Assembly: GCF_900114615.1 (NCBI RefSeq)
Contig: NZ_FOTS01000051.1
Span: forward strand, 1-37,600
Source: Pelosinus propionicus DSM 13327
GTDB lineage: Bacteria > Bacillota > Negativicutes > DSM-13327
Direction: 5' to 3'
DNA: 37,600 bases
The position numbers and the translations under genes were made by a program. This document shows, piece after piece, positions 1 to 37,600 of this stretch (the first letter of the stretch is position 1; each line of letters begins with the position of its first letter). Under the pieces are notes generated by a model, which ran no database searches, was not told where the DNA came from, and saw only the letters and a list, made by a program, of their open reading frames with translations.

Positions 1-1
1 T

Positions 2-181
2 AGCCATGTAAAGAATCATTTATCTGAATATGCAGCTTTTTACCAGAAGAAGTATGATGAAGTTAAAACTCATCAGCACAAACGCGCACTCGCACTTACT
101 GCTCGTAAATTCATCCGGCTGATTTTTGGATTGCTGGCCAACCATCAGCTTTACTCTCCAAGTAGAGTAAGCCAAAGTTAA
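2..181 (+). CDS. IS110-family transposase, C-terminal end (partial)
   Basis: The open frame enters from the window edge and ends at a TAA at 179-181. Its 59 residues contain AFYQKKYDEVKTH, then KRALALTARKFIRLIF and LLANHQLYSPS, which is the typical C-terminal tail of IS110/IS1111-type DEDD transposases. Only the end is visible, so it cannot be said whether the element is intact. Family recognition is from the motif pattern, not from a search. Its position directly upstream of the phosphate-transport promoter suggests an insertion or rearrangement at this boundary. Confidence 0.7.
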   Translation, partial: SHVKNHLSEYAAFYQKKYDEVKTHQHKRALALTARKFIRLIFGLLANHQLYSPSRVSQS

Positions 182-458
182 TAGATCCCATTTATTTACT
201 TTTTCTTCGGCTTGAAGAAGAGGCTTGTTTAGTGCACCCATTTTTTGCGGATTACTTACAAAACTTATTTTTTATGGGCTTGACATATTACCAGATTGCT
301 CTACTTAAGAATTGCTTCTTATATTTTAGTATATGCAGCACCAAGAAGATTGAGTTAATATGTAATGAGTTTTTACATATAGCATGTTAAGAAGTTGGGT
401 ATTCTAATTAGAAAGAACGAGAGATTCTTGCACTAAGTTAATTCTTTACAGGCTGGAC
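182..458. other. Gene-free stretch between transposase end and Pho box
   Basis: No convincing open frame with a ribosome site is seen on either strand here. The minus-strand frame overlapping 20-241 is the shadow of the transposase tail. A TTGACA at 280-285 has only a poor -10 partner (TACTTA) and is not called. A pstS gene, usually the first gene of a pst operon, is absent from this stretch. Confidence 0.5.
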
Positions 459-512
459 TTAACAATACCTTAACAATACCTTAACAAAGGAAACTTAGGA
501 ATGAGTTACAAT
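459..512 (+). promoter_or_regulatory. Pho-box promoter of pstCA
   Basis: Three perfect TTAACA hexamers at 459-464, 470-475 and 481-486 repeat with an exact 11-bp period, each pair separated by ATACC. This is the form of the PhoP-binding box in Firmicutes (TTAACA-type direct repeats with about 5-bp spacers). A -10-like TACAAT lies at 507-512, 20 bp after the last repeat, so the repeats occupy the -35 region as expected for an activator-dependent Pho promoter. The downstream genes are the phosphate permease genes, which fits. Binding itself is inferred. Confidence 0.75.
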
Positions 513-573
513 TTAACTACAAGAAGTCTTGATGAACTTTTTAAAGAATAATAGATTTAGGTAGGAATAAATA

Positions 574-624
574 ATGGCGCAGCTTAATCTTTCTTCAAAA
601 CAGGAGGCTTTGAAATGCAATTAG
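574..624 (+). CDS. possible 16-codon leader ORF overlapping pstC start
   Basis: An ATG at 574, preceded by the purine-rich AGGTAGGAA, opens a 16-residue frame (MAQLNLSSKQEALKCN) that stops at a TAG at 622-624, ten bases inside pstC in another frame. The overlap would allow translational coupling to pstC. It could equally be chance, because such short frames are common and nothing else supports it. Confidence 0.2.
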   Translation: MAQLNLSSKQEALKCN

Positions 625-1502
625 TAAGTAAAGAACATAAAACGAAATTATTATATGATCATTATATGAGGTATCTGTTTATTGCCAGTGCAAGTCTGAT
701 GACAATTATTATTGTCACGATCATTGTATTTGTTGGTGGTCAGGGGCTCTTGACTTTTAAAGAAGTAAGTCCTTTAGACTTCTTTTTTTCAGCGAAATGG
801 GACCCCATGGGGCTGGAATATGGTGCCCTAAGTTTTATTGTAGGTTCTTTGGCAGTTACTGTATTATCCATTTTATTGGGGGCCCCATTAGGATTGGCTG
901 GTGCGATTTTTATGGCTAAAATTGCTCCACCTTGGCTGAGTAAAATTATGAGACCTGCTACGGATTTATATGTAGCGATTCCATCTGTAGTATATGGGTT
1001 TGTAGGTTTAACCATTATTGTGCCATTTATTAGAACCTATTTTAATGTAAATATTGGCTTTGGCTTATTGGCAGCTTCGATTATTCTAGCGGTTATGATC
1101 TTACCTACGATCGTGAGTATTTCTGAAGATGCTCTTCGAGCAGTACCAAAGAGTCTGGAGGAAGCTTCCTTAGCTTTAGGAGCAACAAGATGGCAAACGA
1201 TTTGGCATGTACTTTTACCGTCTGCCCTGCCTGGGATCTTGACTTCGATTATTTTAGCGATGGCAAGAGCAGTAGGAGAAACCATGGCAGTGCAAATGGT
1301 AATCGGGAATACGCCACAATTGGCTACATCTTTATTTATGCCTACTTCAACGCTGCCTAGTGAAATTGTTGTGGAAATGGGCAATACTCCCTTTGGTTCA
1401 GCCTGGGGTAACTCGTTGTTCTTAATGGCATTTGTTTTGCTAGTACTGTCCTTGTTAATGATTATGATCATTCGCCGAATTGCCAGAAAGAAGGTGGTCT
1501 AA
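615..1502 (+). CDS. pstC: phosphate ABC transporter permease PstC
   Basis: One of the two membrane subunits of the high-affinity phosphate importer; it forms the channel with PstA in the cytoplasmic membrane. The 295-residue protein has an N-terminal membrane anchor and about six hydrophobic segments. Around residues 185-205 it carries the EAA loop (EEASLALGATRWQTIWHVLLP), which docks the ATPase. The sequence ARAVGETMAVQMVIGN is typical of PstC. The start is the ATG at 615, 7 bp after GGAGG. Its stop codon directly abuts the pstA start. The Pho box upstream points to induction by phosphate starvation. The binding protein and the ATPase are not encoded nearby. Confidence 0.93.
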   Translation: MQLVSKEHKTKLLYDHYMRYLFIASASLMTIIIVTIIVFVGGQGLLTFKEVSPLDFFFSAKWDPMGLEYGALSFIVGSLAVTVLSILLGAPLGLAGAIFMAKIAPPWLSKIMRPATDLYVAIPSVVYGFVGLTIIVPFIRTYFNVNIGFGLLAASIILAVMILPTIVSISEDALRAVPKSLEEASLALGATRWQTIWHVLLPSALPGILTSIILAMARAVGETMAVQMVIGNTPQLATSLFMPTSTLPSEIVVEMGNTPFGSAWGNSLFLMAFVLLVLSLLMIMIIRRIARKKVV

Positions 1503-2363
1503 ATGTCTGCGAAAGTTTTTGATAAACTAGCCACGCTGCTAATGTGGCTGGCAGGTATTATAATCTTAGGTATATTGGCAGCGTTCTTACTTTTTATTTT
1601 GTATAAAGGGGTACCTGTACTGTCATGGGAGTTTATTTCTGGTAAATCCAGTGATATTCAAGCAGGCGGTGGCGTAGGAGCGCAGTTGTTTAATTCTTTT
1701 TATATTTTATTTTTGTCCCTCTTAGTTTCCATACCTTTAGCTATTGGTGCAGGTGTGTATTTAGCTGAGTATGCTAGTGATAATAAGTTGACGGATTTAA
1801 TTCGTCTGAGTACGGAGAGTTTGGCAACCGTTCCATCTATTGTACTAGGGTTATTTGGCATGATTATTTTTGTCAATACATTAGGTATGGGGTTTAGTAT
1901 TATTGGGGGAGCATTAACATTAATGCTGCTTAACTTGCCGGTTTTAGTAAGAGTAACGGAAGAGGCGGTGCGAAACGTTCCCGTACACTATCGCGAAGCA
2001 AGTTTGGCTCTTGGTGCCACAAAATGGCAGACGATTTGGCGGGTCGTATTGCCAAATGCATTGCCTGGTATTATTACGGGTATTACACTGACAGCAGGCA
2101 GAGCATTAGGTGAAACAGCGATCTTAATATTTACAGCTGGTACGACTGTTGGGCGGCAAATTATCAATTTTGATGTGACGGCGGCAGGTGAAACCTTAGC
2201 TGTACATTTATGGTACATTATGGCGGTAGGACTCGTGCCTGATAGACTGGAAATTGCCAATGGGTCTGGAGCATTATTAGTCATTACAATTCTTATACTC
2301 AATTTGTTATTTACCATACCAAGTAAAATCCTACAACGAAAATTAGGAACAGGCGGTCATTAG
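1503..2363 (+). CDS. pstA: phosphate ABC transporter permease PstA
   Basis: Partner permease of PstC. The 286-residue protein has an N-terminal membrane helix and about five more. The EAA loop REASLALGATKWQTIWR lies near residues 164-180, and GRALGETAILIFTAG follows, a PstA hallmark. The ATG follows the pstC TAA with no gap, so the two are certainly co-transcribed. A strong terminator begins 31 bp after the stop, so the operon ends here without pstB or phoU. The transporter would need an ATPase and a PstS from elsewhere in the genome. Confidence 0.93.
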   Translation: MSAKVFDKLATLLMWLAGIIILGILAAFLLFILYKGVPVLSWEFISGKSSDIQAGGGVGAQLFNSFYILFLSLLVSIPLAIGAGVYLAEYASDNKLTDLIRLSTESLATVPSIVLGLFGMIIFVNTLGMGFSIIGGALTLMLLNLPVLVRVTEEAVRNVPVHYREASLALGATKWQTIWRVVLPNALPGIITGITLTAGRALGETAILIFTAGTTVGRQIINFDVTAAGETLAVHLWYIMAVGLVPDRLEIANGSGALLVITILILNLLFTIPSKILQRKLGTGGH

Positions 2364-2394
2364 AAAAAGTAAGATATTTTAATACATCAAAATG

Positions 2395-2437
2395 AGGATT
2401 TAAGCGAGTTTTAACTTGCTTAAATCCTTGTTTTTTA
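2395..2437 (+). terminator. rho-independent terminator of pstCA
   Basis: Arms AGGATTTAAGC (2395-2405) and GCTTAAATCCT (2418-2428) are perfect complements, extended inward by GAGTT/AACTT with one wobble. A T-rich tail (TTGTTTTTT) follows. Confidence 0.88.
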
Positions 2438-2609
2438 TATGCATGGACAGGAATTTCTAATAAAAATGCTAAACACAGAGGAGGCAAAGTTCTGCTCAGC
2501 GTAAGGATGATAGAGGCTGCCGCCATAAGGTCAGTAGCGTCTAATGCATTTTAGTAGTAAAAAAATACATTTTGGTAAAAGCTATAATGAAGCTTGAGGA
2601 GGTGGCGGT

Positions 2610-4496
2610 ATGAAAAAAAGTACGAGCAGTAATCTAATTACAGCAATCAAAGATTTTTTAGTATATCAGCCGCCTGCTCAGCCCACTCCTTTTGTTTTGA
2701 CTGAGACACAGGCGGAGAAGGCAGAAAACGAAGGTAAATTCTGTCCTTCTGCTGCTGTCACAGAGGGGATACGAGAGCTAGAGTTCATGGTTAATTATGC
2801 CAAAAAATTAGATGCGTTTATGAAAAAAAGCAGTAAAGAGCTGCGAAGTAAGGAAAAGCATGAAGTAGTCAAAAAAATTAAAGCTGAATTTGAGATGATA
2901 CAAACTGAGTGGAAAGAAATAAAAAAACATACGATACAGAATCATAGCATTGATGGTATGTATAATAATGCTGTGATTAGTACGGATATTAATGAAAATC
3001 AAAATATTTTAGAATCCATTTATCAGTTGCCTCTTAATAAAGATGTGGTAATTCGAAATATTACCATTTCAGACCAGCCTAAGATAAAAGTTCTAGTTAT
3101 ATTTATGGATGGACTTATTGATAAGAAAATTATTAACATGACTCTCTTAGAACCCTTAATGTTCATGAAGAATATTCAAGAGAATGTGCAAGGGGAAGAT
3201 TTTATCAGTTTTGTCATGGAAGAGTGTCTTCCTAGCGGACAAGCCTCAAGGGTAGGAAGTTTCAAAGAAGTGCAGCAAGCGATCAATACTGGGGATGCTG
3301 TAGTATTTTTTGATGGTTGTGGAGAAGCAGTGGCGGTAGAAACAAAAGGATATGAACACCGCAGCATTGGCAATCCTACAACGGAACAATCTGTACGTGG
3401 CTCGCAAAATGCATTTACCGAAGTTTTGCGTGTCAATACAGCCCTCGTTCGAACAATGCTTCATGCCAGTGACTTGGTAACCGAAATGATTCCTATAGGT
3501 GCAAGAGGGCATTCAAATTGCGCTGTTATGTATATTAAGTCGATTACCAATGAAGAACTGGTTGAAGAAGTAAAAAGACGTATTAATGGCATTAGTACCG
3601 ACATTATCACCGATTCGGGTGTTTTAGAACATTTTATTGAAGATTTTCCAAGAAATCCATTCCCACAAACCTTATCAACAGAGCGGCCAGACCGAGTTGC
3701 AATCCATTTATCAGAGGGAAGGGTAGCTATTTTTATCGATGGCAGTCCTTTTGGACATATTTTACCTGTCTCATTTTTTACGTTAATGCATTCATCAGAT
3801 GATTTCAGCTTGAATTTGTATTATACGAATATGCTGCGTTTGGTAAGGTGGCTAGGAGCCTTACTATCCCTGCTGCTGCCTAGTTTGTATTTAGCTATTA
3901 GTACTTTTCACCAGGAAGCGATACCTACAGAATTACTGTTATCGATTGCTGCAGCTAGAGCGCAAGTACCTTTTCCTACGATAATCGAGATTTTATTTAT
4001 GGAATTTTCTTTTGAGTTAATTCGTGAAGGGGGACTGCGAATTCCCGGTATTTTAGGATCGACCATTGGTATCGTAGGAGCTTTGATCTTGGGACAGACG
4101 GCTGTGACAGCTAAGATTGTCAGTCCCATCATGGTAATTGTGATAGCTCTGACTGGTTTAGCGTCGTACAGTATTCCAGATTATCGATTGGCTTCTGCCT
4201 TTCGCTTAACACGATTCATATTTGTGTTTTTAGCAATGGCAATGGGACTGATTGGTGTTGCCTGTGGTTTCTTACTGTTTATTGCGATGCTATGTTCTTT
4301 AAAGTCCTTTGGCATGCCTTATCTGGCACCGCTGGCACCTAAAACGGTAAATGGAGGAGATACGATCTTTAGAAGTTCCTCCTATCATCAAAAGCGCAGA
4401 CCGGATACATTGAATAGTAAGGATGATATTCGGCAAAAAAAACCTAGTAGATCCTGGCTTACAGAGTCATCGAAAGGAGGCAAGGATCATGAATGA
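2610..4496 (+). CDS. spore germination receptor A subunit (GerA family), divergent and N-terminally extended
   Basis: A GerAA/GerKA-type subunit of a germinant receptor in the spore inner membrane. At 628 residues it is longer than the usual 480-540. The first ~140 residues are a charged, probably helical extension (KSSKELRSKEKHEVVKK region) that I do not recognise. The GerA core follows, with the conserved NPFPQTLSTERPD near residues 345-360. A C-terminal block of about five membrane segments begins near residue 410. The family signature NIALIRRR is replaced by NTALVRTM, so this is a divergent branch. The ATG at 2610 follows GGAGGTGG. The gene overlaps the B subunit by 8 bp. Family assignment is firm; the germinant is unknown. 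Confidence 0.88.
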   Translation: MKKSTSSNLITAIKDFLVYQPPAQPTPFVLTETQAEKAENEGKFCPSAAVTEGIRELEFMVNYAKKLDAFMKKSSKELRSKEKHEVVKKIKAEFEMIQTEWKEIKKHTIQNHSIDGMYNNAVISTDINENQNILESIYQLPLNKDVVIRNITISDQPKIKVLVIFMDGLIDKKIINMTLLEPLMFMKNIQENVQGEDFISFVMEECLPSGQASRVGSFKEVQQAINTGDAVVFFDGCGEAVAVETKGYEHRSIGNPTTEQSVRGSQNAFTEVLRVNTALVRTMLHASDLVTEMIPIGARGHSNCAVMYIKSITNEELVEEVKRRINGISTDIITDSGVLEHFIEDFPRNPFPQTLSTERPDRVAIHLSEGRVAIFIDGSPFGHILPVSFFTLMHSSDDFSLNLYYTNMLRLVRWLGALLSLLLPSLYLAISTFHQEAIPTELLLSIAAARAQVPFPTIIEILFMEFSFELIREGGLRIPGILGSTIGIVGALILGQTAVTAKIVSPIMVIVIALTGLASYSIPDYRLASAFRLTRFIFVFLAMAMGLIGVACGFLLFIAMLCSLKSFGMPYLAPLAPKTVNGGDTIFRSSSYHQKRRPDTLNSKDDIRQKKPSRSWLTESSKGGKDHE

Positions 4497-5598
4497 TCTG
4501 CATCCTGGCAAGTTAGGTGTAGCGGATGGAGTTGCGCTAGTCTTTGGTATTGTTATGCCTCGAGTTTTCTTGTCTACCATTTCGAATCTCATTCAGCAAG
4601 ATGGCCCTATTTTATGGCTGGCAATGGTGATTTATACGATTATCCCTCTGATTATTTTGTACATGATGACCTATGTCCATAAGGGAATAGCGGGAGATAT
4701 TTTCATGGTGTGCCAGCGACTAATCGGTACCATTGGAGCATGGGCGATATTGTTAAGTTATAGTATTATGTTTTTAAGCAACGGTGCTCTGATTTTACGC
4801 TTATATTCCGAATATACCTTGCTGACTGCATTACCGCGGGTGGAGTTTCAGCTGGTTATCGTTTGGTATGCAGTATCTGCAGGTATTTTATGCTATTTGG
4901 GAATTGAGGCATTGACACGGTCGAGTTATATTGTTATGCCTTTTTCCATAGCGTCAATTGGAGTGATACTGCTGCTGCTGGTGCCTTTTTATATCGTATA
5001 TAATCTTACTCCGTGGCAAGGTAATGGTGTTTTGCGAGCCGTACAAACAGGTATCAAAGGTGCGGGATATAATGTAGGGGTTTTAGCATTAGTTTTTTTA
5101 GCTCCAGCATTTCAAAATACAAGGACCATTAAGAGGGCAGCACTTTATGCGTTAAGTTATGCAGGAATGGTGCGCATTAGTTTTATCCTTGTTTATACGA
5201 TGATTTTTGGCAGTGCAGTAGGTGCCGAAAAGACCATGCCGCTTTTTGAATTGGCGCGTTTAGTGTATCTGAATCAATATCTTCAACGCATTGAGGCTTT
5301 GTTTATTATTGTGTGGGTGATGTTTGGTTTATTAGCTGTCGCGGGCAGTCTATACGTTGGCTTATATCTTCTTGCTGTATTATTAAAACTGCCTACACTC
5401 AGGCCCATCGTGCCATTAGGAGCAATATTAATCGCAAATTTGGCAATGATGCCCCCTGATATTGGCTATGTTCTGGAAGTGGATCAAAAGCTGATTACAC
5501 TATTTGATGTTGGTATCTATGGCTTTCCGACCCTATTATTCATCTTGGCATGGTGGAAAAAGAGGAGGGAGAAATTATGTACATCCGCCTCCTCTTAG
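4489..5598 (+). CDS. spore germination receptor B subunit (GerB family permease)
   Basis: A GerKB/GerAB-type integral membrane protein of the spore-permease (APC superfamily) type, thought to bind the germinant. It has 369 residues and about ten hydrophobic helices along its whole length. It starts with KLGVADGVALVFGIVMPRVF, the usual GerB first helix. I place the start at the ATG at 4489, which follows AAAGGAGG at 4473-4480 and overlaps the A-subunit stop by 8 bp. An upstream in-frame start at 4423 lies deep inside the A gene and is not favoured. It overlaps the C gene by 22 bp, so A, B and C are translationally coupled. Confidence 0.88.
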   Translation: MNDLHPGKLGVADGVALVFGIVMPRVFLSTISNLIQQDGPILWLAMVIYTIIPLIILYMMTYVHKGIAGDIFMVCQRLIGTIGAWAILLSYSIMFLSNGALILRLYSEYTLLTALPRVEFQLVIVWYAVSAGILCYLGIEALTRSSYIVMPFSIASIGVILLLLVPFYIVYNLTPWQGNGVLRAVQTGIKGAGYNVGVLALVFLAPAFQNTRTIKRAALYALSYAGMVRISFILVYTMIFGSAVGAEKTMPLFELARLVYLNQYLQRIEALFIIVWVMFGLLAVAGSLYVGLYLLAVLLKLPTLRPIVPLGAILIANLAMMPPDIGYVLEVDQKLITLFDVGIYGFPTLLFILAWWKKRREKLCTSASS

Positions 5599-6809
5599 GA
5601 ATCATGCTGCTGAGTATGGGTGTCTTTCTTTCCGGATGCAATGGTGCAAGAGAAAGTGAGGAAGTAGCCTATATTGTTGCAATTGGTATTGATAAGGCTG
5701 AACAAGAAAATATGATTAAAGTAACATATCAGATTGCCAAACCTAATGTAGAAGGAAACAAAGGGGAAGGTGAAAAAGATACAGTCTTAGTAAGCAATTC
5801 GGCTGTAACTATTACAGAATCCCTTAATTTACTTAACTCTACCACATCATTAGTGCCTTCTATGTCCCATGTGAAGGTATTAGTGGTGGGGCAAGAACTA
5901 GCACGCGAAGGTTTGGCTAATTTTTGGGGATCGTTAAAGAGATATCGAGAATATAGAGGATCTATGTTTGTTTTAGTGGCAAAGGGGACAGCAAGAGATT
6001 TCCTAGATGGGAATAAACCAAGTTTTAATATATCAGCATCGAAATATTTTGAGACGATGCTTGATTCAGGAGTAGAAGCGGGATACTATTTACGCGTCAG
6101 TTTTCATCAATTTTATATTAGACTTAAAAGCAATAGTGCACATCCTTATGCAACATTCGTGGACATCAGTGATTTATCCGGAAAAAAAGAAATTGCGACT
6201 CCGAAGGTAACTGGCAGCAAAATTGACGGTTATGTTGCTGGCGGAATACCACTTCAAGGTGGTAATCCTATACAATTTGCCGGTACAGCTATTTTTAATG
6301 GTGATAAAATGGTAGGTACATTAAGTACTACGGAGACACGCATGATGGCGATGCTGTTAGGTAACTTTAATAATGGCTTTCTTTCAATGGAAGATCCTCT
6401 TGCTCCAACGAAATTTATAAATGTGAATTTACGCTTAGGATCTGCCCCTGAAATTAAGGTGGCTCTGGGAGATGAAGCTCCAGTTATTGATATTAAAATC
6501 TTATTAGAAGGCGAAATTACAAATCTTCCTTCAGGAATTAACTATGAACAGGAGAGTTTCTTACCATTGCTTGAGCAGCAAGTAAATCAAGTATGTCACC
6601 AGGAAATGGCGAACATGATTCATCATACGCAGGAACTGAAATCAGATGTAGTGGGGTTTGGTTACTATATAAGGCCGGAGTTTACAAATTATCAAGATTA
6701 CTTACAGTATCCTTGGTTTGAGGAGTATAGCAGAGCGAAGGTAAATATTATAATTGATACGAAGATTCGCCGGACGGGCTTAATGATACGAACCTATCCT
6801 GTAAGATAA
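5577..6809 (+). CDS. spore germination receptor C subunit lipoprotein (GerC family)
   Basis: A 410-residue GerAC/GerKC-type lipoprotein. The signal peptide ends in the lipobox LSGC near residue 20, so the protein is lipid-anchored on the outer face of the spore inner membrane. The N-terminal core begins EVAYIVAIGIDKA, typical for the family. The C-terminal GerAC-like domain includes NYEQESFLPLLEQQVNQVC and GFGYYIRPEF. The start is the ATG at 5577 with AGGAGGGA just upstream; an in-frame ATG at 5550 would spoil the signal peptide. It lacks the CWDRRE sequence after the cysteine (CNGARESEE instead), which sets it apart from the two C subunits downstream. Confidence 0.87.
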   Translation: MYIRLLLGIMLLSMGVFLSGCNGARESEEVAYIVAIGIDKAEQENMIKVTYQIAKPNVEGNKGEGEKDTVLVSNSAVTITESLNLLNSTTSLVPSMSHVKVLVVGQELAREGLANFWGSLKRYREYRGSMFVLVAKGTARDFLDGNKPSFNISASKYFETMLDSGVEAGYYLRVSFHQFYIRLKSNSAHPYATFVDISDLSGKKEIATPKVTGSKIDGYVAGGIPLQGGNPIQFAGTAIFNGDKMVGTLSTTETRMMAMLLGNFNNGFLSMEDPLAPTKFINVNLRLGSAPEIKVALGDEAPVIDIKILLEGEITNLPSGINYEQESFLPLLEQQVNQVCHQEMANMIHHTQELKSDVVGFGYYIRPEFTNYQDYLQYPWFEEYSRAKVNIIIDTKIRRTGLMIRTYPVR

Positions 6810-6833
6810 AGTGCATAAAAGGAGAAGGTGAAA

Positions 6834-7004
6834 ATGGATTTTATGTTTTTAGCAGCAGCGATACTGGCTGGTTTTCACGGGTATACTTTCTCTAAATGGT
6901 TATGGAAAAATGAAAACGTGACAGGGGCAGTTGGAGTGCTGCTATTAATCTTTATGTGCATAGGAGTGCCTATTTTTCGCATAATGAATAATGGAAAACA
7001 GTGA
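6834..7004 (+). CDS. 56-residue two-helix membrane protein of the first ger operon
   Basis: A short frame 24 bp after the C subunit, with AAGGAGAAGG placed 6-8 bp before its ATG. It encodes two hydrophobic stretches, FMFLAAAILAGFHGYTF and VGVLLLIFMCIGVPIF, joined by a short charged turn. Small two-helix D subunits that modulate germination are known in some Bacillus ger operons; size, topology and position match that description. No sequence family is recognised, so the functional reading is inference. Confidence 0.6.
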   Translation: MDFMFLAAAILAGFHGYTFSKWLWKNENVTGAVGVLLLIFMCIGVPIFRIMNNGKQ

Positions 7005-7124
7005 ATGTATTTAGGTTTTTCGACCATACTAGTAAGTAAGCGGACTTGTGCTAAATGGACGCTAAGCCTATTTGACGTCTAGTCTTGCTTAAGGGCTTGA
7101 TAAAGTAAGTTAGGAGGTAAACAG

Positions 7125-8096
7125 ATGCATAATAAAAGATGGTATGCCGTTCTTGCCGTGCTGGTAGTCATCGTTTTTGCTGCTAGCGGGTGCTCTTTTA
7201 TGAAAAATCCTCAGTCCAAACCAGAGCAGACTCCTGCAGTGCCGCAAAAACAAGCAGTTCAAGGAAATGAACCTGAGATTTTAGTGTATATGCATGAAAC
7301 AGGTGAAAAAAAGAAAATGAAAATGGAAGAGTATGTGGCAGGTGTAGTTGCAGGGGAAATGAAAAATGATTGGCCTGTTGAAGCTTTAGCAGTTCAAGCC
7401 ATACTCGCGCGGACCTTTACTCAGCAAGCCATAGATGAGAAAGGAGGCGTTCCAGCACGAGGAACACAGGCTTCGACAGATATTAAGGAGTTTCAAGCCT
7501 ATAATGCAAAGGCAGTAAATGATAGTGTGAAAAAGGCTGTTGAGATGACTAGAGGGATGGTGATTACGTATCAAGGAAAGCCGATTCAAGCCTGGTTTCA
7601 TGCATCTGCCGGTGGCATAACAGCGACTGCAAAAGAAGGTTTAAATTATAAAGAGGATGAGCCGCCTTACATTGAGTCTGTAAAGTCACCAGATGATTTA
7701 GCGCCTGCTGATGTACAAAATTGGACAGCTTCTTTTACCAAAAAAGAGGTGATGGATGTGCTGGCTAAGATGGGAAAAAACGTTAATGCCATTGATAGTA
7801 TCGAAATTGGGAAGAAAGGACCTTCGGGTCGGAGTATGACTCTTTTGGTAAATAAAGCGGTGGAGGTATCTGGACCAGAGATCAGAGTTGGTCTAGATAG
7901 TGTGAAGCTAAAATCAATGCTGCTTGATAAGGTAGAAGTCAGTGGTGATACGGTCGTGTTCACTGGTAAGGGATATGGTCATGGTGTGGGGGTATCCCAA
8001 TGGGGTGTTAATAAATTGACAACCATGGGAAAAAAGCCTGAGGAAATTATTGGTCAGTACTTTAAAGACGTAACTATTGAAAAGCGCTGGAATTAA
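7125..8096 (+). CDS. SpoIID/LytB-domain lipoprotein, probable peptidoglycan lytic transglycosylase
   Basis: A SpoIID-family protein; SpoIID cleaves denuded glycan strands during engulfment in sporulating cells. The N-terminal signal ends in the lipobox AASGC, so it looks lipid-anchored rather than carrying the uncleaved anchor of B. subtilis SpoIID. The SpoIID core starts near residue 65. It contains the putative catalytic Glu78 in VVAGEMKNDWPVEALAVQA, then FHASAGGITA, and the C-terminal YGHGVGVSQWGVN. The 323 residues are close to family length. The start is the ATG at 7125 after TTAGGAGGT. It lies between two germination operons, ending in a strong terminator, so a role in engulfment or in germination-time cortex remodelling is possible. 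Another spoIID may exist elsewhere. Confidence 0.82.
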   Translation: MHNKRWYAVLAVLVVIVFAASGCSFMKNPQSKPEQTPAVPQKQAVQGNEPEILVYMHETGEKKKMKMEEYVAGVVAGEMKNDWPVEALAVQAILARTFTQQAIDEKGGVPARGTQASTDIKEFQAYNAKAVNDSVKKAVEMTRGMVITYQGKPIQAWFHASAGGITATAKEGLNYKEDEPPYIESVKSPDDLAPADVQNWTASFTKKEVMDVLAKMGKNVNAIDSIEIGKKGPSGRSMTLLVNKAVEVSGPEIRVGLDSVKLKSMLLDKVEVSGDTVVFTGKGYGHGVGVSQWGVNKLTTMGKKPEEIIGQYFKDVTIEKRWN

Positions 8097-8097
8097 T

Positions 8098-8127
8098 AAA
8101 AACAGCCGAATTTTTTCGGCTGTTTTT
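8098..8127 (+). terminator. rho-independent terminator after SpoIID-like gene
   Basis: Perfect 13-bp arms AAAAACAGCCGAA and TTCGGCTGTTTTT enclose a TTTT loop. The 3' arm ends in the T-run. It is almost symmetric and could act on both strands. Confidence 0.9.
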
Positions 8128-8199
8128 ATTACAATACGAATCACTGCATAAAGATGAAGTAAAAGGCGAAAAATAGTAATTACAGGGAAGGAGAGCGTA

Positions 8200-9882
8200 A
8201 TGAAAAAAATCAAATGCATTCAAAAATTATCAAAACATTTGCCTGAAGCTTCCCTGGAAATGTCTAAAAAAAAGTTGGCGCAACTACAACTGATCACTAC
8301 GCAAAGCACAGAATTTAGTGAGGAAATAGGACAGATCATTGCTCAACTGCGCAGTGTAGCAGCTCCTTCCAGTGAGCCTTTTATTTTTACGTCTGAATTA
8401 CAAGAGAATGAGCAGTTGCTTCGAGTTGTTTTTAGAGACTGCAGTGATATTGAATTTCGTATATTTGATGCTGCTGGCAAGAAAGCTTTACTGGTGTATT
8501 TAAAGGGTATGGCAGATACCTCAAATTTAGAAAGAAATGTCCTTAAACCGCTAATGAGTTATACAGCGCAAGAGACTGAAAATACAGCTAGTTTGTTACA
8601 CCTGCTGACGGATATGAAGCTTGTAGCAGAAAATGTTCTAGGGGCTGCTTCGGTGACAATACTAGCTTCAGCTAAGGCGGCGATTGATGCTGTTATGACC
8701 GGTAATGCATTACTGATGATTGATGGCTTGGCTGAAGTGGCGAGTATTGCGGTCATTAAATATGTGAAACGGGAGATCAGTGCTCCTTATAATGAATATG
8801 CCTTGCAGGGATCTGATGAAGCATTTAATGAAGCCATTATGGATAACATTGCTCTTATACGTCGGCGTACTCGTGATACCAATCTCAAAGTACATATCAT
8901 GAAAATAGGAGAACGTACCAATACAGCGATTGCTGTGCTATATGTAGCCAACTTGGTTAAACCGGGTTTAGTGGAAGAGGTAGAACGCCGCATTGGATTG
9001 ATCAAAAAAGACAAATTGCTTGATTCTGCATCGATTGATCAGTACTTAGTAGATCATCCATGGTCCCCTTTTCCCCAAACACAAATGACAGAAAGACCAG
9101 ATAAAATGTTAGCCGCATTATATGAAGGGCGGGTAGGGATAATTGTAGATGGTACTCCAGTAGAGATTTTGGTTCCCTGTACCTATAACGTTTTGATGCA
9201 AGCTCCTGATGACTATACCATGGCGCCAATCATTGCCAGCCTAATACGCTTCTCAAGAAATGCTGCGGCCTTTCTGGCCGTTTATTTACCAGCCATTTAT
9301 GTTGCAGTTGTTTCTTATCACCCAGGGATGCTGCCTACGACAATGGCCATTTCAATCGCAGAACTAAGATCCCGTACTCCCTTTCCTTCTTTTTTGGAAG
9401 CAATTATGATGGAAATATTATTGGAATTGATACAGGAAGCAATTATACGTCTCCCCGCAAAGCTGACTGGTGCTGCTAGTATGATCGGTGCTTTCATTAT
9501 CGGCAACACAGTCGTGCAGGCTGGCCTTATAAATCCTTTATTAGTAGTTGTAATTGCAACTACGGCTATTTCTTCCTATTCCATGCCTTCTTATAATTTT
9601 AGCATGGCTCTTCGCTGGACAAGAGTACCCATGCTGATCTTGGCGTCTATGCTAGGGTTGTATGGCGTAATTTTAGGGGTTTTAGCCATTACCATCCATT
9701 TATGTTCTTTGCGCAGCTTTGGAGAATCGTATTTAGGCGGTATGTTTAATGTTGATCTTCTGGCAGATTGGAAAGATAGCGTAGTGAGGCTGCCTGCCAA
9801 GTTACTAACAAGAAGACCTAAAGAATTTGGTGCTCAAGACCAGATAAGGATAGGTGACAATGATGGCCAACCTAGAAGCTAA
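8200..9882 (+). CDS. spore germination receptor A subunit (GerA family), second operon
   Basis: A 560-residue GerAA/GerKA-type subunit with the canonical features: NIALIRRRTRDTNLKV near residues 215-230, SPFPQTQMTERPDK near 288-301, and a C-terminal membrane block from about residue 346 ending CSLRSFGESYLGG. Its N-terminal ~65 residues are helical and charged. The ATG at 8200 follows GGAAGGAGAG. It overlaps the B gene by about 23 bp. It differs clearly from the first A subunit, so the two receptors probably have different specificities. No sigma-G promoter with correct spacing was found upstream. Confidence 0.9.
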   Translation: MKKIKCIQKLSKHLPEASLEMSKKKLAQLQLITTQSTEFSEEIGQIIAQLRSVAAPSSEPFIFTSELQENEQLLRVVFRDCSDIEFRIFDAAGKKALLVYLKGMADTSNLERNVLKPLMSYTAQETENTASLLHLLTDMKLVAENVLGAASVTILASAKAAIDAVMTGNALLMIDGLAEVASIAVIKYVKREISAPYNEYALQGSDEAFNEAIMDNIALIRRRTRDTNLKVHIMKIGERTNTAIAVLYVANLVKPGLVEEVERRIGLIKKDKLLDSASIDQYLVDHPWSPFPQTQMTERPDKMLAALYEGRVGIIVDGTPVEILVPCTYNVLMQAPDDYTMAPIIASLIRFSRNAAAFLAVYLPAIYVAVVSYHPGMLPTTMAISIAELRSRTPFPSFLEAIMMEILLELIQEAIIRLPAKLTGAASMIGAFIIGNTVVQAGLINPLLVVVIATTAISSYSMPSYNFSMALRWTRVPMLILASMLGLYGVILGVLAITIHLCSLRSFGESYLGGMFNVDLLADWKDSVVRLPAKLLTRRPKEFGAQDQIRIGDNDGQPRS

Positions 9883-10981
9883 ATCTTACATGACACCATG
9901 GCAGCTGGCAATTGTAGTATTTGTAACTTGTGTGGGGGCACAAATTTTGCTGAGTCCTCGCAGTTTGATTGCTGATGCAGAACATGGAGCCGGGATTAGT
10001 GTAGTGATTGGAGGAGTGTTGTTTTATAGTGCAACCTGCTTAATGCTTGTTCTGGCCAAAAAATATCCCGATGAGACGATCGTTGAATACGCTCCGCGAA
10101 TTTTTGGAAAAATTGGAGGCACTCTGGTCGTCATCTGGTTTAATATGCTGTTTTTTCTACAGGTTATTCAAATATTTTATGGCATGGGGAAAATCATAAC
10201 ATTTTATATGTTTGACCGGACGCCGCCTGAAGTTGTAATCTTGGCATTGCTAGCCGTTTGTGCGTATTGTGCAGTGCAGGATTGGGGAACGATTATGCGA
10301 ATCCAGCAATTCATGTTTTTTGTGGCGTACAGTATACTCATTCTAGTATGGCTAACTAGTATTTTAAATTTGCAGCCTGAAAATCTGCTGCCTTTATGGC
10401 CAGTCAATATTAAGGCAGTTGTAGGCGGTGGATTGTCTACTTGGAATATGTATGCAGGTTATGAATGTGTATTGCTGCTCATGCCGTTAGTATACAGACA
10501 AGTTAGTTTAGGCAGTTTAATAAAGATCATGGGGGCATCTTTTGGATGCTTAATTGTACTCTTTCTACTTGTTATCGTGATTATCATTGGTGTATTAACG
10601 GTAGATGGTGCTAAAAATTTATTGTATCCAGCATTGATCGTTATTCGAAGTGTTGAACTACCAGGAACGTTTATTGAGCGGTTAGAAAATTATCTGCTGA
10701 TTGCTTGGATTCCAGTGGTATTTGATACATTAGCAGCGATGATGTTCTTTATGGGAGAAATCTGTATGCGGCATTGGCGTCAGGCTGATCATCGTCCTTG
10801 GGTTTTATTCTTAGTGCCAATCATATATGTGGGCAGCATTCTTTTAGATAATCAGCAGGTATATGAGATGGCAAATAAATTCACGATGTGGCTGGGATTG
10901 GCTTTTTCTTTTATTGCAGTTCCCTTGTCTCTTTCACTTTCCTGGTGGCAAAAACGGAAGGCAGGGACAGGTTGTGGCTAA
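9860..10981 (+). CDS. spore germination receptor B subunit (GerB family permease), second operon
   Basis: A 373-residue, about ten-helix spore permease. It opens with MTPWQLAIVVFVTCVGAQILLSPRSL, of which the TPWQ and GAQIL portions are usual for the family. Three in-frame starts are possible: GTG 9854, ATG 9860 and ATG 9863. AAGGATAGGTG lies just before them, so the exact start is uncertain by two residues. It overlaps the A gene upstream and the C gene downstream by 8 bp. Together with the A and C subunits it forms the membrane receptor. Confidence 0.88.
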   Translation: MMANLEAKSYMTPWQLAIVVFVTCVGAQILLSPRSLIADAEHGAGISVVIGGVLFYSATCLMLVLAKKYPDETIVEYAPRIFGKIGGTLVVIWFNMLFFLQVIQIFYGMGKIITFYMFDRTPPEVVILALLAVCAYCAVQDWGTIMRIQQFMFFVAYSILILVWLTSILNLQPENLLPLWPVNIKAVVGGGLSTWNMYAGYECVLLLMPLVYRQVSLGSLIKIMGASFGCLIVLFLLVIVIIIGVLTVDGAKNLLYPALIVIRSVELPGTFIERLENYLLIAWIPVVFDTLAAMMFFMGEICMRHWRQADHRPWVLFLVPIIYVGSILLDNQQVYEMANKFTMWLGLAFSFIAVPLSLSLSWWQKRKAGTGCG

Positions 10982-12188
10982 AAGGAAATTGATAGGGTGC
11001 GTGGCATTACTTCTTTTATGTTTCCTTGTCGCCGGATGCTGGGATCGGCGAGAACTACAGGATCGTAATTTTGTATTAGCGGTAGCGATTGATATGGCAG
11101 ATGATGGATTAAAGCTAGGTATCGATCCCAAAGAGGCTCTCAAAGTACGAGAAGAAGAAACCTTTGTTCAACCAGACGGCAGAAAGCGATATCGTTTGAG
11201 TTTGCAGTTATTAAAGTTTTCTTCAGGAGAGGCCGGTAAAGATGAAGCTAAGACTTATGCTATATCGAACACCGGAGAATCTTTCTTTGAAATGGTGAGA
11301 GATATGCTGGGGCAGTCCAGTAAATCTCTCTGGTTTGAACATCTGCAGGTTATTATTATTAGTGAGGCTGTATTGAGACAAACGGGATTGGCTGAAATTG
11401 TAGATTTTTTTAAAAGAGATTCTGAAATGCGTTCGCGGATTAAAGTATATGTAACGCCGGGTACAGCCCGTTCTTTAATAGAATATCAACCGCCTTCGAA
11501 AGAAGCTGGCGGTATGTTTTTAGCCGATCTCATACGCCTTCACAGCCGAAATAATCATATAGCAGGAGCACGCACTGACTTAGGGTATACTGTTCAGTAT
11601 CTCGATCTTCGAAGCAATGTATTATTACCCCGAATTGAAATAGCCGATAAAGTTGTAAAATTAGGAGGATCAGCAGTATTTAAAAAAGATAAATTTATTG
11701 GTTATGTAGATGGATATGCTATCGCGGGTCTGAAATTTATGTATGGAACAGAGGAGTCTGCTATTGTTGCCACAGAATGTCCTGATCATCCTGGACATCA
11801 GATGGCATTTGAATTGTTTCGTGATGATACTAAACTCATACCTCATGTAGAGGGTGACACAATTTATTTTACTGTAGATATAAATATGTATGGCAACCTT
11901 GGAGAAATTCAGGGGGATATTAGTCAGGATGACACATTAGACCCACAATATATTCATCGGCTGGAAATAGCATTTGCGGAAGAAATTAAACAAAATGTAC
12001 TCTATGCAGATCGTGTCTTTAGAAAAGAAATGCAAGTTGATACGATCAGTCGATTTGCTGGTAAGTTAAAGGCATATGAGCCTGAGACCTGGGCAAAGGT
12101 TCAGGATCAATGGGATGAGATCTATCCTATGATTCCAATCATCATTTCTGTGAATGTAACCATTCAGAAGGTCGGCAGCCATAAGTAA
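10974..12188 (+). CDS. spore germination receptor C subunit lipoprotein, second operon copy 1
   Basis: A 404-residue GerC lipoprotein. I place the start at the GTG at 10974, which follows AGGGACAGG and overlaps the B-gene stop by 8 bp. Starting there gives a clean signal peptide (KRKLIGCVALLLLCFLVAGC). The lipobox cysteine is followed by the family motif WDRRELQDRNFVLAVAID. The C-terminal GerAC-like domain is intact. An upstream in-frame start at 10863 would lie inside the B gene and is rejected. The next gene is a paralogue of this one. Confidence 0.88.
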   Translation: MAKRKLIGCVALLLLCFLVAGCWDRRELQDRNFVLAVAIDMADDGLKLGIDPKEALKVREEETFVQPDGRKRYRLSLQLLKFSSGEAGKDEAKTYAISNTGESFFEMVRDMLGQSSKSLWFEHLQVIIISEAVLRQTGLAEIVDFFKRDSEMRSRIKVYVTPGTARSLIEYQPPSKEAGGMFLADLIRLHSRNNHIAGARTDLGYTVQYLDLRSNVLLPRIEIADKVVKLGGSAVFKKDKFIGYVDGYAIAGLKFMYGTEESAIVATECPDHPGHQMAFELFRDDTKLIPHVEGDTIYFTVDINMYGNLGEIQGDISQDDTLDPQYIHRLEIAFAEEIKQNVLYADRVFRKEMQVDTISRFAGKLKAYEPETWAKVQDQWDEIYPMIPIIISVNVTIQKVGSHK

Positions 12189-12235
12189 AAAAACAGAGCA
12201 TTTTATACCGCTTAATGAAGGGGAGAGAAACGTTG

Positions 12236-13474
12236 TTGACTGATATGGGGGGGCTAATTAGAAATCGCATTTTCAAGCGTTGGACTGGCTGTATTCTAAT
12301 TCTCATACTCAGTATATGTCTTAGTGGCTGTTGGGATCGACGTGAGTTGCAAGAGCGGCATTTTGTTCTTGCAGTTGCGATTGACAAAGCAGATGAAGGA
12401 CTTGGGGCAGAGCGAGGAAAAGACGTTGACCGAGTGGAAGACTTTGTTCAGCCTCATGGCAGTAAGCTTTACCGTTTGAGCTTTCAAATATTGCAGTTAA
12501 CGCCCTCCAATAATAGTGAAGGGGCCGGAAGAGGAAACACATCAACCAGTGTAATCTCTACTACAGGTGAATCAATGCTTGAAATGATTTGGGATCTTCA
12601 AGGGCAATCTAATAAAGAACTTTGGTTTGATCATGTTCAAACAATTATCATTAGTGATGCTGCTGCCAAGCAGGGCGGACTGCAGCCAATTCTTGATTTT
12701 TATCATCGAAATGAGGAAATACGCTGGCTTACAAAAGTCGTAATTACTGATGGAGAAGCACGAGATTTGTTAGATTACAAACCTCCTAGTGGTGAAGCAA
12801 GCGGTCTATTTATAGCAAATAGTCTGCGAATGTACGCAAAAAGCCAGCATGTTCCAGGATGGCATACTGATTTAGGAGATATTTCGACATCGAAAGATAA
12901 TAGGAGAAGAGTGCTGTTACCACGGATTGAAATGGCAGATGATGTAGTCAAGCTGGGGGGAATGGCTATATTTAAAAATGAAAAGTTTGTTGGCTATGTA
13001 GATGAGTATGCTACACAAGGCGGGAAGCTGATGGGCGGTCTTGAGAGATCAGCAGTGATTACATTTCAATGTCCAGAACATTCTGGATCGATACTTGCAT
13101 TTGAGCTTTTTAGCCATACAACAAAAATCAAACCTCATGTAGAAGGAGAGAAAATTTATTATACTTTGGATATTAATATACGAGGTAACATGGCGGAAAT
13201 GCAATGCAGGCTCCAGCATGATACGATAAAAGATCAGGACATACATAAACTTGAACAGCTGGTTGCTAATGTTGTAAAAGAAAACATACTCTATTCTTTC
13301 CGCATTTTTCAAGACCTGAAAGTCGATGCCAGTTTCTTCGGTCCGAAATTAGAAATATATGAACCTCAGGTGTGGGAACGAGTCAAAGATCATTGGGATG
13401 ATGAAGTTTTCCCGAAGACTTCTTTAATTATATCTGTTAATGTGGTGATTGAAGGTGTAGGAGCGCATCAGTAA
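12236..13474 (+). CDS. spore germination receptor C subunit lipoprotein, second operon copy 2
   Basis: A second GerC lipoprotein of about 412 residues, clearly paralogous to its upstream neighbour (CWDRRELQERHFVLAVAIDKADEG against CWDRRELQDRNFVLAVAIDMADDG). Similarity continues to the C-terminal WDDEVFPKTSLIISVNV. The signal peptide ends LSGC. The start is probably the TTG at 12236 (or 12233), because AAGGGGAGAG lies 8 bp before it. The in-frame ATG at 12215 has no ribosome site in front and contains that purine run within its own coding sequence. The gap to copy 1 is short, so both are likely in one transcript. Confidence 0.86.
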   Translation: MTDMGGLIRNRIFKRWTGCILILILSICLSGCWDRRELQERHFVLAVAIDKADEGLGAERGKDVDRVEDFVQPHGSKLYRLSFQILQLTPSNNSEGAGRGNTSTSVISTTGESMLEMIWDLQGQSNKELWFDHVQTIIISDAAAKQGGLQPILDFYHRNEEIRWLTKVVITDGEARDLLDYKPPSGEASGLFIANSLRMYAKSQHVPGWHTDLGDISTSKDNRRRVLLPRIEMADDVVKLGGMAIFKNEKFVGYVDEYATQGGKLMGGLERSAVITFQCPEHSGSILAFELFSHTTKIKPHVEGEKIYYTLDINIRGNMAEMQCRLQHDTIKDQDIHKLEQLVANVVKENILYSFRIFQDLKVDASFFGPKLEIYEPQVWERVKDHWDDEVFPKTSLIISVNVVIEGVGAHQ

Positions 13475-13502
13475 TGGGGGACATTGTGCAGGTATTTTAC
13501 CT

Positions 13503-13745
13503 TTATCCCATGATGAAGCTAAAGAACCATAAGATGAAAGCTGTAGCGGCATAACCGATGGCTGTCTTGTGAGCCATATTGGCTTCACGGGCTCGAGCAT
13601 TATGTTTATCCAAAAGATTGCCAAGATGCCAGGATACTCCGGCAGTGGCAAGAAAGACTAATAACGTCCAAATGGTAGTTTTATGTACAAGTTGAAATGC
13701 TAATTTTTGCCACAGATAATAAAGATAAGACAAATCGATATTCAT
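13503..13745 (-). CDS. 80-residue membrane protein of unknown function
   Basis: A minus-strand gene between the germination cluster and yabP. The ATG at 13745 is preceded on its strand by AAAAGGAGC at a good distance. It encodes two clear hydrophobic helices, TIWTLLVFLATAGVSWHLG and TAIGYAATAFILWFFSF, joined by a charged loop rich in Ala, Arg and Lys. On its strand a CATACTA (plus 13775-13781) matches the forespore sigma-G -10 consensus, but I see no -35 at the usual 17-18 bp, so forespore expression is only a suggestion. No family recognised. It is oriented against its neighbours. Confidence 0.6.
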   Translation of the reverse strand: MNIDLSYLYYLWQKLAFQLVHKTTIWTLLVFLATAGVSWHLGNLLDKHNARAREANMAHKTAIGYAATAFILWFFSFIMG

Positions 13746-13826
13746 AGAGAAGCTCCTTTTATTGTTGTATTATTTAGTATGTCCACATTATTCTAGATGT
13801 ACTATTCTGCTAATTGACAGCATATA

Positions 13827-13834
13827 CATACAAT
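13827..13834 (+). promoter_or_regulatory. sigma-E-type -10 element upstream of yabP
   Basis: CATACAAT is an exact match to the mother-cell sigma-E -10 consensus and lies 28 bp before the yabP start. yabP is a sigma-E regulon gene in B. subtilis. A convincing -35 at 13-15 bp upstream is not seen; the nearest resemblance (GTACTATT at 13799-13806) is 20 bp away. Confidence 0.45.
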
Positions 13835-13862
13835 GAAAAGTTAGCATAAGGGAGGATTTTCT

Positions 13863-14144
13863 ATGACGATAGATAATAAAACACCCGCTTGGCGCCATCA
13901 AATTATAGTAGTTGATCGAGAGGAAATGACAATTGATGGTGTACTCAGTTTAGGAAGTTATGATGAAAAAGAAGTCATTATGGAAACTGAGCAAGGTGTG
14001 CTCATTGTAAAGGGTGAAGGATTAAATATTAAACAGTTAAATTTGGATAAAAGCAATATTATTGTAGAAGGATTGATCAAAGGTGTTTCTTATGATGATA
14101 CTTCGCATAATAAAAAAGGATTATTAGAAAGATTTTTAAAATAG
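13863..14144 (+). CDS. yabP: sporulation protein YabP
   Basis: A 93-residue protein with the YabP pattern (REEMTIDGVLSLGSYDEKEVIMETEQGVLIVKGEGLNIKQL), a mostly beta-strand fold. In B. subtilis yabP and yabQ are adjacent mother-cell genes, with yabQ needed for spore coat and cortex. The ATG at 13863 follows GGGAGGA. A terminator follows 28 bp after the stop, which separates it from yabQ. That arrangement differs from the contiguous yabPQ of bacilli. Confidence 0.88.
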   Translation: MTIDNKTPAWRHQIIVVDREEMTIDGVLSLGSYDEKEVIMETEQGVLIVKGEGLNIKQLNLDKSNIIVEGLIKGVSYDDTSHNKKGLLERFLK

Positions 14145-14172
14145 TAAATTTAAAATTTGTAAAATGCTAAGG

Positions 14173-14193
14173 CTTGGCGTAAGCCAAGTTTTT
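14173..14193 (+). terminator. rho-independent terminator after yabP
   Basis: A compact hairpin with arms CTTGGC and GCCAAG, a GTAA tetraloop, and a TTTTT tail. It splits yabP from the following transglycosylase gene. Confidence 0.75.
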
Positions 14194-14203
14194 CCGCTAT
14201 TGC

Positions 14204-14253
14204 GGCGCGCGAATGTAGCACGATTAGAGTTGTTTAGTGTTACATATCGCGCC
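14204..14253 (+). repeat. imperfect inverted repeat upstream of the transglycosylase gene
   Basis: Left arm at 14204-14221 (GGCGCGCGAATGTAGCAC) pairs with right arm at 14237-14253 (GTGTTACATATCGCGCC) apart from small bulges, leaving a 15-base loop. The arms are far more GC-rich than the surroundings. It lies 38 bp before the transglycosylase start. A leader hairpin or a protein-binding site are both possible. Confidence 0.5.
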
Positions 14254-14291
14254 TTTATCTGTTTGGATTCTAGGGTGAAAGGAGCATTGTC

Positions 14292-15026
14292 TTGCGACCC
14301 AGATTATTGGTCCTATGGCGTATCGGATTGGCTGTAGCTGCAATTCAGTTGGTAATCTATAGTATCATAGGCTATGGAATTTCTGGGGTACATACTAAGG
14401 CATGGGATACGTTTAATAGGAATGCTTATGTTATAGCAGATGTTGACGATAAGGTACCGTATAAAGAGTTGATCAATCAACGTGCTCGCCAGGCTGGTAT
14501 AAATGGTCAAATCGTTGCAAGCCTGATTCGTGCAGAGAGTTCTTTTCAACCCCGAGCTCATTCACCTGCAGGAGCATACGGATTAATGCAGGTTATTCCT
14601 GGTACGTGGCGTCAAGTCAACGAGAAAGCTAATGTATGTTTGGGGCGCCATCCTGGAGAGTGTACGGTTGAGTGCTATTATAATGAGGAACTTAACATTC
14701 GTATCGGAACTTTATACCTTAGTCAATTAGTAAATAAATATGAAGGAAATATGGTATTGGCTTTGGCTGCTTATAATGCAGGCCCAGGGGCAGTAGACAA
14801 ATACGGAGGGATACCTCCCTATGATGAAACAATAAATTATGTGAATCGTGTAATTGGCTATTGGTATGAGTTATCCTCCTATTCTTTACCCTATACTATT
14901 TTTGCAGAAGAACAGTGGGAATGTATTCGTACTGCTATAGGGTGGTGGTGCTTGGTTACCTTGCTGGGAGTTGTATGGATAGCGAGGAGACTGCATTGTT
15001 GTTATCACTCATGGCGCTGGAGGTGA
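14292..15026 (+). CDS. membrane-anchored lytic transglycosylase (SLT domain)
   Basis: A Slt/MltE-type muramidase that cuts glycan strands to 1,6-anhydromuropeptides. The 244-residue protein has an N-terminal membrane anchor, then an SLT domain from about residue 65. The catalytic Glu82 sits in LIRAESSFQPRAHS, followed by GAYGLMQVIPGT and ALAAYNAGPGAVDKYGGIPPY. A second hydrophobic segment near residues 210-235 is unusual at this end. Three cysteines in CLGRHPGECTVEC (about residues 117-129) form an insertion in the domain, perhaps a disulfide-stabilised loop. The start is the TTG at 14292 after AAAGGAG. It sits between yabP and yabQ, which suggests a role in spore wall remodelling (inference). 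Confidence 0.85.
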   Translation: MRPRLLVLWRIGLAVAAIQLVIYSIIGYGISGVHTKAWDTFNRNAYVIADVDDKVPYKELINQRARQAGINGQIVASLIRAESSFQPRAHSPAGAYGLMQVIPGTWRQVNEKANVCLGRHPGECTVECYYNEELNIRIGTLYLSQLVNKYEGNMVLALAAYNAGPGAVDKYGGIPPYDETINYVNRVIGYWYELSSYSLPYTIFAEEQWECIRTAIGWWCLVTLLGVVWIARRLHCCYHSWRWR

Positions 15027-15030
15027 GGCA

Positions 15031-15501
15031 GTGTATGTAGAAAGTCAATTTTCAATTTTTTTATCTACGGTTGCTACAGGTATAACATTGGGGGTATTAT
15101 TTGACTGTTATCGGGTATTGCGTGGCACCTTTAGGCCGAAAGTTCTGATCACATGGGTTACAGACTTGCTCTATTGGTTAATTGCGACTGCTATTGTATT
15201 TATTGCCTTGGTGCTGAGTAATTGGGGGGAGCTCAGGTTTTATGTATTCTTAGGAATTATAAGTGGCGTTGGCTTATATTATCGATTATTAAGCTTATAC
15301 ATGATCCGTTTATTTGCTGGTATGATTAAGCTGACAAAAACGATCATTACTTTAATAAAAAATATGATTATTGTATTTATAATCAGACCAGTTTCTTTGT
15401 GTGTTAAAATTGTAATCTGGCCTTTTCGATGGATTAGCAGTAAAATAAAAGCTTGGTATCAAGTCTTGCGCCCTGAGCCGCCTCTTGATGAGAAAAAATA
15501 A
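15031..15501 (+). CDS. yabQ: spore cortex/coat biogenesis membrane protein YabQ
   Basis: A 156-residue polytopic protein with four hydrophobic segments in the first ~110 residues (FLSTVATGITLGVLFDCYRVLRG is typical of YabQ) and a basic cytoplasmic tail. In B. subtilis YabQ is a mother-cell sigma-E protein localising to the outer forespore membrane and needed for cortex. The start is the GTG at 15031, with GGAGGTGAG 3-10 bp before it and 4 bp after the transglycosylase stop. The two are therefore co-transcribed and probably translationally coupled. Confidence 0.85.
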   Translation: MYVESQFSIFLSTVATGITLGVLFDCYRVLRGTFRPKVLITWVTDLLYWLIATAIVFIALVLSNWGELRFYVFLGIISGVGLYYRLLSLYMIRLFAGMIKLTKTIITLIKNMIIVFIIRPVSLCVKIVIWPFRWISSKIKAWYQVLRPEPPLDEKK

Positions 15502-15595
15502 AAAATTCTATGAAAAAAAGAGGAATGCATTCACTAATTGGCGAATAAAGCTGTCTTATATGTAAGAGTATTTTTTATATGTGGTGGTGAAGTGT

Positions 15596-15889
15596 GTGCG
15601 AAAGCAGCAAAAGTATCGTGTGAAATGGTTTAAATTATTTCTATTTGTATTATGCAGTTATTTTATTTATGTAACTGTTGGTCAGCAGAGTCAACTTTTT
15701 TCCATTCGCCGTGAAAGTCAAGCCACACGTATGCAGCTTCAGCAATTACGAGAAACCAATACTGCCTTACAAGAAGAACGCAAAGCGTTACATGACCCTA
15801 AATACATAGAAAAATTGGCCCGCGAAGAACAAGGATTAGTGAAACCAGGAGAAATTCCGTTTATTTCGGTGGAAAAAAATAATTTATAG
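15596..15889 (+). CDS. divIC: septum formation initiator DivIC/FtsB family
   Basis: A bitopic division protein that bridges FtsL and FtsQ/DivIB in the divisome. From the chosen start it has 97 residues: a short basic N-terminus, one membrane helix (about 13-30), a coiled coil (about 36-70, RRESQATRMQLQQLRETNTA), then the conserved DPKYIEKLAREEQGLVKPGE. Four in-frame GTG codons are possible (15581, 15584, 15587, 15596). I favour 15596, because GGTGGTGA lies just before it and would otherwise be coding. Confidence 0.85.
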   Translation: MRKQQKYRVKWFKLFLFVLCSYFIYVTVGQQSQLFSIRRESQATRMQLQQLRETNTALQEERKALHDPKYIEKLAREEQGLVKPGEIPFISVEKNNL

Positions 15890-15897
15890 CGGCTTTT

Positions 15898-15920
15898 CTT
15901 GACACCTTTTCAGTGTCAAG
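15898..15920 (+). repeat. inverted repeat overlapping the -35 of the yabR promoter
   Basis: Perfect 8-bp arms CTTGACAC and GTGTCAAG enclose a 7-base spacer. The left arm contains the TTGACA -35 box. There is no T-run, so it is not a standard terminator; an operator or a divIC 3'-end hairpin are the options. Confidence 0.5.
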
Positions 15921-15928
15921 GTTATAAT
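15899..15928 (+). promoter_or_regulatory. sigma-A promoter of yabR
   Basis: TTGACA at 15899-15904 and TATAAT at 15923-15928, both perfect, with an 18-bp spacer. It lies 35 bp before the gene. This is one of the strongest housekeeping promoters in the window. Confidence 0.8.
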
Positions 15929-15962
15929 ATGGATGAAAAACATAGTTTTTTAAGGGGGAAGT

Positions 15963-16403
15963 TTGATTAGTATGTCCATTGAAGTTGGCAGTGTGGTTGA
16001 GGGCGTTGTGACAGGTATTACAAATTTCGGAGCATTTGTAGAATTGCCTGGAGGAAAAGTGGGTTTAATTCATATCTCGGAAGTTGCTGATGTGTATGTT
16101 CGTGATGTGAAAGATTTCCTGAAAGAGCAAGATACGGTAAAAGTTAAAGTTTTGTCAGTTGATGAGCGCGGAAAAATAGGGTTGTCGATTAAGCAACTTC
16201 AGCCGCCAAGTCCAAGTCCAGCTCCTAGTCCTGTTCCCAGGAGAGCACCAGCCAATGATAATCGGCGCTTTGGGAAAGTGAATGCGCCGTCCTTTGAAGA
16301 CAAGTTGACTAAGTTTTTAAAAGATAGTGATGAACGTCTTGGAGATTTAAAACGTAATACAGAATCTAAACGTGGCGGTCGTGGTGCTGCTCGTTCTCAG
16401 TAA
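15963..16403 (+). CDS. yabR: S1-domain RNA-binding protein YabR
   Basis: A single S1 (OB-fold) domain at about residues 4-78, starting VGSVVEGVVTGITNFGAFVE and containing VGLIHISEVAD. A proline-rich linker (PPSPSPAPSPVPRRAP) and a basic Arg/Gly tail follow. Such proteins bind RNA or ribosomes; the exact role of YabR is not settled. The start may be the TTG at 15963 (AAGGGGG ends 4 bp before it) or the ATG at 15972, 13 bp from that site. Position between divIC and spoIIE is the same as in B. subtilis. Confidence 0.85.
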   Translation: MISMSIEVGSVVEGVVTGITNFGAFVELPGGKVGLIHISEVADVYVRDVKDFLKEQDTVKVKVLSVDERGKIGLSIKQLQPPSPSPAPSPVPRRAPANDNRRFGKVNAPSFEDKLTKFLKDSDERLGDLKRNTESKRGGRGAARSQ

Positions 16404-16412
16404 TAGTTCATC

Positions 16413-16441
16413 AGAGCATTTCACATTGAAATGCTCTTTTT
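16413..16441 (+). terminator. rho-independent terminator of yabR
   Basis: Perfect 11-bp arms AGAGCATTTCA and TGAAATGCTCT with a CAT loop, followed by T-residues. Confidence 0.9.
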
Positions 16442-16487
16442 GATGTAATTTTTAATGTTATTATATGACGGAAAAATTTCCTAGTGT

Positions 16488-16496
16488 CTCGACAAA
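16488..16496 (-). promoter_or_regulatory. candidate Spo0A box (0A box) upstream of spoIIE
   Basis: On the minus strand this reads TTTGTCGAG, matching 8 of 9 positions of the Spo0A~P box TTTGTCGAA. spoIIE is a direct Spo0A target in B. subtilis. A second near-match lies at 16571-16579. Confidence 0.45.
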
Positions 16497-16515
16497 AATA
16501 ATAACTTTATAATAC

Positions 16516-16555
16516 AAAAAACACTTGACGTTGTATTTGTCAGGTGTTTTTTTTT
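16516..16555 (+). terminator. hairpin with long T-run in the spoIIE upstream region
   Basis: Arms AAAAACACTTGAC and GTCAGGTGTTTTT pair with one wobble around a GTTGTATTT loop, followed by nine T. It is the second terminator-like structure within 150 bp, after the one ending yabR, and lies between the two candidate 0A boxes. Confidence 0.7.
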
Positions 16556-16570
16556 ACTTTTAATTGACTT

Positions 16571-16579
16571 TTTGTCGGA
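16571..16579 (+). promoter_or_regulatory. second candidate Spo0A box upstream of spoIIE
   Basis: TTTGTCGGA matches 8 of 9 positions of TTTGTCGAA. It is on the opposite strand to the box at 16488-16496. A TTGACT at 16564-16569 could be a -35, but no good -10 follows at normal spacing. Confidence 0.4.
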
Positions 16580-16643
16580 ATTTTTGTTCCGTAACAGACT
16601 TATTCAGACAAAGAATGAATACCAATATATGTAAAATAATAAT

Positions 16644-16752
16644 ATGTCCTAGTATCCCATTTATCGGGAATCTGTAAGGCGGCGATAACAGAAGCAGGAT
16701 GGAAAAGGACTGCTAAAGTAACAGAGTTCTTGCTGATGAGATACTAGTATAT
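16644..16752 (+). other. structured leader region upstream of spoIIE, unassigned
   Basis: CTAGTATC (16649-16656) is perfectly complementary to GATACTAG (16740-16747). The stem extends inward across one mismatch (CATT with GATG) and outward across another, giving about 16 pairs. Inside lie two adjacent small hairpins: TCTGT/ACAGA (16671-16675 with 16688-16692) and AGCAG/CTGCT (16693-16697 with 16710-16714). The layout of a closing stem around a junction resembles a cis-regulatory RNA, but I match it to no known riboswitch class. The rest of the 16404-16804 gap holds two terminators and the 0A boxes. Confidence 0.45.
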
Positions 16753-16804
16753 TTGATAAGGGGTAACTCTCCTGTTGGTATTATATGAATAGAGGTGAAT
16801 CATT

Positions 16805-19255
16805 ATGCCAAAAGTAACTGTTATTACTTTGCCGAATGAGATGCTAGATGTACCACAACCAAAAACTGAGAAGAAACAAGCACCTCGACACTTGTCTTTT
16901 AAGACGATTTTATACAAGGGATATTGTATGTTTCTGCCGATCATGCAGACGCAAAATTGGTTTATCAATATGTTATCCTTTTTATTGGCACGAGTTACGA
17001 TTATGGGAGACATTGCACCAATTGGATTGGCCTTTTTTGCTGCGGTAGCGCAACTGCAAAAAAAACGAGCTTTTACGGTAGGATTATGGTGCATTGCAGG
17101 AGTATTATCAGCGGGATATTATGTAGAAGTTGGCACCTATGTCGCAACAATGCTCTTATATTATTTGTGGTCAGATAAAATTACACGGTTGCACAAGAAA
17201 ATAATGGCCGTGCCTCTATTGGCATTTTGCGTGATCCTATGTTATGGATTCGTAATCAGCTTATTTTCACAAGCAACTTTGTACAATTTCTTATTACAAA
17301 TATTTGATGCGAGTACTTGTTTGGTGTTGTCTTATATTTTTATGTATGGGGTGCCGATGTTACTAGAGAAACAATCAATTTATTCTCAACAATATATGAC
17401 CAGTGAACGCGTCAGTTGCATGATCCTACTTCTAGCCATTGCTGTCGCTGGATTGGGGAATATCATTGTCTTTGACTATAATATTCGTAATATGGCGGGA
17501 TGTCTTTTAATCATGGCGATGTCGCTTGCTGGCGGCCCAGGACTTGGTGCTTGTGTGGGTGTAGTGATTGGACTGGTTATTGGATTAAGTGATGGAAATG
17601 CAACGCTGACTGTATCTTTATATGCGGTGGCAGGTGTTTTAGCAGGAGCTTTTCGCGGATTGGGAAAATTTGCAGTCATATTGGGATTCATATTAGGAAG
17701 TGTGATTACTATATTATATTTTGGACAAGATCAGCAATTATTGCGAGCACTAAGTGAATGTGCAATCGCAGGAGGAATGTTCTTCTTGGTACCCAGCAAG
17801 GGGGTAGCCAATTGGTGTAATCTTGCTTTTTCCTCTCCAACGTCTGTATCTGCAGCCGATAATTCCCTGCATGTGCAAGAAACGGTATCTAAAATTAAAA
17901 ATATTGCAGAGGTATTTCATGAGTTAGCTGGAACATTTGGCAGTATTGTTGAAGATACAAAAGGGAAGATTCGGGATGATCAATTAGCCAAAACACTTTC
18001 TACTGTAGGGGAGCAGTTATGTGTAAATTGCGGTAAAAGACCTCAGTGCTGGGAGGCAGATTTTTATCGCACCTACCATGGGATCTTAGAACTGCTTGAG
18101 CAGACCGACATCAAATCTATGCCTATAAGCAATTTGCCGAAAGTATTTCAAGACAATTGTATTCGAAAGAAAGAACTAATAGAGACGATCGGATTGGTAA
18201 CTGAACGGAATATTACTGCATCCTTTTGGCAAAAGAGAATCATTGAGCAGCGCCAAATTGTTACTGAACAAATGGAAGCTACTAGTGTGATTATTAGTAA
18301 CTTAGCTTATGAAATCGGTAAAGTTGAGCATTCAAATAAAGCTTTATCTTTGGTATTGCAAGAAAAGGCAGCGATGTTGGAATGTTCTCTTACCGGAGTA
18401 AGGGTGACAGGAAAACAAGGAGGAGCTGTGATTGAGGCCAGTAAATCTCCCTGTAATAATAAGAAAGAGTGTATCAATACTATTTTGCCTTTAGCATCAA
18501 GTATCATGAAAGAAAAATTAATGTTAAAAGCGGAATGTGGCGATACCATTAAGAAAAAAAGATGTACCTTAGCCATGAAAGTAGCAACGCGGTTTCAAAT
18601 AGAAACTGGTATTGCTAGCTTTGCAAAAGAGGGGCAAGGAATATGTGGTGATACTTGCACAGTAATTCCTTTGTATAAAGGAAAGATAGCATTGATACTA
18701 AGTGATGGTATGGGAAGCGGTAAAAAGGCAGCTCTTGAGAGTAATATGGCCATAAAATTTTTGCAAAGGCTATTATCAGTTGGGTTTGATACTACAATAG
18801 CAGTAAAGACAGTGAATTCAATGCTGCTATTGCGCACTCCTGATGAGTCTTTCGTGACTCTTGATATGGCAGTGATTGATACGTATTCAGGAGAGACTGA
18901 ATTCTTGAAGATTGGAGCGGCGCCGAGTTTTATTAAGAGGGTTAGAGAGGTTATGACTATCAAATCATCGTCGCTGCCAATTGGTATTTTACAGCAGATT
19001 GAAATTAAGCCGCTAAAAGAAATAGTAGTTGAGGGCGACTTTATCATCATGGTTAGTGATGGAATTGTGGATGTTCCCCAAAGCAGCTTAGATAAGGAAA
19101 ATTGGTTAGCTAATTTTTTACGAAGAGGAGTCAATACCAAACCTCAGGCATTGGCAGAGCAGATTCTCGCTCAAGCATTACTAATGTCTGGCAATCGAGT
19201 ACATGATGATATGACAGTTATGGTTGCAAAAGTGGCTCAAAATACAGACGTATAA
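16805..19255 (+). CDS. spoIIE: stage II sporulation protein E, membrane PP2C phosphatase
   Basis: SpoIIE dephosphorylates SpoIIAA to release sigma-F in the forespore and also acts at the polar septum. The protein has 816 residues, near the 827 of B. subtilis. Residues ~45-325 hold about ten membrane helices. The central region has the cysteine cluster CVNCGKRPQCW near 400-411, seen also in other SpoIIE. The C-terminal PP2C domain (about 595-815) has metal-binding aspartates at Asp634 in LSDGMGSGKKAA and Asp752 in VSDGIVDVP. The ATG at 16805 follows AGAGGTGA. Candidate 0A boxes and a structured leader precede it; a strong terminator follows, so it is monocistronic. Confidence 0.95.
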   Translation: MPKVTVITLPNEMLDVPQPKTEKKQAPRHLSFKTILYKGYCMFLPIMQTQNWFINMLSFLLARVTIMGDIAPIGLAFFAAVAQLQKKRAFTVGLWCIAGVLSAGYYVEVGTYVATMLLYYLWSDKITRLHKKIMAVPLLAFCVILCYGFVISLFSQATLYNFLLQIFDASTCLVLSYIFMYGVPMLLEKQSIYSQQYMTSERVSCMILLLAIAVAGLGNIIVFDYNIRNMAGCLLIMAMSLAGGPGLGACVGVVIGLVIGLSDGNATLTVSLYAVAGVLAGAFRGLGKFAVILGFILGSVITILYFGQDQQLLRALSECAIAGGMFFLVPSKGVANWCNLAFSSPTSVSAADNSLHVQETVSKIKNIAEVFHELAGTFGSIVEDTKGKIRDDQLAKTLSTVGEQLCVNCGKRPQCWEADFYRTYHGILELLEQTDIKSMPISNLPKVFQDNCIRKKELIETIGLVTERNITASFWQKRIIEQRQIVTEQMEATSVIISNLAYEIGKVEHSNKALSLVLQEKAAMLECSLTGVRVTGKQGGAVIEASKSPCNNKKECINTILPLASSIMKEKLMLKAECGDTIKKKRCTLAMKVATRFQIETGIASFAKEGQGICGDTCTVIPLYKGKIALILSDGMGSGKKAALESNMAIKFLQRLLSVGFDTTIAVKTVNSMLLLRTPDESFVTLDMAVIDTYSGETEFLKIGAAPSFIKRVREVMTIKSSSLPIGILQQIEIKPLKEIVVEGDFIIMVSDGIVDVPQSSLDKENWLANFLRRGVNTKPQALAEQILAQALLMSGNRVHDDMTVMVAKVAQNTDV

Positions 19256-19294
19256 TGACAAGTATATAAATCTTCAAAGAGAATTACTCATGAT

Positions 19295-19331
19295 AAAAAT
19301 AACCCAGGATAGAATATCCTGGGTTATTTTT
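19295..19331 (+). terminator. rho-independent terminator of spoIIE
   Basis: Arms AAAAATAACCCAGGATA and TATCCTGGGTTATTTTT are perfectly complementary over 17 bp around a GAA loop, with the T-run built into the 3' arm. Confidence 0.92.
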
Positions 19332-19417
19332 ATTGCAATTGCAGGAAAATATAATAAAGCGCGAGAATAAGATAACACTGATTTAGATGTTGAAAATAGT
19401 ATGGGCGGTGTACATAC

Positions 19418-20176
19418 GTGACAATCTCATTGGAGCAAATGGTTTCATTAGCAGCACTGGCAGGTGAGGTCATGTTAAAGAATGGAGCAGAAACCTATCG
19501 TATAGAAGAAACTATGGATCATATGGCCGAAGCTTGCGGTGCCAGCACGGTGGAGAGTTTTGTCATTCCGACAGGAGTCTTTTTAACAGTAACCGATGAA
19601 TTGGGACACACCTTAACTGTTATGCGGCGAGTACGAGAGCGTACCATTAATCTGGATCGGATTTCAAAGGTAAATGAGTTATCACGAAGCTTAGTAGCTC
19701 AGCGTATGGGATATGAGGATGCGAAAGGAATTTTAACCAGTATTAGCAAAGAACGAACCGGATTTTCATTATTGCCGTCTATGGTAGCGTCGGGAGTTAT
19801 TGGAGGTGGCACTGCAGTCTTACAAAATGCACTTTTTTTTGAGATAGTAGCTGCCTTTGCAGCGGCCATGGTCGTACGTTACATTGCTCATATCGTCTCA
19901 AAATTACATGGTATACAATTTTCTTTTGAGTTTCTTGGTGGTATGGCTGTTGCTTTGTGTGGTGTACTCCTACATTCAATTTGGCCTCATTTGCGACCTG
20001 ATGCTGTCATTATTGGTGGCATCATGCCTTTAGTTCCTGGGGTAGCCATTACCAATGCCATTCGGGATGTGATTGCAGGTGATTTGCTAAGTGGTCTGTC
20101 TCGAGGGTTAGAAGCTGCATTAACAGCGGCAGCCGTTGCTATGGGTGTGGTAATTATATTGGCTTTTAAGGTATAA
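19418..20176 (+). CDS. threonine/serine exporter family, N-terminal-domain subunit
   Basis: A 252-residue membrane protein of the ThrE_1 (DUF1212) type. A soluble N-terminal half contains GEVMLKNGAETYRIEETMDHM and VESFVIPTGVFLTV, then about five membrane helices include GGIMPLVPGVAITNAIRD. In Corynebacterium ThrE one polypeptide carries both this and the following module. Here they are split into two genes 12 bp apart. Start is a GTG at 19418 with GGGCGGTG 7 bp before it. The physiological substrate is not shown by the sequence. Confidence 0.82.
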   Translation: MTISLEQMVSLAALAGEVMLKNGAETYRIEETMDHMAEACGASTVESFVIPTGVFLTVTDELGHTLTVMRRVRERTINLDRISKVNELSRSLVAQRMGYEDAKGILTSISKERTGFSLLPSMVASGVIGGGTAVLQNALFFEIVAAFAAAMVVRYIAHIVSKLHGIQFSFEFLGGMAVALCGVLLHSIWPHLRPDAVIIGGIMPLVPGVAITNAIRDVIAGDLLSGLSRGLEAALTAAAVAMGVVIILAFKV

Positions 20177-20188
20177 TGAGGTGAGGCT

Positions 20189-20647
20189 TTGTTAATCGTA
20201 AAAATAATAGCAGTGCTATTAATTTCTGCATCGGTGGGTATATTATATCGCATTCCTCGCAAATTATTATTATACGTTAGTTTTGTAGGCATGATGGCCT
20301 GGCTGATCATGTACACTACGATGATATTTGGGGCAAATGGAATATTAGCTGATTTCTTAGCGAGTGTAGCTGTTGGGGTAATAGCTGAAATTTTGGCACG
20401 TATTCTTCGAAAGCCAGCGACTATTTTTATTATTCCGGGATTTATTCCTTTGGTTCCGGGAGGTGATGCCTATATGACGATGCTTTACATGGTGGAAGGA
20501 AATTATGTGTATGGGGTAGCAAAAGGGATGCAGACGATACTAACGGCAGGAGCCATTGCATTTGGCATCTTTGTCAGCTCTACTCTTTTTCGCTTAATTA
20601 AAAACTATAATTTGGAGAGTTGCAGTACTGATGTTAGAAAAAGTTAA
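20189..20647 (+). CDS. threonine/serine exporter family, C-terminal-domain subunit
   Basis: A 152-residue protein of the ThrE_2 (DUF3815) type with four to five hydrophobic helices and the motif IIPGFIPLVPGGDAYMTM, echoing the partner's MPLVPGVAITNAI. It starts at a TTG at 20189 right after GAGGTGAGG. It presumably forms a hetero-oligomer with the preceding subunit. Its 3' end overlaps tilS by 17 bp, tying amino-acid export to the tilS-hpt-ftsH block in one transcript. Confidence 0.8.
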   Translation: MLIVKIIAVLLISASVGILYRIPRKLLLYVSFVGMMAWLIMYTTMIFGANGILADFLASVAVGVIAEILARILRKPATIFIIPGFIPLVPGGDAYMTMLYMVEGNYVYGVAKGMQTILTAGAIAFGIFVSSTLFRLIKNYNLESCSTDVRKS

Positions 20648-22025
20648 AGCATGGATAGATCGGCATGGATTATTAGCACAAAGAGATACGATTGTAGTGG
20701 CTTGCTCAGGCGGACCAGATTCATTAGCATTGCTACATATCCTTGCTGAATTTCGCTCAGAATATAGTATAAGCATAGTTGTTGCTCATGTTGATCATAT
20801 GTTACGTGGTGAAGAATCTGCTATGGAAGCAGCTTTTGTAGTGGATTTTTGTGCCAAACGCAGTTTAATATGTTATCATAAAGCGATTGATGTCCCTGCT
20901 TTTATGAAAGAGACGGGTAAGTCAGGAGAGGAAGCTGCTCGAATTGTACGTTATCAGTATTTACGGCAGGTCGCGAAAACGGTGGGTGGTGCTAAGATTG
21001 CTACAGGACATCATCGGGACGACCAGGCAGAAACTGTATTAATGAATATCCTGCGAGGATCAGGCAGCGCTGGAATACGAGGGATACAACCAATGAATGG
21101 CGATATTATCAGACCGCTGCTTTCGGTTAGCAGGGCTGATATTATAGCGTATTGCAAAACGAATCAGCTTGAACCTAAATTTGATAGTTCAAACTTTGAA
21201 ACCAATTATTTGCGCAATCGTATTCGCATTCATCTTTTGCCTGAGTTAGAAAAACAGTATAATGTTGCTGTTAAAGATTCATTGTGCAGAACTGCAACTA
21301 TTGTTGGCGATGAGCATGATTTTATTCACCATACAGCTAAGAGTATATGGCAAGAAGCCGTGAAAGACGAAGATCACTGCTTATTGCTTATTGCTGAAAA
21401 GATGAAATTGGTACATATTGCTGTTACGCGTGAAATAATTCGATTAGCAATTGAAAAAAAACAAGGTTCTTTAACAGGAATAAGCTTTTATCATGTGGAA
21501 AGTTTGATAGAAATGCTTTTTCATGGGCGGGTGGGAAGCATTTTACAGTTACCTGGTGGGTTGACAACCTACAAAACTTATGATGGACTATACGTAGGAG
21601 AAAAGCCATCTGCTGTGACGAATCAGGCAGCCTATTCTGGACAAGAATTAACAATTCCCGGTATTACCGAAATTCAGCAATTGGGTATACATATCAGCGT
21701 AGAGCTGACTGCGATACGGATAAAAAGTCAGATGAATATGGCTGTTTTTGATGCAGATGAGCTATTATTGCCTTTATTTGTTCGTACTCGTCGTGTAGGT
21801 GATCGCTTTATCCCTCTTGGGTTTGATGGAAATAAAAAAGTGAAGGATTATTTTATTGATGAAAAAATTTCTCAAGAAGTGAGAGATTCGATACCCATTA
21901 TTTGCGATGAAGGCGGTATCCTTTGGATTGGAGGTTATCGTCAAAGCCGACGTGGCGAAGTCACCGATAAAACAAAACAGTTTTTGCGAATAAGCATTTT
22001 AGAAAATGCAATAAAAAATAATTAA
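20631..22025 (+). CDS. tilS: tRNA(Ile)-lysidine synthetase TilS
   Basis: TilS attaches lysine to C34 of tRNA-Ile(CAU), switching its reading to AUA; essential. The PP-loop ATP pyrophosphatase motif SGGPDS is at residues 26-31, followed by HVDHMLRGEES and TGHHRDDQAETVLMN. The C-terminal TilS domain ends with the typical RTRRVGDRFIPLGF, KKVKDYFIDEKI and WIGGYRQS. At 464 residues it is normal for Firmicutes. The ATG at 20631 lies inside the preceding gene with GGAGAG 13 bp upstream, so coupling is likely. The order tilS-hpt-ftsH is conserved in Firmicutes. Confidence 0.94.
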   Translation: MLEKVKAWIDRHGLLAQRDTIVVACSGGPDSLALLHILAEFRSEYSISIVVAHVDHMLRGEESAMEAAFVVDFCAKRSLICYHKAIDVPAFMKETGKSGEEAARIVRYQYLRQVAKTVGGAKIATGHHRDDQAETVLMNILRGSGSAGIRGIQPMNGDIIRPLLSVSRADIIAYCKTNQLEPKFDSSNFETNYLRNRIRIHLLPELEKQYNVAVKDSLCRTATIVGDEHDFIHHTAKSIWQEAVKDEDHCLLLIAEKMKLVHIAVTREIIRLAIEKKQGSLTGISFYHVESLIEMLFHGRVGSILQLPGGLTTYKTYDGLYVGEKPSAVTNQAAYSGQELTIPGITEIQQLGIHISVELTAIRIKSQMNMAVFDADELLLPLFVRTRRVGDRFIPLGFDGNKKVKDYFIDEKISQEVRDSIPIICDEGGILWIGGYRQSRRGEVTDKTKQFLRISILENAIKNN

Positions 22026-22037
22026 AATTTTAATCAG

Positions 22038-22069
22038 TTTACATTTTTTTATTGTGTAATATATATAAT
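22038..22069 (+). promoter_or_regulatory. possible sigma-A promoter of hpt
   Basis: TTTACA at 22038-22043 with TATATA (22062-22067, 18-bp spacer) or TATAAT (22064-22069, 20-bp spacer). It lies just before the hpt ribosome site in an AT-rich gap, so chance is possible. Confidence 0.35.
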
Positions 22070-22087
22070 AAAACAGGAGGAACAATA

Positions 22088-22627
22088 GTGATTAATGATG
22101 TGGAAAGAGTCCTGCTCAGTGAGGAGCAATTAGCGGCACGTATAGCAGAAATAGGGGCAGAAATAACTGCTGATTATGCTGGCAAAGAAATCTTAATGAT
22201 TGGGGTATTACGAGGAGCAGTACTTTTTATGGCGGATTTGGCCAGAGCAATTAAAGTGCCGGTAGCAATTGATTTTATGGCTGTGTCCAGTTATGGTGCA
22301 GGGACCAGCTCTAGCGGCGTGGTAAGGATTCTTAAAGACCTTGACGAAAATGTAGAAGGTAAGCATGTTCTAGTGGTAGAAGACATTATTGATTCAGGCT
22401 TAACTTTGAATTATTTAGTCGATAATCTCAAATCGCGCCAGCCAGCCAGCATTAAAATATGTACTCTTCTAAATAAACCAGAACGACGTAAGGTAGATGT
22501 GGATATTGCATATAATGGTTTTACGATACCGGATCATTTTGTAATCGGATATGGACTGGATTATGCTGAAAAATATAGGAATTTACCTTTCATTGGAATC
22601 TTAAAACCTGAAATATATCAAGACTAA
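22088..22627 (+). CDS. hpt: hypoxanthine phosphoribosyltransferase
   Basis: Purine-salvage enzyme converting hypoxanthine or guanine plus PRPP to IMP or GMP in the cytoplasm. The PRPP-binding loop [14 protein letters not shown] lies near residues 96-109, and the N-terminal [14 protein letters not shown] and C-terminal [20 protein letters not shown] are characteristic. I place the start at the GTG at 22088, 7 bp after CAGGAGG, giving 179 residues, the family norm. A longer frame from 22052 would include the ribosome site. Confidence 0.94.
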
Positions 22628-22632
22628 GTTTA

Positions 22633-22661
22633 TTGTTAATTATTAGATTTGATGGTATAAT
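22633..22661 (+). promoter_or_regulatory. sigma-A promoter of ftsH with extended -10
   Basis: TTGTTA (22633-22638), 17-bp spacer, then TGG-TATAAT with TATAAT at 22656-22661. The TG one base before the -10 strengthens it. The leader to ftsH is about 75 nt. Confidence 0.6.
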
Positions 22662-22742
22662 ATTTCACTATGGAGGCCAAAGGACATGACAATGCCCATG
22701 GCAGGAAAATAACGTTGGTGCTTCAGTGAGAGGAGGGCTACT

Positions 22743-24641
22743 TTGAATAAATTTTTTCGAAATGTAAGTTTTTATTTGTTGATTATTATCATTGCTATTT
22801 CAATAATTGACTACTATTCCTCACGTACAACGAATAAACAGGAAATTAGCTATACTCAATTTTTACATCAAATTGAGGAACAGAAGGTTCAGAGTGTCAC
22901 GGTTGTCGATAAAGATATTCGAGGCAAACTGACAGATGGTACTGAATTTACCACAATTACACCGAATGATCCTACACTTATTAATACGTTGCGAGAAAAA
23001 AATGTTGATATTAAGGCTGAACAGCCGCCTCAACCACCATGGTGGACTACAATTTTTTCTTCAATCTTGCCGATGCTGCTGTTAATTGGGGTATGGTTCT
23101 TTATTATGCAGCAGACACAAGGCGGCGGAAATCGAGTAATGTCTTTTGGCAAAAGCCGGGCAAAGCTTCATGGTGAAGATAAAATTAAGGTGACCTTTGG
23201 CGATATGGCTGGTGCTGAAGAAGCGAAGCAGGAATTAGAAGAAGTCGTTGAGTTTTTAAAACATCCTAAGAAATTCAATGATTTGGGAGCTCGGATACCC
23301 AAAGGCGTATTGCTATTTGGACCTCCGGGTACTGGTAAAACTCTACTAGCCCGCGCAGTAGCTGGAGAAGCAGGAGTACCGTTCTTTAGCATCAGTGGTT
23401 CTGACTTTGTGGAAATGTTTGTTGGTGTCGGTGCTTCCAGAGTTAGGGACTTGTTCGAACAAGCTAAAAAGAGTGCACCTTGTATTGTGTTTATTGATGA
23501 AATTGATGCCGTAGGACGTCAGCGTGGAGCAGGTCTCGGTGGCGGACATGATGAGCGGGAACAGACATTAAACCAGTTGCTAGTTGAGATGGATGGATTT
23601 GGCGTTAATGAGGGAATTATTATCATTGCAGCGACCAATCGTCCAGATATTCTTGATCCAGCCTTGTTGCGTCCAGGACGCTTTGATAGGCAGATTGTTG
23701 TTGATAAGCCTGACGTTAAGGGACGTTTAGAGATATTGAAAGTTCACACCAAAGGTAAACCAGTAGCGAAAGAAGTGAGTCTTGATGTACTCGCGCGTCG
23801 GACACCTGGTTTTACGGGTGCGGATTTAAGTAACTTAGTAAATGAAGCAGCTCTTTTGGCGGCACGGCGTAATAAAAAACGAATTGATATGCCTGAGATG
23901 GAAGAATCTGTTGAACGTGTTGTTGCAGGACCAGAACGTAAAAGTAAGGTGATTAGTGAGCGCGAGAAAAAACTTACTGCGTATCATGAAGCAGGTCATG
24001 CTTTAATTGGAATGCTGCTGGATAATACGGATCCAGTGCATAAGGTGTCGATCATCCCTCGCGGACGAGCTGGTGGCTATACACTAATGCTGCCGACAGA
24101 GGACCGCTATTATGCTACACGTACTGAATTGCTGGAACAACTCAGTGTTTTATTAGGTGGGCGTGTAGCGGAAGCTGTTGTACTTAAAGAAATTAGTACA
24201 GGTGCACAGAATGATTTAGAACGTGCTACTGACTTGTCACGCAAAATGATTACTGAATATGGCATGAGTGAAAATTTAGGACCAATTACATTTGGTAACA
24301 GACAGCAGCAACAGGTATTCTTAGGACGGGATATTTCTCGTGATCGGAACTATGGTGAAGAAGTAGCTTCTTCTATTGACAAAGAAGTACGTAGGCTGAT
24401 TGAAGGTGCTTACAATAAAACAGAAGCAATGCTGCAAGAAAATATCGATAAGCTTCATTTAATTGCTACTGCTCTTATTGAAAAAGAAACATTGGAAGCC
24501 AGTGATTTGGAAGAACTGTTAGCAAGTGGTCAGATTTCTGAGAAATCTGAAGGAGAGAAAATAGTCCTTTCAAAGAATGAAGATGTTGAGGATACGAATA
24601 GCCAAGCAGGACCGAAAATTGTATATATTTCTCGTTCCTAG
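22743..24641 (+). CDS. ftsH: ATP-dependent zinc metalloprotease FtsH
   Basis: Membrane-anchored hexameric AAA+ protease that degrades damaged membrane and regulatory proteins. In 632 residues it has two membrane helices (about 5-22 and 100-120) flanking an exported domain. The AAA domain has Walker A GPPGTGKT (193-200), Walker [11 protein letters not shown] and the [22 protein letters not shown]. The peptidase domain has the zinc site HEAGH (415-419). Start is a TTG at 22743 with GAGGAGGG just upstream. A small frame at 22686-22712 (MTMPMAGK) with its own GGAGG sits in the leader. In B. subtilis FtsH is needed for sporulation entry. Confidence 0.96.
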
Positions 24642-24645
24642 TTTT

Positions 24646-24671
24646 AAAGAGCAGGTGTACACCTGCTCTTT
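24646..24671 (+). terminator. terminator after ftsH
   Basis: Perfect 13-bp palindromic arms AAAGAGCAGGTGT and ACACCTGCTCTTT start 4 bp after the ftsH stop, followed by CTTT. The T-tract is short but the stem is strong. Confidence 0.8.
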
Positions 24672-24722
24672 CTTTGTAAAAAAAATGTATAATAGTTTTT
24701 AAAAAAGTAATCAACCACGAAG

Positions 24723-24756
24723 GAAGATTATAAATATTTTAATCTTTATAATCTTC
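24723..24756 (+). repeat. AT-rich inverted repeat upstream of the asparaginase gene
   Basis: Perfect 12-bp arms GAAGATTATAAA (24723-24734) and TTTATAATCTTC (24745-24756) with a 10-base spacer. There is no T-run right after it. It lies about 55 bp before the promoter at 24812, so an operator is possible. Confidence 0.55.
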
Positions 24757-24811
24757 GCGATTCAAAAAGTTTCATTTTTTTGGACGTCTAGTGTTTTTCT
24801 TGTAATAAGTA

Positions 24812-24840
24812 TTGGTATAAGAGAGAGTGTCCGTTATAAT
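24812..24840 (+). promoter_or_regulatory. sigma-A promoter of the asparaginase gene
   Basis: TTGGTA (24812-24817), 17-bp spacer, TATAAT (24835-24840). It is placed 27 bp before the start codon, giving a very short leader. Confidence 0.45.
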
Positions 24841-24867
24841 AGAACTATCAATTGGAGGTGTTTGGGT

Positions 24868-25863
24868 ATGAGTGAGGTATTATTGCATTATACGCGGGAA
24901 GGCAAGGTAGAAAGCAGACACCATGCTGACATTGCTGTCGTAGATAGTACAGGGAAGATGATTTGGGAGCTTGGGGATGGTAAAAGGCCGATGTTCTGGC
25001 GATCGGCTGCAAAACCTTTTCAAGTATTACCTCTCATTGAACAAGGTGGCATAGAACGATTTCATTTAACAAGTGAAGAAGTTGCTTTCATGGTATCATC
25101 TCATAGTGGTGAGTCTGAGCATGTAAAGCTTGCTTACAGTTTATTAGAAAAAATCGGATTAACAGTTGATTCTTTGGCGTGCGGGGCAGCTAAACCTATG
25201 AGCAGCAAAATGGTCAAGGAACTAATGCTGCAGAATTTGCCCTATCAGGCGGTACATAATGCATGTTCAGGTAAACATAGTGGCATGCTGGCTTTAGCTC
25301 AAATGCTTAAAATTGAACCTACAGGATATACAGAGCTTTCTCATCCTGTTCAACAAATTATGTATAAAGCGGTTGCTGATAGTGCAAATATGCAAAAAGA
25401 TGAAGTAGAAACAGGGATTGATGGCTGTGGTGTTCCTGTATTTTATTTGCCGTTATATAATATGGCCTGGGCCTATGCTCGTTTGGCTAAACCGGAAGAA
25501 GGGCAATGGGGAGAGCGTGAGATGTCGGTACGCCTGATTCGTGATGTCATGCTGGCGCATCCTCAAGTGGTGGCAGGTAGTAAACGATTTGATACTGTAC
25601 TTATGAATATTACGAAGGGACGTATCTTAGCTAAGATTGGAGCAGAAGCTGTATATTGCCTTGCATCGGTACCGGATGGATTGGGAGTAAGTTTTAAAAT
25701 TGATGATGGTGGTTTTAGAGCTATTACCCCTGCAGGGATAGCAATATTGAAAAAATTAGATTTACTATCTGCTGATGAATATCAAAAACTGATAGAGTAT
25801 TTTCCACCTGTTTTGAAAAATCATAGGGGAGATGTCATTGGTACTGTAGAAGCAGTAATTTAA
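24868..25863 (+). CDS. L-asparaginase II family protein (thermolabile/AnsA type)
   Basis: Member of the asparaginase II family typified by the Rhizobium etli enzyme, unrelated to the E. coli L-asparaginases; it would hydrolyse asparagine to aspartate and ammonia. Recognisable stretches are MFWRSAAKPFQVLPLIEQGG, MVSSHSGESEH, ACSGKHSGMLALAQ and GIDGCGVPVFYLPL. It has 331 residues and no signal peptide, so it is cytoplasmic. I choose the ATG at 24868, 7 bp after TTGGAGGTG; the in-frame TTG at 24862 is too close to that site. Monocistronic between two terminators. Confidence 0.88.
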   Translation: MSEVLLHYTREGKVESRHHADIAVVDSTGKMIWELGDGKRPMFWRSAAKPFQVLPLIEQGGIERFHLTSEEVAFMVSSHSGESEHVKLAYSLLEKIGLTVDSLACGAAKPMSSKMVKELMLQNLPYQAVHNACSGKHSGMLALAQMLKIEPTGYTELSHPVQQIMYKAVADSANMQKDEVETGIDGCGVPVFYLPLYNMAWAYARLAKPEEGQWGEREMSVRLIRDVMLAHPQVVAGSKRFDTVLMNITKGRILAKIGAEAVYCLASVPDGLGVSFKIDDGGFRAITPAGIAILKKLDLLSADEYQKLIEYFPPVLKNHRGDVIGTVEAVI

Positions 25864-25900
25864 ATAAAAAGCAACAACCATTGGTTGTTGCTTTTTATTT
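25862..25900. terminator. bidirectional terminator between convergent genes
   Basis: Arms AAATAAAAAGCAACAACCA and TGGTTGTTGCTTTTTATTT are perfectly complementary over 19 bp around one base. T-runs occur on both strands, so it serves the asparaginase gene and the minus-strand gene ending at 25914. Confidence 0.92.
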
Positions 25901-25913
25901 AATATGCTAGCTG

Positions 25914-26591
25914 TTAAAAACGGCGTTCGTCATCATCTTGCTGAGGTCCTTTATGATGTCGGCCAGGTTCTGCATTCTTGAAGTCCTTTTTGAATGTTTC
26001 AGCATCTATTCCTAATTGAGCTGCGACATCTGACCAAGTATTATTGATCTTCTTTAATGCGAGTACATTTTTAATTGGTTTTTTACTAGCTGTAGCTAGT
26101 TGGCTTGCCATTCCAATATCATGTGGATGGTAGCCGTCTTGAAGCAGGCTTAGAGCAGCTTTTTTATCAATACCGGTTCTTTTATTAAGCTGGTCAGCAG
26201 CTAAATCTTGATGTGCAGCTTTAATTTGTTCTTTTGTAATCCCTAAAGAATCAGCAACTTCTTTCCAGTTATTATCAGCTGTTTTCTTGCTTATGACACT
26301 GTCAATCGATTTGTTGCCTGCCTTGGCTAAAAATGCTGCCTTGCCAATATCTTTAAAGCTCATGCCATTATTGTTATATTTTAGAACAACAGATTGTTCA
26401 ATACCGAATGTCTCAGAAATTCTTTTGGATGCGATTTGCGGATCCAGTTGTTTTTTTGTTTCTTTTTGGTGATATGCTGAAGGTGTCTCTTGTTCTTCTG
26501 CCGCTTGGACAATAAAAGGACTAGCAGCACCTGCTATAATAAATGTACCAGCGACCATGGCGGCAATGGTCTTTTTATTTACTATTTTCAT
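25914..26591 (-). CDS. secreted protein with two tandem ~66-residue repeats, unknown function
   Basis: A 225-residue exported protein. The signal peptide (about 1-30) has a KIVNKK basic start, a hydrophobic core and a VQA-type cleavage site. Two homologous repeats follow, about residues 61-125 and 138-203. Both have the pattern GI(E/D), a LL/G turn, DIG.A..LA, a basic patch, K..NN.W.(E/D)VA, then LGI. The C-terminus is rich in His, Asp and Arg. I recognise no characterised family. It lies downstream of a two-component system on the same strand, with its own repeats-containing promoter region, so it may be an envelope-stress or sensing factor (inference). Confidence 0.75.
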   Translation of the reverse strand: MKIVNKKTIAAMVAGTFIIAGAASPFIVQAAEEQETPSAYHQKETKKQLDPQIASKRISETFGIEQSVVLKYNNNGMSFKDIGKAAFLAKAGNKSIDSVISKKTADNNWKEVADSLGITKEQIKAAHQDLAADQLNKRTGIDKKAALSLLQDGYHPHDIGMASQLATASKKPIKNVLALKKINNTWSDVAAQLGIDAETFKKDFKNAEPGRHHKGPQQDDDERRF

Positions 26592-26650
26592 GTCACATTC
26601 CCCCTGTATAATTGTCAGCCGTATTGGCTGTTGAGATCAGTATACAAAGA

Positions 26651-26671
26651 AGATATGACAAAGATATGACA
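26651..26671 (-). promoter_or_regulatory. 11-bp-period direct repeat, probable response-regulator site
   Basis: On the plus strand AGATATGACA occurs at 26651-26660 and again, perfectly, at 26662-26671, an 11-bp period. OmpR/PhoB-type regulators bind such one-turn direct repeats. On the minus strand a TATACT follows about 4 bp after the repeat, where a -10 would be expected. The site lies between the kinase stop and the secreted-protein start. Confidence 0.6.
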
Positions 26672-26677
26672 GTTTTT

Positions 26678-28075
26678 TTATTTTATAACAGGAAGTGTAA
26701 AAGTAAATGTAGACCCTTTACCGACTTGGCTATCTACGCTGATTTCACCTTGCATGGCATGCACTAGTTTTTTAGTAATGGCAAGTCCAAGACCTGTTCC
26801 ACCATAGGTACGTGCTCGTGATTTATCAGCACGATAAAAGCGATCCCATATATATGGTACATCGTCTGGAGATATGCCTGGTCCTTGGTCAATAACGGAA
26901 ATCGCTACTTGGTGTTTTGTTGCAGATAAATGAATGGTAATAGTAGATTCTTCTGGGGAATAGCGAATCGCATTTGTCAGAAGATTGGTAAGAACTTGTC
27001 CAAGACGAATAGGATCGCTCCATACAGGAGGCAATTGTTCTGGTATAACGGTTTGTAAAGTGAGATGTTTGGGATTGAGTAAGGTTTCCATTTTAGTTGC
27101 TTCTGTTGCTAACCAAACTTGTAAATCTAATTCTTCACAAAGGATAGATAATTCGTCTGCTTCTAGTTGCGATAAGTCAAGTAAATCACTAATTAAGCGA
27201 TCAAGACGCTGGCTTTCTTGTAAAATTGTAGCAATATATCGCTGTTGTTGCTCTGGTTTAGGAGCTAAACCGTCTAAGATGGTTTCAGATAAGGCTTGGA
27301 TAGAGGTTACGGGAGTTTTTAACTCATGAGAAACATTCGCCAAGAAGTTTCGGCGGTTTTGTTCAATTTCTGCTAAGGAGTCTGCCATGGTATTAAAGGT
27401 TTGCCCTAAACTTCCAATTTCATTATTGCCGGTTGCTGTGGTGCGGCTGTTATAATCTCCGTCCGCAAAATTTTTCGCAGCTTGGCTGATGTTTGCAATT
27501 GGTTTAGTCAAACTGCGTGCAATGAGAAATCCAGCAAGGATTGCGGTTACAACACTGGCAAACAATGAGTAAAGCAAGGTCCTTTCTAAAGAAGAGACGG
27601 TTTTGTTTACACCAACAATAGGAGCATCTAAGAAGATTACAATGGGAGTAGGAGCTTCCGGTATGGCAAATGTAACAACAATAGAAGGATCTCTTCGATA
27701 GGTAGGACGTATCCACGAATGAGGGCTGTCAGTAAACAAGTCAATGTATTCCTGTCGATCCTCTTGAAAGCGTCTCGACCAATTATTAGGTGGCTGACCG
27801 GCAAGAACAGTACCTTTTTCATTAATGAGCCAAATTCTTCCACCGGCAAGTTCGCTAATTCTATCAAGAGATTCATTCGTGGGAATATTGCCAGCTAAGA
27901 GATTAGGCGTTAATAATTCTACCACTGCCCGACCTTTAAATAATAAGTCTTGACGCTTAGTGTCGACCGCGTTGGATCGAACTAGATAAGACATAAACAG
28001 TGTTAAGGTGATTGTACTTAACAAGATAATTCCAATATGAGAAAGAAGTATTTTGCTGAATATAGAACGGATCAT
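26678..28075 (-). CDS. two-component sensor histidine kinase (HAMP type)
   Basis: A 465-residue membrane kinase. It has an N-terminal helix (about 10-31), an extracytoplasmic sensor region (about 32-163), a second helix (about 165-187) and a HAMP domain. The HisKA motif NVSHELKTPVTS has the phospho-acceptor His250. The ATPase domain has NLLTNAIRYSPEE, DQGPGIS and GGTGLGLAIT. It has no PAS domain, unlike PhoR, so a phosphate-sensing role is not favoured. Its ATG overlaps the regulator stop by 4 bp (ATGA), so the pair is translationally coupled. Confidence 0.92.
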   Translation of the reverse strand: MIRSIFSKILLSHIGIILLSTITLTLFMSYLVRSNAVDTKRQDLLFKGRAVVELLTPNLLAGNIPTNESLDRISELAGGRIWLINEKGTVLAGQPPNNWSRRFQEDRQEYIDLFTDSPHSWIRPTYRRDPSIVVTFAIPEAPTPIVIFLDAPIVGVNKTVSSLERTLLYSLFASVVTAILAGFLIARSLTKPIANISQAAKNFADGDYNSRTTATGNNEIGSLGQTFNTMADSLAEIEQNRRNFLANVSHELKTPVTSIQALSETILDGLAPKPEQQQRYIATILQESQRLDRLISDLLDLSQLEADELSILCEELDLQVWLATEATKMETLLNPKHLTLQTVIPEQLPPVWSDPIRLGQVLTNLLTNAIRYSPEESTITIHLSATKHQVAISVIDQGPGISPDDVPYIWDRFYRADKSRARTYGGTGLGLAITKKLVHAMQGEISVDSQVGKGSTFTFTLPVIK

Positions 28076-28749
28076 TTACTTAGTACCTCAAACTTATAAC
28101 CGATTCCCCATACTGTATGAATATAGCTATAATTTGAATTATGTAATTTTTGACGTAACCGCTTAATCGTTGCGTCTACTGTGCGGTCATCTCCGTCAAA
28201 GTCATAGCCCCAGACATTTGTAAGGAGCTGTTCTCGAGAAAATGCTATTTGGGGGTGACGAGCGAGAAAAAATAATAATTCAAATTCTTTAGGTGATAGG
28301 GAAGCTGACTGTCCATTACATTCGACTCCTTGGGATGAAGGATTGATAGAAAGCTCGGAAAAGTCTAAGGTAACACCATTTTGCTGCAATAAACCGCTGC
28401 GGCGCAGTACTGCTTTAATTCTTGCTACTAATTCTTTAGGACTGAAAGGTTTTGTAATGTAGTCATCTGCTCCCAAAGAGAAGCCAGTGATTTTATCGGA
28501 TTCGGCACTTTTTGCCGTCAAGAAGATGACTGGTACCGTACGTTGGATGGTTTGGCAAATATCCCAGCCAGAAAGTTTTGGCAACATCACATCTAGAATT
28601 AATAAGTCAGGCTGTTCTTTGGTTTCAATGGCAATGGCAATATCGCCATCTTCAGCGGTATAAACAATGAAACCTTCCTTCTCCAAATATAATTTTACCA
28701 CTTCGCAAATAGCAGGTTCATCATCAGCTACTAAAATTTTGATTGGCAT
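28072..28749 (-). CDS. OmpR/PhoB-family response regulator
   Basis: A 225-residue regulator with a receiver domain (acidic pair D9/D10, phospho-acceptor Asp53 in LLILDVMLPKLSGWD, Lys in ITKPFSPKEL). The C-terminal winged helix contains LSPKEFELLFFLARHPQIAFSREQLL and VDATIKRLRQKL. It is the partner of the kinase it overlaps. The ATG at 28749 has AGAGGTGAG before it on its strand. A promoter lies 66-93 bp upstream. Confidence 0.94.
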   Translation of the reverse strand: MPIKILVADDEPAICEVVKLYLEKEGFIVYTAEDGDIAIAIETKEQPDLLILDVMLPKLSGWDICQTIQRTVPVIFLTAKSAESDKITGFSLGADDYITKPFSPKELVARIKAVLRRSGLLQQNGVTLDFSELSINPSSQGVECNGQSASLSPKEFELLFFLARHPQIAFSREQLLTNVWGYDFDGDDRTVDATIKRLRQKLHNSNYSYIHTVWGIGYKFEVLSK

Positions 28750-28814
28750 ATGCTCACCTCTATCGTATTAATATTTAAAAGCAGTATTTTAAAATCATCA
28801 GCTAATATTCTAAT

Positions 28815-28842
28815 AGTATATATCATAAGGAGTATAAGTCAA
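28815..28842 (-). promoter_or_regulatory. sigma-A promoter of the two-component operon
   Basis: On the minus strand TTGACT (28842-28837) and TATACT (28820-28815) are separated by 16 bp. Confidence 0.5.
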
Positions 28843-29024
28843 TCATGGAGAAGGTAATAGCAAAAGTCAATATGTAATATTAGGAATAATTGTTATCTAC
28901 CAGGTATAATTCTTTTAATGCTTTTTGGCATGCTGTTATTTAAAAGATATGATATAGTTTATGAGCATAGTTATGCACTAACTTTTGATGTATACAACTT
29001 GGCAAATGATAGTAGTATACTAGA

Positions 29025-29054
29025 TTGACAAGAGGTTAACGGGAAGACTATTAT
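29025..29054 (+). promoter_or_regulatory. sigma-A promoter of birA
   Basis: TTGACA (29025-29030), 18-bp spacer, TATTAT (29049-29054), about 40 bp before the start codon. A GGTTAAC lies in the spacer at 29034-29040. Confidence 0.55.
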
Positions 29055-29092
29055 GGAATTAATAATATATGAAATGACGAGGAGAGTGCACA

Positions 29093-30085
29093 ATGCGTAC
29101 AAGCATTTTAAATATGTTGCGTAACTATCCAAATGAATATTTATCGGGTGAAGAGATTAGCAGGCAGCTAGCGGTATCTAGAACGGCAATTTGGAAGCAT
29201 ATCCAAACTCTTAAACAAGGCGGATATGAAATTGAAGCACATCCTCGCCGAGGCTATCGGCTGAAGAGTGTACCTGATTTTTTATTGCCTGATGAAATTC
29301 GTGATCAGTTGCAGACTAAAACCTTAGGACAGCAGGAGATCTTTTACTTTGAAAAGATTGAGTCCACTAATAATGAAGCAAAAAAGCAAGCAAATTTGGG
29401 GTGCCATGAAGGAGCTATTGTACTGGCGGAAATGCAAAATGGGGGGCGAGGCAGAATATCTCGCAGTTGGTTTTCTCCTGCAGGTAAAGGTATTTGGTTA
29501 TCTGTGGTATTAAAGCCGCCTTTTCATCCTTATGATGCACCGAAGTGTACGTTGTTAGCCGCCGTGGCGGTAACGAAAGCGATTCGCAGCATTACGCAAG
29601 TGCAGTGTGGTATAAAATGGCCGAATGACATTTTATATGAAGGGAAAAAAATTGTTGGTATTTTAACGGAAATGAATGCTGAAATGGATGCGATTAATCA
29701 TGTGGTAATTGGTATGGGGATTAATGTAAACATTAGTCAGGAAGAATTTCCATTAGATATTAGGGAAACAGCCACATCTCTTTCTGCAGCAGCTCATAAG
29801 CCGATACCCCGATTGCCTTTATTACAGGAAATCCTATCTGCTTTGGAAAAAGAATATCATAAAGTGATTCAGTATGGATTTGTAGAAATGCTGGATGAAT
29901 GGCGTGAACTATCGGTTACCTTAGGGCAAACTGTAGATATCATTGGGGTAAGTCAGAAGTCTAGCGGTTTGGCCGTTGATATTGACAAAGACGGAGCATT
30001 GTTAGTTGAGATAGAAGGAAGGATAGAGAAAATTATTGCTGGTGATGTTTCCATTCGGCCACACCATAAAGAAAACTTGCTTTGA
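29093..30085 (+). CDS. birA: bifunctional biotin-protein ligase / biotin operon repressor BirA
   Basis: Activates biotin to biotinyl-AMP and transfers it to carboxylase carrier domains; the AMP form also represses biotin genes. The 330 residues begin with a helix-turn-helix (LSGEEISRQLAVSRTAIWKH), so this is the regulatory type. The ligase domain has GGRGRISRSW (117-126), the biotin/ATP loop, and KWPNDI (175-180) with GKKIVGILTEM after it. A C-terminal SH3-like domain ends at IAGDVSIRP. The ATG at 29093 follows GAGGAGAG. No other biotin gene is in the window. Confidence 0.93.
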   Translation: MRTSILNMLRNYPNEYLSGEEISRQLAVSRTAIWKHIQTLKQGGYEIEAHPRRGYRLKSVPDFLLPDEIRDQLQTKTLGQQEIFYFEKIESTNNEAKKQANLGCHEGAIVLAEMQNGGRGRISRSWFSPAGKGIWLSVVLKPPFHPYDAPKCTLLAAVAVTKAIRSITQVQCGIKWPNDILYEGKKIVGILTEMNAEMDAINHVVIGMGINVNISQEEFPLDIRETATSLSAAAHKPIPRLPLLQEILSALEKEYHKVIQYGFVEMLDEWRELSVTLGQTVDIIGVSQKSSGLAVDIDKDGALLVEIEGRIEKIIAGDVSIRPHHKENLL

Positions 30086-30100
30086 GTAAAGTCATATCCC

Positions 30101-30130
30101 TATATAAAGGAGTAACTTTTCCTTTATATA
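30101..30130 (+). repeat. inverted repeat downstream of birA
   Basis: Perfect 11-bp arms TATATAAAGGA and TCCTTTATATA with an 8-base loop, 16 bp after the birA stop. No T-run follows, so it is an mRNA 3'-end hairpin or weak terminator rather than a classical one. Confidence 0.55.
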
Positions 30131-30198
30131 AATAAGTTGCAATAATATAGTTATACTAAAAAGAAACTGTTTAAGTTAAAGTCTTCCTTTATAATGTG

Positions 30199-30227
30199 TT
30201 GACAGGATGACGAACTGTTTATATACT
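30199..30227 (+). promoter_or_regulatory. sigma-A promoter of coaX
   Basis: TTGACA (30199-30204), 17-bp spacer, TATACT (30222-30227). TGACAG at 30200-30205 and CTGTCA at 30226-30231 form a mirrored pair overlapping both boxes, which could be a repressor site. Confidence 0.65.
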
Positions 30228-30285
30228 GTCATGTGTGGGTTTTATCTTAAGATTTACGTAATTTAACAATGGGAGGCTAGACTCG

Positions 30286-31050
30286 ATGCTATTAGTGTTT
30301 GATATAGGAAATACCAATATAGTACTTGGAGCATACGAAGGAGAAGAATTATTACAACATTGGCGGGTATCAACTGATAGGCAAAAAACAGGTGACGAGT
30401 ATGGAATGTTAATTAATAATCTGTTTGCTTATGGTGGACTTAGTATCAAAGATATTTCTGAGGTTATTATTTCCTCCGTTGTACCACCTCTTGTTGTACC
30501 CTTGGTTAAAATGTGCCAGCGGTATTTTAAGGTTGAGCCTCTAGTAGTGGGGGCTGGTATTAGAACTGGTATTTTTATCAAATACGAAAATCCCCGAGAA
30601 GTAGGAGCTGACCGTATTGTAAATGCAGTTGCTGCACATCATAAGTATAGTGGTCCTCTTATTATTGTTGATTTTGGTACAGCAACTACCTTCTGTGTCA
30701 TTGGAGAAAATGGTGATTATCTTGGTGGTGCTATCTCTCCTGGCATTGGTATCTCTACTGAGGCATTATTCCAAAGGGCAGCTAAATTACCCAGGATTGA
30801 GCTAGTTAAGCCTAAGAGTGTCATATGTCGTAATACAGTTACAAGCATGCAATCAGGTATTATTTATGGATTTGTTGGACAAGTCGAAGGAATAGTTAAA
30901 CGAATGAAAGAAGAACTGGGCCAAGATGCTTATGTTATAGCAACCGGTGGTTTAGCCAATCTGATTGCACAAGAAACTTCTGTAATTAATGCTGTAGAGC
31001 ATTTTTTAACATTAGAAGGTTTACGAATTATTTACGATCTCAATAGGTAG
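30286..31050 (+). CDS. coaX: type III pantothenate kinase CoaX
   Basis: First step of coenzyme A synthesis: phosphorylates pantothenate, by the K+-dependent, CoA-insensitive type III enzyme. The 254 residues show the ASKHA-fold motifs: FDIGNTN at 5-11 with Asp6, VGADRIVNA around 106-114, and [12 protein letters not shown] with Asp129. The glycine-rich IATGGLAN is near the C-terminus. The ATG at 30286 follows GGGAGG. The gene follows ftsH in B. subtilis too, here with inserted genes between. Confidence 0.94.
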
Positions 31051-31064
31051 ATAAATGGATGATA

Positions 31065-31128
31065 GGTACTTGGTACTTGGACAGGTGCTTGGTTTTCAGC
31101 CAGGCAGCAAGTGCTAAGTGCCATTTTT
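31065..31128 (+). terminator. long rod-like hairpin, probable terminator of coaX
   Basis: Arms GGTACTTGGTACTTG (31065-31079) and CAAGTGCTAAGTGCC (31108-31122) pair over 15 positions with three wobbles. They enclose a 28-base loop that can fold on itself (CTTGG with CCAGG). ATTTTTG follows. The left arm is itself a tandem repeat. Confidence 0.5.
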
Positions 31129-31318
31129 GAGTGGAACAAGCAACAGTATTTATGAAGCAGGAATAAGTAATCCCAGAGGGCAGAGGACGCTAAGAAGTAT
31201 CTTGATACCCTCCATTTTTATGTTCTCTGTATAGCCGTGATCACAATAGATGTATAGCATTTTTCTTTTTAAAATGATGAAGTTACTCTCGATATTTTTA
31301 GTAAGGAGTCGTTTAAGC

Positions 31319-32272
31319 ATGCAAATTGGTAATATTAAATTAGATAACCCTGTAATTCTAGCCCCGATGGCTGGTGTTACAGATCTGCCTTTTCGGTTGT
31401 TGGCAAAAGAAATGGGATGTGGTTTGGTGTATTCCGAAATGGTTAGTGATAAAGGTTTACTATATGAGAATTGCCAGACCTTGCACATGCTTAAAATTGA
31501 TAAGCGAGAACGCCCAGTTGCTATGCAAATATTTGGCTCTGATCCCGATAGTATGGCGAAAGCTGCGATTCATGTCGAAAAGTCAGGTGCTGATATTATT
31601 GATATTAATATGGGCTGTCCAACCCCTAAAATCACAAAAAACGGTAGTGGCTCCGCTTTAATGTGTCAGCCGGATTTGGCATATCAGATTATGATGAGTG
31701 TTGTAAAATCTGTACAAGTGCCGGTAACCGTTAAAATTCGTAAGGGTTGGAGTGAAGACTCTGTCAATGCGGTAGAAATTGCAAAGTTGGCTGAGAAGGC
31801 AGGAATTTCTGCAATTGCTGTTCACGGCCGTACTAGAGAACAGTTTTATACTGGTCAAGCAGACTGGGATATAATACGTCAAGTTAAAGTCAGTGTAGGG
31901 ATACCTGTTATTGGTAATGGAGATATTCGCAGTCCTTATGATGGGGAGAAAATGATGGATGAAACGGGCTGTGATGCCATTATGGTAGGGCGGGGCGCAC
32001 AAGGAAATCCTTGGATATTTCGCCAGATTACTCATTATTTATCTTCTGGAGAGATTTTACCTCCTCCGAGCATAGAGGAGCGTTTTTCACTATTGCTAAG
32101 GCATTTAGATATGTTAGTAGAGCATAAAGGAGAATATATTGGAGTTAGAGAAATGCGCTGTCATGGAGCATGGTATACGAAGGGAATGCCACATTCCTCT
32201 GAATTACGTCTAAAATTTAACCAAGCAGTGAGCAAAGACGACTTTATTGCCGTATTGAAACAGTTCTCGTAA
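31319..32272 (+). CDS. dusB: tRNA-dihydrouridine synthase DusB
   Basis: FMN-dependent reductase making dihydrouridine in tRNA. A TIM barrel starts VILAPMAGVTDLPFRLLAKE. The catalytic Cys100 is in INMGCPTPKITKNGSGSALM. FMN-binding stretches are VKIRKGW, IAVHGRTREQFYTG, VIGNGDI and MVGRGAQGNPWIF. I choose the ATG at 31319 (317 residues), 9 bp after AAGGAGT; the longer frame from 31250 has no ribosome site. The place before lysS is as in B. subtilis (yacF). Confidence 0.93.
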   Translation: MQIGNIKLDNPVILAPMAGVTDLPFRLLAKEMGCGLVYSEMVSDKGLLYENCQTLHMLKIDKRERPVAMQIFGSDPDSMAKAAIHVEKSGADIIDINMGCPTPKITKNGSGSALMCQPDLAYQIMMSVVKSVQVPVTVKIRKGWSEDSVNAVEIAKLAEKAGISAIAVHGRTREQFYTGQADWDIIRQVKVSVGIPVIGNGDIRSPYDGEKMMDETGCDAIMVGRGAQGNPWIFRQITHYLSSGEILPPPSIEERFSLLLRHLDMLVEHKGEYIGVREMRCHGAWYTKGMPHSSELRLKFNQAVSKDDFIAVLKQFS

Positions 32273-32304
32273 TAGTTAAACAGTGGTGTCTGGCTGATTT
32301 ATAT

Positions 32305-32333
32305 TTGTAAAATTCGAAAAAAAATGCTAAAAT
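32305..32333 (+). promoter_or_regulatory. sigma-A promoter of the HTH/AAR-like operon
   Basis: TTGTAA (32305-32310), 17-bp spacer, TAAAAT (32328-32333) preceded by TGC, giving an extended -10. Confidence 0.6.
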
Positions 32334-32336
32334 ATG

Positions 32337-32360
32337 TATGTGCACAACCTTGTGCACATA
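32337..32360 (+). promoter_or_regulatory. 24-bp perfect palindrome, probable operator at the transcription start
   Basis: Arms TATGTGCACAA (32337-32347) and TTGTGCACATA (32350-32360) around CC. It begins 3 bp after the -10 box and so covers the expected +1. It has no T-run. The next gene is an HTH regulator, so autoregulation is the simplest reading. Confidence 0.7.
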
Positions 32361-32442
32361 TACTATGTTAGACAAAATAATAAAAATTCACCATAAAACC
32401 AATTTATGTTGTATTGGGATGTAATGTAGGAGAGGATAGCAG

Positions 32443-32967
32443 ATGTTATTGCGAATTGGTGAAAAGATCATAAATCGCCAAAAAATCAACCAGATCATCG
32501 ATGAAATGTTCAATTTACGCAGTCAAGGCTTTTCACAGCAAGAAGTCGCTAATCGTGTTGGCATCGACCGAACTGTTATTTCCAAATTAGAAACGCTGGG
32601 GGAAGTTCGAAAAGGTGGAAAAGTAGCTTTAGTTGGCTTTCCTATTGAAAATTGCGAAGAACTGCGAATCATGGCTAGACAGGAAGGGATTGATTATTCT
32701 TTATTGCTGTCAGAGCAGGAACGTTGGGATTTTGTACAGAAAAAAAGTGGTATTGGTCTTTTTAACACCATTATGGAAATCATCGCTACATTGCGTAACT
32801 ATGACATTGTAATTATACTAGGGTCAAATGTTAGAATTAAATTAATGGAGACATTATTAGATAAGGAAGTTATTGGAATACAAATTGGTGAATCTCCTAT
32901 TGCAGAGAATAAATATGTAGATCCAGAAAGTATCAAAAGTATTGTGCAACAGTTGTTTAGATCATAG
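32443..32967 (+). CDS. HTH transcriptional regulator, uncharacterised
   Basis: A 174-residue protein. A helix-turn-helix lies at about residues 28-50 (SQGFSQQEVANRVGIDRTVISKLE). The larger C-terminal domain looks like an alpha/beta fold, with GGKVALVGFPIENCEEL and YDIVIILGSNVRIKLMETLL, and may bind a ligand. I do not recognise a characterised family for that domain. The ATG at 32443 follows GTAGGAGAGG. It is first in a three-gene unit behind a promoter with a palindromic operator, so it probably controls itself and the two enzymes. Confidence 0.75.
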   Translation: MLLRIGEKIINRQKINQIIDEMFNLRSQGFSQQEVANRVGIDRTVISKLETLGEVRKGGKVALVGFPIENCEELRIMARQEGIDYSLLLSEQERWDFVQKKSGIGLFNTIMEIIATLRNYDIVIILGSNVRIKLMETLLDKEVIGIQIGESPIAENKYVDPESIKSIVQQLFRS

Positions 32968-32983
32968 AGGGAGCAAAGGTATT

Positions 32984-33889
32984 ATGAAACGGGTTGTCAG
33001 TATCAGCTTAGGGTCATCAAAGCGTGACCATCAGGCTATAAGCCAATTTGGTGGAGAAATGTTTTCCATTGAGCGAATAGGAACAGATGGAGATAAAAAT
33101 AAGGCAATACAATTAATCAATGAACTAGATGGTAAAGTAGATGCTTTTGGCATGGGTGGGACAGACTTATACATATATGCTGGAAAGAAAAGATATACTT
33201 TTAAAGAGTCGGTCGAAATAGCTGCAGCAGCTAAGCATACTCCTATTGTAGATGGCAGTGGCGTAAAGAATACTCTTGAGCGAAGAGTCGTGCAATATTT
33301 AAATGAAAAAGAAGGCATAATCTTTGATGGCAGGCAAGTTCTAGTTGTTTGTGCAGTTGATCGGTTTGGTTTAGCAGAAGAATTAGTAAATGCTAAAGGC
33401 AAAGTAGTATTTGGTGACTTATTATTTGGTTTAGGAATTCCTGTTCCAATTCGTAAATTGGGGACTTTAGCAATGTTGGCGCGGGTGATTGCGCCTATTA
33501 TCACAAAATTACCAATCGAAATATTTTATCCTACAGGTGAAAAGCAAACACAAAATATTCCACGTTTCAGTCAATATTTTGAACAAGCAGAATTTATAGC
33601 AGGTGATTTTCATTTTATTCGCAGATACATGCCAGCGAACTTAAAGGGGAAATCTGTCATAACCAATACTGTTACCCAAAAAGATGAAGAGTTGCTTCGT
33701 GATCGGGGAGTAAAAACGTTAGTAACAACAACACCGGAAATTGGTGGTCGTTCTTTAGGGACAAATGTATTAGAAGCTATTTTGGTTACTTTACTAGGTA
33801 AACGTCCAGAGGAAATTACGGCGATGGACTATGGACGTATTTTGGAGGAGTTAGAGATTATGCCGCGAATTAAGCGGCTTTCTGATTGA
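32984..33889 (+). CDS. protein of unknown chemistry, usually labelled quinate 5-dehydrogenase
   Basis: A 301-residue cytoplasmic protein. Notable segments are VVSISLGSSKRDH at the N-terminus, VDAFGMGGTDLYIYAG, TPIVDGSGVKNTLERR, QVLVVCAVDRFGLAEEL, and near the C-terminus GVKTLVTTTPEIGGRS and TNVLEAI. I recall close relatives in anaerobic Firmicutes named quinate 5-dehydrogenase. However, no clear GxGxxG dinucleotide motif or shikimate-dehydrogenase Lys/Asp signature is visible, so that name is poorly supported. I choose the ATG at 32984, after GAGGGAGCAAAGG. It is followed 14 bp later by the AAR-like gene, implying a shared pathway. Confidence 0.7.
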   Translation: MKRVVSISLGSSKRDHQAISQFGGEMFSIERIGTDGDKNKAIQLINELDGKVDAFGMGGTDLYIYAGKKRYTFKESVEIAAAAKHTPIVDGSGVKNTLERRVVQYLNEKEGIIFDGRQVLVVCAVDRFGLAEELVNAKGKVVFGDLLFGLGIPVPIRKLGTLAMLARVIAPIITKLPIEIFYPTGEKQTQNIPRFSQYFEQAEFIAGDFHFIRRYMPANLKGKSVITNTVTQKDEELLRDRGVKTLVTTTPEIGGRSLGTNVLEAILVTLLGKRPEEITAMDYGRILEELEIMPRIKRLSD

Positions 33890-33903
33890 AAGGAGAATAT
33901 TTC

Positions 33904-34998
33904 ATGGAAAAATTTGCTTTTATCGTGCATCCGTTCATTGCGAAAGATGTTAGTCGTAAATTTTCATTTACTAAAAGCTGGCCGGATGGCTTGGTTGAAG
34001 GGGTATTAAAATACATTCCTCCCTTTAAAACTTCACATATCACAGGTGTACAGTCAACTCTATCACAAGGTGAGGGCTGGTTTGTTACTTGTCCGTTAAC
34101 ATCGCGGCAAATGGTTGAGATGCCTGAACATTATGTAGTGCAAAAGATTATCAAGGCAGGAAAAGTAGCCGAAAAGCTGGGTGCAAAGATTGTTGGGTTA
34201 GGCGCCTTTACTTCTGTGGTGGGAGATGCAGGTATAACGGTTGCAAAGAATCTAAATATAGCTGTTACCACCGGGAATAGTTATACGGTTGCTACTGCTC
34301 TTGAAGGTACCAGACAAGCGGCTAAAATTATGGGGATTGATATGGAAAGAGCTAACGTGTTAGTTTTAGGTGCGACTGGGTCTATTGGTGCAGCTTGTGC
34401 TCAAATCTTAGCGAGGGAAGTTCGATATCTAACATTAGCTGCACGCAACGAAGAGAAGTTGGAAAAACTTGCTGAGCAAATTTTACGAAAAACAGGTTTA
34501 GCTGCAAAAGTAACTGCAAATACTAAATCTGCTTTAAGGTCAGCTGATATTATTATTGCCGTAACAAGTGCAGTAGACACTATCATTGAACCAGAGGATT
34601 TAAAATCAGGCGCAATTGTTTGTGATGTAGCCAGACCTCGAAATGTTTCCCGACGTGTAGCTGATATGCGCAATGATATTCTGGTGATAGAGGGGGGCGT
34701 AGTTGAAGTCCCTGGTGATGTCAATTTTGGACTCAATATTGGTTTCCCTGAAGGTACGGCATATGCTTGTATAGCTGAAACTATGATTTTATCATTAGAG
34801 CAGAGATATGAGAACTTTACATTAGGTCGAGACTTAACAGTAAAGCAGGTAGAAACAATTGAGACTTTAGCTAAAAAGCATGGTTTTAAATTAGCTGGTT
34901 TTCGTAGTTTCGAAAAAGCAATTACAGCAGACGAAATTGCAGCGATTAAAGCAAATGTAGCAATTAATAAACAGGAACAGAAGAGAGGAATTGGTTAG
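33904..34998 (+). CDS. acyl-ACP reductase (AAR)-like NAD(P)-dependent reductase
   Basis: A 364-residue protein resembling cyanobacterial acyl-ACP reductase along its length. Shared elements are LGAFTSVVGDAG, TTGNSYTVA, KIMGIDMERANVLVLGATGS, LAARNEEKLEKL, EGGVVEVPGDV, ACIAETMILSLEQRYENFT and KKHGFKLAGF. The Rossmann glycines are GATGSIG (156-162). Cys289 in AYACIAET corresponds to the thioester-forming active-site cysteine of AAR. AAR reduces fatty acyl-ACP to fatty aldehyde with NADPH. The usual shikimate-dehydrogenase label probably reflects only the Rossmann domain. The ATG at 33904 follows AAAGGAGA. Substrate here is inference. Confidence 0.72.
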   Translation: MEKFAFIVHPFIAKDVSRKFSFTKSWPDGLVEGVLKYIPPFKTSHITGVQSTLSQGEGWFVTCPLTSRQMVEMPEHYVVQKIIKAGKVAEKLGAKIVGLGAFTSVVGDAGITVAKNLNIAVTTGNSYTVATALEGTRQAAKIMGIDMERANVLVLGATGSIGAACAQILAREVRYLTLAARNEEKLEKLAEQILRKTGLAAKVTANTKSALRSADIIIAVTSAVDTIIEPEDLKSGAIVCDVARPRNVSRRVADMRNDILVIEGGVVEVPGDVNFGLNIGFPEGTAYACIAETMILSLEQRYENFTLGRDLTVKQVETIETLAKKHGFKLAGFRSFEKAITADEIAAIKANVAINKQEQKRGIG

Positions 34999-35004
34999 AA
35001 ATCA

Positions 35005-35033
35005 TTGACAAATAGTATGTTTATACCTATAAT
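35005..35033 (+). promoter_or_regulatory. perfect-consensus sigma-A promoter upstream of greA
   Basis: TTGACA (35005-35010), 17-bp spacer, TATAAT (35028-35033): the ideal sigma-A promoter. It is 190 bp before greA, leaving a long leader with a hairpin at 35073-35097. The rest of the 34999-35222 gap holds no gene. Confidence 0.75.
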
Positions 35034-35072
35034 TAAGTGCATATTAAGTTGGGCTTCTGACCTGCTGCCAAA

Positions 35073-35097
35073 AGTGTCAAGTTATTCACTTGGCACT
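35073..35097 (+). other. hairpin in the greA leader (attenuator or small RNA 3' end)
   Basis: Arms AGTGTCAAG and CTTGGCACT pair over 9 bp with one wobble around TTATTCA, followed by ATTTATATTG. It begins about 33 nt after the expected transcription start. The T-tract is weak. Confidence 0.4.
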
Positions 35098-35222
35098 ATT
35101 TATATTGTCTCATAGATCGATATTTAATTATTGTAATTTTTGATGATTTTGTAGTAGCAAAAGGGACTATACCTAGAATAAGATAAATCGTTAAGAATCA
35201 AAATAAAAGGAGAGCAGAAAGC

Positions 35223-35705
35223 ATGGCTGAAAAGCAATTTATTCTCACTGCAGAAGGATTAAAGAAGATAGAGCAGAAATTTGAATATCTGAAATCCGTG
35301 CGTCGCCGGGAAGTCGCTGAAAGAATTAAACAAGCTATTGAATTTGGTGACATCAGCGAAAATTCCGAATACGAAGATGCCAAAAATGAACAAGCCTTTA
35401 TTGAAGGCGAAATTATAACATTGGAAAAAATGCTTCGTAATAGTAAGGTCATTGATGAACAAGAAATAAAGACAGATGTAGTATCTATTGGAGTTACAGT
35501 TGTTCTAAAGGATCTAGAATATGGTGATGAATTTGAATATACTCTCGTTGGTTCTGCAGAAGCTGATCCTGTTGAGTTTAAGATTTCCAATGAATCACCT
35601 GTAGGGCAAGCAATTTTGGGTCAAAAGATAGGTAGTATTGTTGAGGTAAATGTGCCAGCTGGTATTTTAAAATATGAAGTAATTGATATTAAACGCAATT
35701 TATAA
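35223..35705 (+). CDS. greA: transcription elongation factor GreA
   Basis: Rescues backtracked RNA polymerase by stimulating transcript cleavage. The 160 residues have the N-terminal coiled coil with the acidic tip [16 protein letters not shown] (about 41-56), which enters the secondary channel, and the C-terminal FKBP-like domain ([23 protein letters not shown]). ATG at 35223 after AAAGGAGAG. It is followed by lysS after 51 bp. Confidence 0.95.
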
Positions 35706-35741
35706 TATTCTTCTTTTGAAATACCAAAATGGACGAGTTAG

Positions 35742-37248
<1,507 letters not shown>

Positions 37249-37250
<2 letters not shown>

Positions 37251-37287
37251 TAATAAAGGTGAGCGATCGCTCACCTTTATTATTTTT
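37249..37287 (+). terminator. perfect palindromic terminator of lysS
   Basis: Arms AATAATAAAGGTGAGCGA (37249-37266) and TCGCTCACCTTTATTATT (37267-37284) are perfectly complementary over 18 bp, with T-residues continuing to 37287. It overlaps the lysS stop codon. Confidence 0.92.
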
Positions 37288-37318
37288 AATATCAATGTAG
37301 ATTTTTGGGGTAATCATA

Positions 37319-37347
37319 TTGACATGATTATGTTAATATGATAGAAT
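37319..37347 (+). promoter_or_regulatory. rRNA-type tandem promoter P1
   Basis: TTGACA (37319-37324), 17-bp spacer, TAGAAT (37342-37347). Confidence 0.7.
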
Positions 37348-37402
37348 TATATTCGCACTACAGAAACATGTCAGATGTTGGTAATGTGAAAGAAAAAAAG
37401 TA

Positions 37403-37431
37403 TTGACATGTTGAAATATGTGTGATAACAT
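37403..37431 (+). promoter_or_regulatory. rRNA-type tandem promoter P2
   Basis: TTGACA (37403-37408), 17-bp spacer, TAACAT (37426-37431), 84 bp after P1. Tandem perfect -35 promoters are typical of Firmicute rrn operons. Confidence 0.7.
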
Positions 37432-37600
37432 ATATAAATGTCGGTGGTCGAAACTATAGTAAGTTTCTTGACTGGCAAATGTGTTCCTTGAAAACTAAAC
37501 AATGTAAGTAAGGTTAAAATAAGCCAGATGTGCGGTACTCGTTTTGGAGTACAAAACAGTTGGTTCATGCAAATGAACTAACACAAACAATTTGTTTTTT
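37432..37600 (+). other. probable rRNA operon leader
   Basis: CCTTGAAAACTAAACAATG at 37486-37504 is a sequence type found in Firmicute rRNA leaders and spacers. Two hairpins follow: GTTTTG/CAAAAC at 37541-37557 and GTTGGTTCAT/ATGAACTAAC at 37559-37582. These are plausible processing stems before 16S rRNA. No mature rRNA sequence is visible before the window ends, so the operon identity is inferred. Confidence 0.6.

Follow-up and report, generated by a model that had tools for sequence, protein, structure and literature searches.

Three close-packed genes of Pelosinus propionicus DSM 13327 code for a helix-turn-helix (HTH) regulator, a middle protein without a named family (hereafter MID) and a thioester reductase related to acyl-ACP reductase (AAR). 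On balance, the trio is read here as a self-repressed operon that makes an aldehyde from a carrier-bound acyl thioester, the aldehyde leading to an amine by way of an aminotransferase. The genes lie on the + strand of a window of 37,600 nucleotides, the whole stretch of DNA that was analysed. The HTH regulator gene occupies positions 32443..32967 (174 amino acids), the MID gene 32984..33889 (301 amino acids; no Pfam or NCBIfam family) and the reductase gene 33904..34998 (364 amino acids; AAR / PigE N-terminal / TamH C-terminal superfamily), with intergenic gaps of 16 nt between HTH and MID and 14 nt between MID and AAR. A sigma-70-like promoter, TTGTAA-17-TAAAAT with TG ahead of the second hexamer, is proposed at 32305..32333 (+) from its consensus match only; it matches 9 of 12 consensus positions, an ordinary score, and 15 equally good promoter-like sites were counted in the region as against 10.1 in shuffled sequences. 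Directly 3' of its second hexamer is a 24-bp operator, TATGTGCACAA-CC-TTGTGCACATA, at 32337..32360, which is composed of two 11-nt arms that are 100% complementary and 2 nt apart. A first-pass annotation had described this arrangement of a promoter-like site, a palindrome and three tightly spaced genes, and the open reading frames, the gaps and the full complementarity of the arms were all verified. The operator appears to sit where a repressor would block transcription, and HTH-MID-AAR is probably an operon under the control of its own HTH protein.

The trio is flanked in the host by dusB on one side and by greA-lysS on the other, and the order dusB-HTH-MID-AAR-greA-lysS was seen repeatedly across the phylum. 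Among 80 named loci centred on MID, an HTH gene was present in 68, an AAR-like gene in 61 (four of these scoring below 100 bits), greA in 64, lysS in 60 and dusB in 53; HTH, AAR and greA occurred jointly in 44, many loci stopping at a contig end. The host MID protein shares 90% identity with that of a Pelosinus fermentans MAG. To follow the distribution of the genes, 398 genomes were sampled evenly across the phylum; 336 of them have the sporulation gene SpoIVA. MID was found in 290 of these genomes and AAR in 205 (E<=1e-40), about half of the sample, with MID also present in 203 of the 205. The two exceptions have a completeness of 78% and 84%, and the 13 other listed members of their class have neither MID nor AAR at the thresholds used. 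When the reductase is counted in either form, as AAR or as the fusion described below, MID accompanies it in 221 of 224 genomes. Conversely, AAR was missing at E<=1e-40 from 87 of the 290 MID genomes, and neither reductase nor fusion was found at the thresholds used in 69. In the Armatimonadota, two loci have MID and AAR (L096 and L133) and one has MID without AAR (L098); a further locus, L137, ends too early for AAR to be judged. The survey of co-occurrence that had been proposed with the first-pass annotation thus found conserved linkage, in a system more widely spread than that annotation had recognised.

The best NCBIfam model for the trio reductase was PigE (215 bits, E 1.8e-63; the PigE cut-off of 850 bits was not reached), and the acyl-ACP reductase model TIGR04058 was second (137 bits, E 9.1e-40, residues 38-329; equivalog cut-off of 449.7 missed). 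In a profile-search check of AAR against shikimate and glutamyl-tRNA reductases, these two models ranked far above the glutamyl-tRNA reductase model hemA (51 bits, E 1e-13; cut-off of 209.55 missed) and the NCBIfam models of shikimate dehydrogenase (26.5 bits for a cut-off of 252 and 24 bits for a cut-off of 221; E 3e-6). The top Pfam match was the general Shikimate_DH domain PF01488 (54.5 bits, E 1.7e-14; cut-off of 24.3 passed). The nearest PDB entries were PigE 4ppm and AAR 6jzq (E 4.1e-31). The protein keeps the dinucleotide loop GATGSIG (residues 156-162; 34369..34389, +), which corresponds to 162-GATGDIG-168 of cyanobacterial AAR, together with R181, K185, R309 and Cys289 (codon at 34768..34770, +), the latter aligning with the catalytic Cys294 of AAR and with Cys296 of PigE. 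The GATGDIG loop, R189, R193, R314 and the catalytic Cys294 are named in the accessible text of the AAR structure paper (PMC7089970). The earlier description of the third protein as similar to cyanobacterial AAR therefore holds for the superfamily and the active site (TIGR04058, 6jzq, Cys289) and not at the level of an AAR equivalog, PigE being the higher-scoring model. The protein ends after the reductase domain, without a fused class-III aminotransferase. Judged by its conserved residues, the enzyme would be expected to bind the acyl group covalently and to release it as an aldehyde.

MID had been called an unrecognised partner, a description that fits both its near-constant presence beside AAR and the searches with its sequence. 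No Pfam or NCBIfam family was matched at E<1, phmmer found nothing significant in the PDB, the best hit of a profile search against the PDB had an E of 1.6, and comparison with AAR sequence profiles by hhalign gave no similarity (probability 0.3, E 0.19). Its structure was predicted with AlphaFold2 on 46 sequences (mean pLDDT 90.4). Foldseek results for this model were mixed: the first rows by E-value were mostly sugar-binding proteins, and AAR had the top TM-score (0.50) among the matches listed. On realignment with VIA-align 2, AAR came first (Z 14.5, rmsd 4.2, 248 residues, 14% identity) and the TAD domain of carmabin synthetase second (Z 13.6); the next other fold among the matches listed was that of glutamate dehydrogenases (Z 10.5), and no convincing match to viral folds was seen. 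No Cys is invariant or nearly so in the MID alignment, and a Gly-rich loop is absent; SAVDRFG, matched by eye, stands where AAR has GxxGxxG, and many polar residues are invariant. MID seems to be a new family whose predicted fold is shared with AAR, and our reading of the model is that of an AAR-fold protein with a different activity, lacking the Gly loop and the catalytic Cys. In public annotation, MID-like proteins are called quinate 5-dehydrogenase.

The regulator has an N-terminal helix-turn-helix and a C-terminal Rossmann-like domain. The best fold match of the latter (Z 7.7) represents a common Rossmann-like arrangement, and therefore no ligand can be named. The operator pattern, TATGTRCACAA-NN-TTGTRCACATA, was fixed after inspecting the upstream regions of many relatives, and was counted in 93 of 122 HTH loci, 29 being omitted because of a low score, an upstream region shorter than 150 bases or one that duplicated another. 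With up to four mismatches, 50 of the 93 loci carry it 5' of the HTH gene (0.0 expected in shuffles), comprising 15 of 15 in Negativicutes and 35 of 78 outside them. With up to six mismatches, the count rose to 74 of 93 (0.35 expected in shuffles) and to 59 of 78 outside Negativicutes. The only perfect copy in the host genome is that of the trio. Three further operator-like sites there have 2-3 mismatches each, and the 3 kb stretches around them contain no trio or related aminotransferase gene. No convincing operator was found at relocated MID genes (L224-L229) or at distant MID paralogs (L204-L213 and L233-L235), where the best sites had five mismatches (L234) or six (L208 and L211); the operator therefore remains tied to the HTH gene and to the reductase.

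The same operator was found ahead of fusion genes in other genomes. These encode a class-III aminotransferase joined to an AAR domain, a TamH-like organization, mostly in open frames of 850-1030 amino acids; the aminotransferase domain was found in L140, L142, L214, L217, L218 and L221. In the three fusions scanned, PigE was the top NCBIfam model (531-570 bits, in two stretches), and PigE was also the top PDB match for the aminotransferase part of one fusion. A fusion was detected in 33 of the 398 genomes (E<=1e-70 when compared with the AAR portion of L218), which is a lower bound because G055, G183, G190 and G310 carry a fusion and yet miss this threshold; MID is present in 32 of the 33. For the operator pattern the fusions constitute an independent test, with the exception of L140 and L142, for which the regions upstream of the HTH genes had been seen earlier. 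The operator (up to six mismatches, within 150 bp) preceded 21 of 39 fusions, with 0.06 expected, and in 18 of the 21 it lay 38 to 59 bases from the domain start. The set of 39 leaves out G373, which has no single fused open reading frame, and includes both G111 and L140, apparently the same genome given their identical upstream match. Among the 18 fusions without an operator, nine rows (eight distinct genomes) have an HTH gene in the fusion locus; no HTH gene was present in the stretch examined for the other nine (G355, G186, G101, G192, G312, G275, G041, G375 and G372). By motif, the catalytic Cys is present in 39 of 39 fusions and the Gly loop in 31. Fusion genes bearing the operator are unlinked to the trio in some genomes. 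In G353 and G215 the fusion occupies the slot of AAR within the trio, and in G008, G055, G094 and G183 an HTH gene precedes the fusion, apart from MID.

A genome-wide scan of 28 chosen genomes, mostly picked for fusions or odd reductases and thus not a phylum average, returned 33 operator sites, compared with two for the reversed pattern. HTH genes follow 16 of these sites (one, in G373, by coordinates) and aminotransferase-AAR genes follow eight (without a single open reading frame spanning both domains in G373). One site lies at a contig end after dusB, and the remaining eight, each with two mismatches, lie elsewhere; five of these eight were inspected and had no trio gene nearby. Since a repressor site is common to the trio and the fusions, and since reductase and fusion replace one another, transamination is the likeliest chemistry here. 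No operator was found at any aminotransferase gene of the host. Its nearest stand-alone aminotransferase (G000:C121) has 45% identity to the fusion domain and adjoins a bioY-like gene; we would guess that it is the best candidate for an aminotransferase acting in trans in Pelosinus.

The proposed pathway would begin when Cys289 of the AAR-like protein accepts the acyl group carried by ACP or CoA; the bound group would then be reduced to an aldehyde with NAD(P)H, as the conserved residues suggest. A class-III PLP aminotransferase would then convert the aldehyde into a primary amine, a step to which the fusions and the common operator point. A single fused protein may carry out both steps in some relatives, like TamH; Pelosinus would have to rely on an aminotransferase encoded at another locus. 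The HTH protein is predicted to bind its operator near the transcription start and to repress, and a ligand at its C-terminal domain, perhaps a metabolite of the pathway, may lift the repression. MID, with its predicted AAR fold and another, polar active site, would probably ready the thioester substrate or handle the product. Counting against the pathway are the unfused host reductase, the lack of an operator at any host aminotransferase gene, the 18 fusions without an operator, the 69 MID genomes with neither reductase nor fusion at the thresholds used, the replacement of the Cys in some retained AAR homologs, and the absence of a convincing operator at relocated MID genes and distant MID paralogs; G000:C121 is no more than a conjectural partner of the trio. 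A broader proposal, to which we give rather less than even credence, is that the trio and the co-regulated fusions form an old, very widespread and so far unrecognised route from an acyl carrier to an amine in anaerobic Firmicutes and in some Armatimonadota. MID would then be the first known enzyme to use the AAR fold for a different chemistry, and the HTH protein would be a sensor devoted to this route.

Other fates of the aldehyde were weighed against amination. Membership in the AAR family is all that would favour alkane synthesis of the cyanobacterial type, to which we give next to no credence. The first-pass annotation had noted that no aldehyde-deformylating oxygenase (ADO) is nearby; this absence extends to the whole host genome, in which PF11266 found no match while the Synechococcus elongatus control was positive, and this excludes alkane synthesis by the established ADO route. 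The same family membership led the first-pass annotation to suggest a fatty-aldehyde step supplying ether lipids or plasmalogens. The host is presumably an anaerobe, and some of its relatives have such lipids, both of which count in favour of this suggestion. It is nevertheless very unlikely, because the common operator points toward aminotransferases and because bacterial plasmalogens, according to the available part of PMC9702350, arise from diacyl lipids via two known reductases; a large DUF2229 protein in the host may be such a reductase. The lipid pathway thus found no support, and is displaced by the better-supported amine hypothesis. Reduction of the aldehyde to an alcohol, or its use in the spore envelope, is improbable, if a little less so. 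SpoIVA is present in 271 of 290 MID genomes and in 65 of 108 genomes without MID, an association confounded by kinship. Nineteen MID genomes have no SpoIVA match, including G208 and G305 (97% complete, with MID and AAR), and MID-AAR is present in Armatimonadota; sporulation as the sole role was rejected on account of these two groups of carriers.

A different kind of alternative is that MID and the AAR-like protein act as a sensor or scaffold pair for which catalysis is dispensable. This is unlikely, though less so than the other fates of the aldehyde, and it draws on the state of the catalytic residue and on losses of the reductase. In 114 aligned third genes, with some genomes entered twice, Cys289 is kept in 100. 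In eight genes still recognisable as AAR homologs the residue is D, S, A, V or W, and these genes retain their place in the operon; three genes in the right place, without significant similarity, have P; and three are unreadable, two at contig ends (L083 and L130) and one unaligned (L101). Four genes with no significant AAR similarity (L101, L111, L115 and L139) were taken for degenerate AAR copies because of their position, their length and their appearance on inspection, and the third gene of L102 matched AAR with only 26 bits. A tree was built from 118 MID rows after removal of identical sequences, seven of these rows having no state; on it the Cys state changes at least four times among recognisable homologs and six times with the four doubtful genes included; the tree is from a quick search and has many weak branches. 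Absence of the AAR gene beside a persisting MID required about nine changes, five of them forced by well-supported branches. These changes, the degenerate copies that hold the operon position and the 87 MID genomes lacking AAR would suit a sensor or scaffold. Against it stand the predominance of Cys289 among third genes, its counterpart in all 39 fusions, basic NADPH residues kept in most aligned rows, and the replacement of AAR in its slot by Cys-bearing fusions. Cys replacement in retained AAR homologs fits poorly with a purely catalytic role. MID is retained where the catalytic Cys or the AAR gene has been lost, and therefore probably has its own role, one that in some lineages is independent of an active reductase.

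No paper on the operon was found in the open-licence literature, which was searched with a focus on AAR, aminotransferases and plasmalogens; as far as this literature goes, the MID family and the regulon joining the trio with the fusions are new. AAR-type thioester reductases are otherwise known from the making of alkanes in cyanobacteria and from a small number of natural-product clusters. In the present case such a reductase belongs to a conserved chromosomal operon, and comes with its own regulator and a near-constant partner of no named family. Insofar as the operator is common to the aminotransferase fusions, the identity of the aldehyde and amine and the function of MID become testable.

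Several known systems may be compared with the trio. Cyanobacterial AAR (TIGR04058; 6jzq) is similar over residues 38-329 and shares the GxxGxxG loop, the catalytic Cys and the three basic NADPH residues, with R181, K185 and R309 here for R189, R193 and R314. It differs in that the trio reductase scores 137 bits for a cut-off of 449.7, shares its operon with the HTH and MID genes, and occurs in a host without ADO. The TAD domain of carmabin synthetase (PDB 9e4s-9e56), known here by entry titles, is a sequence relative of the trio reductase (E 1.3e-12) but is part of a peptide synthetase. PigE of prodigiosin synthesis is the top NCBIfam model and has an aligned Cys296; the available part of PMC8341465 describes it as a thioester reductase-aminotransferase, in which the thioester is reduced and the aldehyde is then transaminated. 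Unlike PigE, the host reductase is unfused and scores under the 850-bit cut-off, and in the scanned fusions the aminotransferase comes first, L217 excepted. For PtTamH of tambjamine synthesis, acting with its partner TamA, conversion of acyl-ACP to aldehyde and then to amine has been demonstrated, according to the portion of PMC9594044 consulted. The fusions of the relatives resemble PtTamH, by its description there rather than by sequence alignment, in domain order and in a catalytic-type Cys; PtTamH is NADH-specific and belongs to a natural-product cluster, whereas the reductase described here belongs to a widespread conserved operon.

A perfect promoter (TTGACA-17-TATAAT, 35005-35033) starts 7 nt past the stop codon of the AAR-like reductase gene. 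Within the greA leader, a hairpin followed by a T-rich stretch (35073-35097) could act as an attenuator. Two gene sets resembling gerA-type spore germination receptors were recognized by eye elsewhere in the window, at 2610-6809 and 8200-13474.

A reductase from a relative (L099:1741-2814) that scored 421 bits against the window protein contains Ala in place of the catalytic Cys, with the Gly loop of the dinucleotide site intact (GATGAMG). Catalysis was perhaps lost recently in this protein. Second proteins resembling MID, the 301-residue product of the middle gene of the trio, are encoded at other places in relatives (L204-L213 and L233-L235; 30-45% identity). Their neighbors, named by eye, are patatin-like, ACT-domain and mraZ-like genes, or thiL-like and carboxyltransferase-like genes.

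Downstream of the aminotransferase-AAR fusion genes in L214 and L142 lies another class-III aminotransferase-like gene. The genome G117, in which MID and AAR are also present, carries a further fusion (L217:7081-9615). The palindromic operator of the trio was not found in the L217 stretch around this gene, which has the domain order of PigE, with the reductase followed by the aminotransferase.
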